A DNA stretch of 64,000 bases, taken from contig NZ_VAWA01000002.1 in assembly GCF_005771565.1 (NCBI RefSeq), positions 1 through 64,000 of the forward strand. The letters run 5' to 3'. The translations under genes and the position numbers were made by a program. The stretch is from Nesterenkonia sphaerica (GTDB lineage Bacteria > Actinomycetota > Actinomycetes > Actinomycetales > Micrococcaceae). Positions 1 to 64,000 of this stretch are shown piece after piece. Below the pieces are notes generated by a model that had not been told where the DNA came from, searched no databases, and saw nothing but the letters and a program-made list of their open reading frames with translations. Positions within the stretch are counted from its first letter, which is position 1, and each line of letters begins with the position of its first letter.

Positions 1-1228
1 ACCCCCGTACACAAACTACTTGACAAGCCCGCACCGCCGCCAGTGCCGCGCACGCCAGGTACACCAGCGCCACTGTGGCCCACCCCAGGCCGAACCCGCC
101 GGGGGAGCTGACCACAGCGCCCATCAGTGCTGGCCCCACCGAAAATCCTGCGAACAGGCCGGCGGTGGTGATCCCACTGGCCGAGGCCATCTGGCCGGAG
201 GGGATGGAGCGCACCAGCACACTCATCAGCACCACCGAGACGCCCAGCGCCGAGGCGCCGTGGAGGCAGACTGCCACCCACAGCAGCCCGGCCCACCCGG
301 TGGCCCCCACCACGTAGAAGGTCACCGCCCCCAGCAGCGCGAGCCCGGCCAGACTCAGCAGCACCCGCGGCCCGGAGGCCCCGCGGGCCATCACCCGGGC
401 CCACCCGATGCGTGCGGTTACTCCCACTGCGCCCGCCACCGCGGCGGTGACCCCACCGAGTACGAGGGAGAAGTCCAGCTCCCGCACGGCGAACAGTGGA
501 AGGTAGACGTTGGTGGCTTGGACCCCGATGCCATTGAGCAGACCGAAAGCTGCCAGCGCCCACACCATGCCCGGGTACCCTGTGCTCGACGCCGGCTTCG
601 CTTCAGCAGACTCAGAGCTGGGCTCAGTCGGCTCCGACGCCACCTCTGGCAGCAGCGGCACGGTTCGCAGGATCCGCCAAGTGAACACCAGCAGCACCAG
701 AGGAATCAGAGTGATAACTGCGGCGGCCCCTCGCCACCCCACCGCCAGGGCAAGCAGCGGAAAGGCCAGGCTGGCGGCCAACTGGCTGGCCTGGACGCCG
801 GACTGCTTGATGCCGACCCAGCCGATGCGTCGCTTTCCCGCTACCCGTTCCAACAGGATCCGGTTGGTCACACCGTTGGGAAAGGACTGCGCGAGCCCAG
901 AGAGGCCCACTGCGATGAGCAGCACCACATACCCTGCAGGGACTGCGGCGAGCAAGAGGGCCGAGGCTGCCAGGAGGAAAACCACTGTCATGAGGAACAG
1001 ATCCGACCGCCGGTCCGCTACCCGGGCCAGGGTGGCGTTGCCCAGGGCGGCGGAGGCGAATCCGACAGTGGCGAGCAGGCCGAACTGTGCCTCGTCAATA
1101 CCGAGGTCAAGGATCACCCGGTCGCTGGTGGCGCTGAGTCCGTACAGCAGAAGAGGCCCTACCCCCACAGCACCTAGCAGGAGGCTGAGCAGGCCTGGCC
1201 CCGCCTTGCCCTCAGGTGCATTGCACAT
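1..1228 (-). CDS. MFS transporter (3' end outside the window)
   Basis: A continuous reading frame begins at ATG 1228, behind a GGAGAG ribosome site about 5 bases upstream, and stays open to the left edge, so the C-terminus is missing. The translation starts MCNAPEGKAGPG and is strongly hydrophobic, with about twelve predicted membrane stretches. A loop after the second helix reads VADRRSD, matching the MFS loop 2-3 motif, and a charged central loop (around residues 200-220) separates two six-helix halves. The substrate cannot be read from sequence; an inner-membrane export or uptake role is inferred from family only. It is transcribed in the same direction as the catabolic genes to its right but is separated from them by 64 bases, so shared transcription is possible and unproven. 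Confidence 0.8.
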   Translation of the reverse strand, partial: MCNAPEGKAGPGLLSLLLGAVGVGPLLLYGLSATSDRVILDLGIDEAQFGLLATVGFASAALGNATLARVADRRSDLFLMTVVFLLAASALLLAAVPAGYVVLLIAVGLSGLAQSFPNGVTNRILLERVAGKRRIGWVGIKQSGVQASQLAASLAFPLLALAVGWRGAAAVITLIPLVLLVFTWRILRTVPLLPEVASEPTEPSSESAEAKPASSTGYPGMVWALAAFGLLNGIGVQATNVYLPLFAVRELDFSLVLGGVTAAVAGAVGVTARIGWARVMARGASGPRVLLSLAGLALLGAVTFYVVGATGWAGLLWVAVCLHGASALGVSVVLMSVLVRSIPSGQMASASGITTAGLFAGFSVGPALMGAVVSSPGGFGLGWATVALVYLACAALAAVRACQVVCVRG

Positions 1229-1292
1229 GGAACTCTCCAGTCCTGCAGCGCCACGGCGGAATGGACCCCTTGACCCAAGTCAGTCTTGTTTC

Positions 1293-2399
1293 TCACGAGG
1301 GGGACGCGTGCGTGCGTTCCCAGGCTGTTTCAAAGAGCTCGGGCACCCCTGTCTTCAGATGACTAGAGAACTCAGCGTCGTCAGGTCGTTCGCCTTGCAA
1401 CCACCGAGTATAGATCGCTTCACAGAAGATGGCGGCCTTCCACAGTGCTAAAACTTCATACCAATGGAGTTTCTCCAAGTTCAGATCCGACTGCTGAGAA
1501 TAGAGCTTTATCACTTCGTCACGGTTCGGGAACCCTTCGCCTCTCGTGACGGTGGTCAGTTCCATCACCGTAGGACGCGCCCCGCGACTCGCGTAAGTGG
1601 CCAGCAGGTAACCTACGTCCGCCAATGGGTCACCCAGGGTGGCCATTTCCCAGTCGAGTACCGCTTGGACCCGGGGGTGATCTTCGTTGGCGAACATGAG
1701 GTTTCCGATGCGGAAATCGCCATGGATGACTGTGTGGCGCTGGGTCGGCGGTCTATTATCGGCGAGCCAGGTGCTCAGCCGCTCCATCAGGGGAAGGTCA
1801 CGCAGTGTGTTCTGCGGCCACAGCTGCGTGAAGCGTCGGACTTGCCGTTCCAGATAACCGTCGGGCCGCCCCAGTGTGGATAGCGGACCTGCCGTGACAT
1901 CCAGTGAGTGAAGGCCTGAAAGCGTGCTGACGGTCCGTTCGACTAATTCGCGGCGTCGCTCGTGGGCCGCGAAGCGTTCTGGAAGTTCAGATGTGACCAC
2001 GTCCCCCTGCAGATAATCCATCAGATAGAACGGAACCCCGAGGAGGCTGCCGGAAGACTCGACGGCGCGAATAGTGGGCACCGGAAAGCCGCATTGAGCC
2101 AAGGCGGCCTGGACTCTGGCTTCGCGAACCATATCGTGGGTGGATTTCGGAAGCGGGGGTCGTGGACCCCTGCGAAGAACAACATCGGCGCCGTGGCGGC
2201 GGATACGAAATGTGGCATTCGACTGTCCTTCACCGATGGGGTCAATGCACAGTGGGCCACTGCCGATGTCATGCTCATCGAGAAAGCGACGCACGCTCTC
2301 GGTGACAATCAGCGGCGACATCGACAGTTCGGCGGCTTCAGCTTCGGTGGCTACGACATCCTGTGTCCTGTGGGCGGTCACGTCAGTGGAGGAACTCAT
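1293..2399 (-). CDS. Aminoglycoside-phosphotransferase-fold kinase (ACAD10/11-, LvaA-like)
   Basis: A protein of 368 residues in the APH/choline-kinase fold. The catalytic loop HGDFRIGN lies at about 226-233 and the metal-binding LDWEMATLGDP at about 248-258. The start is set at ATG 2399, whose ATGA overlaps the stop of the dehydrogenase upstream, giving tight translational coupling; a longer in-frame start at 2492 would lie inside that gene. Kinases of this subgroup sit beside, or are fused to, acyl-CoA dehydrogenases (human ACAD10/11, Pseudomonas LvaA) and phosphorylate 4-hydroxyacyl-CoA. That context is why I infer a hydroxyacyl-CoA kinase rather than drug resistance. It is the last gene of a four-gene operon with ACAD, SDR and CoA ligase. 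Confidence 0.85.
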   Translation of the reverse strand: MSSSTDVTAHRTQDVVATEAEAAELSMSPLIVTESVRRFLDEHDIGSGPLCIDPIGEGQSNATFRIRRHGADVVLRRGPRPPLPKSTHDMVREARVQAALAQCGFPVPTIRAVESSGSLLGVPFYLMDYLQGDVVTSELPERFAAHERRRELVERTVSTLSGLHSLDVTAGPLSTLGRPDGYLERQVRRFTQLWPQNTLRDLPLMERLSTWLADNRPPTQRHTVIHGDFRIGNLMFANEDHPRVQAVLDWEMATLGDPLADVGYLLATYASRGARPTVMELTTVTRGEGFPNRDEVIKLYSQQSDLNLEKLHWYEVLALWKAAIFCEAIYTRWLQGERPDDAEFSSHLKTGVPELFETAWERTHASPS

Positions 2400-3706
2400 T
2401 TCGTTGACCCACTCTCTTGGCCGTCCGGTTGTTCGTGGCGACGTTGACGCTCCCGCGCTCGGCGTCGTGATGCTCGTCGGGCGATAGCCCATTTATGGGT
2501 CTCGGTCGAGCCGTCGTATATGCGAAACGGTCGAACTTCATTCAGGTACTGGGCTAACGGGAGATCATCGGAAACGCCGTCGCCGCCGCACAACTGGATA
2601 GACCTGTCGATGACGCGATAGATCGCTTCGGAGCAGAACACTTTGGCGACCGAGGACAGCCGGGTGCCGGCCCGGTTATCCTCTTCAAGCAGCGTCGCTG
2701 TCCTCTGAATGAGCGAGCGGCTGGCTTCGATGTCGATTTCAGATTGCGCAATCAGTTCTTGGGCGAGTCCCTGCTCATCGAGGCGGGACCCGAAAAGGCT
2801 GCGATCGTGGGCCCTGTCGAGTGCGATGTCTTGGGAACGTCTGGCCAGCCCCAACCACCGCATGCAGTGCGTGAGCCGCGCTGGCCCCAATCTCACTTGG
2901 GCGTACTCCATCCCACGGTGGGGCTCCCCAAGAACCGCTGAGTCCGGCACCGACACATTGTTGAACTCGACATGTGGGTGGCCTCCGTCGATCACTCGAT
3001 CCACGGTATTGATCTGGCGTGTGATCGTCATTCCCGGGGTGTCCATGGGCACGAGGAACATCGTTGCTTCGCCGACTTCGCCCGTGCGGGCCATCGCGAT
3101 CATGAACTCAGCGAGGTTCGCCCCCGAGGAGAACCTCTTTTCGCCATTGATCACCCACCCCGAGGAGCTGCGCTCGGCAGTGGTCGACAATTGTGAGGGA
3201 TCCGACCCGGCTCCGGGATGAGGTTCTGTCATGCCAAAACACGATGAGGCGTGTCCTCTGGCGAGCGGTTCCAGGAACTGACGCTTCTGTTCCGGTGTAG
3301 CGATTTGTTCCAGCATGTGCATGTTGCCCTCGTCCGGGGCCATGCAATTAAGGACCACCGGGCCGATGGGCGAGTACCCGGCAGCCTCAAAGACTTCGGG
3401 CCACTGTGACAACGGGAGACCAATGCCGCCCCACTTCGAAGACACGTGAGGAGCAAACAGCCGAGCTGCTTTGGCAGCTGCACGGAGTTCATCACGGACC
3501 GGCAGTTCCAAGTACTGACCAGGAGCAGGTTCGGCGGGAATGACCACATCACGTATGAAGTCCTCGACTCGGTGCACAAGGTGATCGAGTTCGGCACGCG
3601 ATCGGCGATTGGCGTCGTCGTCACTCGGCGGTTCCCGGCGGGGAGCTTTTTGGATCATTGCATCCTCATCAGCTTTCGAGGGGCTGGTTTCTGGCTGGGG
3701 GCTCAC
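2396..3706 (-). CDS. Acyl-CoA dehydrogenase, ACAD10/11-like
   Basis: A flavoprotein of 436 residues. It shows the FAD/substrate motif CFGMTEP at about 156-162, and the segment APDEGNMHML at about 123-132, which resembles the APDTGNM signature of the ACAD10/11 branch. Near the C-terminus GDGVSDDLPLAQYL is also typical of that branch. The start is GTG 3706: it overlaps the SDR stop as GTGA and has GGAGGA five bases upstream, whereas the ATG at 3766 lies inside the SDR gene without a ribosome site. In the levulinate-type pathway the partner dehydrogenase acts on the phosphorylated 4-hydroxyacyl-CoA; that substrate is inferred from the adjacent kinase gene. Confidence 0.88.
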   Translation of the reverse strand: MSPQPETSPSKADEDAMIQKAPRREPPSDDDANRRSRAELDHLVHRVEDFIRDVVIPAEPAPGQYLELPVRDELRAAAKAARLFAPHVSSKWGGIGLPLSQWPEVFEAAGYSPIGPVVLNCMAPDEGNMHMLEQIATPEQKRQFLEPLARGHASSCFGMTEPHPGAGSDPSQLSTTAERSSSGWVINGEKRFSSGANLAEFMIAMARTGEVGEATMFLVPMDTPGMTITRQINTVDRVIDGGHPHVEFNNVSVPDSAVLGEPHRGMEYAQVRLGPARLTHCMRWLGLARRSQDIALDRAHDRSLFGSRLDEQGLAQELIAQSEIDIEASRSLIQRTATLLEEDNRAGTRLSSVAKVFCSEAIYRVIDRSIQLCGGDGVSDDLPLAQYLNEVRPFRIYDGSTETHKWAIARRASRRRARERQRRHEQPDGQESGSTK

Positions 3707-4479
3707 GCTGTTCCTCCGGCGACTGTGAGACCCCCGTCGACGGTGAGCACTTCGGCGGTAATCCAAGAGGATTCCTCGGACGCCAGGAAAGCGGCAGCGG
3801 CGCCGATGTCGTCGGGAACGCCTAGCCGTTTCAGCGGGTAAGCGGAAGAGACCGTCTCCTCCTTCCCCTGATAAAGAGCCTCGGCGAACTGTGTCTTGAC
3901 CACGGCCGGGGAAATCGCGTTGACCCGGATCTCTGGGCCGAGCTCCACTGCGAGCGTGCGCATGAGATGAGTGACCGCAGCTTTCGAAATTCCGTACAAC
4001 CCAATGTTGGGAGCCGGGGTTGTCCCCGTCACTGATGAGAGGAAAATGATGCGCCCCCTGTGTTGCTTGAATTGAAGGGCCGGGTGTGCCACGGTCTTTT
4101 GGACCCAGCCCAGACCCGCAAAGACGTTAACTTCAAATACTTTTCGCGCGGCCTCCAAGTCGAGGTCGGCCAGTGGCCCGTATACCGGATTGATGCCCGC
4201 GTTATTGACGAGGACGTCGAGCCGGCCATGTGTTTGAGCGATCCCTTCCAGCACTTCGTCCTGATGGCTGGGGTCATCAGCCTTTCCCGCGAAACCGATG
4301 GCGCTGCCAGGGGGTAATGTGCGAATGGCGTCATCCAACCCCTCCTGTTTGCGAGCGGTGAGTACCACCTTCGCGCCGCGCCGGGCGAGTGCCTCAGCGA
4401 TGCCCAGGCCGATGCCGCGGCTTGCGCCAGTTATCAGGGCCACTTGTCCCTCAAGCGATGTTTGTGCTGCCTGCGCCAT
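3703..4479 (-). CDS. Short-chain dehydrogenase/reductase
   Basis: A classical SDR of 258 residues. The nucleotide loop TGASRGIG is at about 17-24, NNAG at 92-95, the catalytic serine lies in FLSSVTG near 148-149 and the YGISK dyad at 162-166. The C-terminus TVDGGLTV is typical of FabG-like enzymes. ATG 4479 is preceded by AGGAAGG and lies one base after the CoA ligase stop, so the longer upstream ATG at 4614 is rejected. In this operon it would interconvert a hydroxyacyl- and an oxoacyl-CoA, like LvaD, which reduces 4-oxovaleryl-CoA; the actual substrate is inferred. The next gene overlaps its stop codon. Confidence 0.9.
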   Translation of the reverse strand: MAQAAQTSLEGQVALITGASRGIGLGIAEALARRGAKVVLTARKQEGLDDAIRTLPPGSAIGFAGKADDPSHQDEVLEGIAQTHGRLDVLVNNAGINPVYGPLADLDLEAARKVFEVNVFAGLGWVQKTVAHPALQFKQHRGRIIFLSSVTGTTPAPNIGLYGISKAAVTHLMRTLAVELGPEIRVNAISPAVVKTQFAEALYQGKEETVSSAYPLKRLGVPDDIGAAAAFLASEESSWITAEVLTVDGGLTVAGGTA

Positions 4480-4480
4480 G

Positions 4481-6148
4481 TCAGTCCTTCCTGGGGCGGA
4501 CGTTTCTGTGTGAATTCCGAAGTACCCGGCGCTGAATCTTGCCGGTCGGTGTTTTGGGAAGCTCATCGATGACGAAGACGTCCTTGGGCACTTTGAACGC
4601 CGCGAGTCGCTCACGGACCATTGACGTCACTTCGGCCGGAGTCAGGCTTTTTCCCGCTTGAAGAGAGACGAAGGCGACCACGCGCTCGCCGCTGTAGTCA
4701 TCGGAGAGTCCCACCACGGCCACTTCCCTGACAGCGGAATGCTCGTAGATGACGTCTTCGACTTCACGGGGCCAGACTTTGTACCCTGAAACGTTGATTT
4801 GATCCTTTTGTCGGTCGATCAGATACACCCAACCATCTGCGTCGAGCAGCGCCACATCCCCGGTGTGTAACCAGCCATCACGGATCGTCTCTGCCGTAGC
4901 GTCGGCCTTGTTGAGGTATTCCTGAGTGCATTGGGGGCCACTCAGGACCAGTTCTCCCATGGTTCCCGTTTCGACTTCGTGACCGTGGGGGTCAACGACT
5001 CGCGCAAGAAGTCCTGGCAGGGGCACCCCGATGGACAGGCTCCCGGATAGCTCGTCCACGGGGGCGCGGCGGCCCAGCGGCACACCGATGACTGCTGAGG
5101 CGGTCTCAGTCATACCGTAAACGTTGTGAATGTAGTGACCGAAGCGGTCCTCAAACTTCTTGACCGTGGCCGGGGGTACCGGCGCGCCGCCCGAATAGAC
5201 GCTTTTGAGCCCTGAAAAGTCCTCAATCCTCGGTTCAGGGCTGTCCAGCAGCGCGTTGTATACGGTGATCGAGCCAAGGATGTGATGAACACTGTGATTT
5301 CTGAGGCCACAGAGCATACTGTCTGGACGGACCCGTCCCACGAAAATCAGGGGTGCTCGGCCCACCGTGAGCGCCATCGCTGCGGTAGCTACAGCACCTG
5401 TGATGTGGAACAGCGGAGCCACGGCTAATACTCCTTCACCGGGGCACACGTCGAGCCACTGCTGTACCCCGTAGCCGACCGAAAGCAGGTTCGTGTGTGA
5501 TCCGACGGCTCCCTTCGGTGACCCGGTGGTTCCTGAGGTGTAGGTCAGTAACGCGGCGTCGTCTCCGGTTACCCTCACTGGCTCCGGCACTGAGCCGAGA
5601 TGCGGAAGCAGAGAACGAACCAGGCCCTCCTCGGATGGGGTCGCCTCATGGTGCTGGCGCTTCAGCTGTGCGAGGTCATGATCATCAGTGCACAGGACCC
5701 ACGGTGTCGGGCCATCGAGGTCCAGCTTCGTTACCTCCTCGACAGAAGTTTCCGAGGAGACCAGGCCTACAGGCGAAGCGTCATTGAGAATGATCGTGAG
5801 TTCGTGCGCCCCGTACATTGTATTGAGAATGAGCGGGACAGCTCCCAGTTTCCATAGGGCCAACATGCACAACGCGAACTGTGGGACGTTTTGCAGTTGG
5901 ACTCCTACACGGTCCCCGTAACCCACTCCCTTGGTCTGGAAGCACACCGCAAGTGCATTCGCAAGATCGTTGACCTGTGTGGCGTTCCAGTTCAGGTCCA
6001 AGTATTCGATCGTCGAACCGTCGGGTTCGTCCCGTACACGGTGAGCCCAAGCTTCTGTGAGCGTCTCTGCACGCATCGGATGGGTCTCAAGTGAGGGAGC
6101 GACATGAGGAGGATACAGAGAGGTCCAGGGGCACTTGATGGCTGACAC
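4481..6148 (-). CDS. AMP-forming acyl-CoA synthetase
   Basis: An ANL-superfamily ligase of 555 residues. The P-loop-like motif LTYTSGTTGSPKG is present, YGMTET marks the A5 region, HTGD the A7 region and PKTPTGKIQRR carries the C-terminal catalytic lysine. It would activate a carboxylic acid to its CoA thioester, the entry step of the operon. GTG 6148 is chosen because GGAGGA lies six bases upstream; the ATG at 6193 has no such site. It is the first gene of the ligase-SDR-ACAD-kinase operon and is divergent from a TetR gene, with a 20-bp perfect palindrome between them. The acid is unknown; the neighbours suggest a short hydroxy- or oxo-acid. Confidence 0.92.
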   Translation of the reverse strand: MSAIKCPWTSLYPPHVAPSLETHPMRAETLTEAWAHRVRDEPDGSTIEYLDLNWNATQVNDLANALAVCFQTKGVGYGDRVGVQLQNVPQFALCMLALWKLGAVPLILNTMYGAHELTIILNDASPVGLVSSETSVEEVTKLDLDGPTPWVLCTDDHDLAQLKRQHHEATPSEEGLVRSLLPHLGSVPEPVRVTGDDAALLTYTSGTTGSPKGAVGSHTNLLSVGYGVQQWLDVCPGEGVLAVAPLFHITGAVATAAMALTVGRAPLIFVGRVRPDSMLCGLRNHSVHHILGSITVYNALLDSPEPRIEDFSGLKSVYSGGAPVPPATVKKFEDRFGHYIHNVYGMTETASAVIGVPLGRRAPVDELSGSLSIGVPLPGLLARVVDPHGHEVETGTMGELVLSGPQCTQEYLNKADATAETIRDGWLHTGDVALLDADGWVYLIDRQKDQINVSGYKVWPREVEDVIYEHSAVREVAVVGLSDDYSGERVVAFVSLQAGKSLTPAEVTSMVRERLAAFKVPKDVFVIDELPKTPTGKIQRRVLRNSHRNVRPRKD

Positions 6149-6205
6149 GGTGGCTCCTCCCGAATCCTTTGCTTGGTCTCGCAAAGCTGACATCTCACGA
6201 CATGT

Positions 6206-6225
6206 TACCGAGCGATCGCTCGGTA
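6206..6225. promoter_or_regulatory. TetR operator, perfect 20-bp palindrome
   Basis: TACCGAGCGATCGCTCGGTA is fully self-complementary. It lies 58 bases upstream of the CoA ligase start and about 115 bases upstream of the TetR start, so one site can control both divergent genes. The core CCGAGCGATCG recurs at 9404-9425, ahead of the MHS transporter, which argues that the local TetR controls both units. Confidence 0.8.
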
Positions 6226-6341
6226 GGTTCTAAACTAGCTTAAACCCAATGTTTTGTGTAGCGCCTCAGTGGTACCGTCGGTCATCCTCTGCCGTAGCAT
6301 TCTGTACCAACGTCCAAGGCGGTGCTGGAAAGAGGCTAAGA

Positions 6342-6944
6342 ATGAAGTTTCCGCGGGTCTTACCGCATGAGTTGCCTTTGTCGCCCATCAGCAGGGCAGC
6401 ACTGAGGTGTTTCGCGGTCAACGGCTACCACGGAACCACGATCCGGCAGATCGCCTCCGCTGCGGGACTGTCGGTCCCAGGCATCTACCACTACTTCGGG
6501 TCTAAGCAAGACATTTTGGTGGACCTGTGCGAGGTGGCTATGGGGGAGCTTATTAGCGCTTCTGAACGCGCTATCGACGAAGCTGGAGTCAACGTCCTCG
6601 ACCGCTTTGATGCCTTGGTGGAATGCCTAGTCCAATTCCACGCAGACTTCGCCGACGTCGCGTTCGTGACGTTCAGTGAAATTCGATCGCTCAAAGATGA
6701 AGCCTTGGTGCGCCACCTGGCGGCACGTCGCCGTGAACAGGAGCTGATTACCGCGCTGGTTGAGGAAGGGGTGGAAACGTCGGTCTTTCAGGCGCCAGAT
6801 CCGCGACACGTGGCTAGGGCAATTTCGAGTATCTGCATCGGGATCTCACAGTGGTACCGTTCGGACCAAGGATTGTCCGTTGACGAACTGTCTGAAGTGC
6901 ACGTCAGAATCTGCCGTGACACTGCCCGGTGGGCCCGCACATAA
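6342..6944 (+). CDS. TetR-family regulator of the catabolic regulon
   Basis: A repressor of about 200 residues with a clear N-terminal TetR helix-turn-helix: GYHGTTIRQIASAAGLS followed by VPGIYHYFGSK. The C-terminal part is helical and would bind the ligand, probably an acyl-CoA by analogy with other TetR proteins beside CoA ligases. ATG 6342 follows a purine-rich stretch (GGAAAGAGG); the in-frame ATG at 6249 would add about 31 residues not typical of the fold. The gene is divergent from the ligase operon and converges on the quinone oxidoreductase with only 12 bases between them. Two matching palindromes flank its target genes. Confidence 0.9.
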   Translation: MKFPRVLPHELPLSPISRAALRCFAVNGYHGTTIRQIASAAGLSVPGIYHYFGSKQDILVDLCEVAMGELISASERAIDEAGVNVLDRFDALVECLVQFHADFADVAFVTFSEIRSLKDEALVRHLAARRREQELITALVEEGVETSVFQAPDPRHVARAISSICIGISQWYRSDQGLSVDELSEVHVRICRDTARWART

Positions 6945-6956
6945 AATCGCCCCGGA

Positions 6957-7979
6957 TCAATTGCTCACATCCAGGAGAATCTTCCCAATGTGCTGGCTAG
7001 CTTCCATCTCGCGGTGAGCGGCTGCCGCCTCTGTCAGCGGGTGGCGTGAGTGAATTACTGTGCGTATCGGGAGCGGGCGATCCGCCGCGAACAATGGCCA
7101 CAAGTGTGCGCGTACTTCCCGGACGATGGACGCTTTGTCTTCGACTGAGCGACTGCGCAGTGAAGTAGCGAGAACACGGCCCCGTTTCATCAATAGGGCA
7201 CCGAGATCCAATTTGCCCTCTTTCCCGCCAATTAGGCCGATCACGACTAGCCGACCATCTGGCGACAGGGCCTGCACATTGCGTTCTAGGTACTGCCCTC
7301 CTACTACGTCGAGAATGACGTTGACCCCTCGCCCCTTGGTGGTGGTATTTACTCTTTCGACGAAGTCTTCTTCTCGGTAATTCACAAGGACGTCGGCTCC
7401 CAGACTGGAGCACTTCTCTAACTTTTCAGCCGCCCCAGCCGTCACGAAGACATGAGCTCCCAGATACTTAGCAACTTGCACAGCCATAGTGCCGATGCCG
7501 CTTGAGCCTCCGTGGAGCAGAACGGATTCATTGCTACGTAACCCTGCCTCCATTACAAGATTGGACCAAACCGTGCAGGCTACCTCAGGCAATGCGGCAG
7601 CGTCTTTGAGCGGCACATTCGGCGGTAGTGGGAGAACCTGACAGGCGGGGACCGCGACGTATTCGGCATAGCCCCCGCCCGAAAGCAGCGCACAGACTTC
7701 CTCCCCGATTGAAAAGCCTGAGGACTCACTGTCAGGTCCCAACGCCGCGATTCGACCGCTGACCTCCAGCCCTGGCAATTCGCTGGCTCCCCGTGGTGGT
7801 GGGTAATTTCCTTGGCGCTGCATGACATCAGCTCGATTGACGCCTGCACTGACAACTTCAATGAGCACTTCACCACGCTGGGGGGTCGGTCGGGCAAATT
7901 GAGTCGGGACGAGCGCCTCCGCCCGGCCGTTACGAGCGGGGTCGATCATGATTGCTTGCATCGTGGCCATCGTTGTCAT
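6957..7979 (-). CDS. NAD(P)H:quinone oxidoreductase, zinc-less MDR family
   Basis: A protein of 340 residues in the medium-chain dehydrogenase/reductase family, PIG3-type quinone oxidoreductase branch. The N-terminal GroES-like part contains GVNRADVMQRQGNYPPP and the Rossmann segment contains HGGSSGIGTMAVQVAK. The zinc-binding cysteines of alcohol dehydrogenases are missing. The start ATG 7979 follows AGAAAGG; a longer reading to 8051 would run into the transporter gene. It follows the MHS transporter by 13 bases, so the two form one transcript. Within the regulon it may act as an enoyl reductase or as detoxification; the sequence does not decide. Confidence 0.88.
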   Translation of the reverse strand: MTTMATMQAIMIDPARNGRAEALVPTQFARPTPQRGEVLIEVVSAGVNRADVMQRQGNYPPPRGASELPGLEVSGRIAALGPDSESSGFSIGEEVCALLSGGGYAEYVAVPACQVLPLPPNVPLKDAAALPEVACTVWSNLVMEAGLRSNESVLLHGGSSGIGTMAVQVAKYLGAHVFVTAGAAEKLEKCSSLGADVLVNYREEDFVERVNTTTKGRGVNVILDVVGGQYLERNVQALSPDGRLVVIGLIGGKEGKLDLGALLMKRGRVLATSLRSRSVEDKASIVREVRAHLWPLFAADRPLPIRTVIHSRHPLTEAAAAHREMEASQHIGKILLDVSN

Positions 7980-7992
7980 AGACCTTTCTCGC

Positions 7993-9327
7993 TCAGGACT
8001 CCGGATCTGCAGTGAATTCGATGTGCTTGGTCTCCGGTCCGAGGAGCGCACCTGCTGATACGAGAATGCCTCCTATCATCAACAAAGGCAGGACGGTGAA
8101 TTCGAAAGGCATGAAGCGCTCGAGTCCAGCTTGGTAGAAAGCGTAGAACGAAGGGGGTATCACCGCCACGCTATAGCCCAGGCCGAAACCTGATGCTCGC
8201 ACACCAGTCCTGAATCGTTCATTGATGTAGGTCGTAGTGAGACCCCAGAACCACACGACCACCCAAACAATTGCGGATACGAGTACTGCGAGGCCAAGGA
8301 AGCTTTCCGGCGGGGCTGCAAGCATCCAGTAGTAGAGGCCGGTGCCTACTACTGTGGCGCCGAACCCTGACAGCACCAAGAACGGACGGCGTCCGATCCG
8401 CTGGCTCACCGCTCCGGCCACCATGTAGCCGACCGCCAGTGCCACGAATGCGACGACCAGCAGGACGGTCACCTGGGTAGGTATCAACCCCACCTGGCTC
8501 TGCAGCAATGAGGGCAATATTGCCGTGACGGTGTAGAGGCTGAGCCAAAAACCACTCATCAGGACAAAGACCTGGATGAAGGCTTTGAGGCTGTTGCCGC
8601 TGAAGAGGGTCTTCAGAGGTGACTTCGTGCCACCAGTCTTCGTGAACAGGTCCGACTCGTCGACGGAGACGGCGTACCACCACACGTATAACAGGGCAAG
8701 GATCCCGCCGATGATGAAGGGGATTCTCCACCCCCACTGAACGTACGGTGAGTCTAACCCGTCGGCCGGGGCTATCTGCAGCATCACGAAGGTTAGCAGT
8801 GAGATGGCAACAAAAGCCGCAGGGAAGCCCAGCATGATGTAAGCACCCCACACGCCTCGCTTCTCCCGTGGCATGTACTCCATAGCGAGGGGACTGGCTG
8901 CCGAATACGATCCGCCAACAAAAATCCCATCGACGAGCCTCAAGACGATGAAAAGTATTACCGCCGCGATTCCCCAGGCTTCGTAGCCTGGTAGTGCAGC
9001 CATGGCAAAACTGAGAATGCCATAGCCGGAGACCGCGATGAGATTGACTTTCTTTCGTCCTATGCGGTCGGCGTACCTGCCGAAGATGAGTGCGCCGATG
9101 GGCCGGCCGAGTAGCGTCGAAACGAAAATCAGCGAAGTGACGATCGCAGCCTGTGCCGGTGGCATTTCTGATGAAAGGAAATAGATCATCGCGGGACCGA
9201 GTGCAATCACGGGCAGGTAGATGTCGTACATGTCCAGGAAAAATCCTGTGAAGGCCCCGTGTGCAGCTTTCTTTGCGCGGGGGTCCATCTCAGTGGTTTT
9301 CGGACTGGCTAACTGCGTGGTGGTCAT
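7993..9327 (-). CDS. MFS transporter of the metabolite:H+ symporter (MHS) type
   Basis: A membrane protein of 444 residues with about twelve predicted helices. The loop motif GRYADRIGRKK lies between helices 2 and 3, and RLVDGIFVGGSYSAA resembles the helix 4 region of MHS carriers such as those for shikimate, citrate and alpha-ketoglutarate. The start ATG 9327 has AGGAAGG upstream. It is the first gene of a two-gene unit with the quinone oxidoreductase, and a near-perfect TetR palindrome lies 77 bases upstream. I infer uptake of the organic acid activated by the CoA ligase; the acid itself is unknown. Confidence 0.9.
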   Translation of the reverse strand: MTTTQLASPKTTEMDPRAKKAAHGAFTGFFLDMYDIYLPVIALGPAMIYFLSSEMPPAQAAIVTSLIFVSTLLGRPIGALIFGRYADRIGRKKVNLIAVSGYGILSFAMAALPGYEAWGIAAVILFIVLRLVDGIFVGGSYSAASPLAMEYMPREKRGVWGAYIMLGFPAAFVAISLLTFVMLQIAPADGLDSPYVQWGWRIPFIIGGILALLYVWWYAVSVDESDLFTKTGGTKSPLKTLFSGNSLKAFIQVFVLMSGFWLSLYTVTAILPSLLQSQVGLIPTQVTVLLVVAFVALAVGYMVAGAVSQRIGRRPFLVLSGFGATVVGTGLYYWMLAAPPESFLGLAVLVSAIVWVVVWFWGLTTTYINERFRTGVRASGFGLGYSVAVIPPSFYAFYQAGLERFMPFEFTVLPLLMIGGILVSAGALLGPETKHIEFTADPES

Positions 9328-9403
9328 TCTTGACCTTCCTTTGGCGCAAGCGGTCGGGTGCTCCGATCTGCATTCATCTCAATGAAGCTCAACCGAAGCG
9401 TTC

Positions 9404-9425
9404 GCCGAGCGATCGATCGGTCGGC
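9404..9425. promoter_or_regulatory. Second TetR operator, 22-bp palindrome with one mismatch
   Basis: The arms GCCGAGCGATC and GATCGGTCGGC are complementary at 10 of 11 positions. The half-site CCGAGCGATCG is identical to the operator at 6206-6225. The position, upstream of the MHS transporter, supports one regulon of two divergent transcripts under the TetR at 6342-6944. Confidence 0.75.
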
Positions 9426-9490
9426 ACGCCCTAGTCTTACTCGCTGGGCTGAGTGTGTCAAGAGTCACATTCGGAAGGAATCATGATGCT

Positions 9491-9534
9491 CATGCCGAGT
9501 CTTGAGGCATGCACGCAAGACCTTGCGCTTGCGT
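9491..9534 (+). other. Two short hairpins upstream of smc
   Basis: CATGCC at 9491-9496 pairs with GGCATG at 9506-9511, and ACGCAAG at 9513-9519 pairs with CTTGCGT at 9528-9534. Both lie in the probable smc leader, about 60-105 bases before the start codon. No T-run follows. The function is unknown; they could be protein sites or mRNA structure. Confidence 0.35.
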
Positions 9535-9595
9535 CGGGGCTAAGCTGAACAGGTCAACCGGCAGCCTTTCGCGGCTGAGAGGAGAACCCCGCAGC

Positions 9596-12500
9596 ATGCA
9601 CTTGAAGACGCTCACGGTCCGCGGGTTCAAGTCTTTCGCCTCCGCCACCACCTTCGAATTCGAACCGGGGGTCACTGCGGTGGTGGGCCCCAATGGCTCA
9701 GGAAAATCTAATGTGGTCGACGCTCTGGCGTGGGTGATGGGGGAGCAGGGGGCCAAATCCTTACGCGGGGGCTCCATGGAGGATGTGATTTTCGCCGGCA
9801 CGGCGGCCCGCCAGCCGCTGGGCCGGGCATCGGTCAGCCTGACGATTGACAACTCTGACGCGGCACTGCCCATCGACTACACCGAAGTCACGATCTCGCG
9901 GACCATGTTCCGCTCCGGGGGGTCGGAGTACACCATCAACGGCACCAAGTGCCGCTTGCTCGACATCCAAGAGCTACTCTCCGACTCGGGGCTGGGCCGA
10001 GAGATGCACGTGATTGTGGGTCAGGGCCAGTTGGATCAGATCCTGCAGGCGACTCCCGACCAGCGCCGCGGGTTCATAGAAGAGGCAGCCGGGGTGCTGA
10101 AGCACCGCCGCCGGAGGGAACGCTCTGTACGCAAGCTGGAATCAATGCAGACCAACTTGGAGCGGCTGGAAGACCTGATCGGGGAGATCTCCCGGCAGCT
10201 GGCGCCGCTGGGCCGCCAGGCGAAGGTGGCCCGCCGGGCCCAGCGGATCCAGCATGATGTCCGCGATGCGTTGTCGAGACTGATCGCTGATGACCTGGTT
10301 CAGGCCGCCACCGCCCTGCATGCCTCCTCCCAGGGAGAGCACGCCGACCGCGCTGCTGCAGAGCGGCTGGAGGCCGAGCTGGCACAGCACGACACGCAGG
10401 TTGGCGCCCTCACCACCGAGGCTGAGGGCCTCCGGCAACGTGCCCAGCAGCTCTCTGACGGCCACCACCGGCTGTCCCAAGCTCAGGAACGGCTACGCTC
10501 GGTGGTCTCGATCGCTCAGGAGCGCACCCGGAGTCTCCGCAGCGCAAGCACCGCCCCCCACCCCGGGGGCAGAGACCCCGAGCAGCTGCGCAGCCAGGCC
10601 GACCAGTTAGCAGAGCAGGGCCGGGACAAGCTGGCGGAAGTAGAGGAGGCCCAGCAGAGACTCGAGTCCAGCGGTGCGGCCCGTGCCGCTGCAGAGCAGG
10701 CTCTGGCGGCTGAGGAGACTCGTATTACCGAGCAGCTCCGGGCCATCGCTGACAGGCGTGCCGGGTTGGCGACCCTGCACGGGAAGAAGGAGGCGGCCCA
10801 AGGCAGGGTGGATGCGGCTGCGGCGCGGCGGCGCCGTGCTGAGGGTCAGCTGGAGAATGAGCAGGTGGCCTTGGAGGACACCGAGGCGGAGCTGACGCAG
10901 CTGGAGCAGCACATTGCCAGCGTCGAGACTGGGAATCCGGAGGCTCGCCAACAGCTGCAGAGGGCTCAGCAGCGCTACCAGGAGGCCAAAGCGCTTTATG
11001 ACGACCGGCTGGCCGAGCACCGAACCCTGGAAATCACCGTCAGTGAGACGCGGGCCAGGATCTCCGCGCTGCAGCAGGCTATTGAGGCCGCTGAAGAGCC
11101 GGTCAAGCTCGATGACCCCGGAGCGGCGTTCAGCATAGAGATCCTCCACACGCAGGAGGGCCTGGCCGGCACTCTGCAGCAGGCGCTCGCAGGAGCAGTG
11201 CTGGTCGATGAGAAGGCTTTCGGCGAAGCACTCGTGGCACGAGGCGACGCGACGGCAGCACTCGCCCTGGACAAAGCCGTCATCCGGCAGGGTAAACGCA
11301 TCAGCGGACAAGCCGCAGGTGACACCGGCACCACGCTCACCGGCCAGGTGGAGCAGTTGCAGGAGACATTGGTGCGCACCACTGAGCAGCTGAAGAGTCT
11401 CAACGCTGAGGTCCAGCGCTGTGAGGGTGACGTGGCATCGGCTGAACACCACGTCAGTGAAGCCTCCGATGCCGTCCATTCCAATGAGACAGCACTGGCT
11501 TCCTCAGCTGACCAGTTATCACGCCTGAAGCGGGATGCTCAACGGTCCCAGGAGCGCATCGACGGCCTGGTGCGAGAGATTGAACAGGCGGAAATAGCTG
11601 CAGGAGATGCGCAGGAGCAGCTGGATGAACTTGCCGCGCGGGTGGAAGTTGCGCAGAGCGAAGACACGATGGAGGAACCCTCCACGGCAGAGCGTGACCG
11701 ATTGGCAGAAGAGGCCTCATCCAAACGCCGCGTCGAAGTCGACGCCCGGCTGGAGTTGCGGGCCACTGAGGAGGAGCACAAACAGCTGCTGGACCGGGCG
11801 GCGGGGCTGCGACGCTCAGCGGCAGCGGAGGAGGACCGGCAGCAGCAAGCCCGCCGGGAAGCGAAGAGGCGCCAGGAGCAGGCGGCACAGGCAGAGCAGA
11901 TCGGGGACGAAGCGCAGATGGCTGTGCGGGACATCTCAGGACAGCTGGCTCGCATTGAGAAGGCACGTGACGCCGCCCAGCGCCAGCACGACCAGCTGCA
12001 GTCGCATCTGGCTCAATTGGGTCAGAGGAGAGCAAAGGATGCAGCTGAGTTGGCGGAGGTCACGGCTCGGCTCCATCAGGCGGAGCTGAAACAGACAGAG
12101 TTCAGGCTGGCGTTGGAGGCAGCCGAAGCCCGCGCGGAAGAGGAGCTCAGCCTGAGCGCGGAGTATCTGATTGAGCACTATGGGCCCGATCAGGGAATCC
12201 CGGACCATGAGGCCGACGATGAGCACGGCTCTTCCCGGCCCTATGTGCGTACGGAGCAGGAGCAGCGCTTGACGCGAGCCAGGAAAGATCTCAAGGCGCT
12301 GGGCAAGGTAAACCCGCTGGCACTGGAGGAACATGCTGCCCTGGAGGAGCGGCATAGGTATCTGCAGGACCAGCTGAGTGACCTGAAGTCCACCCGCCAG
12401 GATCTGCTCAACATCATCGCCGAGGTGGATTCCACGGTGCACCGGGTATTCTCGCAGGCGTGGGAAGACACGCGTGTGCAGTTCGAGCGAGTGTTCTCCC

Positions 12501-12937
12501 GGTTGTTCCCCGGGGGCGAGGGTCGGTTGGAACTGACCAATCCCGAGGACATGCTCAATACCGGTATCGAAGTTCAAGCCCGGCCTCCGGGAAAACGGAT
12601 CCGCCGATTGTCGCTGTTGTCGGGCGGAGAACGGTCTCTGACGGCCGTGGCGCTTCTGGTGGCGATCTTCAAAGCCAGACCAAGCCCTTTCTACGTGATG
12701 GACGAGGTGGAAGCGGCGTTGGATGATACGAACCTCTCCCGCCTGCTGGTGATCTTTGAGGAGTTGAGGGAGAGTTCACAGCTGATTGTCATCACGCACC
12801 AGAAACGCACTATGGAGATCGCTGACGCCCTATACGGGGTGTCTATGCGACAGGACGGCTCGACTCGGGTAGTGTCCCAGCGGCTACGTCAGGCCGCTGC
12901 CGCCGAAGAGGCCAAAAAAATGGAGAGTAACCGATGA
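9596..12937 (+). CDS. smc: Chromosome segregation ATPase SMC with a shortened hinge
   Basis: A protein of 1113 residues. Walker A GPNGSGKSN is at about 31-39, the ABC signature LSGGERS near 1005 and Walker B VMDEVEAALDD shortly after, with two long coiled coils rich in Glu, Gln and Arg between them. It would form condensin with ScpA and ScpB, which are not in this window. The hinge between the coils is only about 80 residues (roughly 500-582); actinobacterial SMC hinges are usually much longer and carry a conserved glycine motif that I cannot find here. The start ATG 9596 follows GAGAGGAG; an upstream ATG at 9509 lies in the leader hairpins. Its last codons contain the ribosome site of the next gene and overlap its ATG. 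Confidence 0.95.
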   Translation: MHLKTLTVRGFKSFASATTFEFEPGVTAVVGPNGSGKSNVVDALAWVMGEQGAKSLRGGSMEDVIFAGTAARQPLGRASVSLTIDNSDAALPIDYTEVTISRTMFRSGGSEYTINGTKCRLLDIQELLSDSGLGREMHVIVGQGQLDQILQATPDQRRGFIEEAAGVLKHRRRRERSVRKLESMQTNLERLEDLIGEISRQLAPLGRQAKVARRAQRIQHDVRDALSRLIADDLVQAATALHASSQGEHADRAAAERLEAELAQHDTQVGALTTEAEGLRQRAQQLSDGHHRLSQAQERLRSVVSIAQERTRSLRSASTAPHPGGRDPEQLRSQADQLAEQGRDKLAEVEEAQQRLESSGAARAAAEQALAAEETRITEQLRAIADRRAGLATLHGKKEAAQGRVDAAAARRRRAEGQLENEQVALEDTEAELTQLEQHIASVETGNPEARQQLQRAQQRYQEAKALYDDRLAEHRTLEITVSETRARISALQQAIEAAEEPVKLDDPGAAFSIEILHTQEGLAGTLQQALAGAVLVDEKAFGEALVARGDATAALALDKAVIRQGKRISGQAAGDTGTTLTGQVEQLQETLVRTTEQLKSLNAEVQRCEGDVASAEHHVSEASDAVHSNETALASSADQLSRLKRDAQRSQERIDGLVREIEQAEIAAGDAQEQLDELAARVEVAQSEDTMEEPSTAERDRLAEEASSKRRVEVDARLELRATEEEHKQLLDRAAGLRRSAAAEEDRQQQARREAKRRQEQAAQAEQIGDEAQMAVRDISGQLARIEKARDAAQRQHDQLQSHLAQLGQRRAKDAAELAEVTARLHQAELKQTEFRLALEAAEARAEEELSLSAEYLIEHYGPDQGIPDHEADDEHGSSRPYVRTEQEQRLTRARKDLKALGKVNPLALEEHAALEERHRYLQDQLSDLKSTRQDLLNIIAEVDSTVHRVFSQAWEDTRVQFERVFSRLFPGGEGRLELTNPEDMLNTGIEVQARPPGKRIRRLSLLSGGERSLTAVALLVAIFKARPSPFYVMDEVEAALDDTNLSRLLVIFEELRESSQLIVITHQKRTMEIADALYGVSMRQDGSTRVVSQRLRQAAAAEEAKKMESNR

Positions 12938-15750
12938 GACTTTCAATTCCGCTTGGAACTGCTCCGAAGCGTGTGACCATCCGCAGCGCCGAGGCCGTCA
13001 CGTTCCGGGTGCCGATGGACCTCAAGGCCGAGGACTCGCAAAGGACTATTGCTCCATTCAATTACCTCGTTCACCTCACAGCCGCGACCGCAGGTGGAAA
13101 AGAGGTCAGCGGTTTGGGTGAGGCGCAATCGCGTCCCCACCAGACTGGAGACTCCCACGAGCATTCCTGGCCTTTTCTCGATGAGGCACTGGCGAGACTC
13201 GTGGGCGAAGAACTGGACTTGCGTGATCCACTGAGCGACATTCGCTCCCGTATTCGGGCGCTGGAAACCAAGGCCGGTGAGAGTGAGTCACTTCCGGTTT
13301 TTCCATTTCGGGCGACAATCATGGGCATCGAAACTGCGCTGTTAGACCTCGCCGCAGCGGCGCTCGGGATGACCGTGGCAGACCTCCTTGGCCGGCGCAG
13401 GGTCATGCCCACACCTATTCCTCCGGTGCTGCGGCACCGGGACGCCGAGGCCATCGACAGGTTCTTCAGTGGCGTATCGCCGAGGCAGCGGCGCCCGCTG
13501 CGGTTGTTGGGTACAGGGGACGTCGAGGCAGACCTCGAGCATCTGCGACACGTGGCGACAAGTAGGAGCCGACTCCACCGCAGCTCGGCCGCACAGCCTC
13601 TGTGGATGAATTTTCGCGGACGACTTGATGTTGAACAGGCCCACCACGTAGTCCGCACAGCAGTCCAGTGGTCAGCAGAAGGCCAGCTGCCGAAAACGGT
13701 GATCCTGCAGAACCCTCTTCCCTCAGAGGCGCACGAGGAGACCATGGAGCTGCAACGACTCGCAGACGAATTGGCTTCCGGGTACACCACGTCCCCAGAT
13801 GTGCGGTTGTTGGCGCGCAATGCCGGGCCCGACGTCACGGCGGATCTGGTGAAGTCCGGTGCCGCAGGCGGGGGACTGCGCATGATCAACCTTCGGCCGG
13901 CACAAATCGGAGGCGTGCTGCGAACCCTAGAGCTGGCAGAAGAAATACGGGCCCACTCCCCACAGGCTCAGGTGCTACTGACCCACTTCCCGGGAGCTTC
14001 GCGGATCACCACGATGCTGCATCGGGACATGGCCAAAGCAGTGCCAAACGTGGAATACCTGTCGACGACGGCAGACGTGGAGAAGCGGTTTAGAGTTTCG
14101 GGCCGCCGGTCGAGATGGCGGCGCACTCCGCTCCTTCGTCTGGGATTGGGCTTGCAGCCGTATTACGAAGACTTGGTCACCCAGGCGCGCGCTCGAGTCC
14201 TGCATCCTACGCCGCCTCAACCCGCTGTGGGGAACAAGCGCCCCAATACGTACGGGGATGTAGATTACATTTCACCCATTGGCGCATACGCCGTGCACGG
14301 CCACATCGTTGAAAGGGAGGCCTTGGCACACGGCCTCAACAGCTGGAGGTTCAACAAGTCCAGCATCGTCGTCTCTGACACAGCAGGGACCCAATTGCCC
14401 TTCCGGACCACGCGCTGGCCCCTGTCCGGCGTGGTCGCAGCCTCGGTCGCCAGACATAAGGAAGCCACGCGCATTCTGCTCAAACGAGCGGGAGTCCCGG
14501 TCCCGGAAGGCCGCACATTCCACGAAGGTGACCACGGACTCGCCGTGCAGTATGCCCAGAGAATTGGTTTCCCAGTGGTGTTGAAACCAGCCGAAGGGTC
14601 CATGGGGGTTGGCGTCACCGCCAATATCCGCAGCGAATCTGAACTGGACACAGCTTTGGAAATGTTCTCTAAGACCGCCCACGGGAATAATGAGTTCATT
14701 GTCGAAAAACACATCAATGGTGGGGATTACCGCATTATGGTGATCGGCGACCACGTGGCGGCGGCAGTGGAACGCATTCCGGCCAATGTCGTAGGTGATG
14801 GGGTCCAGACTGTTGGCCAACTCATAATGGAAAAAAACGTGGCCCGGCGAGCCAATCCTCACTTAGGCCCTCTTAAGATCCGGTGGGATGCAGCGGCAGA
14901 GTACCAACTGCATAAGGTGGGTTACGGTTTCGACAGTGTGCTTCCTGTTGGGGAACGGGTTTACCTTCTCAGCACCAACAACCTCACGCAGGGCGGAGAG
15001 TCTATTGAGATTCTCGACGACCTGCATCCCAGCATTCAGGAAGCTTGTGTGAAGGCCGTTCAGGCGGTACCGGGGATGGGGTATTGCGGCGTCGACTTCC
15101 TATTGGAAGATCACACCAAACCCCTCGAGGAGCAGGACGCCGCCATCTGTGAACTCAACGCTATGGCTGCTCTCCCCGTCGCCGAGTATCCCGTCTATGG
15201 GACACCCCGGCGGTTGTCTGAACAGTTCGTTTTTGAGTGTGCGGACGCATTTGGTCTACAGGCGCAAGCTCAACGGGCTGAGAACTTGAACCTTCGGCTT
15301 ACCATTCGCGGCGGGATTAAGGGTGTGGGCTATGGCAGGTGGTTTGCGCGGCGTGCTGCCCGTTCAGGGCTGGTCGGATGGGTGAAAAGCACCGGGGAGC
15401 GCGAGGCCGAAGCACGTATTTACGGCCCCACTGCGGCTGCAGCCGCGATGGTAACCGTGGCAATACTGGGGCCACCGAAAGCCGCCCCGGAGTCTGTAAA
15501 GGCGATTCATGTCCAAGATGACTTGGACACCGTCGAATTTGTTCTGCTTAATGAGGCCGCCGACGAGGGCAACGGAACCGGAATCGAGCCCGGCCCAGGG
15601 GGCGCAGCGGAGGACTTTGAGGAAGCCAGCAACTTGGAGTCGGAGGGAGGCTCGGTCTCAGACGATTTGAATGAGAGTGAAGTCGCCGAGGAGCAACTTG
15701 ACGCCGAAGCCATAGAGGACAAGCTGGAGGAGACACCAGATGATCGTTGA
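12934..15750 (+). CDS. Fusion: degenerate enolase-superfamily domain + ATP-grasp ligase + acylphosphatase-like domain
   Basis: A protein of 938 residues. Residues 1 to about 415 follow the dipeptide-epimerase/muconate-cycloisomerase layout, but the catalytic positions are changed: the first metal Asp aligns with Asn226 (LWMNFRG), the second with Gln259 (ILQNPLP), the third with Arg295-Asn296 (LLARNAG), the C-terminal lysine with Arg321 (NLRPAQIGG), and no KxK is visible. Residues about 500-775 are a cyanophycin-synthetase-like ATP-grasp that looks intact: KPAEGSMGVGV, EKHINGGDYR, PANVVGDGVQT, and metal ligands Asp721, Glu740 and Asn742. Residues about 785-870 resemble acylphosphatase without its catalytic Arg and Asn. 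The last 65 residues are highly acidic. ATG overlaps the smc stop, with GGAGAG as ribosome site. An amide- or peptide-forming ligase is inferred; substrates are unknown. Confidence 0.85.
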   Translation: MRLSIPLGTAPKRVTIRSAEAVTFRVPMDLKAEDSQRTIAPFNYLVHLTAATAGGKEVSGLGEAQSRPHQTGDSHEHSWPFLDEALARLVGEELDLRDPLSDIRSRIRALETKAGESESLPVFPFRATIMGIETALLDLAAAALGMTVADLLGRRRVMPTPIPPVLRHRDAEAIDRFFSGVSPRQRRPLRLLGTGDVEADLEHLRHVATSRSRLHRSSAAQPLWMNFRGRLDVEQAHHVVRTAVQWSAEGQLPKTVILQNPLPSEAHEETMELQRLADELASGYTTSPDVRLLARNAGPDVTADLVKSGAAGGGLRMINLRPAQIGGVLRTLELAEEIRAHSPQAQVLLTHFPGASRITTMLHRDMAKAVPNVEYLSTTADVEKRFRVSGRRSRWRRTPLLRLGLGLQPYYEDLVTQARARVLHPTPPQPAVGNKRPNTYGDVDYISPIGAYAVHGHIVEREALAHGLNSWRFNKSSIVVSDTAGTQLPFRTTRWPLSGVVAASVARHKEATRILLKRAGVPVPEGRTFHEGDHGLAVQYAQRIGFPVVLKPAEGSMGVGVTANIRSESELDTALEMFSKTAHGNNEFIVEKHINGGDYRIMVIGDHVAAAVERIPANVVGDGVQTVGQLIMEKNVARRANPHLGPLKIRWDAAAEYQLHKVGYGFDSVLPVGERVYLLSTNNLTQGGESIEILDDLHPSIQEACVKAVQAVPGMGYCGVDFLLEDHTKPLEEQDAAICELNAMAALPVAEYPVYGTPRRLSEQFVFECADAFGLQAQAQRAENLNLRLTIRGGIKGVGYGRWFARRAARSGLVGWVKSTGEREAEARIYGPTAAAAAMVTVAILGPPKAAPESVKAIHVQDDLDTVEFVLLNEAADEGNGTGIEPGPGGAAEDFEEASNLESEGGSVSDDLNESEVAEEQLDAEAIEDKLEETPDDR

Positions 15751-16975
15751 GCCTGTCGTAAGTTCTCGTGTTGAGCCACCGCCGCTGGCCTCAGTGAACT
15801 TGGGCCTTCCAATGCCCTTTGGCCGGTGCCCAGCCGACCTCTATGACGGTTGGGTGCTTCATGAAGCGGCGCTCCGCAATGGCCTCAACACACTCCTCTT
15901 CCCTGGTCAGGCTCTTATGGCATTTCCCGGGGAGGACCCTACCGGAGGCGTGGCATTCGCTCACGGAGTCGCAAACTCCACGTGGATTTCTGCGGCCACC
16001 ATGGTTCAGGACAAGCGGATTCGCCGTGACGTGTTAGACGCGGCAGGGATCCCGCAGCCCCGAGGCCGGGCATTTTCCTTGCAACGCGGGAGAACCTACG
16101 CCAAAGAGTTTGCGGAAACCATCGGCTACCCTGTGGTTGTTAAGCCCATGGTGGGAGATTCCACAGTTGAGGTGATGCCTCGTCTCCGAAACGCGGACGA
16201 CCTTGATCAGGCCATTGATTACTTGTGGAAGGTGCCGCCCAGTCGCGCTAATTTCACCCAAGCCTCGTATGCCTTTACCCAAATTTTGTCTCCTAAAACC
16301 AGCTCGAGTACTCGCACGCGGGGCACCTATCGTTACCTCGTGGAAGAGCACGTGGCAGGTCAGTACCTCAGGCTGCTCCTGGCCGACGGGCGTTTGCTGT
16401 CCGCGGTCCACGCACCAGGCGGCCCTTGGAATCTCGGAGAGGGGGTCCGGGACGTCACCGGAGAGATTCACGCTGACATCGAGGCATTTGCCCAGGGCGC
16501 AGCGGAGGCTACCCCGGGGATGCCGGTCTTGACTGTCGACATCGTGGTGAACGATTTCACGGGGCCGACGGCTCATGAGAACCGGCCTGTTCTCGTGGAG
16601 CATTCGGAACGACCGTGGATGTATCTGCAGCATGTCGCTGATGAACGGCGAATAAGCGAGCTTGGTCATGAATTATTGCAGTCCTCGGCCCGGCATGCCG
16701 GACTCACATTACCCGGGTCCGGCATGGGCACGCAGGAGCGTGTGACTTTCCGTTGGGAAGGGTTGTCGCAGGTAGCTGAGGATATTCAAGCGGCCGAGGC
16801 AGCGGCAGGCCAGATGCAGCTGGATCTTCGCTTCACCTCTACCGATCCCGTAGCGGGAGTAGTCTGCGGGGAAGTCTCAGGGCCTCCCGCAGTGATCGCT
16901 CTGCTGAGCGAGTTTGTGATCGATGGACACGTACTTACTGCGCCCGCTATGGCTGTCGAAACCCGACCAGCGTGA
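15740..16975 (+). CDS. ATP-grasp protein with degenerate active site and acylphosphatase-like tail
   Basis: A protein of 411 residues, paralogous to the ATP-grasp part of the preceding gene. Shared segments are the pre-domain EAALRNGLNTLLF at about 42-54, the helix DKRIRRDVLDAAGIPQPRG at 91-109 and the strand PVVVKP at 131-136. The glycine-rich loop that follows is lost (MVGDSTVEV), and the last metal Asn aligns with Ser289 (VEHSERP), while Asp267 and Glu287 remain. A short C-terminal domain (about 333-395) looks like a degenerate acylphosphatase. It may be a structural or regulatory partner of the upstream enzyme rather than an independent ligase; that is inference. Its ATG overlaps the preceding stop by 11 bases, with GGAGGAG upstream, so the two are coupled. 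Confidence 0.82.
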   Translation: MIVEPVVSSRVEPPPLASVNLGLPMPFGRCPADLYDGWVLHEAALRNGLNTLLFPGQALMAFPGEDPTGGVAFAHGVANSTWISAATMVQDKRIRRDVLDAAGIPQPRGRAFSLQRGRTYAKEFAETIGYPVVVKPMVGDSTVEVMPRLRNADDLDQAIDYLWKVPPSRANFTQASYAFTQILSPKTSSSTRTRGTYRYLVEEHVAGQYLRLLLADGRLLSAVHAPGGPWNLGEGVRDVTGEIHADIEAFAQGAAEATPGMPVLTVDIVVNDFTGPTAHENRPVLVEHSERPWMYLQHVADERRISELGHELLQSSARHAGLTLPGSGMGTQERVTFRWEGLSQVAEDIQAAEAAAGQMQLDLRFTSTDPVAGVVCGEVSGPPAVIALLSEFVIDGHVLTAPAMAVETRPA

Positions 16976-17025
16976 GGTGCACGTGAGTGTCCCCCTTAGA
17001 AAACTGAAATGTACCCTTTGTCGAC

Positions 17026-17056
17026 TTCAGGTGAGGCGCTGTAAGAGATGCCTGAA
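17026..17056 (+). other. Inverted repeat in the gap before the double ATP-grasp gene
   Basis: TTCAGG at 17026-17031 pairs with CCTGAA at 17051-17056 within the 120-base gap 16976-17095. The repeat is short and could be chance. No convincing promoter boxes are visible here. Confidence 0.2.
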
Positions 17057-17095
17057 TGAGACTAAAGTCTGTACACCCCCGATACATAAGGGCAG

Positions 17096-19687
17096 ATGAT
17101 GTTAGACAATAATAGTAAAGACGTTCCTCGTGGCGCCGGAATCGATGATCTGCTAGAAGCGTGCGGCCTTGGGGACCAGAAGAGTTTCGAGATACTTCGA
17201 CTGTCAGACTCTGAGGCGGTGGTTTTCGCATGTCCAGGTAATGCTGGATCTGTACGAAGAATAGCTGTCTCACGGAGCAATGCCAGGCACGTATCGGCCG
17301 TCGGCGCCGAGCCAATAACCCGGACAGATGAAGCCGTGGCGGCTGTGGCAGAATTGCGAGAAGCTAACCCGCACCAACTGATTCTTTATGTCTCATCGGA
17401 TGAGAGTCCCGAAGGTTCGTCTGGCGTTAGAAACATACTTATAGCGGGGGCAAGTATTGCTCTCGTCGGGGGTCAGGTCGATGCTTTCACCCTGGACATC
17501 ATAAAGAACAAGGCGTTGATCAAGGTACCACAACAAAGTGAGATAGGCAGCGGGACCGGCCGTCTTCAAATGAGTTTCACCTTGGAGCGCGATTCCGCAG
17601 GTGTGGACTTGTGTCGGGTTGCTGTAAGGCCCTCGATGCAGCCCTTTGGATCAGAAACCCCCACACTCCGGGAGCGTGTCGGTGACGCATACTCAGATGC
17701 TCTCCTCAGGTCTAGGCACCCCATGAAGTTGTTGGAGATCTTGGAAATTGCCGGGCTTGACGAGCAGGCACCATATCTGGAGCTCACGCTTCCGACTACT
17801 GGTGAATTGGGCTCGCAGTCACTGGAGTCCCTGACGACAAGAGCCGCTTGGCACGAAGGGTCCGGGGGCGAATTTGCTGTTGCCTCCAAACACCTCACTA
17901 CTTCTCGGGCGATTTCATACGAGCTAGAGCGCCGGGGCATAAGTGCGCCTTTGATTGGAAAAAACTTCGTCGTTACGGACGAGCCGGGTTCGTCCCAACT
18001 GTATTTCCTGACCAGCAGCCATGACACGCCGTACACATCCATCAAGGCAGCAGGCGACAAACGAATCTCAAGACTCCTGCTCGAGTCAAGCGGCGTTTCC
18101 ATCGCCAAGGGGCGTTATTACGGGGCATCAACTGAATTTGCAGCAGCCAAAGACTGGATGGCGGAGCTCGGTCGTGTTGTTGTGAAACCTGTCGGCGGGA
18201 CCAAAGGCAAGGGTGTCACGGTAGGAGTGACTTCAGAGCCCGCATTACGTAGTGCATGGGACCGGGCTTTCGCGGCAAGCCGAGGTGCCGGAGTGTTGGT
18301 GGAAGAAGTCTTCGTCGGCACTGAAGCCCGCTTTACCGTCGTGGGCGATCAGTGCATAGCTGTGTCTCTTCGAATCCCACCGACTCTGGTGGGTGACGGT
18401 AAGAAGACCATACGAGAACTGATTAATACCAAGAATGAGGTACGGCGCCTGAACCCGCACCTCGCGACGCGTCCCATCATCCTCGACCAAGGCAGGGTAG
18501 CTAAGCTGCGCGAGCAGGGGCTCACTCCGGCCTCAGTGTTGGGAGCCGGCGAAGAATACATCGTGGATCATAAAGCTGGGTTCTCTACCGGTGCCGAGAG
18601 TGTGGATATCACCAATGAGATCCACCCAAGTTACCTGGAGGTCGCCGCTCGTTCTATTATGTCGGTGCCAGGTTTACCTATAGCTGGCGTAGACATCATG
18701 GCCCACGACTTTAGTGCTCCTGCTGACCCAGAGAACTACATAATTGTCGAGATTAATAGTCAACCTGGTATTGGTGCCCATCATTTTCCAGCCCACGGCC
18801 GAGCGCGGAATGTTGCTGGAGAAATTGTCAGACTGCATCAAATACCCCGACATAAGAGGCGTGCGCCGGCAATAAATATAGTCGGCTCGGCTTCCCAATC
18901 CAATTTAAAGAGTCTGAATGTTGATACTAGTTTGTTGGCACGCGAATTTTCTGATCGCGGATTTGATATAACTTGGCTGTCTTCTGATTATTTCCATGCC
19001 TCAAAAGGTAATCTAAGAACTAGCGTTTGGCGCTCATTCACCAGCCTCACTGGTAAGGCGTCCGTCTTTGCAACTCGGTCTCCAAAGGTTGCAATTCATC
19101 TCCTGGAGCAGGCTAACGTCGCCCTTCCCCGACGGATGAAGGTTTTTAAGCGGGATCTGGCACCCACTGAGACAAGGAATGCGAGTCGCGCCTTAGCATT
19201 TATTGAAAATAGTGTTGTTGCCTCGCTGCGGATCGGTAGCCAGATGCCGGTACGGGTCGACTGGACAAACCGAGAAAACTTCATGGCTGTTTGGCAACGA
19301 CTTTGGCGGGGTGCCCAGAAAGGAGTCATAGTTCAGGAACTGCTTGACGGGGAGCAACTGCGCCTTCTAGTATCCCATGGGGAGGTTGTAGCGGCCGTCA
19401 GCGGTGATAAAGATTCGATTCGACCCGTACCCGATCAGGTAGTGGGTGAGTACGGCTCGGTGGCGGTCACCGCGGCTGCTGCCTTTACAGGTCTCGACAT
19501 CTGCGAGGTGGTGCTCAACGTCATCGCACCTAATCAACCGCGTGCCGATGGTAATCACGAGGTACTAGCGGTGCGACCGGCCCCCGATCTTAAGGAGTAT
19601 GGAACGGTTTTTGCGGGAGGCCAGCGATCCCTAGCAAGAGCGATAGTCGACAGCCATGTGACTGCCTTGGCCGCGCTTGAGGAATAA
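17096..19687 (+). CDS. Tandem double ATP-grasp protein, cyanophycin-synthetase-like
   Basis: A protein of 863 residues. Residues 1 to about 290 form an N-terminal part I do not recognise. The first ATP-grasp (about 310-585) is intact: VVVKPVGGTKGKGVTV at 361-376, EEVFVGTEARF at 403-413, PPTLVGDGKKTIRELI at 428-443, and metal ligands Asp533, Glu552 and Asn554 (VEINSQPG). A second repeat (about 590-860) keeps VQELLDGEQLRLLV near 746-759 but lacks the lysine/glycine loop and the metal triad, so it is probably inactive. The start ATG 17096 has AAGGG upstream; ATG 17099 is equally possible. Base composition falls visibly over 18.85-19.05 kb, unlike the neighbours. It converges on the MurF-like gene. 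A peptide-bond-forming ligase is inferred; substrates unknown. Confidence 0.82.
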   Translation: MMLDNNSKDVPRGAGIDDLLEACGLGDQKSFEILRLSDSEAVVFACPGNAGSVRRIAVSRSNARHVSAVGAEPITRTDEAVAAVAELREANPHQLILYVSSDESPEGSSGVRNILIAGASIALVGGQVDAFTLDIIKNKALIKVPQQSEIGSGTGRLQMSFTLERDSAGVDLCRVAVRPSMQPFGSETPTLRERVGDAYSDALLRSRHPMKLLEILEIAGLDEQAPYLELTLPTTGELGSQSLESLTTRAAWHEGSGGEFAVASKHLTTSRAISYELERRGISAPLIGKNFVVTDEPGSSQLYFLTSSHDTPYTSIKAAGDKRISRLLLESSGVSIAKGRYYGASTEFAAAKDWMAELGRVVVKPVGGTKGKGVTVGVTSEPALRSAWDRAFAASRGAGVLVEEVFVGTEARFTVVGDQCIAVSLRIPPTLVGDGKKTIRELINTKNEVRRLNPHLATRPIILDQGRVAKLREQGLTPASVLGAGEEYIVDHKAGFSTGAESVDITNEIHPSYLEVAARSIMSVPGLPIAGVDIMAHDFSAPADPENYIIVEINSQPGIGAHHFPAHGRARNVAGEIVRLHQIPRHKRRAPAINIVGSASQSNLKSLNVDTSLLAREFSDRGFDITWLSSDYFHASKGNLRTSVWRSFTSLTGKASVFATRSPKVAIHLLEQANVALPRRMKVFKRDLAPTETRNASRALAFIENSVVASLRIGSQMPVRVDWTNRENFMAVWQRLWRGAQKGVIVQELLDGEQLRLLVSHGEVVAAVSGDKDSIRPVPDQVVGEYGSVAVTAAAAFTGLDICEVVLNVIAPNQPRADGNHEVLAVRPAPDLKEYGTVFAGGQRSLARAIVDSHVTALAALEE

Positions 19688-19745
19688 CCCGGAGCCGTCG
19701 CAGCCCCCGAAGCTTATGCACAGCCGAGGGCCCGTACTGCCGCTT

Positions 19746-21200
19746 CTAGGCTAGACGCCAGTTCGTGGATTTCATTGCCTCGGCTACGCGGTTAAGACCA
19801 GTGCCGTGAGATGCCTTGAGCAGAACTGCAGCGTCTTCCCGAATGTCTGCTTGAAGAAGTGCAATAAGCTGTTCCGGGGTCATCACATGTGCGCCTCGGA
19901 TCTTGTCGGGCAGAGCCTTCCAAGCGTTTACCATCAGCGGGCCGACCAAATACACTTTATCGGGCTCTGAGGCAGCAATCGCAGGTGAAAGTTCAGCGTG
20001 CAGTTCAGCTTCGTTGGGGCCCAGCTCGAGCATGTCACCCAGCGCCAAGATTCGATGACTGCCGCTGTATTGTTCAGCGAAATCGGTCATTGCCGCTCGA
20101 ACAGATGCGGGGTTCGCGTTAAAGGTCTGGTCCACAACGGTGAGGCGCCGTAAGGGGCGCTCCACCACAGTGACTTCACCGCGGCCTTCAACTGCCCTAA
20201 AGTCCGCAAGCCCCTGCAGGTGTTCCTGAACATCCAGTCCGAGGGCTTCAATCACACCTAGGACTGCGAGGCTGTTCAGAGCGTTATGTTTGCCGGAGGC
20301 ACCCAGGGTGTATTTCAATGTGCGATCGAGGGAGACCGCAGTTACCTGTCTGGAATGCGCGTCATAGTCAGACAAACGAATGTCTGCGTCTCTTGCCACG
20401 CCGTATGTAATGACCCGGTCAGAATTCTTGTTGGCAGACGCCATGAGAATCTCTGAATGCGGTGCATCAATGTTGATGACGGCTACCCCCTCCTCCGAGA
20501 GCCCTTCTAGAAGGGTAGCCTTGGTCTGCGCCGTCTCCCTCAAGGAGCCGAACGCTTCCATGTGTGCTTCAGCAATGGCAGTGATCACAGCCACGTCGGG
20601 GCCAAGAATCTGTTCAGCCCCAGGCAGTACGGCGCGGGGCACCTCAAGAACTGCGTAATCTTCGTTCCCTAGCCGCAATGCTCGGGAACGCATGGAGGCC
20701 ATACCGTTCTTGTCACTTCTGGGACTGAAGACCGTGTGTTGGCGCGACAGCGTGGCATTTAGCATAGAGGTGACGGTCGTCTTGCCCATGCTGCCTGTGA
20801 CCGCTATGACTGCTCCGTTGAATGCATCACGCCGCTTGCGGGCTACCGTATTTGCAGCCTTGCTGACGTCGGGCACTCGCAAGACGGCGCACGACACCGG
20901 GGGAGGGGCAACATCTGATCTAATCATCAGAACGACGTCTTTGGACCCTTGGGTGTCGTTTTCAAACCGTTCGGCGAGCTTGACCGGGTCATGGGCATAC
21001 GCCAAGGTGCCCGACAGCACAGCGCCCTTGGGATAACGCCCCACGTTCCGCATGCGCTGCATACGCTTGAGGGACCAAGCGGGGTCGGGTGGAGCTTCCC
21101 AAGTTCCTCCGGTGATACTGGCGAGCTCCGTGGGCCCTATCGCGTTTGAACTCATGTCACGCGCTACAGGATTCTGTGATGGTAAGTCATTGTTGTCCAT
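19746..21200 (-). CDS. MurF-like Mur ligase, probably dedicated to the island
   Basis: A protein of 484 residues. The Mur P-loop TGSMGKTT lies at 135-142. ITAIAEAHMEAFGS around 206-219 matches the conserved His motif, QTKATLLE keeps the lysine that is carbamylated in Mur ligases, and TFNANPASVRAAM matches the MurF YNANP motif. MurF joins a dipeptide, normally D-Ala-D-Ala, to a peptidyl carrier. The presence of a D-Ala-D-Ala ligase gene 115 bases upstream on the same strand makes the same reaction chemistry likely. The N-terminal domain is atypical, and the usual MurF neighbours murE and mraY are absent, so I read it as a paralogue of the housekeeping enzyme. The start is ATG 21200. Confidence 0.85.
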   Translation of the reverse strand: MDNNDLPSQNPVARDMSSNAIGPTELASITGGTWEAPPDPAWSLKRMQRMRNVGRYPKGAVLSGTLAYAHDPVKLAERFENDTQGSKDVVLMIRSDVAPPPVSCAVLRVPDVSKAANTVARKRRDAFNGAVIAVTGSMGKTTVTSMLNATLSRQHTVFSPRSDKNGMASMRSRALRLGNEDYAVLEVPRAVLPGAEQILGPDVAVITAIAEAHMEAFGSLRETAQTKATLLEGLSEEGVAVINIDAPHSEILMASANKNSDRVITYGVARDADIRLSDYDAHSRQVTAVSLDRTLKYTLGASGKHNALNSLAVLGVIEALGLDVQEHLQGLADFRAVEGRGEVTVVERPLRRLTVVDQTFNANPASVRAAMTDFAEQYSGSHRILALGDMLELGPNEAELHAELSPAIAASEPDKVYLVGPLMVNAWKALPDKIRGAHVMTPEQLIALLQADIREDAAVLLKASHGTGLNRVAEAMKSTNWRLA

Positions 21201-21315
21201 GGTGTGTCCCGTTCCAAAAATTACAAGTCGACAAACAATTCAATGCGTAAGCCTGCCAGTTGGTGCCACACACGAAGCTACACGCAGCCACTCGAGTCGT
21301 TATGCCGCGAACGTC

Positions 21316-22470
21316 TCAGCGTAGACCCACGGGGCGGGCTAGCGCCAGCTCGATGAGTTGGTTGATCAGTTCTTGAAAGCTGAGGCCCGTAGCCTTCCAA
21401 ACCTGCGGAAACATGCTGATGGGCGTAAAGCCAGGCATCGTGTTGATCTCATTGATGATGATCTCGCCTCCCGTCGTGTAGAAAAAGTCCACACGAGAAA
21501 GTCCCTCGCTGCCGACAGCTTCAAATGCGAGGACAGCTTGTCGCCGAATATCTTCGCTGACAGCCTCGGGCAGATCAGCCGGGCAGTGCAATCCCGTGGT
21601 GGCGTCGCTAGAGTACTTTGCCGTGTAATCATAAAAGGCCGTCGGCTCTACCTGATGATCCACCACGATTTCGCCCAGTAACGACGCCTGGGCCGGGCTA
21701 CCGTCAGTTGTATCCAGGACCCCACATTCGATCTCGCGCCCGTCGATGCCCTGTTCGATGATGACTTTGGGGTCATGTCTCTGAGCGGTTGATATCGCCT
21801 CGTCGAGCTGTGACCACTCATCGACCCTCGTGATTCCCACAGATGAGCCCGCCCGGGCCGGCTTCACAAATACCGGCAGCCGGAGCGACTGCGCGCGGTT
21901 GAGCGCCTCCTGTGGATCAGTCGTCCATTCCCGCCGTGTAACAGTGACCCAAGGCCCGACGTGGAGCCCTGCCGACTCGAATGCCAGTTTCATGAAGTGC
22001 TTGTCCATCCCCACCGCAGATGCCAGCACTCCAGCTCCCACGTAAGGTACCCGGGCCAATTCCAGCAGCCCTTGGATGGTGCCGTCCTCGCCAAAAGGTC
22101 CGTGGAGCAGAGGCAGAATCACGTCCACCGGGCCCAGCTCAGTGGCGGCGCCGTTTGTCCCTATCTCTACGAGGTGTGCCTTGCCATCTGGCGTGCCGTT
22201 TCGAGCCGGAATGAGTTGAATTGAGTGACCCGTCGGCGTCACACCAGGCGCCTTGCCAGATGCGAAGGAGTGGGTTCGCGGATCGATAGCAGGACGAGTC
22301 CATTGGCCCTCCGTCGTGATCCCCACTTCGATCACCTCGTATCTTGATGTGTCGAATGCTTCCAACACCCCTGCAGCAGTGACGCAACTGACGGCGTGCT
22401 CTGACGACTGGCCGCCATATAGCACCACCACGCGTGGTCTTGCTGCTGCTGTTGTTCGAAGTGCGTTCAC
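21316..22470 (-). CDS. ddl: D-alanine--D-alanine ligase (probable island paralogue)
   Basis: A ligase of 384 residues in the Ddl ATP-grasp family. YGGQSSEHAVS is the N-terminal signature, KPARAGSSVGI the ATP loop, and NEINTMPGFTPISMFP the C-terminal metal/phosphate motif. The omega-loop stretch FYDYTAKY carries the tyrosine pattern of D-Ala-D-Ala-forming enzymes rather than that of VanA-type D-lactate ligases. GTG 22470 is preferred because GAAAGG lies 8 bases upstream; the ATG at 22536 has none. It is transcribed towards the MurF-like gene and diverges from an MFS gene. In related genomes the housekeeping ddl normally lies near gpsA/thiL, so this copy is probably a second one; a genome search is needed to be sure. 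Confidence 0.92.
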   Translation of the reverse strand: MNALRTTAAARPRVVVLYGGQSSEHAVSCVTAAGVLEAFDTSRYEVIEVGITTEGQWTRPAIDPRTHSFASGKAPGVTPTGHSIQLIPARNGTPDGKAHLVEIGTNGAATELGPVDVILPLLHGPFGEDGTIQGLLELARVPYVGAGVLASAVGMDKHFMKLAFESAGLHVGPWVTVTRREWTTDPQEALNRAQSLRLPVFVKPARAGSSVGITRVDEWSQLDEAISTAQRHDPKVIIEQGIDGREIECGVLDTTDGSPAQASLLGEIVVDHQVEPTAFYDYTAKYSSDATTGLHCPADLPEAVSEDIRRQAVLAFEAVGSEGLSRVDFFYTTGGEIIINEINTMPGFTPISMFPQVWKATGLSFQELINQLIELALARPVGLR

Positions 22471-22705
22471 CCTGGGACCTTTCTTATCCTGGTCACAAGC
22501 ACCTGGCTTGAGGTGCTCGCGCTGCCTATCGCTCACCCGCTGAGGGGGTGATGGCGGTCATCACGCATGTCACAGGCTACTACGTGTGGTCCTAGCCTCT
22601 GACTCCTGCAGGACCGTCGGAGCGAACTTGGCACGTACCCTGCTGTTGGCACGGAGTCTTCCACGCCGCCGCACCCGGGAAGACCTGTGTGCCCAATCGT
22701 GTTGA

Positions 22706-23950
22706 ATGCTCTACGTGAGCACATATGCCGAACCGGTTTCGCGGCCTCGGATTCCGCCTGAGCTGAAGGTACTGATTGTCTCTGCCTTCATCATCGCCAT
22801 TGGGTTCGGCATCGTGGCTCCAATCTTGCCTCAATATGCATCGGACTTCGGAGTCTCAGCACTAGCGGTTTCCGCAGTAGTCTCGGCTTTCGGCCTTTTT
22901 CGGCTCTTGTTCGCACCGTTGTCCGGGCGACTGACCCAGCGGCTGGGCGAGACACCCGTCTATGTAGTGGGTCTGCTGATTGTCGCTGCATCCATGATTG
23001 CCACGGCGTTCGCCCCCAGCTACGAACTGCTGCTGATCTTCCGGGCGGTGGGCGGCATCGGCTCGACGTTCTTCACCGTGTCCGCGATGACCTTTCTGGC
23101 ACGCAAAGCTCCTCCGCAGATCCGAGGGAGAGTTTCGGGTGCCTACGCCTCAGCATTTCTGATCGGCAGTGTGGCAGGCCCACTTCTGGGGTCTGCCCTG
23201 CTGGTGTTCGGCCAGCGCGTGCCATTTCTCGTCTACGGAGGCGCCCTGATCCTCGCTGCGGGTTTCGTCTTCATAATGCTGCGGCAGTCGAGGCTGGAGG
23301 ATCGGCACAACAAGGACCAGCGCCAACGCGCGACATTGGCCGAAGCGTGGGAACACACCAGTTACCGGGCAGCACTCGTCTCTGCGTTCGCCAATGGGTG
23401 GGCGACCTTCGGGGTGCGCAATTCCATAGTGCCCCTCTTTGCTGCCTCGGCCTTTGTGGGCGGAGGTTTCATTATCGATTCCGGGCAATTGGCGGGGGTT
23501 GCGCTGGCGACCTTCGCGGTAGGCAACGTCGCTGTGGTGTTGACCCTGGCCAAGCGCTCAGATCAATGGGGACGCCGACCCCCGATCATGATCGGTCTGA
23601 GCGTGGCGGGAGTGGCCACCGGGCTGCTGGGACTGTCACCGGAGCCGTGGGTCTTGCTGGTCCTGAGCCTCATTGCCGGGGCGGGGACTGGACTCATAGT
23701 GCCCGCCCAGCAGGCTGCGATCGCGGACATCGTAGGGGAGGGGCGGAATGGTGGTCCGGTGGTCTCCACCTTCCAGATGACCCAAGACTTGGGCGGCATC
23801 CTCGGTCCGCTGCTCGCAGGAGCCCTGGTGGATCATCTCAGCTATGGCTGGGCTTTCGGCATCACAGGTCTCATCATGATCGTCGGAGCGGCGGCCTGGA
23901 CGGTGGCTCCTGAGACTCTGCCTGCCAGGAGTGACAACTTATCCGATTGA
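22706..23950 (+). CDS. MFS exporter divergent from ddl
   Basis: A membrane protein of 414 residues (or 411 from GTG 22715) with about twelve predicted helices. GRLTQRLGETP matches the loop 2-3 motif, RAVGGIGSTFFTVSAM the helix 4 region, and GRVSGAYASAFLIGSVAGPLLG the motif C region of drug-exporting antiporters. Motif C suggests export rather than uptake. It is divergent from ddl, with 235 bases between the two start codons, and is the last gene before the toxin-antitoxin-like pair. I infer export of the island's product or self-protection; this rests on position only. There is no strong ribosome site at ATG 22706. Confidence 0.85.
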   Translation: MLYVSTYAEPVSRPRIPPELKVLIVSAFIIAIGFGIVAPILPQYASDFGVSALAVSAVVSAFGLFRLLFAPLSGRLTQRLGETPVYVVGLLIVAASMIATAFAPSYELLLIFRAVGGIGSTFFTVSAMTFLARKAPPQIRGRVSGAYASAFLIGSVAGPLLGSALLVFGQRVPFLVYGGALILAAGFVFIMLRQSRLEDRHNKDQRQRATLAEAWEHTSYRAALVSAFANGWATFGVRNSIVPLFAASAFVGGGFIIDSGQLAGVALATFAVGNVAVVLTLAKRSDQWGRRPPIMIGLSVAGVATGLLGLSPEPWVLLVLSLIAGAGTGLIVPAQQAAIADIVGEGRNGGPVVSTFQMTQDLGGILGPLLAGALVDHLSYGWAFGITGLIMIVGAAAWTVAPETLPARSDNLSD

Positions 23951-24049
23951 ACGGGTAACACCTTTCCCTCGAAGGGAAGCATCCAGCAGCTAACACGAGA
24001 CGGTCATTGAGCCCCTTCGGGAAGATCCTTGCCGTGCCGAGAGGACTGT

Positions 24050-24094
24050 TCTGCAATGTTATGAGTTCACAACGTTGCAGAATTTACCTACAAT
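24050..24094 (+). promoter_or_regulatory. Promoter and operator of the HTH-PIN module
   Basis: TTCACA at 24066-24071 and TACAAT at 24089-24094 are spaced by 17 bases. The expected transcription start coincides with the ATG at 24101, predicting a leaderless mRNA. TCTGCAATGTT (24050-24060) and AACGTTGCAGA (24071-24081) form an inverted repeat matching at 10 of 11 positions around the -35 box, a natural site for autorepression by the HTH protein. Confidence 0.65.
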
Positions 24095-24100
24095 GGAGTC

Positions 24101-24463
24101 ATGGCAGATCTGAAGTTCCGTCCCGAAGAAATCCGGTCACATCGTCTCGCCTCCGGCTCCAGTGGGGTTCCTGAGTGGGTGGCGGAGTTCGTCAGCTGCG
24201 CCCAGGAAGCGGCGGAGCGTGGGGAGAGTGTCAAGGTCACTTTTGAGCGGGAGATGCTGACTACTTCCCAGGCTGCTGAGCGTCTCAGTCTCGATAAGTC
24301 CACAGTATGGCGAATGGTCCAAGATGGGCGTCTCAAGGCCGAGAAAGTGGGGTCGCACTATCGGATCCCAGCTGAGGAAGTACGTAGGCATGATCAAGAA
24401 CGTATGAGCAACATGGCCAAGCAGCTCTCTGACGAGCTCGCAGCTGATCTCCTCGATGGTTGA
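24101..24463 (+). CDS. Excisionase-type HTH protein, probable antitoxin
   Basis: A protein of 120 residues. The central helix-turn-helix LTTSQAAERLSLDKSTVWRM, followed by DGRLKAEKVGSHYRIPAEEV, is the excisionase/MerR-like DNA-binding form (HTH_17) common in antitoxins paired with PIN toxins. The acidic, helical C-terminus would bind and block the toxin. The gene overlaps the PIN gene by 8 bases. There is no ribosome site at a normal distance; the promoter position predicts leaderless translation. Autorepression through the inverted repeat upstream is inferred. Confidence 0.85.
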   Translation: MADLKFRPEEIRSHRLASGSSGVPEWVAEFVSCAQEAAERGESVKVTFEREMLTTSQAAERLSLDKSTVWRMVQDGRLKAEKVGSHYRIPAEEVRRHDQERMSNMAKQLSDELAADLLDG

Positions 24464-25139
24464 ACACCTGCGGGTATTCTTGGACGCCAATGTCCTCGCC
24501 GCTCCTGTGACTAGGACGTTATTGCTCGCCGCAGCACGGTTGAGTGGATACAGCTTCATCTGGAGTCAGCATGCCGAAGACGAGGCAAGCCGGCACATGA
24601 GGCCGGCAGCCACGTCGGTGGCTACTCTGCGCACTGTTTACCTGGACCAGATGCCGGTCTCCCCATCCGCTGACGTAGCCGGACGATTCCTGGCGACCCA
24701 GAGAAGCGACCGACAGATCCTGGCTGATGCGAAGGAAGCCGGCACGCATTTTCTAGTGACCAACAATGTGAACGACTTTGCGGTCACAGACCTAAGACAG
24801 ACAAGGATCAGCGCCGTAACGCCGGATCTCTTCATGTCACAGCGAATGACGACCACAGCCTATGAATATGCTCTCAATCTCATTGCCTGCTCCCAGAAGC
24901 ACCCGCCGACGACTGTCGAAGTGTTACACCGGAAGTTGGCCCAGAACCACCCTCGACTGTTTGCCGCACAGAACCAGGTATACAACCTCGACCCAATAGC
25001 CTCGCCCCATCACTTGCCCGAAGTCGAATTTAGAGGCACTCGGTGTATCCAATGCGGCACTTTGAATTCCTCAGAGCTGCCGCTTGGGCTGGACCCGAAG
25101 TGCGCGGGCGGGGCAGCGGCCAGAAGCCCCGAACCCTGA
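24456..25139 (+). CDS. PIN-domain ribonuclease, probable toxin
   Basis: A protein of 227 residues. The N-terminal FLDANVL supplies the first acidic PIN residue; the later acidic positions lie in SDRQILADAKEAG and TNNVNDF, as in VapC-type RNases that cut RNA with Mg2+. It starts inside the upstream HTH gene, typical of type II toxin-antitoxin pairs. It is longer than the usual 130-140 residues: after about residue 140 there is an extra helical segment and a tail with the cysteine-bearing stretch CIQCGTLNSSELPLGL, which I do not recognise. The target RNA is unknown. The module lies at the border between the ATP-grasp island and the conserved amtB-ftsY block. Confidence 0.82.
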   Translation: MVEHLRVFLDANVLAAPVTRTLLLAAARLSGYSFIWSQHAEDEASRHMRPAATSVATLRTVYLDQMPVSPSADVAGRFLATQRSDRQILADAKEAGTHFLVTNNVNDFAVTDLRQTRISAVTPDLFMSQRMTTTAYEYALNLIACSQKHPPTTVEVLHRKLAQNHPRLFAAQNQVYNLDPIASPHHLPEVEFRGTRCIQCGTLNSSELPLGLDPKCAGGAAARSPEP

Positions 25140-25154
25140 AACGGGCTCGGGGCT
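25125..25154. terminator. Hairpin between convergent PIN and ammonium transporter genes
   Basis: AGCCCCGA (25125-25132) pairs perfectly with TCGGGGCT (25147-25154), with inner CCC/GGG pairing possible. The left arm includes the last codons of the PIN gene. No T-run is present, so it is at best a weak intrinsic or bidirectional terminator. Confidence 0.5.
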
Positions 25155-25199
25155 ACTGACGGTGCAGCTGATCCGGTTCTTCCGCAGCTGAGAGCGGGG

Positions 25200-26438
25200 T
25201 TACCGCGAGACCGTTTCCGGGGAAGCGATCACGTAGGCCTCCGTCTGGTGGGCGGCGGAGTCAATACCGGTGACCTCCACGGTGTCCTCTACCCGGAAGC
25301 CGATGGTTTTATGAATGGCCATCCCAATCAGGTAGGTAGCACCGAAGGCGAAGACCAGGGTCACCACCACTGCCACAATCTGGGCGACCAGCAGTTCAAG
25401 CCCACCGCCGATCAGCAGACCGGTGCGGCCCTCACCGTAGATGTCCTCATAGCCGAAGAGCCCGATAGCCACGGTGCCCCACAGCCCTGCGACGAAGTGC
25501 AGACCCACCACATCCAAGGTGTCGTCATACTTGCCGTACTTGAAGTCCACCGCGAAGCAGCAGATGGTTCCGGAGACCGCGCCCAGGACAATAGCTCCCA
25601 GCGGCTGGACATGGGCAACCGCCGGGGTGATGGCCACCAGCCCGGCGACGATACCGGAGGCGGCACCCACCGGGGAGGGTTTCTTGCCGCGGGCCCATTC
25701 GGTCAGCAGCCAGGCGGTCAGCGCGGCGGCGGGGGCCAGCATGGTGTTCAGCCAGTTCAACGAGATCTCATCCGTGCTGCCTGCCTCGCCCAGGTTGAAG
25801 CCGAACCAGCCGAACCACAGGATGGAGGCACCCAGCAGCACAAAAGGCACATTGTGAGGTTTGGTCGGCGCGAAGTTGCTGCGTGGTCCGATCACGAGCA
25901 CCAGTGCCAGGGCGGCCAGTCCGGCGCACATGTGCACCACCAGTCCGCCGGCGAAGTCGACCGCCTCACCGACGGCGTCACCGATGAGTCCGCCCTCAAC
26001 CAGCAGGCCGCCGTCGCCCCAGACCCAGTGGGCCAGCGGAGCGTAGACCAGGGTCAGCCAGATCGGCACGAAGATCATCCACGCCGAGAACTTGGCGCGG
26101 TCGGCGATGGCCCCGGAGATCAACGCCGTGGTGATGATGGCGAAGGTGCCGCCGAAGCCGACCCACACCAGCTCATCGCCTGCGCCCTCAAAGGAGGCCA
26201 TGGCCGCAAAATTGTCCGCGGGGTTGCCGAACAGACCGCCGATGGAGGTCCCGAAAGACATCGCATCGCCCCACAGGGTCCAGGTGATCGCCACCAGTCC
26301 CATGGCCGCGAAGCTCATCATCATCATGTTCACCGCGGACTTGGTCTGGGTCAGACCGCCGTAGAAAAGTGCCAGGCCAGGTGTCATGAACAGCACAAGT
26401 GCGCCGGCCACCACCACCCAAATAACGTCAGCTTCCAT
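25200..26438 (-). CDS. amtB: Ammonium transporter AmtB
   Basis: A protein of 412 residues with about eleven predicted membrane helices. DFAGGLVVHMCAGLAAL is the Amt signature with the first pore histidine, and VVGLHFVAGLWGT holds the second. GGLTQTKSAVNMMM near the start and LGASILWFGWFGFN also match the family. It conducts ammonium across the inner membrane. ATG 26438 has GGAGG at a good distance; the ATG at 26459 does not. In many actinobacteria amtB is followed by glnB and glnD; here the next genes are the HTH-PIN pair on the other strand, so that block has been lost or moved. Confidence 0.95.
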   Translation of the reverse strand: MEADVIWVVVAGALVLFMTPGLALFYGGLTQTKSAVNMMMMSFAAMGLVAITWTLWGDAMSFGTSIGGLFGNPADNFAAMASFEGAGDELVWVGFGGTFAIITTALISGAIADRAKFSAWMIFVPIWLTLVYAPLAHWVWGDGGLLVEGGLIGDAVGEAVDFAGGLVVHMCAGLAALALVLVIGPRSNFAPTKPHNVPFVLLGASILWFGWFGFNLGEAGSTDEISLNWLNTMLAPAAALTAWLLTEWARGKKPSPVGAASGIVAGLVAITPAVAHVQPLGAIVLGAVSGTICCFAVDFKYGKYDDTLDVVGLHFVAGLWGTVAIGLFGYEDIYGEGRTGLLIGGGLELLVAQIVAVVVTLVFAFGATYLIGMAIHKTIGFRVEDTVEVTGIDSAAHQTEAYVIASPETVSR

Positions 26439-26460
26439 CGTTACCTCCAGGAACGTCACT

Positions 26461-26481
26461 CACCGGTGACCGTCACCGGTG
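26461..26481. repeat. Two CACCGGTG palindromes 13 bases apart upstream of amtB
   Basis: CACCGGTG occurs at 26461-26468 and again at 26474-26481, just before the amtB ribosome site. The spacing is close to one helical turn. A nitrogen regulator site is possible, but the motif is not one I can assign. Confidence 0.35.
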
Positions 26482-26572
26482 CGAGCTGACTTCCATGCTG
26501 GCGGCTGCGTGTTTCGCCTCGGGTGCCCCAATGTTTCCCCGGCGTAAAATCTCTCCGGCAGGCCCCGGGGAG

Positions 26573-27763
26573 CTATTCCTCCAGCAGCGCGTCCACAAAC
26601 GACTCGGTGTCGAAGGGAGCGAGGTCATCGGGGCCCTCACCGAGGCCGATGAGCTTCACCGGCACGCCCAGCTGCTTCTGGATGGCGACCACGATGCCGC
26701 CACGGGCGGTGCCGTCGAGTTTGGTCAGCACAATGCCGGTGACGTCGACGACCTCGGAGAAGATCTTGGCCTGGCTCAGCCCGTTCTGCCCGGTGGTGGC
26801 GTCGAGGACCAGCAGCACCTCATCCACCGGGGACTTCTTTTCAATCACGCGCTTGACCTTGCCGAGCTCGTCCATGAGGTTCGCCTTGTTCTGCAGGCGC
26901 CCGGCAGTGTCGACCATCACCACATCGGTCTCCAGCTCAGTGGCTTTATCCACTGCCTCAAAGGCGACAGAGGCGGGGTCGGCGCCTTCAACCTCGGAAG
27001 AGACGGTCGGTACTCCGACCCGGGCGCCCCAGGTGGTCAGCTGCTCCGCCGCAGCGGCGCGGAAGGTGTCTGCGGCACCGAGCAGGACATCTTTGTCTTC
27101 GGCCACCAGCACTCGCGCCAGCTTGCCCACCGTGGTGGTCTTGCCCACGCCATTGACGCCGACGACCAGCACCACCGCAGGGCGGTCAGCGACCTCGACG
27201 GCGAGACTGCGGTCAAACTCCGGGTCCACCAGCTTGATCAGCTCCTCGCGGAGGATCGCCCGCACCCGGTCCGGGTCCTTGGAGCCTTCCACCTTCACGC
27301 GTTCGCGCAGGGTGTCCACCAGTTCAAAGGTGGAGTCCGCACCGAGGTCAGCGCTGAGCAGCGTCTCCTCGATCTCTTCCCAGACGGCGTCGTCGATCTC
27401 ATCCTGACTCAGCAGGGCAAGGAGGGATTTGCTGAAGATGTTGTTGGACTTCACCAACCGGGCGCGCAGGCGAGCCAGCCGCGTCTCCGGTGCCTCCGGG
27501 GTCTCCAGCACCGTTTCAGCCGGTGCCTCCGGGACCTCCACATCAAGGTCTGCAGGAGTGGCCTCAGGCCGGTCTGCGACTAACGTGGCGCCATCGGGCT
27601 CCTCCGGAGCACCTGGTGGCAGGTCATCCGGATCCCGAGTCTCGGGGAACTCCTTGGAGGGTTTCCCGGGGGTAAGCGGGCGGCCCTTGACTAGGAACAG
27701 GCCCAGCAGGGACAGCAGGACGACGCCGAGGACTATGGACGTAATAAAGACTGAAGTTTCCAC
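26573..27763 (-). CDS. ftsY: Signal recognition particle receptor FtsY
   Basis: A protein of 396 residues. A membrane anchor occupies about residues 5-25 and is followed by a Pro/Glu-rich linker, the usual actinobacterial form. The NG domain follows, with GVNGVGKTTT as the P-loop, DTFRAAA, DTAGRLQ and TKLDGTARGG as GTPase motifs. It docks the SRP-ribosome complex at the membrane together with Ffh, encoded at 29140-30732. The start is GTG 27763 with GGAG upstream. A coiled-coil gene lies 23 bases upstream on the same strand, so they are likely co-transcribed. The ATP-grasp island separates it from smc, its usual neighbour. Confidence 0.97.
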   Translation of the reverse strand: METSVFITSIVLGVVLLSLLGLFLVKGRPLTPGKPSKEFPETRDPDDLPPGAPEEPDGATLVADRPEATPADLDVEVPEAPAETVLETPEAPETRLARLRARLVKSNNIFSKSLLALLSQDEIDDAVWEEIEETLLSADLGADSTFELVDTLRERVKVEGSKDPDRVRAILREELIKLVDPEFDRSLAVEVADRPAVVLVVGVNGVGKTTTVGKLARVLVAEDKDVLLGAADTFRAAAAEQLTTWGARVGVPTVSSEVEGADPASVAFEAVDKATELETDVVMVDTAGRLQNKANLMDELGKVKRVIEKKSPVDEVLLVLDATTGQNGLSQAKIFSEVVDVTGIVLTKLDGTARGGIVVAIQKQLGVPVKLIGLGEGPDDLAPFDTESFVDALLEE

Positions 27764-27786
27764 GCACTCCAGTCTCGCACAGGAGG

Positions 27787-28482
27787 TTATCTGCGGAAGC
27801 GGCCGCGAATAGTGTGCAGGGCGTGGCGTGCCTGCTGGGCCGCAGGCGAGACCCGTTCACTGACCCGGTGGATGAGGCTGGACTCGGTCTCCTTGGCCAG
27901 GACCTCCAGTTTCTCGTGCGCGGAGTCGGCGGATTCGGCTGCCGCGGTGACAGCGCCCTCCAGCTGGTCGATCCGGGCGTGCTGGGCGGCCAGCTGCGCA
28001 TCACGTTCCGCCAATTGGACAGCGAAACTATTCTGCGCCTCGCGCAGGGCTTCATCGAACCCGCTCTGCCGCTGCTCCTGCTCCTGCAGGGAGGCAGAGA
28101 CATTGTCCAGCACGTTCAGCAACTCCGTCAGCTCGCTGGAGGAGGGGGCCGCTGCCACCGTGGCCTCGGCCTCCTGGACCCGGGTTTCCAGGGCTGTGTA
28201 TTCCACCTGGCGGACGTGTTCGAGCTGTTCGTAGACACTGCGCAGTTCCGCGACCAGGTCCTGCTGATGCCCCAGCAGGGCGGTTACGACCTGGTGAGCG
28301 TTGTCGCCGATGTCGCTGGGGGCCAGGATCTCCTCGGTGGTGTCATCCGCAGGCCCCTCCGCGGGCTCATCCGCAGGCTGGCTCTCGGCGGCCTTTTCCA
28401 GTTCAGCCAGCTCGTCATCCTCACTGTGGTGTTCAAAGTCCTCAGAGAGATCCACGTTCTCGGGCTGGGTGCTATTACTCAT
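27787..28482 (-). CDS. Acidic coiled-coil protein, unknown
   Basis: A protein of 231 residues with no family I recognise. The first 60 residues are rich in Glu, Asp and Pro; about 70-205 is an alpha-helical coiled coil rich in Ala, Glu and Gln; the tail is basic (ALHTIRGRFRR). There is no signal peptide or membrane segment. It lies 10 bases after another uncharacterised gene and 23 bases before ftsY on the same strand, so a three-gene unit is likely. A role near the SRP pathway is suggested by position only. Confidence 0.7.
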   Translation of the reverse strand: MSNSTQPENVDLSEDFEHHSEDDELAELEKAAESQPADEPAEGPADDTTEEILAPSDIGDNAHQVVTALLGHQQDLVAELRSVYEQLEHVRQVEYTALETRVQEAEATVAAAPSSSELTELLNVLDNVSASLQEQEQRQSGFDEALREAQNSFAVQLAERDAQLAAQHARIDQLEGAVTAAAESADSAHEKLEVLAKETESSLIHRVSERVSPAAQQARHALHTIRGRFRR

Positions 28483-28492
28483 AGTTCCGATC

Positions 28493-29032
28493 CTACTTAC
28501 CTCGCACTACGTCCCAGAAGCTGCGGCGGACACGCGGACTGGAGGCCTCGCCGGAACGGGCGGCTGGCCGTTGAGGCACAGGTGTGGGATCAGGGGCCTT
28601 CGGCTCGGGCGCCGGCGGGTCCTGCGTGTGAGGTTCGGCCGGCCGGGTGACGGGCTTGGCACCGGCCCACCGGGCGGCGGCCTCACGGCCGGCGATGGCC
28701 TCGGCGAGCTCGGCCGGCACCGCAGTGGCACCAATATGAGCGGGCACCTGAAGGGAGCGCATATCCCCGGCAGTCAGCGATCGCAGCCCGGCGACCGGAA
28801 AGTCCAAGAGCTGTTCCACGAACTCGGCGCGCTGACCGAAGGAGGCACCACGTGCCCGGTGGGCGGCGGAGCGGGCGATGGGGCTGCGCTGCTGGGCCAG
28901 CACAGCGGAGAGCTCAGGATGCTGTGACAGGGCGCGCCCGGCTGACCGGTGACCAGTTTCAGCGGCACGGAGGTAGGCCAGGTGGGTACCCAGCGCTGAC
29001 TTAATAACCTGTGCGTCCTGGTCTTGGTTCAC
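28493..29032 (-). CDS. Hypothetical protein upstream of the ftsY unit
   Basis: A protein of 179 residues, not recognised. The first 115 residues are helical and Ala-rich; residues about 125-160 are Pro-rich and probably disordered; the C-terminus RRSFWDVVRGK is basic and aromatic. It begins with GTG 29032, without a strong ribosome site. It diverges from ffh (107 bases between starts) and is followed within 10 bases by the coiled-coil gene. The function cannot be inferred. Confidence 0.65.
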   Translation of the reverse strand: MNQDQDAQVIKSALGTHLAYLRAAETGHRSAGRALSQHPELSAVLAQQRSPIARSAAHRARGASFGQRAEFVEQLLDFPVAGLRSLTAGDMRSLQVPAHIGATAVPAELAEAIAGREAAARWAGAKPVTRPAEPHTQDPPAPEPKAPDPTPVPQRPAARSGEASSPRVRRSFWDVVRGK

Positions 29033-29139
29033 ATTGTTACTCTAGAGCTTTGACAGTTTCGAGTCTGGGTGCAGCTTCAATCTGGGGCTGAACACCCCGG
29101 ACTGACCGCACCATGAGTCTTTAAGGAAGCGCACCCGAC

Positions 29140-30732
<1,593 letters not shown>

Positions 30733-30767
30733 GTCTCCGGCGCCTGTGGTCGAGGAAGATGCGGTGG

Positions 30768-30808
30768 TTCACGCGCCGCTTCACGCGCGGTTTTAGTCGG
30801 AGTATCAT
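30768..30808 (+). promoter_or_regulatory. Promoter of the 70-residue/GNAT module
   Basis: TTCACG at 30780-30785 and TATCAT at 30803-30808 are spaced by 17 bases, placing transcription start at or next to ATG 30815, so the mRNA would be leaderless. TTCACGCGC also occurs twice (30768-30776 and 30780-30788) across the -35 box, a possible regulator site. Confidence 0.55.
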
Positions 30809-30814
30809 AGGTCC

Positions 30815-31027
30815 ATGAGCGCACTGACACTTTCTGGCATGCATACCCTGAGGTATGCATCCCCGCAGAGTGTGGAACTCGTTGTGACGCCAGACGACGA
30901 CGGGCTGTCTCAGGGTGAGCGCGAGCACTACGCGGAGCTCTACCGGCAGCGGCATTGTCATGTCACAAGTGAAGAGTTGCAGGCGGCGCGAAGCGCTCTA
31001 GAGGCTACAGAGCGTCCCGCCAAATAG
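30815..31027 (+). CDS. Small protein paired with a GNAT acetyltransferase
   Basis: A protein of 70 residues starting MSALTLSGMHTL, with a short N-terminal strand region and a helical, charged C-terminal half. It does not resemble the ribbon-helix-helix antitoxins usually paired with GNAT toxins. Its TAG is followed directly by the GTG of the acetyltransferase gene, with no ribosome site of its own there, so translation of the second gene depends on this one. A perfect 9-bp hairpin lies inside its first codons. An antitoxin or chaperone role is inferred from arrangement only. Confidence 0.55.
   Translation: MSALTLSGMHTLRYASPQSVELVVTPDDDGLSQGEREHYAELYRQRHCHVTSEELQAARSALEATERPAK
30839..30860 (+). 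other. Perfect 9-bp hairpin inside the small gene
   Basis: ATGCATACC at 30839-30847 and GGTATGCAT at 30852-30860 are exact complements with loop CTGA. It lies in codons 9-16 of the 70-residue protein, just downstream of the start of a predicted leaderless mRNA. It could be a DNA operator or an mRNA structure limiting translation. Confidence 0.6.
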
Positions 31028-31552
31028 GTGGATATCACCTTTACTCAGGCTGCGCGCCATCACACGGCTGCACTTGAGCAGTTCCGCTGTGCGGAACCTA
31101 GCAAGTGGCAGTACGACAAGAACCGTGGAAGGTATCATCCGCAGCCGCATGCACTAAGTGCGCAGTCAATGGTCCGCAGCCTGAAGCCGCACAAGTTGGA
31201 CCCGGACGACATGTTGCTCCTTGGCATCAATCAGCGACAACTACTCAGCGTCGTATATCTGCGAGCGGCGGAGGACTCCGTGTCGGCACCCAGTGATGAT
31301 GCGGGGTACTTTCTCATCGCGCTCTTGGCAGTACAAATTGATGCCCAGGGGCAGGGGATTGGACGACGCATGCTGGACCTGGCCCTCAACACGCTGGATG
31401 AGAATCGCGATAGAAAGACGAACGCCAATTCGTGGCCAACGCTGGCGAAGATCGAATCAACGAACACGGCCAGCCAGCGGCTTTTTCGGAGCCGCGGTCT
31501 TACCTATGTCCGGCAGATCCAAGAAGGCCTTGAGCTCTGGGTCCACCCCTAG
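31028..31552 (+). CDS. GNAT-family N-acetyltransferase, possible toxin
   Basis: A protein of 174 residues. The acetyl-CoA motif A is QIDAQGQGIGRRML, with the later ESTNTASQRLFRSRGL matching the GNAT C-terminal helix region. It transfers an acetyl group; the acceptor is unknown. GTG 31028 directly follows the stop of the 70-residue gene. GNAT toxins in type II systems acetylate charged tRNAs, and the tight pairing suggests such a module, but the partner is not a known antitoxin family, so an ordinary acetyltransferase is equally open. It is inserted between ffh and rpsP. Confidence 0.75.
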   Translation: MDITFTQAARHHTAALEQFRCAEPSKWQYDKNRGRYHPQPHALSAQSMVRSLKPHKLDPDDMLLLGINQRQLLSVVYLRAAEDSVSAPSDDAGYFLIALLAVQIDAQGQGIGRRMLDLALNTLDENRDRKTNANSWPTLAKIESTNTASQRLFRSRGLTYVRQIQEGLELWVHP

Positions 31553-31572
31553 CGGGGCTGACCGACCTAAGA

Positions 31573-31607
31573 CCCGCCAGCAGTGATGACGAAATGCGTC
31601 AGGCGGG
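31573..31607 (+). terminator. Two-part hairpin after the GNAT gene
   Basis: CCCGCC (31573-31578) pairs with GGCGGG (31602-31607), and inside it TGACG (31587-31591) pairs with CGTCA (31597-31601) around loop AAATG. ATTAT follows. This would end the GNAT transcript before the rpsP promoter region. Confidence 0.5.
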
Positions 31608-31770
31608 ATTATCTGGCAGAATACACAGGTACCTTGCGCAGGTTCAGTGAGCACCCTCTCATCTCACCGGCCTGTCCAATGTTCAAGCGCACGGCAATGG
31701 CTGTTTGCATCACCCCACGCAGCAAGTGTCTTGAGTGCGCGACCCAATACCTACAGGAGTAACCACACAA

Positions 31771-32175
31771 GTGGCAGTCAAAATTCGTCTGAAGCGAATG
31801 GGCAAGAAGTTCGCCCCCCAGTACCGCGTCGTCGTCGCCGATTCCCGCGTCAAGCGCGATGGCAAGAGCATCGAAGAGATCGGCAAGTACCAGCCCATTG
31901 AGGAGCCCTCGTTCATCGAGATCAACTCCGAGCGGGCCCAGTACTGGCTCTCCGTGGGCGCGCAGCCCACTGAGCAGGTCAAGCAGCTGCTGACCATCAC
32001 CGGTGACTGGCAGAAGTTCAAGGGCCTGGAGGGTACCGAGGGCACGCTGAAGACCCGGGCACCCAAAGAAGAGTTCACCGCTCCGTCCAAGGGCTCCGTC
32101 ATCAAAGAGACCAAGAGCTCCAAGGACGAGCAGCCTGCTGCTGAGGCCTCCGCCGAGGAGAAAACGGACGCATGA
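31771..32175 (+). CDS. rpsP: 30S ribosomal protein S16
   Basis: A protein of 134 residues. The N-terminus [13 protein letters not shown] and the stretch [15 protein letters not shown] are S16 hallmarks. The last 45 residues form a charged Ala/Glu/Lys extension seen in actinobacterial S16. GTG 31771 is chosen because AGGAG lies about 10 bases upstream; the ATG at 31735 would add a non-conserved leader. Its stop overlaps the khpA start as ATGA. It is the first gene of rpsP-khpA-rimM-trmD. Confidence 0.97.
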
Positions 32176-32429
32176 GCACTGACGCTGCGCTCACCGACGC
32201 CCTGGAGCACCTGGTCCGCGGGATTGTCGACTCACCTGAGGAGGTCGACGTCCGCCGCAAGTCCGGCCGGCGCTACGACACCCTCCAGGTGCTGGTCCAC
32301 CCCGAGGACTTAGGCCGCGTCATCGGGCGTGCCGGCCGCACAGCGAAAGCTCTGCGCACGGTGATCGCAGCGTTGCCCGGCGGCAATGATGTCCGCGTCG
32401 ACGTCGTCGACACTGACCGTCGCCGCTGA
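32172..32429 (+). CDS. khpA: KH-domain RNA-binding protein KhpA
   Basis: A protein of 85 residues, one KH domain. The GXXG loop is in [15 protein letters not shown], followed by the basic end VDTDRRR. It binds RNA and usually acts with KhpB/Jag. Its ATG overlaps the rpsP stop. Position between rpsP and rimM is conserved in actinobacteria. Confidence 0.93.
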
Positions 32430-32449
32430 ACACCCATAGGGCAGGCCCC

Positions 32450-33010
32450 ATGGATCATTCTGAATACGGTTCCGACCCGCAGACTTCGCCCGCACCGGGT
32501 GAGCGTCTGCGGGTCGCTCGTATTGGCAAACCCCACGGGGTCCGCGGCGAAGTCACCGTGGAACTCTTCACCGACGACCCTGCCCAGCGTCTGGCACCGG
32601 GTGCGGTGCTGCTGCGTGAGGCTGCAGGCGCACCACAGACCACGCTCACCGTCACCACCCAGCGGTGGAATAAGAAGATCTGCCTGCTGGGATTCGAGGA
32701 AGTCAACGACCGCGACGGCGCTGAGGACCTGCGTGGGTCCGTCCTCTTCATTGAGGCCCCGGAAACGCACGACGACGCCGCCGACGGCTGGTACTCCCAT
32801 GAACTGGAAGGCTTCCGCTGCCTCAGCGACCAGGGGGCATTGCTGGGGACCGTCTCCGCGCTGCTCACCGGCCCCGCCCAAGACCTCCTGGTAGTGACCA
32901 CCCCATCCGGGGAGGAAGTCATGGTGCCGTTCGTGGACGAGCTGGTGCCCCAGATCGATGCGCAGCAGCAAGTCGTCACCCTCACCCCACCAGCGGGTCT
33001 CTTTCCATGA
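32450..33010 (+). CDS. rimM: Ribosome maturation factor RimM
   Basis: A protein of 186 residues. The N-terminal domain carries VARIGKPHGVRGEV, the typical RimM start, and the PRC-barrel part includes WYSHELEGFRC and VPFVDELVPQID. It binds S19 and helps assemble the 30S head. The first 20 residues are a non-conserved extension, so translation may start later than ATG 32450. It lies 20 bases after khpA and 27 before trmD in the same operon. Confidence 0.95.
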   Translation: MDHSEYGSDPQTSPAPGERLRVARIGKPHGVRGEVTVELFTDDPAQRLAPGAVLLREAAGAPQTTLTVTTQRWNKKICLLGFEEVNDRDGAEDLRGSVLFIEAPETHDDAADGWYSHELEGFRCLSDQGALLGTVSALLTGPAQDLLVVTTPSGEEVMVPFVDELVPQIDAQQQVVTLTPPAGLFP

Positions 33011-33037
33011 CCTGTTCCATGAGCCGGGGGCATTGAG

Positions 33038-33802
33038 ATGAAAATCGACCTGATCTCAATTCTCCCCGAGTTCTTTGACTCGCTGAATCTTTCACTGATC
33101 GGCCGGGCCCAGCAGGACGGGCTGCTGCAGATTCAGCGCCACAACCTGCGCGACTTCACCTTTGACAAGCACCGCAGCGTTGACTCCCCGCCAGCCGGGG
33201 GCGGAGCCGGCATGGTGATGAAGCCTGAACCGTGGGCGCTTGCCCTGGATCACGTATTGGAGCAGCGCTCCGACGACGCCGCCCACACCCCGGCAGCCGA
33301 GGCGGCAGGTACCGGGGCGGCCGCGGACGCCATCGACTCGCCAGTGCTGATCATTCCCACCCCCTCAGGGGAGGTTTTCACCCAGCAGACGGCCCAGCAG
33401 CTGGCGCAGCGGAAACATCTGATCTTCGCTCCCGCCCGTTTCGAGGGCATCGATGAACGCTTCACCGAGTGGGCGGAGACTCGATGCCAAGTGCGGCGGC
33501 TGAGCATCGGGGACTACGTGCTCAACGGGGGAGAGTCCGCAGTGGTGGTGATGGTCGAAGCGATCACCCGGCTGATCCCCGGGGTGCTCGGCAATGAGGC
33601 CTCCCTGGAGGAGGAGTCACACAGCGACGGGCTGTTGGAGTACCCGGTGTACACCAAGCCTGCCCAGTGGCGGGGCCAGGAGATTCCTGAAGTGCTGCTC
33701 TCCGGCAACCATGCCAAGATCCAGGCATGGCGCCGGAGCCAAGCCGAAGAGCGGACCCAGCGGATCCGCCCCGACCTGTGGCAGAAGCATCAGTCCTGCT
33801 GA
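33038..33802 (+). CDS. trmD: tRNA (guanine-N1)-methyltransferase TrmD
   Basis: A protein of 254 residues that methylates G37 of tRNA using S-adenosylmethionine. The knot region contains [13 protein letters not shown], and RFEGIDERF and [17 protein letters not shown] also match the family. An Ala-rich insert around residues 88-102 is not conserved. The last 13 bases overlap the 3' end of the convergent SseB-like gene. Confidence 0.96.
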
Positions 33803-34233
33803 GGTGCTTGTTCCGCCTGGGCCAGGCGCTCCTCCACGAAGCTGCGCATGGAGCTCATCTGCTCAGCCGGGATCAGGAACTGGTGCTCGCTCATCGGGTC
33901 CAGGACCACGCCGACGTCCTTGAGGGACTGGACCAGGGTGATGCCATTGGTCTCCACTACATGCGGTGCCTGCTCGTGGTGCTCCCCGGCCGCCTCGGCA
34001 GTGCTGAACAGCACCGGCAGTGCATTGCCCTCATCGTCCTGCACCATCAGCAGGTTGGTGCCTTTCTCTCCCTGGGGGTCCTCCGAGCTGGCCACGTAGA
34101 CCGGGCTGTTCAGAAACGCGTTGAGGACGTTGGTGACGTCATCCTGCAAGAAGCCTTCCTCGGTACGGTTCTGCGTGGCGTCCTTCAGAGCCTGCTGCAG
34201 CTCCGGGATGGTGTCTGTAGGTGTCTCAGTCAT
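33790..34233 (-). CDS. SseB-family protein
   Basis: A protein of 147 residues in the SseB N-terminal-domain family. Supporting segments are [18 protein letters not shown] and the C-terminal [16 protein letters not shown]. The family is widespread and its biochemical role is not settled. There is no signal peptide. It is a single gene on this strand, overlapping trmD tail to tail and facing away from rplS. ATG 34233 has AGAGAAAG upstream. Confidence 0.8.
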
Positions 34234-34621
34234 GTTCTTTCTCTCTTCAGTATCGACTCGTTCCTCAGGTCAGCAACGGCCGTGCCGTCGTCGCCCACGC
34301 TACGGGAGACCCGGGGGCCGGTGCGAGGGCTGAACGCCCCATACCGGGGTTTTTGGGCGCTGAGCGAAAATCCGGGTGGTCAGAACCTCTGCCCGAGAAG
34401 TGGAGAAAACGGGCCGCACCGCATAAGATGGAGTGCTGTGCCTGCTGGGCGCCGGCTCTGCCACAGGGGAGCGGCACCACACAGCCAGGACCCGTTGCGC
34501 GAGCAGTCCGCTCGCGCCGGAGACAAGACTTATGACCAGTACCGTCGGCGCGAGCTGCGCCGGCGGTCCGCGTCCCTGATATCAGGGCGTTGACCTGTGG
34601 CAGCACCCTGGAGGAGAAACC
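34234..34621 (+). other. 388-base region upstream of rplS: leader with two hairpins
   Basis: No gene is visible. Close to the start codon CCGTCGGCGC (34542-34551) pairs with GCGCCGGCGG (34557-34566), nine matches plus one G-U, and CCCTGATATCAGGG (34574-34587) is a perfect 14-base palindrome. GGAGGAG follows, directly before the ATG. The layout suits autogenous control by L19, which is known for ribosomal protein leaders in general; for this sequence it is inference. Confidence 0.5.
34401..34429 (+). promoter_or_regulatory. Candidate rplS promoter
   Basis: TGGAGA at 34401-34406 and TAAGAT at 34424-34429 are spaced by 17 bases. This would give a leader of about 185 bases before rplS. The match to the -35 consensus is only four of six. 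Confidence 0.4.
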
Positions 34622-35017
34622 ATGCAGAAGCTCGACTTTGTGGATGCCGCCAGCAAGCGCAGCGACGTCCCCGACTTCGCCCCCGGCGACACCGTCAATG
34701 TGCACGTGAACATTGTTGAAGGTAAAACCACCCGTGTCCAGGTCTTCAAAGGCTACGTGCTGGGCCGTCAGGGCTCAGGGCTGCGCGAGACCTTCACCGT
34801 CCGGAAGGTCTCCTTCGGCGTCGGTGTGGAGCGGACCTTCCCGGTGCACTCCCCAGTGATCGAGAAGATCGAGGTCACCGCCCGCGGTGACGTGCGCCGC
34901 GCCAAGCTGTACTACATGCGCGACCGCCACGGCAAGGCTGCCCGCATTCGCGAGAAGCGTGAGTCCCGTGTGGCTCGCGCCAAGGGTCAGGACGTGGAGG
35001 AAGTCGTCGAGGCCTGA
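34622..35017 (+). CDS. rplS: 50S ribosomal protein L19
   Basis: A protein of 131 residues. [31 protein letters not shown] and [18 protein letters not shown] are L19 signatures. It sits at the 30S-50S interface. ATG 34622 follows GGAGGAG. The C-terminal 15 residues are an acidic extension. It leads rplS-lepB-lepB-rnhB. Confidence 0.97.
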
Positions 35018-35051
35018 GCCTCGAGCGCCGACATTACCAAAGCACCGCAAC

Positions 35052-35753
35052 GTGCCCGAGAGCCCCGAGACTTCTGAGCCCCGCTCTGAACCTCGGGGCT
35101 CTCGGCTGTTAAGCCGGCGCAGACGCTGGGTCTACGCCGGCGGCGTCGTGCTCCTGTTCGCGATTGTGCTCAGCACGCTGATCCGGGTCTTCGCGGTGGA
35201 CTTCTACGCAGTCAACCAGGACTCCATGGACCCCACCCTGCGCGATGGTGAACGGATTGCGGTGGCGAAGAACTACCCTGGGGACCTGGGACCTCAGAGG
35301 GGCGACATCGTGGTCTTTGACGGGGAAGGATCCTTCACCCCGTACCAGGGAGGCCCCAGTATGGTCCGGACGCTGGAGACCCTCGGGCACTGGGTGGGTT
35401 TGGGCTCAGCCCCGGACGTCTACGTCAAACGGGTCCTCGGAGCAGAAGGGGACGTGGTGGCCTGCTGCACCAGTTCAGGCGAACTGACGGTCAATGGTGA
35501 GCCGCTGACCGAAACCTATCTCTCCCATGAGCCCAGTCCCGAGCACCCGGCCTCCGACCTGACTTTTGAGGCCGCGATCCCAGAAGGCCGCATTTGGGTG
35601 ATGGGGGACAACCGGGACACCTCGGTGGACTCCCGTGACCTCCTGGGCGCACCCGGCGGCGGTATGATCAGCGAGGAGCGAATCATTGGGCTGGCCACCT
35701 CCGTGGTCTGGCCATGGGAGGACCGACGTGGACTTGAAGGAGGCCTGCGGTGA
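35052..35753 (+). CDS. lepB: Signal peptidase I, first copy
   Basis: A protein of about 233 residues. A single membrane anchor at about 29-45 precedes box B with the catalytic serine in NQDSMDPTL (about Ser58), then GDIVVF, the catalytic lysine in YVKRVLG (about Lys126) and box E MGDNRDTSVDSR. It cleaves signal peptides on the outer face of the cytoplasmic membrane. The start is uncertain: GTG 35052 gives a normal length but has only a weak ribosome site. The next gene overlaps its stop as GTGA. It differs from the second copy in insert sequence, so this is divergence rather than recent duplication. Confidence 0.93.
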   Translation: MPESPETSEPRSEPRGSRLLSRRRRWVYAGGVVLLFAIVLSTLIRVFAVDFYAVNQDSMDPTLRDGERIAVAKNYPGDLGPQRGDIVVFDGEGSFTPYQGGPSMVRTLETLGHWVGLGSAPDVYVKRVLGAEGDVVACCTSSGELTVNGEPLTETYLSHEPSPEHPASDLTFEAAIPEGRIWVMGDNRDTSVDSRDLLGAPGGGMISEERIIGLATSVVWPWEDRRGLEGGLR

Positions 35754-36469
35754 GCGCTGCAGAGAGCCACGCCGGGGACTCCGGCCCTGAGCAGAAGCCG
35801 AAGCGCCAGCGGCACTGGGCACTGTCTTTCCTGATTGAACTCACCGTGATCGTGGTGATGGCGATCGTGATCTCCTTTGTGATCAAGACGTTCCTGTTGC
35901 GCGCCTTCTACATCCCGTCGGAATCGATGCAGCCCACCCTGGAGATCAACGATCGGATTGTGGTGAACCTGCTGGCCCCCGATGTGATGGACATCCAGCG
36001 CGGTGATGTGGTGGTCTTTGAAGACACCCGCAGCTGGTGGGGCGGCCCGGAGCCGGAGACCACCCCGGTGCAGGACGCGCTCATTTTCATCGGATTGGCA
36101 CCGGACACCGCCAGCCACTATGTGGTCAAACGCGTCGTCGGGCTCGAAGGCGACCAGGTGGAGTGCTGCGACGATCAGGACCGCATCCTGGTCAACGGTG
36201 AGCCCATCGACGAGCCGTACATCTACCCGGGCATGAAACCCTCCGATGCCGCCTTCGACGTCACTGTGCCGGACGACCACGTCTGGTTGTTGGGTGATCA
36301 TCGCGGTGCCTCCGCCGATTCGCGCGCCCATGTGGACGAGCCCGACCAAGGCGCAGTGCCGCAGGATGACATCATCGGTCGGACGCTGAGCATCGTCTGG
36401 CCGGTGGAGCGGTGGGGCGGCGGCGGAACTGACCGAGAGCCCTTCGAGCACGTCCCGGATCCGCCGTGA
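35750..36469 (+). CDS. lepB: Signal peptidase I, second copy
   Basis: A protein of 239 residues. A membrane helix lies at about 27-50, the catalytic serine is in IPSESMQPTL (Ser59), the lysine in YVVKRVVG (Lys127), and box E reads LGDHRGASADSR with His in place of the common Asn. GTG 35750 overlaps the stop of the first copy. Two tandem type I peptidases next to rplS are common in actinobacteria and probably divide substrates. It overlaps rnhB at its 3' end. Confidence 0.94.
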   Translation: MSAAESHAGDSGPEQKPKRQRHWALSFLIELTVIVVMAIVISFVIKTFLLRAFYIPSESMQPTLEINDRIVVNLLAPDVMDIQRGDVVVFEDTRSWWGGPEPETTPVQDALIFIGLAPDTASHYVVKRVVGLEGDQVECCDDQDRILVNGEPIDEPYIYPGMKPSDAAFDVTVPDDHVWLLGDHRGASADSRAHVDEPDQGAVPQDDIIGRTLSIVWPVERWGGGGTDREPFEHVPDPP

Positions 36470-37152
36470 GCCGCGCCGCGAACGCCACTCTGCTACCTGA
36501 GCTGCGCCTCGCGGCGCAGACGGGCAGCCGGCTGATTGCCGGGATTGACGAAGTCGGCAGGGGCGCGCTGGCCGGGCCGGTCACTGTGGGCGTCGTCGTG
36601 TTCGATCTGCGCCAGCTGCCGCAGGAGGTGCAGTCCTCCGGTGCGGGGGTCTGGGCGCCGCTGGACGGGGTCCGGGACTCCAAGCTGCTTTCCGCTGCGG
36701 CGCGGCAGCAGTGGCAGCCCTCCATCTGTGACCATGCCGAAGCGTACAGTGTGCAGCACTCCTCGCCTGAGACCATCGACGCCGTGGGCCTCACCGCGGC
36801 GCTGGGTGCCGCTGGACGGGCCGGGCTCGCAGCCGTCCATGAGCAGCTGGGCAGACCGGTGGACCACGTGATTCTCGACGGCGTCCATGACTGGCTCAAC
36901 GCTGCCGTGCCGGTGCTGACTATGCCGAAGGCAGATACGCAGGCCCTGAGCGTGGCGTGTGCCTCCGTGCTGGCTAAGGTGCAGCGGGACGGACTGATGA
37001 CCCAGCTGGCAGCCGAACACCCCGAGTTCTGCTGGGAATCCAATAAGGGGTACGGCTCTGCGGTCCATCGGGAGGCGATCCGCGCCTCCGGACCCACCGA
37101 GCACCACCGCAGGTCCTGGAGCCTCGGCCTGGAACCACTGCCTGGATTGTAG
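36466..37152 (+). CDS. rnhB: Ribonuclease HII
   Basis: A protein of 228 residues. IAGIDEVGRGALAGP carries the first catalytic acids, DGVRDSKLLS follows, and the C-terminal GSAVHREAIRASGPTEHHR is the substrate-binding region. It removes ribonucleotides from DNA and RNA from hybrids. GTG 36466 overlaps the second lepB stop. In many actinobacteria rnhB is followed by a DUF2469 gene and yraN; here the second catabolic block begins instead. Confidence 0.96.
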   Translation: MSRAANATLLPELRLAAQTGSRLIAGIDEVGRGALAGPVTVGVVVFDLRQLPQEVQSSGAGVWAPLDGVRDSKLLSAAARQQWQPSICDHAEAYSVQHSSPETIDAVGLTAALGAAGRAGLAAVHEQLGRPVDHVILDGVHDWLNAAVPVLTMPKADTQALSVACASVLAKVQRDGLMTQLAAEHPEFCWESNKGYGSAVHREAIRASGPTEHHRRSWSLGLEPLPGL

Positions 37153-37202
37153 GTTGCTGGCCAAGCGTGGCTCTTGCCGTCCATTGCCTTGATCCGACTG
37201 GG

Positions 37203-37496
37203 TCACTGCCGTTGGAGCAAGGAAAACCCGACCCACGGGTGGTGAGGCTCCCGTTTTGTGCTTCCCAACCGCAGGGGGACTAGCCGCTCCATCACCTCTG
37301 CTTCGATCGCCTCCATTTCATGCTCAAGCTCCCTTGTGCTTTGCGGTGAGTTCTTGAGCGCAATGCCGATCACGTTGGAACCATTGCTGAGGTGCAGGGC
37401 TTGGTACACGTTCGACTTGCTAATGTTGCATGCAGAACCCAGGTGCGTCTCCGAAGCTGAGGCGAGTGCCGGGGCTGTGGCCGTGTCAGCTTCCAT
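37203..37496 (-). CDS. Small hypothetical protein, doubtful
   Basis: A possible protein of 97 residues in the gap between rnhB and the TetR gene. It is not recognised. A stretch around SACNISKSNVYQALHL could be a helix-turn-helix, and the Glu-rich part EHEMEAIEAEVMERLV would be helical. GC at third codon positions looks protein-like, but there is no ribosome site near ATG 37496. It may be a remnant of a larger gene. The rest of 37153-37584 holds nothing I can identify. Confidence 0.3.
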   Translation of the reverse strand: MEADTATAPALASASETHLGSACNISKSNVYQALHLSNGSNVIGIALKNSPQSTRELEHEMEAIEAEVMERLVPLRLGSTKREPHHPWVGFSLLQRQ

Positions 37497-37584
37497 ACCG
37501 GCAGAGTCATGTCCCTCTAGAGGCCACCCTTAGTTGCCTCACGGCAATTACGCCCGGCACCAGAATCCGATCGATGCGCTTGCT

Positions 37585-38268
37585 TCAGGGTGAGCGAACA
37601 GTCAAAGCGCCCCGGACGGCGTCGCAGACCTCCTCCGTATCGGAGATTTCGCCGAGTATCGTCACTACAGCCACGGGACCTCCTGTCCGGTCTGTGACAA
37701 TCCCGTCCACGTTGTAGCCCGATAGGAAAACCCGAATCAGCTTCTTCGCTTCGTTTTGGAACTGCTCAAGAATCTCAAGAGATGGATTCAGGAGCCACCT
37801 ACGCAAGTACGAATTGTGCAGTGCCACCGCCGCCCCCGCGAGACCAACGGCCACTGAGTCATGGACGCCCTCATCACCTAGTCGGGTTTGAAGCCAACGC
37901 CTGAATAGTCGTTCATATCGGTGGGAGGTTAGCAACTCGCGGTTGCGCAGCTGAACCGATTGCTTGAGGAGGCGATGCCTGGCCAATGTGCGCTCCTTGT
38001 CCTCGAGGTGGTACCGGAAAACGAGCATGAGCCCCTCCCTCATTGCTGAGGCCACATCGTGATCGGTCTCGGCCAGGAAGGCGTCCAAACGCTCTAGCAT
38101 CACTGCATGGTCAGCGAAAACGAGATCTTCCTTTGACCCGTACACACGAAAGAAAGTTGCCCGGCTAATGCCTGCGACCCTTGCAAGTTCATCTACTGTG
38201 GTGGCATCCCAGCCTCGCTCGTTGAGCAGGTGAATGAGGGATGTAACCAGGTGTAGGCGGCTTTCCAA
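37585..38268 (-). CDS. TetR-family regulator of the second catabolic cluster
   Basis: A protein of 227 residues. The N-terminal helix-turn-helix reads GWDATTVDELARVAGISRAT followed by FFRVYGSKEDLVF. The C-terminal half is helical, with a final TGGPVAVVTIL segment that is unusual for the family. It starts at TTG 38268, with GGGGA upstream. It is divergent from the acyl-CoA dehydrogenase at 38413; alternating GATTC/GAATC half-sites lie between them. By position it represses the cluster 38413-43512 until an acyl-CoA or acid ligand appears; the ligand is unknown. Confidence 0.88.
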   Translation of the reverse strand: MESRLHLVTSLIHLLNERGWDATTVDELARVAGISRATFFRVYGSKEDLVFADHAVMLERLDAFLAETDHDVASAMREGLMLVFRYHLEDKERTLARHRLLKQSVQLRNRELLTSHRYERLFRRWLQTRLGDEGVHDSVAVGLAGAAVALHNSYLRRWLLNPSLEILEQFQNEAKKLIRVFLSGYNVDGIVTDRTGGPVAVVTILGEISDTEEVCDAVRGALTVRSP

Positions 38269-38284
38269 GGCCGTTCCCCTTTCC

Positions 38285-38308
38285 GAGATTCACGAATCCT
38301 TGATTCTC
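38285..38308. promoter_or_regulatory. Candidate TetR operator, imperfect inverted repeat
   Basis: GAGATTCAC (38285-38293) and TTGATTCTC (38300-38308) are complementary at 7 of 9 positions, and GATTC/GAATC/GATTC half-sites alternate across the site. It lies just before the TTG start of the divergent TetR gene. Confidence 0.4.
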
Positions 38309-38412
38309 AGTCGCTTGACATGAGACGGAGTATCACCCAGTCTAGTTGACAGCCGCGTGACTTGGGACACATTGCGGCTCTTCGCTCTAAACCACTCATA
38401 CCAGGAGCCCCC

Positions 38413-39645
38413 GTGACGGATCAGACACGCCCGCTGTCGTTTGACGCGACCGATGATGACGACCCGCAATACATGGTTCATGAGCCCTTGGACTCGGATC
38501 CCATGGGCATTTACACCAGACTCTCAGCGGCCGAGACTGACGGTTGGAAACGGGCTCGCGTCTTCGTGGAGAAGGATGTCGCGCCGGTGATAGCCGATTA
38601 CTGGGAGCAGGCTCAGTATCCGCTTCATTTGGTCCGAAAAATGGGCGACTTGGACCTTCTCCGCGATGGAGTGACCGTGGCTGGCGCCCCTGAAGTCTCT
38701 CGCGTCGCAGCAGGCCTTGTCAGCATGGAGTTGGCACGCGGTGACGGCTCCATGGCAACGGTCGTAGCAGTCCAAGGGGGGCTCGCAATGCGCTCCATCG
38801 AACTTCACGGTTCATCTGAGCAGAAAGAGCGCTATCTGCCGAAAATGGCCAGCGGAGACTTGCTGGGGGCCTTCGCCTTAACTGAGCCGACTCACGGCTC
38901 TGATTCGGTACGTTTGGAATCCAAAGCTGTTCCCACTGATGGGGGATGGCTGGTCAGCGGCCAGAAGAAATGGATTGGGAATGGCTCCAGTGGTGGGGTC
39001 ACCGTGGTTTGGGCCCGGTCTGTGGTCGATGAGAAGGTCAAGGGTTTCGTAGTTCCTCAAGAGTCCCCTGGCTATTATGCGAAGACCATGGAGGGCAAGA
39101 CCGCACTCCGAGCTATTCATCAGGCGCATATTCGCTTAGAAGAGGTCTTCGTGCCGGACAGCGCAGTGCTCCCCGGGGCACAGTCCTTCCGTGATACTTC
39201 CACTGTCCTGTTCACGACCCGGGTAGGGGTGGCCTGGGCGGCACTGGGGCAGGCCACTGCCTGTTACGAGGCCGCCGTGCACTATGCGCAACAGCGTTAC
39301 CAATTCGGCAGACCATTGGCAGGCTCTCAAGTCGTGCAGGAAAGATTGGCGCGGATGACAGCGGAATTGGCTCAAGCTCAACTACTGGTCCTGCAGGCTG
39401 CCAGGGGTGAGGACGCTGGGACACTGTCTGGAGCGCAGGCTTCCTTGGCCAAGTTCACTGCGACCAGAGCGGCACGATCTATCGCTCAGAACGCTCGAGA
39501 TCTCCTCGGGGGTAACGGAATCCTGCTGAAGCATTTGGTGGCCCGCCATTTCTCGGACATAGAGGCACTACACACCTACGAAGGCACAGAGACCATTCAG
39601 GCGCTGATCATTGGGCGCCACCTGACCGGGTCCTCAGCATTCTAG
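38413..39645 (+). CDS. Acyl-CoA dehydrogenase, glutaryl-CoA-dehydrogenase-like
   Basis: A protein of about 410 residues. FALTEPTHGSDSVRL is the flavin/substrate region, KKWIGNG the middle strand, RYQFGRPLAGSQVVQ the dimer helix and GNGILLKHLVARHFSDIEA the branch typical of glutaryl-CoA dehydrogenases. The catalytic glutamate lies in TYEGTETIQALIIGR. GTG 38413 is chosen because AGGAG lies five bases upstream; the ATG at 38362 has none. It oxidises an acyl-CoA at C2-C3 and leads ACAD-ligase-permease-hydratase. Whether it also decarboxylates cannot be decided by eye. Confidence 0.9.
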   Translation: MTDQTRPLSFDATDDDDPQYMVHEPLDSDPMGIYTRLSAAETDGWKRARVFVEKDVAPVIADYWEQAQYPLHLVRKMGDLDLLRDGVTVAGAPEVSRVAAGLVSMELARGDGSMATVVAVQGGLAMRSIELHGSSEQKERYLPKMASGDLLGAFALTEPTHGSDSVRLESKAVPTDGGWLVSGQKKWIGNGSSGGVTVVWARSVVDEKVKGFVVPQESPGYYAKTMEGKTALRAIHQAHIRLEEVFVPDSAVLPGAQSFRDTSTVLFTTRVGVAWAALGQATACYEAAVHYAQQRYQFGRPLAGSQVVQERLARMTAELAQAQLLVLQAARGEDAGTLSGAQASLAKFTATRAARSIAQNARDLLGGNGILLKHLVARHFSDIEALHTYEGTETIQALIIGRHLTGSSAF

Positions 39646-39660
39646 TTAAGGGAGATTGTC

Positions 39661-41241
39661 ATGCACGCAAACTTTGAACCTTTGACCCCACTCTCCTTCT
39701 TGGGTCGAAGTGCCTCGGTCTTCCCCGAGCGCGAAGCGATTATATACCGGAGTCGGCGCCTTACATACCGTGAATTCGGCGAAGAGGTGCAGCGCCAGGC
39801 TAAGGCCATACACAAGCACATCGAGGTCGGGGACGTGGTCACTGTGGTGGCTCCCAACGTTCCGGAGATGCTGATCGCACACTTCGCTGTGCCGCTGGCG
39901 GGCGGGGTGCTTTCCCCGTTGAACCCCCGCTTGGCACCAGGAGAATTTGAGTACATTCTTCAGCATTCTGAATCGCGCTTAGTGCTGGTCGACGTTGAAG
40001 TCACTGAGAAGATCGCCAGCGTCGTGGAGGGCATGCCAAGCCCTCCGACAGTCGTTGAGGTCGTCGACCGGCAAGCTGGCTTTGAAGGCACGAGCGACAC
40101 GTCGGTGGTCGACTACTCCGAATTTCTCGAAAGTGGAGCGGGTGCGCCTGACTTCAGATGGGGGGTGCAGGATGAGGCGGCCCCGATCACCCTGAACTAC
40201 ACATCTGGAACCACCGGTGCGCCAAAAGGTGCTGTGTACTCTCATCGTGGAGCCCACCTGAGCTCGCTAGGAGAGGTCATCCACAACGGCTACGATGCGT
40301 CCACCCGCTACTTGGCAACACTGCCCATGTTTCACTGCAACGGCTGGTGCACTCCCTGGGCGGTTACCGCTGCAGGAGGTACACACCTCTGCCTCCGAGC
40401 AGTGCGCGCGGATGCGATCTGGGAGGCTTTCAGACGGGAACAAGTCTCTCACTTATGTGGGGCGCCAGTCGTGTGCGCGACCATCGTCGATGCTGAAGAG
40501 GCCGACCCCGTGGAACAGGAGATTCGAATGACGACGGCGGGCGCTGCCCCGCCGCCGTCCATTATCGAAAAGCTAGAAGCTTTGAATATCACTCCGGTCC
40601 ATGTTTACGGGCTGACGGAGGTCTATGGACCATTTACTATTTGTGAACCCCAAGAGGCGTGGGAGGATCACGAGCCACGGAACCGAGCTCTGCTAATGGC
40701 GCGACAGGGTGTTCCTATGATTCACGCGGGTGAGACCAGAGTAGTCGACGAACTGATGAATGACCTCCCTTCGGATGGTGAAACTCTCGGGGAGGTGGTC
40801 CTGCGGGGAAATGGGGTGATGACGGGTTACTTCAAGAACCCGGAGGCGACGGAAGAAGCCTTCCGAGGTGGCTGGTACCACACTGGCGACTTGGGGGTCA
40901 TGCACCCGGACGGTTACGTCGAACTAAAAGACCGAGCCAAGGACATCATTATCTCAGGCGGCGAGAACATTTCTTCCATTGAGCTGGAGAAAACACTTCA
41001 AGCTCATCCCGGCGTCAGCGACGTGGCAGTCGTCGGAGTTCAACATGAAAAGTGGGGGGAGCGTCCTGTTGCTTACGTCGTGGTCCGCGCCGGCTCTGAA
41101 GTCTCGGAGGAATCTCTACGCGCGCACTGTGGGGAGCGGCTAGCAAAGTTCAAGGTCCCTGACCGCATCGAATTCGTCGAGGAGCTCCCACGTACTGCTA
41201 CCGGCAAGATTCGCAAGCATACGTTACGAGCTGGCAAGTAA
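39661..41241 (+). CDS. AMP-forming acyl-CoA synthetase
   Basis: A ligase of 526 residues. TLNYTSGTTGAPKGAV is the adenylate loop, VYGLTEVYGP the A5 motif, YHTGDLG A7, DRAKDIIISGGENISS A8, and RTATGKIRKHTL carries the C-terminal lysine. It resembles the medium-chain / methylmercaptopropionate-CoA ligase branch. ATG 39661 has GGGAG upstream and follows the dehydrogenase by 15 bases. It makes the CoA ester used by the flanking dehydrogenase and hydratase. It is unlike the ligase at 4481-6148 in sequence, so the two catabolic blocks are not duplicates. Confidence 0.92.
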   Translation: MHANFEPLTPLSFLGRSASVFPEREAIIYRSRRLTYREFGEEVQRQAKAIHKHIEVGDVVTVVAPNVPEMLIAHFAVPLAGGVLSPLNPRLAPGEFEYILQHSESRLVLVDVEVTEKIASVVEGMPSPPTVVEVVDRQAGFEGTSDTSVVDYSEFLESGAGAPDFRWGVQDEAAPITLNYTSGTTGAPKGAVYSHRGAHLSSLGEVIHNGYDASTRYLATLPMFHCNGWCTPWAVTAAGGTHLCLRAVRADAIWEAFRREQVSHLCGAPVVCATIVDAEEADPVEQEIRMTTAGAAPPPSIIEKLEALNITPVHVYGLTEVYGPFTICEPQEAWEDHEPRNRALLMARQGVPMIHAGETRVVDELMNDLPSDGETLGEVVLRGNGVMTGYFKNPEATEEAFRGGWYHTGDLGVMHPDGYVELKDRAKDIIISGGENISSIELEKTLQAHPGVSDVAVVGVQHEKWGERPVAYVVVRAGSEVSEESLRAHCGERLAKFKVPDRIEFVEELPRTATGKIRKHTLRAGK

Positions 41242-41294
41242 CACGACCGTGTGTGCGACACGGCCCGTACCGAGAAACGAGATGAGGAAACCTA

Positions 41295-42743
41295 ATGGCC
41301 ATCTATGAGCGTGAGCCAGGTTCAGAACAACCATACTGGGGCCTTGGGCCCTTCAAGGTGAGGCTCCCTTTGGTGCACTACCGCCTTGAGGCAGCGGAGT
41401 TTGTTCAGGGGTTGATTTTGTTCGTAGTCAGCCTGGGCATGATTCCTCTTCTGGAGCAATATCTGGGTGTCCCCTATGACATTGCCCTAGCCTATGTTGT
41501 GGTCTGTGGCGTGGGGTTTCTTCTTCCCACCCTGCTGGGTGTCCCCATGGTGCCTGGATGGATCACACCTGCCATTCCCGTAGTGGTGTTGTTCTTGGGG
41601 GATTTCGAGCCCGGACCAGAATCTATACAGGCGCTCTTTGCTTTGCAGTTTCTAGTCTTTCTAATAATGTTTATTCTCGGTATCACCAGGTGGGGAGAGA
41701 AGCTTATTCGAGCTGTCCCAGCCTCCATTAAAGCAGGAATTCTTATCGGCGCGGGCATCGCTGCCATCATGGGAGAAGTCGGCGAGGGTGAAATTTTCTT
41801 TGACGCACCAATCTCGCTTACAGTAGGTGCTTTGCTTGCCCTTTGCTTTCTCTACTCGAAAACGTTCTTGTATTATGCAGGAAAGAATCAGATTCTCGGC
41901 GTGATTTCAAGCTACGGTCTGGCTCCGGCGATCATCGTCGGCGTTGTAGTGGCCTACGTCTTCGGTGAGTTCCCGCGTCCTGAAGTTGAATGGGGCATTA
42001 CCTCGCCAGACTTTGTTGGTATGTGGAGCTACTTGCCCTTCACAGTCGGTTTCCCCTCTCCGGAAGTTTTCCTCTTGGCAGTCCCCACAGCGCTGATCGC
42101 CTACGTCATAGCATTCGGAGATATGATCGTGGGCAATGCCCTCATCCAGCAGGCGGATGAGGATCGTCCGGACGAGAAGATCGACGCAGGACTGACTCGC
42201 CTGCACCTAGTGACTTCCCTGAGGAATCTGCTGCATTCGTTCTTCGCGCCGTACCCAGGTTTGGCGGGCCCGGTTTTTACCGCTCCCCATGCGGCGATTG
42301 TCGCTAGGTACAGGTTGGGCAAATACAACATTGGTCGGAAACCGATGGACTCCATACATGGAGGAATGGGAAGCTTCTGGATTGCCGGCTTCATCGCGCT
42401 CTTTGTTCTGCCTTTGGTCACCGTGTTTCAACCTGTGCTGCCGTTAACGCTGGCCCTTACCCTGGTATTGACCGGTTACGTAACGATCGCTGTCGGGATG
42501 GGGCAAATTACTACGACGACGCAGCGCGGCGTTGCTGGTGTTACGGCAGTTGTACTCGCTCTGCACGGAGCCATTGCCGGCGTAGCAGTGGGGTTGGCTT
42601 TGTATTTCCTCATCGAATGGAGCGGAAAAGAGAGTAAGACGAAGACGGAGCCTCGCCGACCCGACACTGCGACTAGCTCCTCTAGCACGGAGCAACCTGC
42701 GGAGGACGACCACGGCGATCACGAGAAGCCCAAGGACGACTAG
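41295..42743 (+). CDS. NCS2/SLC23-like membrane permease
   Basis: A protein of 482 residues with about twelve to fourteen predicted membrane helices. VPASIKAGILIGAGIAAIMGEVG, followed by later segments such as FGDMIVGNALIQ, resembles the NCS2 (nucleobase/ascorbate) and related fourteen-helix carriers; I cannot assign a subfamily with certainty. The C-terminal 50 residues are hydrophilic with Ser/Thr/Asp repeats. Its place inside a CoA-dependent oxidation operon suggests it carries the acid activated by the neighbouring ligase rather than a nucleobase. The next gene starts one base after its stop. Confidence 0.75.
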   Translation: MAIYEREPGSEQPYWGLGPFKVRLPLVHYRLEAAEFVQGLILFVVSLGMIPLLEQYLGVPYDIALAYVVVCGVGFLLPTLLGVPMVPGWITPAIPVVVLFLGDFEPGPESIQALFALQFLVFLIMFILGITRWGEKLIRAVPASIKAGILIGAGIAAIMGEVGEGEIFFDAPISLTVGALLALCFLYSKTFLYYAGKNQILGVISSYGLAPAIIVGVVVAYVFGEFPRPEVEWGITSPDFVGMWSYLPFTVGFPSPEVFLLAVPTALIAYVIAFGDMIVGNALIQQADEDRPDEKIDAGLTRLHLVTSLRNLLHSFFAPYPGLAGPVFTAPHAAIVARYRLGKYNIGRKPMDSIHGGMGSFWIAGFIALFVLPLVTVFQPVLPLTLALTLVLTGYVTIAVGMGQITTTTQRGVAGVTAVVLALHGAIAGVAVGLALYFLIEWSGKESKTKTEPRRPDTATSSSSTEQPAEDDHGDHEKPKDD

Positions 42744-42744
42744 C

Positions 42745-43512
42745 ATGCCGGTTACCACCGACGTCAGTGAAGGTCTGGGAGTCCTCACCCTGGATAACCC
42801 CAACCAGCGCAATGCTCTCTCAACGCAGGCCATGAACGAGATAATCGCTGGTTTGCAGAACCTCAGTGAGGCTGAATCAGCAGGCTGCATCATCATTAAT
42901 GCCCGCGGGCCGGTTTTCTCGAGCGGTCACGACCTCCGGGAAATGATCGGGCGTGGGATAGAGGAAAAACACTCGATATTTGAGCTATGCAATGTGATGA
43001 TGGAAACGATCCAGCAACTCCGGCAGCCAGTCATTGCTGCAGTTCAGGGACCGGCTATGGCCGCTGGCTGTCAGCTAGTGGCGACCTGCGACATGGCAAT
43101 CGCCAGTGATTCGGCAGTTTTCAGTACTCCTGGAGTCAAGATTGGATTGTTCTGCTCGACACCCATGGTTGCGGTCACGCGGGCAATCGGTCGCAAGCGC
43201 GCCCTGCAGATGTTGCTTACGGGTGAACCGGTCTCTGCAGCCACGGCTGCGGACTGGGGCCTAATCAATGAAGTAGTTTCCCCAGAGAGTCTAGATTTGC
43301 GCGTTCGGGAGCTCGGAAAACAGGTTTCTGCCGCCAGTTCAATGACGCTTAGGGTCGGTAAACAAGCGTTCTACAAACAAGCAGACCTTCCCCAACCGGA
43401 GGCTTATGCGGAGATGGCTGAGGTGATGGCCACCAATGCCCTGGCTGACGACGCCCAGGAGGGCATGGGCGCATTCTTAGAGAAGCGGACACCAGTGTGG
43501 CGTAACCATTGA
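42745..43512 (+). CDS. Enoyl-CoA hydratase/isomerase, ECHDC3-like
   Basis: A crotonase-fold protein of 255 residues. FSSGHDLREM forms the first oxyanion segment, AAVQGPAMAAGCQLVATCD the second, and STPGVKIGLFCSTPMVAV with the C-terminal EKRTPVW is typical of the ECHDC3 group. It would hydrate the enoyl-CoA produced by the dehydrogenase. It starts one base after the permease stop, with AAGGA inside that gene's end, so it is translated from the same mRNA. It is the last gene of the cluster. Confidence 0.9.
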   Translation: MPVTTDVSEGLGVLTLDNPNQRNALSTQAMNEIIAGLQNLSEAESAGCIIINARGPVFSSGHDLREMIGRGIEEKHSIFELCNVMMETIQQLRQPVIAAVQGPAMAAGCQLVATCDMAIASDSAVFSTPGVKIGLFCSTPMVAVTRAIGRKRALQMLLTGEPVSAATAADWGLINEVVSPESLDLRVRELGKQVSAASSMTLRVGKQAFYKQADLPQPEAYAEMAEVMATNALADDAQEGMGAFLEKRTPVWRNH

Positions 43513-44092
43513 ACGTCACGTAGCAATTTCCACTGGGGGACACTCAGACCTCTGCTATTTGACCTAGCGCTTCGGCCTTCCGGAACGCACGTTCAAACTC
43601 GCACGGCCGGGACTGCTTTCGCAGCTAAGGTCTGTTACCCACCTAGCCCGAAATAGTACCGGGCTCGGTCAGTAGCGTTTCAATACGGTGTAGTTGCTGG
43701 AATTATCGACTGGCCGGAGCCCAATTACCGAGGATTCTTGGGCCCACCGCAATGTTTACAGGTCGCTAAATTCGCAGGAGCTGAAGACCTTGATCAAGCT
43801 GCTGGTGTTGAAGCCGGTACTGCCAGACGAACTCAGAATGTCGGCGTATACGAGTCGATCCGCAATTCTGCTGAGTCTAATGATCGCAGGCTACGGGACA
43901 AATTGCCTGTGTATGAATTTTCCAATGTGCTCAGCCCCAGCACCTCCGGTCACGGGGAGGACTGTTGGTTCTCCACACTTTGCGCCCGGGCGTTTGACGC
44001 GCCGGGCGTATCCACAGCCGGGCGTCACCCGGTGGGGTGGAAACGTCGCTTCGCGCAGTCTGTTTCGCACAGACCAGTGAAAGGAGCGGGGT
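43513..44092. other. 580-base gap between the catabolic block and yraN
   Basis: No convincing gene. The stretch 43690-43880 on the plus strand has weak protein-like character, with a short stretch faintly similar to the end of MarR regulators, and may be a decayed gene; I would not annotate it. GC-rich complementary runs around 43985-44010 could form a hairpin. An AAGGAG-like site directly precedes yraN. Confidence 0.4.
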
Positions 44093-44464
44093 ATGCGCAG
44101 CAAGGATCGTACGGGGCTGCTGGGGGAGGACAAGGCTGCCGAGTACCTGCTTCAGAGCGGTCATCGCATCCTGGAGCGGCGCTGGCGCACCACCACCGGC
44201 GAGCTCGACCTCATCACCCTCGATGGCTCCGATCTGGTGGCCGTAGAGGTCAAGACCCGGAGGGGCCTCGGCTATGGGCACCCCTTTGAGGCGGTCTCCG
44301 AGCAGAAGCTTCGCCGCCTGCAGCGGCTGCTGCTGGAATACGCGTCGCAGTCGCAGCTGCGTCCCACCCGCAGCCGCATTGATGTGATTGCGGTGATGCT
44401 GCCGCATACGTCCGCCGCGCATGCCGCCTCGGCTGAAGTCGAGCATCTGAAGGACCTCCCATGA
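44093..44464 (+). CDS. yraN: YraN/UPF0102 family nuclease-fold protein
   Basis: A protein of 123 residues. GLLGEDKAAEYLLQSGHRIL, then GELDLITLDGSDLVAVEVKTRR, match the endonuclease-like UPF0102 family, with the D-x(n)-ExK acids in place. The function is not settled. ATG 44093 has AAGGAG upstream, and the stop overlaps the yifB start. yraN-yifB-dprA is a conserved actinobacterial order. Confidence 0.93.
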   Translation: MRSKDRTGLLGEDKAAEYLLQSGHRILERRWRTTTGELDLITLDGSDLVAVEVKTRRGLGYGHPFEAVSEQKLRRLQRLLLEYASQSQLRPTRSRIDVIAVMLPHTSAAHAASAEVEHLKDLP

Positions 44465-46017
44465 CGATGGGGCGGGCACGATCAGTGGTACTGATCGGTA
44501 TGGAGGGCCGGGTGATCGAAGTGGAAGCCGATATCGGTCAGACCCTGCCGGCTTTCGTGCTGCTGGGCTTACCGGATGCGGCTCTGCGGGAGAGCCAGGA
44601 CCGCATTCGGTCGGCAGCGAAAAATACCGGGCTGGACCTGCCCCGCCGGCGGCTCACCGTTAACCTCTTCCCGGCCTCTCTGCCGAAGTCCGGATCCGGA
44701 CTTGATCTGGCCATCCTGATGAGCGCCTGGGCAGCCGACGGGTATATGCGTGGCACCGCCGAGGTCATTTTCTTGGCCGAGCTCGGCCTCGACGGCAGAC
44801 TCCGGCCGGTCAATGGTGTCCTGCCTGCCGTGGCGGCCGCCGCCGCAGATGGCGCGCGCACCGTCGTCGTCTCAGCGGAGAACGCCGCGGAAGCGGCACT
44901 GGTGCCCGGCGTGGAGGTACTGTCGGCGTCACACGTGCTGCCAATGGCCCACCACTTCCGTACCCCTAAGGCCGCACGTATCCTGCGCCCCAGCGAGGAG
45001 GTCGTGGAGCAGCGCACGGGCGGCGCTGACACCACAGTGGCTCCGCCGGCGGAGTACAGCCAGGACCTCGCCGACGTCCGCGGCCAACAGGAAGCCCGTT
45101 TCGCACTGGAGATCGCCGCCGCCGGTGGTCACCATATGCTGCTGATGGGCGCCCCCGGAGCAGGGAAGACGATGCTCGCCGAACGGCTGCCCTCCATCCT
45201 CCCGCCCTTGGACCAAGACGAGTCCATGGTCGCCACAGCGATCGCCTCGATCAGTTCCGGGGCAAGCAGTGTGACCCGGCTGCAGAGGTGCCGGCCGTTC
45301 GAGTCACCTCACCACAGCGCCACTGCAGCGTCAATACTCGGCGGAGGAAACCGGATCCCAGGACCTGGAGCCGCCACCCGGGCTCACCTCGGGGTGCTGT
45401 TCCTGGATGAGACACCCGAGTTTCACCGGCACGTCCTGGATTCGCTGCGCCAACCGCTGGAGACCGGGACCATCACCCTGCACCGCTCAGCGGGACAAGT
45501 CACCTATCCCGCCCGGTTCCAGCTCGTGCTGGCGGCCAACCCATGCCCCTGCGGGATGAACGTGGGCAACGGCAGACAGTGCATCTGCTCGGTGGCGCAG
45601 CGCAGGAACTACCTCAGTCGGCTCTCCGGGCCACTGCTGGACCGGATTGACCTTCAGGTTCAGGTTGACCGCCCCCACTCGGCAGCGCTGGCGCTGGCGG
45701 ACCCAGGAGAGTCCTCGGCGGCGGTGGCGCACAGAGTCCAGCAGGCCCGCCACCGCCAACAGCAGCGACTGAGCCGATACGGCCTGGGGCTGAACAGTGA
45801 AGCCCCGCTGAACCTTCTGTCCCACGAGCTGCGGCTGCCACGCCGCTGCCTCCGCGCATTGGATGCGAGTCTGGACCGGGCCCAACTCTCATTACGCGGC
45901 TATGTTCGAGTGCTCCGGCTGGCTTGGACTGTCGCGGACATCGCGCTCAAGGACCACCCAGACCAGGACGACATCGACATCGCCATGCACCTGCGCCACG
46001 CCGCCGCCCGGCATTGA
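44461..46017 (+). CDS. yifB: YifB/ComM-family Mg-chelatase-like AAA+ ATPase
   Basis: A protein of 518 residues. The N-terminal ATP-independent domain (FVLLGLPDAALRESQDR) precedes the AAA+ core with MGAPGAGKTMLAERL as Walker A and LFLDETPEF as Walker B. A Cys-containing segment NPCPCGMNVGNG follows. ComM homologues are hexameric helicases that promote branch migration during natural transformation. It lies between yraN and dprA. Confidence 0.94.
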   Translation: MTMGRARSVVLIGMEGRVIEVEADIGQTLPAFVLLGLPDAALRESQDRIRSAAKNTGLDLPRRRLTVNLFPASLPKSGSGLDLAILMSAWAADGYMRGTAEVIFLAELGLDGRLRPVNGVLPAVAAAAADGARTVVVSAENAAEAALVPGVEVLSASHVLPMAHHFRTPKAARILRPSEEVVEQRTGGADTTVAPPAEYSQDLADVRGQQEARFALEIAAAGGHHMLLMGAPGAGKTMLAERLPSILPPLDQDESMVATAIASISSGASSVTRLQRCRPFESPHHSATAASILGGGNRIPGPGAATRAHLGVLFLDETPEFHRHVLDSLRQPLETGTITLHRSAGQVTYPARFQLVLAANPCPCGMNVGNGRQCICSVAQRRNYLSRLSGPLLDRIDLQVQVDRPHSAALALADPGESSAAVAHRVQQARHRQQQRLSRYGLGLNSEAPLNLLSHELRLPRRCLRALDASLDRAQLSLRGYVRVLRLAWTVADIALKDHPDQDDIDIAMHLRHAAARH

Positions 46018-46037
46018 CCGAAAAGGAGATCCACCTC

Positions 46038-47330
46038 ATGGATGACACCCCGGCATGGGCACCCGAGAGCATCAGGCAGGCACGGGCGGACCTCAGCCGG
46101 CTCATCGAGCCAGGGGACCTGCTGGGCTCCCTGACGGTCAGCGCCCTGGGAGCTGAGCCTGCGCTGGATCTTATCCGCTCCGGGACTGGGCCCAGCGACC
46201 GTGTCCAGCAGCAGGTGGGTGAAGCAGCCGAGACGGCCGGGCTCACCGCGCGCCAGCGGAAACTGGCCCCGGCGCTGGAGAGGTGGCGCACCCGGCGTGG
46301 CCAGACGGGGCACAGGCGCATGCTGGACTCCCTGCGCCGCCGGGGCGGCGGACTCCTCATTCCCGAGGACGCGGCTTGGCCCCGGCAGCTCCACGATCTG
46401 GGAGCCGCCCAGCCGGTGGCGCTGTGGTTCAGAGTCGCCCCAGGGGAGTCCGACCCGTACATTGAAGCGCCAGCACGTCTGCCCCACCCGGCGCGCAGCG
46501 TGGCTGTGGTGGGTTCGCGGGAGATGACTGACTATGGGGCACAGGTGGCCTGGGAGACTGCGCGGCAACTGGCTGCCCATGGCGTCAGTGTCGTCTCCGG
46601 CGGGGCATACGGGATCGACGCCGCGGCACACCGTGGGTCGTTGGAGGGAGCTGATGAGGAGCAGAGGCCGGCCGTGGCAGTGCTCGCCGGAGGCGTCGAC
46701 AGGCTCTACCCGGCTGGAAACGAACGGCTGTTGCACGCCGTCATGGACCGCGGCATCATCTTCAGCGAAATGGCTCCCGGCTCAGCGCCGACCCGGCACA
46801 GGTTCCTGCAACGCAATCGGCTCATCGCGGCGCTTGCTGCGGCGACGGTAGTGGTCGAAGCACGATGGCGCTCCGGCGCGCTGTCGACCGCACATCACGC
46901 CATGGACATCGGCCGGCCGGTAGGCGCAGTTCCCGGCAGTGTGCACTCCGCCAGCTCCGCCGGATGCCACCGGCTGCTGCGCCATACCCCGGCCCAGCTG
47001 GTCACCGACGCCGCAGATGTGATGGAGCTGGTGGCAGCAGACGCTGCGGGGGTGCTCGCGGCACCCGACGGCCACCCCGCACCGGAGGGCGCCTCCAAGC
47101 CCCTGGGCGAGTCTGCCACCGACGGCCTGGGTGACATCGACCGCCGGATCTATGACGCACTTCCGGTCCGCAGCGCCACCACCCCAAGCCGTCTCTCCGA
47201 GGTCGCTGGCCTTCCGATTCCGCACATCTTCGGCGCCCTGACCCGGCTGGAGCGGAAGAAGCTGGTCCGCCGCACCACTGCTGGGTGGGGACGGGCGGGA
47301 TATCACCCCGCGCCGCAGTCCTCAGGGTAA
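46038..47330 (+). CDS. dprA: DNA-processing protein DprA
   Basis: A protein of about 430 residues. The Rossmann-like core contains VVGSREMTDYG, SGGAYGIDAAAHRG and RFLQRNRLIAALA. The C-terminal winged-helix region (TTPSRLSEVAGLP) follows an Ala-rich linker. DprA loads RecA on incoming single strands during transformation. ATG 46038 has AAGGAG upstream; an upstream ATG lies inside yifB. With yifB it suggests a DNA-uptake capacity, though no uptake pilus genes are in this window. Confidence 0.94.
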   Translation: MDDTPAWAPESIRQARADLSRLIEPGDLLGSLTVSALGAEPALDLIRSGTGPSDRVQQQVGEAAETAGLTARQRKLAPALERWRTRRGQTGHRRMLDSLRRRGGGLLIPEDAAWPRQLHDLGAAQPVALWFRVAPGESDPYIEAPARLPHPARSVAVVGSREMTDYGAQVAWETARQLAAHGVSVVSGGAYGIDAAAHRGSLEGADEEQRPAVAVLAGGVDRLYPAGNERLLHAVMDRGIIFSEMAPGSAPTRHRFLQRNRLIAALAAATVVVEARWRSGALSTAHHAMDIGRPVGAVPGSVHSASSAGCHRLLRHTPAQLVTDAADVMELVAADAAGVLAAPDGHPAPEGASKPLGESATDGLGDIDRRIYDALPVRSATTPSRLSEVAGLPIPHIFGALTRLERKKLVRRTTAGWGRAGYHPAPQSSG

Positions 47331-47416
47331 GTGGGTGAGCCTCCAGAGGTGCCCTCGGCTTGGCGCACCGGCGCGCTGGGCAGACTCCGGCCCAGAGTGT
47401 GCCTAGACTTCGCAGT

Positions 47417-48343
47417 ATGGAGGAACCAACGGATCCGCTGCTGGAGGAGTTCGTGGCTCATCTGCGTCACCAGCGGCGGTTGTCCGAACACACTGTGCGG
47501 GGCTATGCCAGTGATCTTCTGCAGCTCAGCGCACACGCAGGCGGGCTGGCGAAGCTCCAACTGGCCTCACTACGAACCTGGCTGGCCGAACTGCACGCTG
47601 CCGGACTGGCCCGCAGCACGCTGAACCGGAAGACCGCCTCTGTGCGAGCTTTCACCGGATGGGCCCATAAGCGCGGGCATCTCAAGGAGGACCCCGCCGT
47701 GCGGCTCCGGTCCGCTCCGCGCAGCCAGCACCTACCCGAGGTGCTCCAAGCCACGCACGTCCAGGAGCTGACTGCTTCCGCGCAGCACCTCAGAGAAGCC
47801 TACGAGCACCTCCGGGAGGCTGACCCCACCGGCTGGGCCGTGGCAGTGCGCAATGAAGCTATCATTGAGGTGCTCTACGCCACCGGGATCCGGGTCTCCG
47901 AGCTGACAAGCCTAGACCTGACCTCGGTGGAAACCCACCGCCGCATGCTGCGCGTCCTGGGGAAAGGCCGCAAAGAGAGAATGGTCCCCTTCGGCCGCCC
48001 CGCAGAGAAGGCACTGCACAGATGGATCCAGCAGGCGCGGAAGATCCTGAGCCGCCCCGACAGTGGCCCAGCACTATTCCTCGGCCAGCGGGGGGCGCGC
48101 ATCGACGTGCGAGTGGTCCGCCGGGTGGTCGACGAGAGCCTTGCCGCCCTGGGAACCACCGCCGCGCGGGGCCCGCACTCGCTGCGTCACAGCGCGGCGA
48201 CTCACCTCCTCGACGGTGGGGCTGACCTGCGCACAGTGCAAGAAATGCTCGGACACGCGTCCCTGTCCACCACCCAGGTCTACACCCACATCTCGGTGGA
48301 TCGCCTCACCCAAGCGTACGCTCAGGCCCACCCCCGCGCCTGA
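47417..48343 (+). CDS. xerC: Tyrosine recombinase XerC
   Basis: A protein of 308 residues. The N-terminal SAM-like domain begins LLEEFVAHLRHQRRLSEH. The catalytic set is complete: Arg in ATGIRVSEL, Lys in GKGRKER, HxLRH in PHSLRHS, His in GHASLS and the nucleophile in QVYTHI. It resolves chromosome dimers at dif with XerD. ATG 47417 gives the standard length; the ATG at 47360 adds a non-conserved leader. No integrase-type extensions suggest a mobile element. Confidence 0.94.
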   Translation: MEEPTDPLLEEFVAHLRHQRRLSEHTVRGYASDLLQLSAHAGGLAKLQLASLRTWLAELHAAGLARSTLNRKTASVRAFTGWAHKRGHLKEDPAVRLRSAPRSQHLPEVLQATHVQELTASAQHLREAYEHLREADPTGWAVAVRNEAIIEVLYATGIRVSELTSLDLTSVETHRRMLRVLGKGRKERMVPFGRPAEKALHRWIQQARKILSRPDSGPALFLGQRGARIDVRVVRRVVDESLAALGTTAARGPHSLRHSAATHLLDGGADLRTVQEMLGHASLSTTQVYTHISVDRLTQAYAQAHPRA

Positions 48344-48396
48344 GCGACACCCACCGGATTTACTTACCGCCAGCGGTGCCGCAAACGGCGCATACC

Positions 48397-48405
48397 TGTT
48401 AAGAT
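48397..48405 (+). promoter_or_regulatory. Extended -10 promoter before the DUF3145 gene
   Basis: TG, one base, then TAAGAT (48400-48405) gives an extended -10 element. No good -35 box is seen. The leader would be about 70 bases. Confidence 0.45.
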
Positions 48406-48484
48406 GTCACAGACGTGCCTTCACAGCACACGCACTCCCGGTCGTTGGGGAAGACGTACCGAGATGCACATGTGGAGGTTGGAA

Positions 48485-48988
48485 ATGTCGGATTATGTAG
48501 CCAGGGGTGTCCTGCACATCCACTCGGCGCCCAGCGCGCTCTGCCCTCACGTTGAATGGGCAGTAGCGTCCGTTGTGGATGCCCGGGTCAATTTTGCGTG
48601 GGTTGAACAGCCTGCCGCACCCGGAACTCAGCGTGCCGAGCTGACGTGGCAGGGCAGGCAGGGCCTGGGCGCCAAGCTCGCCTCAGCACTGCGCTCCCTG
48701 GGGCATCTGCGTTTCGAAGTGACCGAGGAGCCATCCGCCGGCTGCGACGGCTCCCGCTGGTCGCACACCCCCGAACTGGGCATCTTCCACGCCACCGTCG
48801 ACACCGCCGGGAACATCATGGTTTCCGAAGACCGGATCCGGTACGCCTACGAATTGGGGGTCGGCGACCCCACAGTGATGTACCAGGAGCTCTCACTGGC
48901 GCTCGGCGAGGCCTGGGATGAGGAGCTCGAACCCTTCCGGCATGCAGCTGAGGGAGCACCGGTGCGCTGGCTCAGCCACGCCGTCTGA
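48485..48988 (+). CDS. DUF3145 family protein
   Basis: A protein of 167 residues, matching the length of the actinobacterial DUF3145 family. Features include RGVLHIHSAPSALCPHVEWA and the C-terminal LGEAWDEELEPFRHA. The function is unknown. ATG 48485 has GGAGG upstream; the upstream ATG at 48404 would extend into the promoter. It converges on fabF. Confidence 0.88.
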   Translation: MSDYVARGVLHIHSAPSALCPHVEWAVASVVDARVNFAWVEQPAAPGTQRAELTWQGRQGLGAKLASALRSLGHLRFEVTEEPSAGCDGSRWSHTPELGIFHATVDTAGNIMVSEDRIRYAYELGVGDPTVMYQELSLALGEAWDEELEPFRHAAEGAPVRWLSHAV

Positions 48989-49011
48989 CCCTCACCACAC
49001 CATTCTGAGGG
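48989..49011. terminator. Weak hairpin between DUF3145 and fabF
   Basis: CCCTCA (48989-48994) pairs with TGAGGG (49006-49011) in the 69-base gap of two convergent genes. The stem is short and has no T-run. Confidence 0.35.
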
Positions 49012-49057
49012 CCGGAGCCCTCGTCGAGGAGCCCCGGGCACCCCTGCGGCTGCGTAC

Positions 49058-50302
49058 TCAGACGCTGCGGAAAGCGGCCACAGCGTTGTGCCCGCCGAAG
49101 CCGAAGCTTGAACAGATGCCAACCTGCGGACCGCTGCCCAGTTCACGGGGGCTGCCGGCGACCACATCCAGCGGGATCTGCGGATCCTGGTTCTCCAGGT
49201 TGATGGTGACCGGAGCTTTGCGATCTGCCAGTGCCTTCACGGTGAAGACGGACTCCACGGCGCCAGCGGCGCCGAGCAGATGGCCGGTCTGTGACTTGGT
49301 GGCGGAAACGCACACCGAATCCAGATGAGAGCCGAAGACAGACTTCATGGCGGTGTACTCCGGAACATCGCCCAGCGGAGTGGAGGTGGCGTGGGCGTTG
49401 ACGTGAGTCACGTCACCCTCCGCAGCGTCAGCCGAGGCCAGTGCCCGGCGAAGTGCGCGCGTGGCACCCAACCCCTCCGGATCGGGGGCCGTCAAGTGGT
49501 GAGCATCAGAGGTGACGGCCCCGCCCGCCAACTCGGCGTACACGGTGGCGCCGCGGGCCTCAGCGTGCTCCTGGGTCTCAATCACCAGGGCACCGGCACC
49601 CTCACCCATCACAAACCCGTCGCGGTCTACATCATAGGGCCGGGAGGCCGCCGCGGGGTCATCATTGCGGCGGGAGAGCGCCTGCATGTTTGCGAAGGCG
49701 GCCAACGGCAGCGGGTGGATGGCGGCCTCGGTGCCGCCGGCAAGAACCACGTCCACATCACCTGCACGAAGCATGTCCATGGCCATGATCAGGGCCTCCA
49801 CCCCGGAGGCGCAGGCGGAGACGGCTGTGCGGGCTCCTGCCTTGGCGCCAAAGGCCAGGCTGATCGCCCCGGAGGCCCCGTTCGGCATCAGCATCGGCAC
49901 AGTCATGGGCAGCACCCGACGCGGACCCTTCTCCCGCAGGGTGTCCCAGGAGTCCAGCAGCGTCCAGACCCCACCGATCCCGGTGGCGAAGCTGACCCCG
50001 AGGCGTTCGCCGTCGAGCTCAACATCAGTCAGGCCAGCATCGGCCCACGCCTCACGGGCGGCGATCATGCCCAGCTGCGTGGAGCGGTCCATCCGCCGGG
50101 TCTCCGGCCGGGAAAGCACCTCTGCCGGCTCCACCGCCACCTCAGCGGCGAACGTCACCGGCAGTTGGTACTGCTCGACCCAGTCGTGCTCAAGTGTCTT
50201 CGCGCCGGGAGTTCCGGCCAGAGCGGCATCCCAGGTGCTTTTCACATCACCGCCCAGGGGAGTGGTGGCACCGAGTCCGGTGATAACGAGACGTTTCGAC
50301 AT
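49058..50302 (-). CDS. fabF: 3-oxoacyl-ACP synthase II (FabF)
   Basis: A protein of 414 residues. The catalytic Cys is in VSACASG, the two His in NAHATSTPLGD and FGFGGHNA. It elongates acyl-ACP with malonyl-ACP. ATG 50302 has AGGAAAG upstream. It is the last gene of fabD-fabH-acpP-fabF. It is separated from acpP by 128 bases that hold a very stable hairpin, which may lower its expression relative to acpP. Confidence 0.96.
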   Translation of the reverse strand: MSKRLVITGLGATTPLGGDVKSTWDAALAGTPGAKTLEHDWVEQYQLPVTFAAEVAVEPAEVLSRPETRRMDRSTQLGMIAAREAWADAGLTDVELDGERLGVSFATGIGGVWTLLDSWDTLREKGPRRVLPMTVPMLMPNGASGAISLAFGAKAGARTAVSACASGVEALIMAMDMLRAGDVDVVLAGGTEAAIHPLPLAAFANMQALSRRNDDPAAASRPYDVDRDGFVMGEGAGALVIETQEHAEARGATVYAELAGGAVTSDAHHLTAPDPEGLGATRALRRALASADAAEGDVTHVNAHATSTPLGDVPEYTAMKSVFGSHLDSVCVSATKSQTGHLLGAAGAVESVFTVKALADRKAPVTINLENQDPQIPLDVVAGSPRELGSGPQVGICSSFGFGGHNAVAAFRSV

Positions 50303-50373
50303 GGAACTTTCCTACCTGCTGAGGATGGAGCGGTCTGCCCGGTGGCTGAGGCTGCCACGGGCGTTGAAGTGAG

Positions 50374-50406
50374 GGGTGTGGGGGCTGGTTGGCAACCCCC
50401 ACACCC
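50374..50406 (-). promoter_or_regulatory. 11-bp intercistronic hairpin between acpP and fabF
   Basis: On the plus strand GGGTGTGGGGG (50374-50384) is the exact complement of CCCCCACACCC (50396-50406), loop 11 bases. No T-run follows in the direction of transcription, so it is more likely an mRNA-stabilising or attenuating structure than a full terminator. Confidence 0.7.
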
Positions 50407-50430
50407 TGCGACTGGCGAGACGCGGAGGAA

Positions 50431-50676
50431 TCAGCCGGCAGCGTTGGCGATGTAGTCCACCGCGTCACCGACGGTGGCCAGGTTCTTGACCTCCTCGTCG
50501 GGAATCTTCACGTCGAACTTCTCTTCGGCGTTGACCACAATGGTCATCATCGAGATGGAGTCGATATCCAGATCCTCGGTGAAGGACTTGTCCAGCTGGA
50601 CTTCCTCGGTCTCGACGCCGGTCTCCTCCTCCACGATCTCAGCCAGTCCGGCAAGGATTGCGTTCTTGTCAGCCAC
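50431..50676 (-). CDS. acpP: Acyl carrier protein
   Basis: A protein of 81 residues, acidic. The phosphopantetheine serine is in DIDSISMM, where many ACPs have DSL. It carries the growing acyl chain. GTG 50676 has GAGGAG upstream. It lies 56 bases after fabH. Confidence 0.96.
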   Translation of the reverse strand: MADKNAILAGLAEIVEEETGVETEEVQLDKSFTEDLDIDSISMMTIVVNAEEKFDVKIPDEEVKNLATVGDAVDYIANAAG

Positions 50677-50732
50677 TAGGGGCTCCTCTCATCTGTGTTG
50701 GGTCGGGTGTGCAAAAAACGTGCGTGTCTAAC

Positions 50733-51785
50733 TTACGGGATACGGATCACTTGTGCGCCGTAGACCAGGCCCGCGCCGAAACCGATCTGCAGGGCCAGAC
50801 CCCCGGAAATGTCGGGATTCTCAGCCCGCAGCCGGTGCAGCGCCAGCGGGATCGAGGCCGCTGAGGTGTTGCCGGCGTCGACGATGTCGCGCCCCACCAG
50901 CACATGCTCAGGCAGCTTGAGCTGTTTGGCCAGCTCGTCAATGATGCGGATATTCGCTTGATGAGGGACAAACGCCGCGAGGTCATCGGCGGAGACCCCG
51001 GCCTTCTCGAGGGCTTCAGCGGCGACTTTCGCCATCTCCCACACGGCCCAGCGGAACACGGTCTGCCCGTCCTGGCGCAACGTCGGCCACAGGCGCTGCT
51101 CCCGGTCCAACAGCGCCGTAGCATCTCCAGAGGTATGGGCGTCAAAGAGCGCGTCCCGCAGTCTCAGCAGCGAGCTGTCCATGGACACCGCCCCCCACTT
51201 CTCCCCATTGGAGCCGATCACGGAGGCCGCGATTCCCGGAGTGGAGGAGGGTCCGACGACGACCGCGCCAGCCCCATCACCGAGCAGGAAGCTGATAGTC
51301 CGCTCATGGTTGTCGATGATGTCGGAGAGCTTCTCCACGCCCACCACCAGCACATGCTCCGCGTGCCCGGAACGGACCAGGGCGTCAGCCTGAGCGACTC
51401 CGTAGCAGTAACCGGCGCACGCCGCGGAGATGTCGAAGGCCGCCGCAGGGGTGGCCCCGATGCGGTGGGCGAGGTCTGCCGCGGCAGAGGGCGTCATGAA
51501 GGGGTGCGTCACCGTGGAAACGATCACCGAATCCACCTGTGAGCCATCGATTCCTGCGTCTTGCAGTGCCTCAGCGGCAGCGGCTTCAGCCATGTCCACC
51601 ACAGAGACATCCGCCGGCGCCCGGCGCCGGGTGACAATGCCGGTGCGCTGGCGGATCCATTCGTCGGAGGAGTCGATCCACTGGCAGATCTGCTCGTTGT
51701 CCACCACCAGGGAGGGGCGGTAGACGCCCAGGCCAAGCACGGCGGTGGCCTCAGCGGCGATGGTGGGGTTCAGGGTCACGGTCAC
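50733..51785 (-). CDS. fabH: 3-oxoacyl-ACP synthase III (FabH)
   Basis: A protein of 350 residues. The catalytic triad is Cys in SAACAGY, His in VPHQANIRI and Asn in AGNTSAAS. It starts fatty acid synthesis by joining an acyl-CoA primer to malonyl-ACP; branched primers are likely in this group of bacteria, an inference. GTG 51785 has GAAGAG upstream. fabD precedes it by 24 bases. Confidence 0.96.
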   Translation of the reverse strand: MTVTLNPTIAAEATAVLGLGVYRPSLVVDNEQICQWIDSSDEWIRQRTGIVTRRRAPADVSVVDMAEAAAAEALQDAGIDGSQVDSVIVSTVTHPFMTPSAAADLAHRIGATPAAAFDISAACAGYCYGVAQADALVRSGHAEHVLVVGVEKLSDIIDNHERTISFLLGDGAGAVVVGPSSTPGIAASVIGSNGEKWGAVSMDSSLLRLRDALFDAHTSGDATALLDREQRLWPTLRQDGQTVFRWAVWEMAKVAAEALEKAGVSADDLAAFVPHQANIRIIDELAKQLKLPEHVLVGRDIVDAGNTSAASIPLALHRLRAENPDISGGLALQIGFGAGLVYGAQVIRIP

Positions 51786-51809
51786 GGCGAGTCTCTTCAG
51801 TCGGGGGCT

Positions 51810-52748
51810 TCAGGCGGTGTGTTCTGCGATGAAATCAGCGGCGGCGCTGAGGTCCTCGGGGGACTTCACGGCGAAGGTCTTGGTGCCTTTGAGCCCGCGC
51901 TTGGCCAGCCCGGTGAGCGTCCCGCCGGGAAGCAGCTCCAGGATCCCGGTGACCCCGGCGGCCCGCATGGAGTCCATGCAAGCGTCCCAGCACACCGGGC
52001 GAGTGACCTGGTCCACGATGCGGTCCATAATCTCTGAACCTGAGCGCACAGCCGCGCCGTCCCGGTTGGACAGCAGCGGCACGGCGGCATCAGCGGTGTG
52101 GCTGGCGGCGGAAGCGGCGGCCAATGCCTGCTGGGCCGGTGCCATGTAGTGAGTGTGGAAGGCTCCGGCCACTTTCAGCGGGATGGTCCGAGCCCGCGCC
52201 GGGGGATTGGCGCAGAGCTGGTCAATACCTGTTTGGGCTCCGGCTGCCACAATTTGCCCCGCCCCGTTGATGTTCGCCGGGGTCAGCCCGGCGGCGTCGA
52301 TGGCGTGGAGCACCTCGTCCTCGGCGCCGCCGAGAACCGCGGCCATCCCGGTGGGCTCTGCAGCGGCGGCCTCAGCCATGGCGGCGGCGCGCACTGCGAT
52401 CAGCTCCAGTGCCTGCTGGTCAGTGAGGGCTCCGGCTAAGGCGGCGGCGGGGATCTCACCCACGGAGTGGCCTGAGACCAGGACCTTCTCGCCCAGCTCA
52501 GCCAGCCGCTCTGGAGTCAGTCCCAGCGCATGAGCGCTGAGCAGCGAGCAGGCCACAATCAGCGGCTGCGCCACTGCGGTATTGCGTAGGGTCTCCTCAT
52601 CGGAGGTGGTGCCGTGGGCACGTAAGTCAGTTCCTGCGTACTCAGAGTAATCAGCAAGCCGCGCCGAGGCGGCGTCGTCGTTCTCCAACCAGGGGGTCAG
52701 AACCCCCGGAGTCTGGGAACCTTGGCCCGGGCACACAATAGCTAGCAC
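51810..52748 (-). CDS. fabD: Malonyl-CoA:ACP transacylase (FabD)
   Basis: A protein of about 312 residues. CPGQGSQTPG is the N-terminal motif and the active serine is in SGHSVGE. It loads malonate on ACP. GTG 52748 is preferred over GTG 52757, because GGAAAG abuts the latter and stands 7 bases from the former. It is the first gene of the fab operon; a perfect TTGTAGG/CCTACAA palindrome lies about 70-85 bases upstream. Confidence 0.93.
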   Translation of the reverse strand: MLAIVCPGQGSQTPGVLTPWLENDDAASARLADYSEYAGTDLRAHGTTSDEETLRNTAVAQPLIVACSLLSAHALGLTPERLAELGEKVLVSGHSVGEIPAAALAGALTDQQALELIAVRAAAMAEAAAAEPTGMAAVLGGAEDEVLHAIDAAGLTPANINGAGQIVAAGAQTGIDQLCANPPARARTIPLKVAGAFHTHYMAPAQQALAAASAASHTADAAVPLLSNRDGAAVRSGSEIMDRIVDQVTRPVCWDACMDSMRAAGVTGILELLPGGTLTGLAKRGLKGTKTFAVKSPEDLSAAADFIAEHTA

Positions 52749-52816
52749 ACGGTACACCTTTCCATCACCGGGGCTCTCATGCCCCCATTCCGGCAGACGA
52801 GATCGCCAGCATGAAC

Positions 52817-52833
52817 TTGTAGGTACCCTACAA
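52817..52833. promoter_or_regulatory. Palindrome in the fabD promoter region
   Basis: TTGTAGG (52817-52823) and CCTACAA (52827-52833) are exact complements around TAC. It lies in the 108-base gap between the PucR-type regulator and fabD, the expected place for a FasR-like activator site. Confidence 0.6.
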
Positions 52834-52856
52834 CGGTCCGGACCTGCGGTTCTTCC

Positions 52857-54032
52857 TCACAGGCGGCCCAGGGACAGCGCCGTGTGCAGCACATAGGCAT
52901 CCCGCGGTTCCATGGGGTCCCAGCCGGTGACCTCGGTGATGCGTTTGAGCCGGTACCGGACGGTGTTGGTGTGCACGAACAGCTCCCGGGCGGTCGCCTC
53001 CAGCGAGTGTCCGCCGTTGACATAGGCGTCGACCGTCTCCAGCAGGCCGTGCCCCGCTGCCTCCAGCGGGGTGCAGATCCCGGAAGTCAGAGCCTCCTTC
53101 GCGTGCGGGTCCCCGGCCAGTGCGCGCTCTGGCAGCAGCTCCTCGGCCGCCGCCGGCCGGGGGGTGCGACTCCACGCTGGGGCTGCCGAGCAGCCGGCGA
53201 ACGCGGACTGGGCGCAGCGGGCAGCCTGAGCGATCGGACCCTCGTGCTCGGAGTAGACCACAGGCCCTTCGCCGAAGTGCGGCAGAATGCGGCTCAAGCC
53301 CTGTTCCACGCTGCTGACTCCGCCCAACAGCAGGATCAGGCGATCGCCCTGGACACCCACCACAGCGTCAGCGGCGAAGCGCACGCATTGGCGGCGCAGA
53401 TGGGACAGGAACACCGCATCCGCCTGCTCGGGGGCGGAACCCACTACCACGACGACGCCGGCCCCAGACTGCCAGCCCACCGCTGCGGCTCGAGAGGCGA
53501 TCTGCTCGGCAGGCTCTGCGCGCAGCACCGCGTCCACCAGCAGCGCCTCCAGCCTGGAGTCCCAGGCGCCCCGGGACTCGGCTGCGCGGGCGTAGACATC
53601 AGCAATGGCGAAGGCGACCTCGCGGGAGTACCGCAGCACCGCCTCCAGCATGGGGGGCTGGTCCGGCTCAGGCATCAGGCCCGGCAGCCGGTCCTCCACC
53701 GCGTCAACAATGGTGCGGATCAGCTGCAGGGCGCGCTGCAGGCTGATGGTGCGCATCAGATCGGTCGGTGCGGGCCCCAGCAGCTCGTTGACCAGCGGCA
53801 GGGAGCGGGCGGCGGGGTCCCGCAGCCAATTGGCCAGTCCGGCGATGCCACGCTGGGCGATCAGCCGCAGCGAGGCGCGCTCCTCGGTGGAGAGCTGGTT
53901 GTACCAGGGCAGCCTGGACTCCAGCTGCTGGCCCACCTCCGTGATGAGCTGCCCGATGTTGCTGCGCAGGACTTCCAGCGCCTCCTCGGAGACGTGCACT
54001 GTTTTGGGCAGCTGCCCGGTGTCGAGACTCAT
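52857..54032 (-). CDS. PucR/CdaR-type regulator, FasR-like
   Basis: A protein of 391 residues. The C-terminal helix-turn-helix reads LEATARELFVHTNTVRYRLK, the PucR HTH_30 form; the middle is a GGDEF-like CdaR domain without catalytic residues. In Streptomyces a regulator of this family, FasR, lies directly upstream of fabD-fabH-acpP-fabF and activates it; the same order here supports the same role. ATG 54032. It lies between aceE and fabD on the same strand, 41 bases after the aceE stop. An imperfect palindrome overlaps its ribosome-site region, suggesting autoregulation. Confidence 0.88.
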   Translation of the reverse strand: MSLDTGQLPKTVHVSEEALEVLRSNIGQLITEVGQQLESRLPWYNQLSTEERASLRLIAQRGIAGLANWLRDPAARSLPLVNELLGPAPTDLMRTISLQRALQLIRTIVDAVEDRLPGLMPEPDQPPMLEAVLRYSREVAFAIADVYARAAESRGAWDSRLEALLVDAVLRAEPAEQIASRAAAVGWQSGAGVVVVVGSAPEQADAVFLSHLRRQCVRFAADAVVGVQGDRLILLLGGVSSVEQGLSRILPHFGEGPVVYSEHEGPIAQAARCAQSAFAGCSAAPAWSRTPRPAAAEELLPERALAGDPHAKEALTSGICTPLEAAGHGLLETVDAYVNGGHSLEATARELFVHTNTVRYRLKRITEVTGWDPMEPRDAYVLHTALSLGRL

Positions 54033-54037
54033 ATCTT

Positions 54038-54053
54038 CACACCCTAGGTTGTG
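54038..54053. promoter_or_regulatory. Imperfect palindrome before the FasR-like gene
   Basis: CACACCCTAGGTTGTG is self-complementary at 14 of 16 positions, centred on CTAG. It covers the region just upstream of ATG 54032, in the 41-base gap after aceE, and could be an autoregulatory site. Confidence 0.4.
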
Positions 54054-54073
54054 GGGTGTCTACAACCAGAAGC

Positions 54074-56815
<2,742 letters not shown>

Positions 56816-56987
56816 AGTGGGCACCTTTCTGACGTTGTAGTACGGGCCCCGCGGTGGCAGAGCCGTGTTTCGAGAGGGCGATCCGTGCCGCGTGGGTGGC
56901 GGACAGACCCAGTGTGCGATGCAACTCTACCGTTTAACAATGTGTCGCACTTTCCGCCCGGGGGGAAACCCGCGTAACGTTGGGGTT

Positions 56988-57425
56988 GTGGGACTGAACA
57001 ATGATGCCGCCACGAATGTTGTCGACAACAAGACGCTGCTGGAGGAGCTCGGGCTGCGGTCCGATGCCCTGGTACAGGAGATAGGTGCCGACAGCGACGT
57101 CGACGATGCCCTTCGGGACGCGCTGGATGAGCTGCTCGATGAGCCGCTGCTCGATGAGGATGAGCAGGAGGTCGTGGACGCGGTCCTGCTGTGGTTCCGC
57201 TCCGGTGAGGAGGACCTCACCGATGCGCTGCTCGACGCACTGACCACCCTGGATGAGGGGGGTGCAGTGTGGCTGATGACCCCACGCTCCGGCCGCACCG
57301 GATACGTGCCACCGGTGGAGATCCAAGATGCCGCGACTGATGCAGGACTCCACGTGACCTCCTCCGCCGGTGTCAGTTCCGACTGGGCGGCCAGCCGCTT
57401 GGTCCACCGCAAGACCTGGTCCTAG
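56988..57425 (+). CDS. DUF3052 family protein
   Basis: A protein of 145 residues, strongly acidic. VWLMTPRSGRTGYVPPVEIQDA and the C-terminal RLVHRK are family features. It is actinobacteria-specific and uncharacterised; its position divergent from aceE is shared with other actinobacteria. GTG 56988 has a G-rich site upstream. The aceE-DUF3052 gap (56816-56987) would hold both promoters; I could not assign boxes with confidence. Confidence 0.88.
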   Translation: MGLNNDAATNVVDNKTLLEELGLRSDALVQEIGADSDVDDALRDALDELLDEPLLDEDEQEVVDAVLLWFRSGEEDLTDALLDALTTLDEGGAVWLMTPRSGRTGYVPPVEIQDAATDAGLHVTSSAGVSSDWAASRLVHRKTWS

Positions 57426-57436
57426 GCGCGGCTGCG

Positions 57437-57928
57437 GTGAAGTCCGCGACACCCACCCTGCACCCGGGCGCGCCGGCACCGCACTTCCTGCTGCGCAATC
57501 AGCACGGCGAGACCGTGGACCTGGCCCAGCTGCGCGGGAGGCCCAGCGTGCTGATGTTTTACCCCTTCGCCTTCAGCCGCGTCTGCAGCGCCGAACTGGC
57601 CGAGCTGAACAGCCGCTGGTCCGAGATCACCGCCCTGGGCCTGCGCGTGTGCGCCATTTCCTGCGACAGCATCCACACCCTGCGCGCCTATGCCGACGAG
57701 CTCGGTGGGGTGGAGTTCGACCTGCTCAGTGACTTCTGGCCCCATGGCGCCGCGGCAGAGGCCTATGGCGCCTTCGACGCGCAGAAGGGCTGCCCGCGCC
57801 GGGAGACCTGGATCCTCGATGACCAGCTGCGCCTGCACCGGAGGGTCGCGGCTGAGTTCTCCACTTCCCGTGACCTCGCCGAGGTGCTCAGCGCTGTCCG
57901 CGAACTCCGCCAGGACCAGGCCGGGTAG
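57437..57928 (+). CDS. Peroxiredoxin, AhpE-like
   Basis: A protein of 163 residues. The peroxidatic motif is PFAFSRVCSAEL with Cys50; the usual Thr of PxxxTxxC is Ser47. Later Cys72, Cys76 and a Cys in QKGCPRRETW might resolve the disulfide. It reduces hydroperoxides in the cytosol. GTG 57437 has only a weak ribosome site. It follows DUF3052 by 11 bases. Confidence 0.9.
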   Translation: MKSATPTLHPGAPAPHFLLRNQHGETVDLAQLRGRPSVLMFYPFAFSRVCSAELAELNSRWSEITALGLRVCAISCDSIHTLRAYADELGGVEFDLLSDFWPHGAAAEAYGAFDAQKGCPRRETWILDDQLRLHRRVAAEFSTSRDLAEVLSAVRELRQDQAG

Positions 57929-57964
57929 ACCTCCCGGTCCGGTTCGTCCCGATAGGATCCCACT

Positions 57965-58963
57965 ATGCCGCCCCGATCATCCCGCCGCGCACCGGAAGCG
58001 GACTTCCGCACCGTGGAACCGGCTGCGCTGATGCTGTTGAAGGGCCCAGAGGACTATGTGGCCACCCGCGCTCTGGACCGGGTCCGTGCGGTGCTGAAAG
58101 CCCGCCACCCAGACCTGGAATACACCCGGTTCGACGCCGCCGAGGCCACTCGCGGAGAGCTGACCACCTTGGCTTCGCCCTCACTTTTCGGAGAGCCGCG
58201 GCTGATTGTGGCCGAGGATCTGGCCCAGATGAACGAGATCTTCCTCGAAGACATGCTCCGCTTCCTGGACGAGCCGGCCGACCCCGAGGTCACCCTGGTG
58301 TGCCGGCACAGCGGCGGCAACCGGGGCAAGAAGCTGGTGGATGCGCTCAGCGCCCGGGGCGTCGTCGTCGACTGCTCCACCGTGAAGAGCGACAATGACA
58401 AACTCGACTTCGTCCGCCAAGAGTTCCGCGCCGCACAGCGGGTGATCCATCCGGACGCCGCCCGCGCACTGGTCTCCGCAGCCGGTTCCACGCTGTCGGA
58501 TCTGGGCAGCGCGTGCCAGCAGCTGATGCGCGATGTTCCGGCGGAGATCACCGCGGAGCACGTCGACAAGTACTTCGGAGGCCGTGTGGAGGCCTCAGCC
58601 TTCAAGGTCGCTGACGCCACGTTCGCGGGGCGGGGAGAGTCCGCCTTGCGGCTGTACCGGCACGCGATCGCCACCGGGGTGTCACCGGTCGCGGTCACCG
58701 CCGCGCTGGCTATGAAGGCGCGGCAGGTCGCAGCCCTGGTGGACCACCGCGGCTCGCAGGCCGAGTTGGCTCAGACTCTGAAGCTGGCGCCCTGGCAACT
58801 GAAACAGGCTGCCGAGGCCGCCCGCCGATGGGGCCCACGGCAGGCCGCTGAGGCGGTGGAGGCGGTGGCGCAGGCTGATGCGGAGGTCAAAGGTGTCTCC
58901 AGAACCCCGGAGTACGCCGTGGAGAAGGCCATCTCCCGCATCACCGATCAGCTGTCCCAATGA
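57965..58963 (+). CDS. holA: DNA polymerase III subunit delta
   Basis: A protein of 332 residues. Supporting parts are LLKGPEDYVATRALDRV, RLIVAEDLAQMN, DLGSACQQLM and ALAMKARQVAALVDHRG. It is the clamp-loader subunit that opens the sliding clamp. It precedes rpsT and lepA, a conserved order. The start is ATG 57965. Confidence 0.94.
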   Translation: MPPRSSRRAPEADFRTVEPAALMLLKGPEDYVATRALDRVRAVLKARHPDLEYTRFDAAEATRGELTTLASPSLFGEPRLIVAEDLAQMNEIFLEDMLRFLDEPADPEVTLVCRHSGGNRGKKLVDALSARGVVVDCSTVKSDNDKLDFVRQEFRAAQRVIHPDAARALVSAAGSTLSDLGSACQQLMRDVPAEITAEHVDKYFGGRVEASAFKVADATFAGRGESALRLYRHAIATGVSPVAVTAALAMKARQVAALVDHRGSQAELAQTLKLAPWQLKQAAEAARRWGPRQAAEAVEAVAQADAEVKGVSRTPEYAVEKAISRITDQLSQ

Positions 58964-58982
58964 GTCGCCTGAGGTGCCAGTC

Positions 58983-58991
58983 TGCTAAGAT
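58983..58991 (+). promoter_or_regulatory. Extended -10 promoter upstream of rpsT
   Basis: TG, one base, then TAAGAT (58986-58991) matches the element at 48397-48405. It gives a leader of about 200 bases before rpsT. A GC-rich hairpin is possible around CGCCCCCACTGGGGGCG near 59137-59153. Confidence 0.45.
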
Positions 58992-59204
58992 ATGGTGCTA
59001 GTGTCCGGGGTCGATGATGGCCCCTGCGCTGTCCGGCGACGGCAAACAGCACGCTGAGCTCATGGGCCCCTCTACCTGAAGAGCCCAGCGTGGATCGCCA
59101 AGGTGCCCCACACCACTGAAAACTTCCGTCGTCGCCGCGCCCCCACTGGGGGCGTCAGGACAGTGCTCGCCAGAATAAGCACAAGAACCTTAAGGAATTC
59201 ACCC

Positions 59205-59465
59205 GTGGCAAACATCAAGTCGCAGAAGAAGCGCGTCATCACCAACGAAAAGCGCCGTCAGCGCAACCAGGCGGTCAAGTCCGACATCAAGACCGCTATC
59301 AAGAAGGTCCGCACTGCCGTCGACGCTGGTGACAAGGACGCCGCAGTCATCGCCAACCGGGAGGCCAGCCGCAAGCTGGACAAGGCGGTCTCCAAAGGTG
59401 TCATCCACAAGAACCAGGCCGCTAACCGGAAGTCCGGCATCGCGCACCTGGTGCAGTCGGTCTGA
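59205..59465 (+). CDS. rpsT: 30S ribosomal protein S20
   Basis: A protein of 86 residues. [21 protein letters not shown] and [13 protein letters not shown] are S20 signatures. GTG 59205 follows AAGGAA. It binds 16S rRNA early in assembly. A strong hairpin follows. Confidence 0.96.
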
Positions 59466-59482
59466 ACCGACACTTCAGCCGG

Positions 59483-59517
59483 GGCCTCGCACGTGAAACC
59501 GTGCGGGGCCTTAGCTT
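59483..59517 (+). terminator. Intrinsic terminator after rpsT
   Basis: GGCCTCGCACG (59483-59493) pairs with CGTGCGGGGCC (59500-59510) at 10 of 11 positions, loop TGAAAC, followed by TTAGCTTT. It separates rpsT from lepA. Confidence 0.8.
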
Positions 59518-59557
59518 TATGATGGACTGACCCCTACGCGAAGGACGGATTGAACAC

Positions 59558-61417
59558 GTGAGTCCGAAGGCCAGCACACCACTGGTGCCCGCTCAGACCT
59601 CCCCCCGCGCGATCCGCAACTTCTGCATCATCGCGCATATCGACCACGGCAAATCCACCCTCGCCGACCGGATGCTGCAGCTTACCGGGGTCGTTGAACC
59701 CCGCCAGATGAAGGCCCAGTACCTGGACCGGATGGACATCGAGCGCGAACGCGGGATCACCATCAAGTCCCAGGCAGTGCGCATGCCCTGGGACTGCCAG
59801 GGACAGACCTACGCCTTCCACATGATCGACACCCCCGGGCATGTGGACTTCAGCTACGAGGTCTCCCGCTCCTTGGCCGCCTGCGAAGGTGCCATCCTGT
59901 TGGTCGACGCCGCTCAGGGCATCGAAGCGCAGACGCTGGCCAACCTCTACCTGGCAATGGAGCACGAGCTGGCGATCATCCCAGTGCTCAACAAGATCGA
60001 CCTGCCGGCGGCCATGCCGGATAAGTATGCCGAGGAGCTGGCCCACCTGATCGGCTGTGATTCCTCCGAGGTCCTGCGGGTCTCCGGCAAGACCGGAGAA
60101 GGGGTCGAGGACTTGCTGGACCGGATTGTCGAGGAGGTCCCCGCCCCCGAGGGAGACGCCGAGGCCCCGGCGCGGGCGATGATCTTTGACTCCGTCTACG
60201 ACACCTACCGGGGGGTGGTGACCTTCGTACGGGTCACCGACGGTCAGCTCGGGCGCCGCGAGAAGATCAAGATGATGTCCACCGGAGCCACCCATGAGCT
60301 GTTGGAGATCGGTGTCTCCAGCCCCGAGCCGGAGGCCACCGACGGCCTCGGCGTCGGTGAGGTCGGATACCTCATCACCGGGGTGAAGGATGTGCGGCAG
60401 TCCAAGGTCGGGGACACCGTGACCTCTGCGGCCCGGCCCGCCGAGTCCATCATCGGCGGGTATCAGGAGCCCAAGCCCATGGTGTTCTCCGGGCTCTTCC
60501 CGCTCGACGGCTCGGACTTCCCGGTCCTGCGGGAAGCGCTGGAAAAGCTTCAGCTCAACGACGCCGCCCTGAACTTTGAACCCGAGACCTCCACCGCACT
60601 GGGCTTCGGCTTCCGCGTGGGATTCCTGGGGCTGCTGCACTTGGAGATCACCCGGGAGCGCCTGGAGCAGGAGTACAACCTAGACCTGATCTCCACCGCC
60701 CCGAACGTCATCTACCAGGTCACCGACGAATCCGGGGAGCGGCACGAGGTGACCAACCCCTCAGAGTTCCCCGACGGGAAGATCGCCGAGATTCGTGAAC
60801 CGATTGTGGATGCCACCATCATTGTCCCCGCGGAGTACATCGGGGCGGTGATGGAACTGTGCCAGGCCCGGCGCGGCTCCATGGACGGGATGGACTACCT
60901 CTCCGAGGAGCGGGTCGAGATACGCTACACCATGCCCCTGGCGGAGATCGTCTTCGACTTCTTCGACCAGCTGAAATCCCGCACCAAAGGTTACGCCTCG
61001 CTGAACTGGCAGGCCTCCGGCGACCAAGCCGCTGACCTGGTCAAAGTGGAGATCCTGCTCCAGGGTGACCGGGTCGACGCATTCAGCGCCATCACCCACC
61101 GGGACCACGCCTACGCCTACGGGGTGAAGATGGCCTCCAAGCTCAAAGACCTCATCCCGCGTCAGCAGTTCGAGGTGCCCATCCAGGCCGCCATCGGCTC
61201 CCGCATCATCGCCCGCGAAAACATCCGAGCCATCCGCAAGGACGTCCTCTCCAAGTGCTACGGCGGCGACATCAGCCGCAAGCGCAAGCTGCTGGAGAAG
61301 CAGAAGGAGGGCAAGAAGCGGATGAAGATGGTCGGCACCGTGGAGGTGCCGCAGGAAGCGTTCATCGCCGCGCTGAGCTCAGACGAGGGCAAAGCCAAGG
61401 AGAAGGCCAAGAAGTGA
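59558..61417 (+). CDS. lepA: Elongation factor 4 (LepA)
   Basis: A protein of 619 residues. The G domain has [19 protein letters not shown] and NKIDLP; the C-terminal domain has [16 protein letters not shown] and [24 protein letters not shown], specific to LepA. It acts on translating ribosomes. GTG 59558 has AAGGA upstream at 17 bases. The N-terminal 20 residues are not conserved. Confidence 0.97.
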
Positions 61418-61429
61418 CCGTGGTGGCGT

Positions 61430-62719
61430 ATGCCGGCATCCCTGCCACTGGGTGACCCGGTGCCCGCCGACGGCGGATTCCCCCCTGAGGTGCGGCGCGC
61501 ACTGCCGGGGCGGGGGGAGACGCCGTTCGGGCTCTACGTGCACATTCCCTTCTGCTCGGTCCGCTGCGGATACTGCGACTTCAACACCTACACTGCCGCA
61601 GATCTGGGCCCAGGGGCCTCCCGACAGTCCTACCCGGAGACCGTGGTGGGCGAACTGGAGTTCGCGCGCACCACGCTCGACGCCGCCGGGGCCCCACAGC
61701 GTGCCCTGTCCACCGTCTTCTTCGGCGGCGGGACCCCCACACTGCTGCCCGCCGAAGACCTCGCGCTGATCCTCCGCCGGGCCCAGGAGCTTTTCGGTTT
61801 CGCGGCCGGGGCTGAGGTCACCACCGAGGCCAACCCTGACACGGTCAGCGCGGAATCAGCGCAGATGCTCGCCGAAGCGGGTTTCACCCGGCTGAGCATA
61901 GGCATGCAGTCGGCTGTGCCGCATGTGCTGAAGACCTTGGACCGCACCCACGATCCGCAGAACGTGCCCGCCGCGCACGCGGCGGCGCGTGCGGCGGGAC
62001 TGCAGACCTCGCTGGATCTCATCTACGGCACACCGGGGGAGTCGCTGCAGGACTGGAAGCGCAGTCTCGAGACTGCTGTGGAACTGCAGCCGGACCACAT
62101 CAGCGCATACTCGCTGATTGTGGAGGACGGCACGGCCATGGCCGCCAAGATCCGGCGCGGCGAGCTGGCGGATATCGATCCCGATGATCAGGCGGATAAG
62201 TACGTGGTCACCGACCAGCTGCTCAGCGCCGCCGGCTACCAGTGGTACGAGGTCTCCAACTTCTCCCGCGGACCCCACACCCGGTCCAAGCACAACCTGC
62301 ACTACTGGCAGGACACGGACTGGTGGGGGGCGGGCCCGGGGGCGCACTCGCATCTGGCAGGCATGCGATGGTGGAACGTCAAACATCCGGCACCTTATGC
62401 GCAGCGTGTCCAGCAGGGCGTCTCCCCGGGGCACGGCCGGGAGCTGCTCGATGCGCAGGCCCAGGTCTTGGAGCACCTTATGCTGCGGCTGCGGATTGCC
62501 GAGGGGCTAGATGTGGCGAAGTTCAACGCCCTGCCCCAGATCCGACAGGGGGCGGCCGCCCCCATCACCGCTGAGCAGGTGCATCAGCTGGTTCAGGAGG
62601 GTCTGGCCGAGGCCGGCGCGGCGGGCCCCTCGGCGGAGTTCCCGCTGGGTCGCGTGGTGCTGACGCTGAACGGCCGGCTGCTGGCCGATGCGGTGACCCG
62701 CCGCCTCGCCCACTCGTAA
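61430..62719 (+). CDS. hemW: HemW, heme chaperone (radical SAM, CPO-like)
   Basis: A protein of 429 residues. The iron-sulfur cluster motif is CSVRCGYCDF (Cys42, Cys46, Cys49), with FFGGGTPTLL, GMQSAVPHVLKTLDR and HNLHYW typical of HemW. HemW binds heme and is no longer thought to be coproporphyrinogen oxidase itself. It follows lepA by 12 bases, so the two share a transcript. Confidence 0.94.
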   Translation: MPASLPLGDPVPADGGFPPEVRRALPGRGETPFGLYVHIPFCSVRCGYCDFNTYTAADLGPGASRQSYPETVVGELEFARTTLDAAGAPQRALSTVFFGGGTPTLLPAEDLALILRRAQELFGFAAGAEVTTEANPDTVSAESAQMLAEAGFTRLSIGMQSAVPHVLKTLDRTHDPQNVPAAHAAARAAGLQTSLDLIYGTPGESLQDWKRSLETAVELQPDHISAYSLIVEDGTAMAAKIRRGELADIDPDDQADKYVVTDQLLSAAGYQWYEVSNFSRGPHTRSKHNLHYWQDTDWWGAGPGAHSHLAGMRWWNVKHPAPYAQRVQQGVSPGHGRELLDAQAQVLEHLMLRLRIAEGLDVAKFNALPQIRQGAAAPITAEQVHQLVQEGLAEAGAAGPSAEFPLGRVVLTLNGRLLADAVTRRLAHS

Positions 62720-62730
62720 CAACCTTATAG

Positions 62731-62765
62731 GGTTATATATGTCAAATATAACCTGATATGGTTAT
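62731..62765. promoter_or_regulatory. Operator repeats before the SatD-like gene
   Basis: GGTTATAT (62731-62738) and ATATAACC (62746-62753) are exact complements with a 7-base spacer. A third copy, GGTTAT, lies at 62760-62765, directly before ATG 62769. The AT-rich repeats stand out from the GC-rich surroundings. Autoregulation by the C-terminal HTH of the gene product is inferred. Confidence 0.75.
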
Positions 62766-62768
62766 TTC

Positions 62769-63386
62769 ATGACTGTACCCGTGGCGCTCATCGCTGATGT
62801 CATCGGCTCCCGGGAGCATCCGGACCGGTACGAGGTCCAGCGCGCGGTGGAGGACACCCTGGCCCGCATCTCCAAGGTAGCTCCCCCCGTCCAGGACTTC
62901 CACGCCACAGTAGGCGACGAGTTCCAAGCCCTCTACCCATCCCGCCACGCCGCGCTGCGGGCCACGCTCTTCGCCGGCCTGCTGCCGCAGCAGGGACCGC
63001 TGCTGCGCTTCGGGCTGGGCCAGGGGGAGGTGGGCAGCGTGCCCAGCCGCACCTCAGAGCGCATCGAGGACGGGCCCGGCTGGTGGCGCGCCCGGGAAGC
63101 CATCGAGTCCGTCACCGTGCAGCAGCGGCGGTTCCCCTTCCTGCGCAGCTGGTTCATCAGCGAGACACCCGAGCAGGACGTCACCGTCAACGCCTACCTG
63201 CTGACCCGGGATCAGCTTCTGGACGGACTCAGTGTCCGTGCCCGGGACTATGCTCGGAGTGTGGCTCAGGGGGCGAGCCAGAAACACGTCGCCGCCGAAC
63301 ACGGAGTCTCCCAGCCGGCAGTGTCCAAGCTGTTGCGGGAGTCAGGAGCCGCAGCACTCCTGGAGGGTTTCAGAATGCTGTCCTGA
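62769..63386 (+). CDS. SatD-like protein with C-terminal helix-turn-helix
   Basis: A protein of 205 residues. ALIADVIGSREHPDR at the start and FHATVGDEFQALYP match the SatD family. The tail QKHVAAEHGVSQPAVSKLLRES is a classical helix-turn-helix, so the protein is likely a sensor-regulator. Three GGTTAT-type half-sites directly precede the gene. There is no ribosome site close to ATG 62769, and AT-rich promoter sequence abuts it, so leaderless translation is possible. A membrane protein gene follows within 28 bases. Confidence 0.85.
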   Translation: MTVPVALIADVIGSREHPDRYEVQRAVEDTLARISKVAPPVQDFHATVGDEFQALYPSRHAALRATLFAGLLPQQGPLLRFGLGQGEVGSVPSRTSERIEDGPGWWRAREAIESVTVQQRRFPFLRSWFISETPEQDVTVNAYLLTRDQLLDGLSVRARDYARSVAQGASQKHVAAEHGVSQPAVSKLLRESGAAALLEGFRMLS

Positions 63387-63414
63387 TCAACGGGGAAAGG
63401 AAGGAGGACACACT

Positions 63415-64000
63415 GTGTTGCTGTTGGCGGCAATCCTGGTCATCATCGGCTTAGGCGACATCCTGCGCTCCCTGCTGCAGACAGGGACCTTCGGCACCAT
63501 CGCAGCGCTGGGCGGAGTGGCGGCTCTGGTGCTGCTGGCCACGGGCCTGCTGACTGGTATTCCCTGGTGGGCGGTGGCGCTGTGCGGGATTCCGGCCCTG
63601 CTGTGGTTCCACACCATCTCCGTCCGGCAACCCACCGGATCGGTCCGGGGCACCGCCCCACAAGTCCTGGTCTTTGTGCTGCTCTGCGGCGGGCTCACCG
63701 TTCTCGGTGACACCGTGGCACCGGCCGGCGAGGTGGTGCCGGTACCTGCGGTGGGCCGGTTCGACACGGAGCTGGCCGCATTGGCTGCCGGGGTGGCGCT
63801 GTTCCACGTGGTCAGCGCCAATGCTGTGGTGCGGCTGGCCCTGAGCGCGGAAAAACATGGCCGCAGCGCGGCAGAGTCCGAACTGCTGGTGCGCAAGCCC
63901 CAGCTCAAAGGCGGACGCTGGATCGGCCCGCTGGAAAGAATCACGCTGACCGGCCTGCTGGTCGCCGGAGCCTACCCGGTAGCGGCAGGTCTGATCGCAG
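63415..64000 (+). CDS. Membrane protein, 3' end outside the window
   Basis: The reading frame opens at GTG 63415, with AAGGAGG seven bases upstream, and is still open at the right edge (195 codons seen). It has about five or six hydrophobic segments, and a charged loop with ELLVRKPQLKGGRWIGPLER near residues 155-180. SatD-like genes are often paired with a membrane protein, and the RKPxLKGGRWIGPLE loop may be the family mark, but I cannot name the family with certainty. Confidence 0.75.
   Translation, partial: MLLLAAILVIIGLGDILRSLLQTGTFGTIAALGGVAALVLLATGLLTGIPWWAVALCGIPALLWFHTISVRQPTGSVRGTAPQVLVFVLLCGGLTVLGDTVAPAGEVVPVPAVGRFDTELAALAAGVALFHVVSANAVVRLALSAEKHGRSAAESELLVRKPQLKGGRWIGPLERITLTGLLVAGAYPVAAGLIA

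Follow-up and report, generated by a model that had tools for sequence, protein, structure and literature searches.

A Variable Island of Cyanophycin Synthetase-Type ATP-Grasp Ligases with a Second MurF–Ddl Pair in Nesterenkonia: Candidate Genes for a D-Amino-Acid Surface Polymer

Introduction

The described systems closest to the locus analysed here are cyanophycin synthetase (CphA1/CphA2), the teichuronopeptide (TupA) system, poly-gamma-glutamate synthetase (CapB/CapC/CapA), the peptidoglycan Mur pathway with its Ddl and MurF ligases, and the archaeal pseudomurein gene clusters. In Bacillus halodurans, the TupA family is associated with teichuronopeptide, a poly-gamma-L-glutamate/polyglucuronate wall polymer that is acidic and aids life at high pH (PMC8153356). 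In archaeal pseudomurein gene clusters, Mur ligases and an ATP-grasp protein occur together outside the murein synthesis of bacteria (PMC11915815). The genus Nesterenkonia has alkaliphiles and halophiles among its members, according to references given in PMC8875376.

The window, that is, the whole stretch of 64,000 nucleotides of Nesterenkonia sphaerica DNA that was analysed, is contig 12 of a 2.79-Mb genome in 86 contigs. In this window, 10 kb of extra DNA separate smc (9509..12937, plus strand) from a gene of an MFS transporter (22706..23950, plus strand). The island contains the ATP-grasp genes P1 (12934..15750), P2 (15740..16975), and P3 (17096..19687) on the plus strand, followed by the genes of a MurF-like Mur ligase, MurF2 (19746..21200), and a second D-Ala-D-Ala ligase, Ddl2 (21316..22536), on the minus strand. 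In an earlier note these genes, together with the MFS gene, were read as a single six-gene system; all six are present at these coordinates among the open reading frames of the window.

Comparison with Described Systems

The island resembles cyanophycin synthetase in that P1, P2, and P3 are ATP-grasp proteins of the CphA type and in that a Mur ligase, here a separate one, is present; in P1 and P3, the CphA-type ATP-grasp has conserved active-site residues. In contrast to cyanophycin synthetase, P1–P3 have no fused Mur-ligase domain, and MurF2 is a stand-alone relative of MurF. The island also has enolase-fold and acylphosphatase-fold domains and two ATP-grasp partners, and the score of P1 is 237.7 bits, whereas the CphA family cut-off is 877 bits.

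These differences bear on the possible product. Among solved structures, cyanophycin synthetases are closest to P1, P2, and P3, and P1 and P3 are also matched by the model of N-acetylglutaminylglutamine synthetase, as could be expected if the island made a cyanophycin-like reserve inside the cell or a peptide serving as compatible solute in a salty habitat. However, the missing Mur-ligase fusion and a score so far below the CphA cut-offs make such a product improbable. Near the loci examined, neither a cyanophycinase nor an acetyltransferase gene could be recognised, and a reserve or solute would leave unexplained the racemase, epimerase, CapA, and TupA that accompany these ligases.

The likeness to the teichuronopeptide system lies in the presence of TupA and UDP-glucose dehydrogenase with CphA-type ATP-grasps elsewhere in the genome, and in the position of TupA beside P1–P2 in the relative G155. 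Unlike the system of B. halodurans, the window island has no TupA, its ligases belong to other families, and its polymer is a putative one. As for poly-gamma-glutamate synthetase, CapA (PGA_cap) is fused to, or located beside, the same ATP-grasp ligases in relatives (fusions in G151, G138, G158, and G903); however, the window island has no CapA, and its polymerising enzyme would be an ATP-grasp protein rather than CapB. MurF2 and Ddl2 are homologous to the enzymes of the peptidoglycan Mur pathway and could act in the same order, but both are second copies, MurF2 has no recognisable UDP-MurNAc domain, and the neighbours of the pair are ATP-grasp ligases instead of the dcw cluster. Mur ligases occur together with an ATP-grasp protein in pseudomurein clusters as in the island, although the ATP-grasp family differs and the island has no MraY-like gene.

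The smc–MFS Hot Spot

The smc and MFS genes are the left and right borders of a hot spot, and both lie outside the system; smc has this border position in many relatives. The empty arrangement smc–MFS–amtB–ftsY can be noted in relatives without the island (e.g., G159, G153, G163, G107, and G160). The MFS gene belongs to the genomic backbone, since its protein is 73–86% identical at the same place throughout the relatives, island-less ones included. Therefore, the role of product exporter once assigned to it is not supported. The smc–ftsY neighbourhood had also been described as broken, which is half correct: the order smc–MFS–amtB–ftsY is normal for the genus, and the extra DNA is limited to the 10-kb stretch from smc to MFS.

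Other ATP-grasp sets are located between smc and MFS/amtB in G012, N. alba, N. sedimenti, G155, G158, G161, G165, and G151, and a degraded set occupies the hot spot of G162. In N. alba, G165, and G151, the hot spot is split over two contigs, and the flanks were joined by inference; the loci of G150 and G166 have gene coordinates and matches identical to those of N. alba L046 and N. sedimenti L045. A DDE transposase lies inside the N. sedimenti set. CphA-type ATP-grasps were detected in all 30 genomes of the genus, with up to 15 matches per genome. The island is one variable cargo of the Nesterenkonia hot spot between smc and MFS–amtB–ftsY; it belongs to a family of ligase sets that are shuffled throughout the genus.

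The smc stop codon and the P1 start codon share four bases (ATGA), as is also the case in N. alba, N. sedimenti, and G012, and the P1 and P2 genes overlap by 11 bases; P1–P2 are therefore probably co-transcribed with smc. Promoter and terminator scans gave a signal no higher than in shuffled sequence. The GC3 of the island genes is 0.54–0.66 versus 0.75–0.89 in core genes such as smc, amtB, ftsY, and ffh, which is in line with acquisition or with weak codon selection. A role in anti-phage defence was considered and rejected, PADLOC having returned no match for P1–P3, MurF2, or Ddl2.

Domain Structure of P1

P1 (938 aa) had been regarded as a plain ATP-grasp protein, and the enolase domain in front of the ligase and the acylphosphatase domain behind it had been overlooked. 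The enolase-superfamily domain spans residues ~1–400, the ATP-grasp ~461–765, and the acylphosphatase-fold domain ~785–865. The ATP-grasp matches the cyanophycin synthetase model NF010623 (2.5e-70) and the CphA structure 7lg5 (3.4e-42). The Pfam scores are 22.5 bits for the enolase domain (MR_MLE_N, cut-off 22) and 30.8 bits for the acylphosphatase domain (cut-off 22.5). Taken together as a family, the enolase part and its homologs match dipeptide epimerases and muconate cycloisomerases. Among named relatives, those nearest to P1 come from N. sedimenti and N. alba and have 61–62% identity over the full length.

The 18 aligned P1 homologs retain the ATP-grasp residues, VxKP and E-x-N among them. 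In the enolase barrel of the window P1, the positions of Asp, Glu, Asp, and Lys in dipeptide epimerases are taken by Asn, Gln, a non-acidic residue, and Arg; thus, all three metal ligands and the acid/base Lys are missing, and P1 does not qualify as a dipeptide epimerase. Nor does it qualify as an acylphosphatase, the catalytic Arg and Asn being replaced by Gly and Ser. In the paralogs of G149 (L071:8474) and G151 (L082:82-4443), the barrel residues Lys, Asp, Glu, Asp, and Lys are all kept and line up with those of L-Ala-D/L-Glu epimerase 1jpm; the G151 paralog aligns at the barrel positions both with this Bacillus subtilis enzyme and with 3r0k. The acylphosphatase Arg and Asn are both present in several homologs, e.g., those of L082, L055, and L066. 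Since the catalytic residues are lost in the window P1 but kept in homologs, the epimerase and the acylphosphatase fused to the ligase were probably both functional in the ancestral protein. In the window P1, these two folds would serve in binding or as a scaffold, if they are used at all.

The loss of the metal ligands, the acid/base Lys, and the acylphosphatase Arg and Asn, together with a GC3 below that of core genes, could alternatively be explained by decay of the two domains in an island that is largely a relic. This is very improbable. Every reading frame is open, the ATP-grasp residues are kept, and full-length P1 orthologs with 55–63% identity are present in four other genomes; their enolase domain is also devoid of metal ligands and yet retains ~50% identity.

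P2, P3 and the P1–P2 Pair

P2 (411 aa), a partner ATP-grasp protein with a C-terminal beta-alpha-beta-beta-alpha-beta domain, has no Pfam match. The best Foldseek matches of its AlphaFold2 model (pLDDT 87) are cyanophycin synthetases 1 and 2 (top match 5.2e-11). The alignment indicated that P2 retains much of the ATP-binding part, while a conserved SERP motif stands at the site of the Mg-binding E-x-N of P1. This replacement suggests an altered metal site; P2 may be a partner without catalytic activity or a ligase with another chemistry.

A search with the P2 profile revealed 15 loci, 14 of them intact and one broken, in 13 of the 30 Nesterenkonia genomes, and a P1-type gene adjoins P2 at each. 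In turn, of the 15 P1-type genes with the strongest matches (E<=1e-115), 14 have P2 as a neighbour. An extra partial match to the profile in G170 is located within a P1-like frame. In a distant actinobacterium (G873), a single protein of 1068 aa consists of P2 followed by the ATP-grasp and acylphosphatase parts of P1 (2.1e-58 with the P2 profile).

P3 (863 aa) comprises an N-terminal domain (~1–265), an intact CphA-type ATP-grasp (~270–600) that matches TIGR02068 (1.9e-71) and the CphA structure 7wac (8e-42), and a P2-like second ATP-grasp (~650–850), for which the match with the P2 profile was 6.1e-6 (probability 85%). The structure model of P3 is confident at about 267–582 only and poor over the first 265 residues. 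The N-terminal domain was compared with CapA, and its interpretation as a degenerate CapA was rejected (hhalign probability 0.1). We propose that P3 is a single-chain form of the P1–P2 tandem.

No description of the P1–P2 two-part ligase or of the ligase–epimerase fusion was found in the literature searched. The searches yielded no paper on ATP-grasp proteins combined with acylphosphatase and amidoligase, nor any on ATP-grasp proteins of Nesterenkonia; amidoligases were reportedly surveyed in 2009 by Iyer and colleagues (cited in PMC12239564), in a work outside the scope of these searches.

MurF2 and Ddl2

MurF2 matches TIGR01143 (1.3e-71) with 241.7 bits, which is under the cut-off of 288.6, and the match begins at residue 95. 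The middle and C-terminal Mur ligase domains are intact (PF08245, 1.1e-32; PF02875, 5.3e-15), and the P-loop and NANPxS motifs are kept in the alignment, so the protein has the core of a MurF ligase. The N-terminal UDP-sugar-binding domain has diverged: it gives no convincing alignment with the housekeeping MurF, and a UDP-MurNAc-binding domain cannot be assigned. Ddl2 matches NF002528 (2.2e-137; 457.7 bits, cut-off 262) and has both Ddl domains; the residues aligned with those of the housekeeping Ddl are kept, as in a D-Ala-D-Ala ligase. The earlier note held that MurF2 and Ddl2 would be housekeeping enzymes if they were the only copies in the genome. Housekeeping MurF and Ddl genes are located elsewhere, at C34:48819 and C34:145182, which supports the description of the island as a set of enzymes that form amide bonds and whose MurF-like and Ddl members are not the housekeeping copies.

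At a threshold of E<=1e-110, a second Ddl was detected in just three of the 395 genomes of the family, namely the window genome, G149, and G153. A MurF2-type gene adjoins it in all three (in L071 of G149 and L067 of G153), and P1–P2 are nearby in two. In G149, the pair is flanked by ATP-grasp genes, including a P1–P2 pair, on a 25.6-kb contig without smc; its MurF2 appears to be split by a frameshift, and an S11-like carboxypeptidase, below the Pfam cut-off, is encoded near the pair. In G153, there is no P1–P2 with the pair, and an S13 DD-carboxypeptidase follows directly. On the phylogenetic tree, MurF2 proteins form a clade separate from housekeeping MurF with 100/100 support, the window copy being a long branch. 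MurF-like matches at class level in other families (G356, G298, G320, and G530) group with housekeeping MurF and were rejected as particular kin of the island gene. No supported clade unites the three second Ddl copies, and their treatment as one transferred clade was abandoned, the tree being unresolved.

MurF2–Ddl2 is thus a rare pair and a module separate from P1–P2; because the two are distributed differently across genomes, the island consists of two modules and is not one fixed system. Of the earlier proposal, the recurrent co-occurrence of ATP-grasp genes is supported as well, and the proposed set is not disproved; most P1–P2 loci have no MurF-like and Ddl genes, and one of the three genomes with the latter has no P1–P2.

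MurF2–Ddl2 might be unrelated to the ATP-grasp genes and stand beside them in the hot spot by chance, as a passenger that provides a spare D-Ala-D-Ala branch and so buffers the cell against D-cycloserine or wall stress; this explanation covers the pair only and is compatible with any reading of the other genes. The opposite strand, the absence of the pair from most P1–P2 islands, its company with a DD-carboxypeptidase rather than P1–P2 in G153, and the lack of a supported clade of the second Ddl copies all fit it. However, in G149 the pair again lies among ATP-grasp genes, P1–P2 included, and a shared hot spot does not explain this, because the contig has no smc. Besides, a MurF2 without a recognisable UDP-sugar domain is unlike a spare MurF. 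We consider the passenger explanation doubtful, although it deserves appreciable weight.

Gene Company in Other Loci

The window island has no racemase, CapA, TupA, glycosyltransferase, membrane anchor, or flippase gene, but such genes accompany related ligases elsewhere. In G155, an Asp/Glu racemase and a TupA-family ATP-grasp directly adjoin P2–P1. A protein of 1453 aa composed of enolase, CapA, and ATP-grasp adjoins P2–P1 in G151, and the CapA–ATP-grasp fusions of G138 and G158 are near P2–P1. The distant genome G903 has a single cluster that encodes an ATP-grasp protein with 43% identity to that of P3, an Asp/Glu racemase, an enolase–ATP-grasp–acylphosphatase protein, a CapA–ATP-grasp, an ATP-grasp–acylphosphatase, and a sugar-transfer-associated ATP-grasp. 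In a large island of G171, P1–P2 pairs lie amid glycosyltransferases, a putative nucleotide-sugar dehydrogenase, and an asparagine-synthase-family protein. In the window genome, contig C75 carries genes for UDP-glucose dehydrogenase, UDP-GlcNAc 2-epimerase, three glycosyltransferases, two TupA-family proteins, and CphA-type ATP-grasps, and the single CapA match is on C44. TupA was found in 25 of the 30 Nesterenkonia genomes and in none of the 14 control genomes. This company of TupA, CapA, Asp/Glu racemase, glycosyltransferases, and UDP-glucose dehydrogenase points to a surface polymer more than to a small exported peptide.

An exported small non-ribosomal peptide was the product proposed in the earlier note; such a soluble oligopeptide could be an antibiotic, a siderophore-like compound, or a signal. 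Stand-alone ATP-grasp ligases do produce such peptides, and the strong variation of the set between species fits specialised metabolism. TabS and a dipeptide epimerase, the type of enzyme pair that P1 combines in its first two domains, have been used for building L-Cys-D-Val (PMC13338154). However, the backbone MFS is unlinked to the island, which is also free of tailoring, resistance, and regulatory genes, and the ligases of relatives keep company with CapA, TupA, and glycosyltransferases. An exported oligopeptide is therefore weakened as an explanation and now seems unlikely.

Proposed Product and Mechanism

The reading that we prefer, and to which we give an even chance, is that the island makes a D-amino-acid-containing non-ribosomal peptide for a surface polymer similar to teichuronopeptide or polyglutamate. 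The island enzymes would be cytoplasmic ligases linking amino acids through acyl phosphates, and their constant pairing suggests that P1–P2 form one two-subunit ligase. P1, whose site is conserved, would activate amino acids or short peptides as acyl phosphates, as its family does. P2, as an altered ATP-grasp partner, may help to bind or extend the growing chain or a second substrate, and P3 would add more residues. Ddl2, judging by its family, would make D-Ala-D-Ala or a related D-dipeptide. Because MurF2 keeps the ligase core while its N-terminal domain has diverged, it may attach this dipeptide to an acceptor that probably differs from UDP-MurNAc-tripeptide. Finally, the product would become, or decorate, an acidic surface polymer of the wall, as the gene company suggests.

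The subunit partnership, the substrates, the acceptor, and the surface location are thus putative. Against the polymer, it may be argued that the link with the surface comes by association in other loci and that the epimerase and acylphosphatase domains of the window P1 have lost catalytic residues; moreover, MurF2–Ddl2 lies on the opposite strand and occurs without P1–P2 in G153.

A broader version of the surface polymer proposal is speculative and rather unlikely. According to it, Nesterenkonia and some distant actinobacteria would possess a second, murein-like peptide pathway, in which D-amino-acid peptides are assembled on a surface glycopolymer by paired CphA-type ATP-grasps with built-in dipeptide epimerases, Asp/Glu racemases, MurF2–Ddl2, and DD-carboxypeptidases; the swapping of ligase sets at the hot spot would vary the surface chemistry.

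The analysis defines a recurrent two-part ligase (P1–P2) and a ligase–epimerase fusion, which may be a new source of stand-alone peptide ligases, and it links cyanophycin-type ATP-grasps with TupA, CapA, and similar genes of wall polymers. The result is a testable gene set by which alkaliphilic or halophilic actinobacteria could make acidic amino-acid wall polymers.

Ligase Fusions and Genes Adjacent to smc and MurF2–Ddl2

The genome of the Nesterenkonia relative G012 encodes a 1236-aa CapA–ATP-grasp protein (locus L028:14512-18222), the gene of which is located at the other end of smc and is divergent from it; thus, ligase genes occur on both sides of smc. In the relative G151, CapA and a CphA-type ATP-grasp share a single 1453-aa chain (L082:82-4443) with a dipeptide epimerase of the enolase type, the metal ligands of which are intact. 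A distant actinobacterium encodes a fusion of P2 with a P1-type ATP-grasp–acylphosphatase (L097:2286-5489); its contig is short and may adjoin L098, which contains CapA and Eno–ATP-grasp–AcP. Directly upstream of MurF2–Ddl2–DD-carboxypeptidase in G153, a 673-aa protein is encoded (L067:9796-11817), for which no match was found in Pfam.

Two overlapping genes at 24101-25139 of the window encode a 120-aa HTH_17 protein and a 227-aa protein with the N-terminal start VFLDANVL. They read like a candidate PIN-type toxin–antitoxin pair; mad1 of the MADS defence system weakly matches the HTH part.

Larger Ligase Clusters

The ligase island of G171 (L064–L066, C1:418-478 kb; ~50 kb) contains two P1–P2 pairs and numerous CphA-type ATP-grasp matches, as well as glycosyltransferases and an asparagine-synthase-family protein. 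The window's own genome carries a cluster (L039, C75:82000-99000) that is teichuronopeptide-like in gene content: two TupA-family genes are found together with CphA-type ATP-grasps, UDP-glucose dehydrogenase, UDP-GlcNAc 2-epimerase, and glycosyltransferases.
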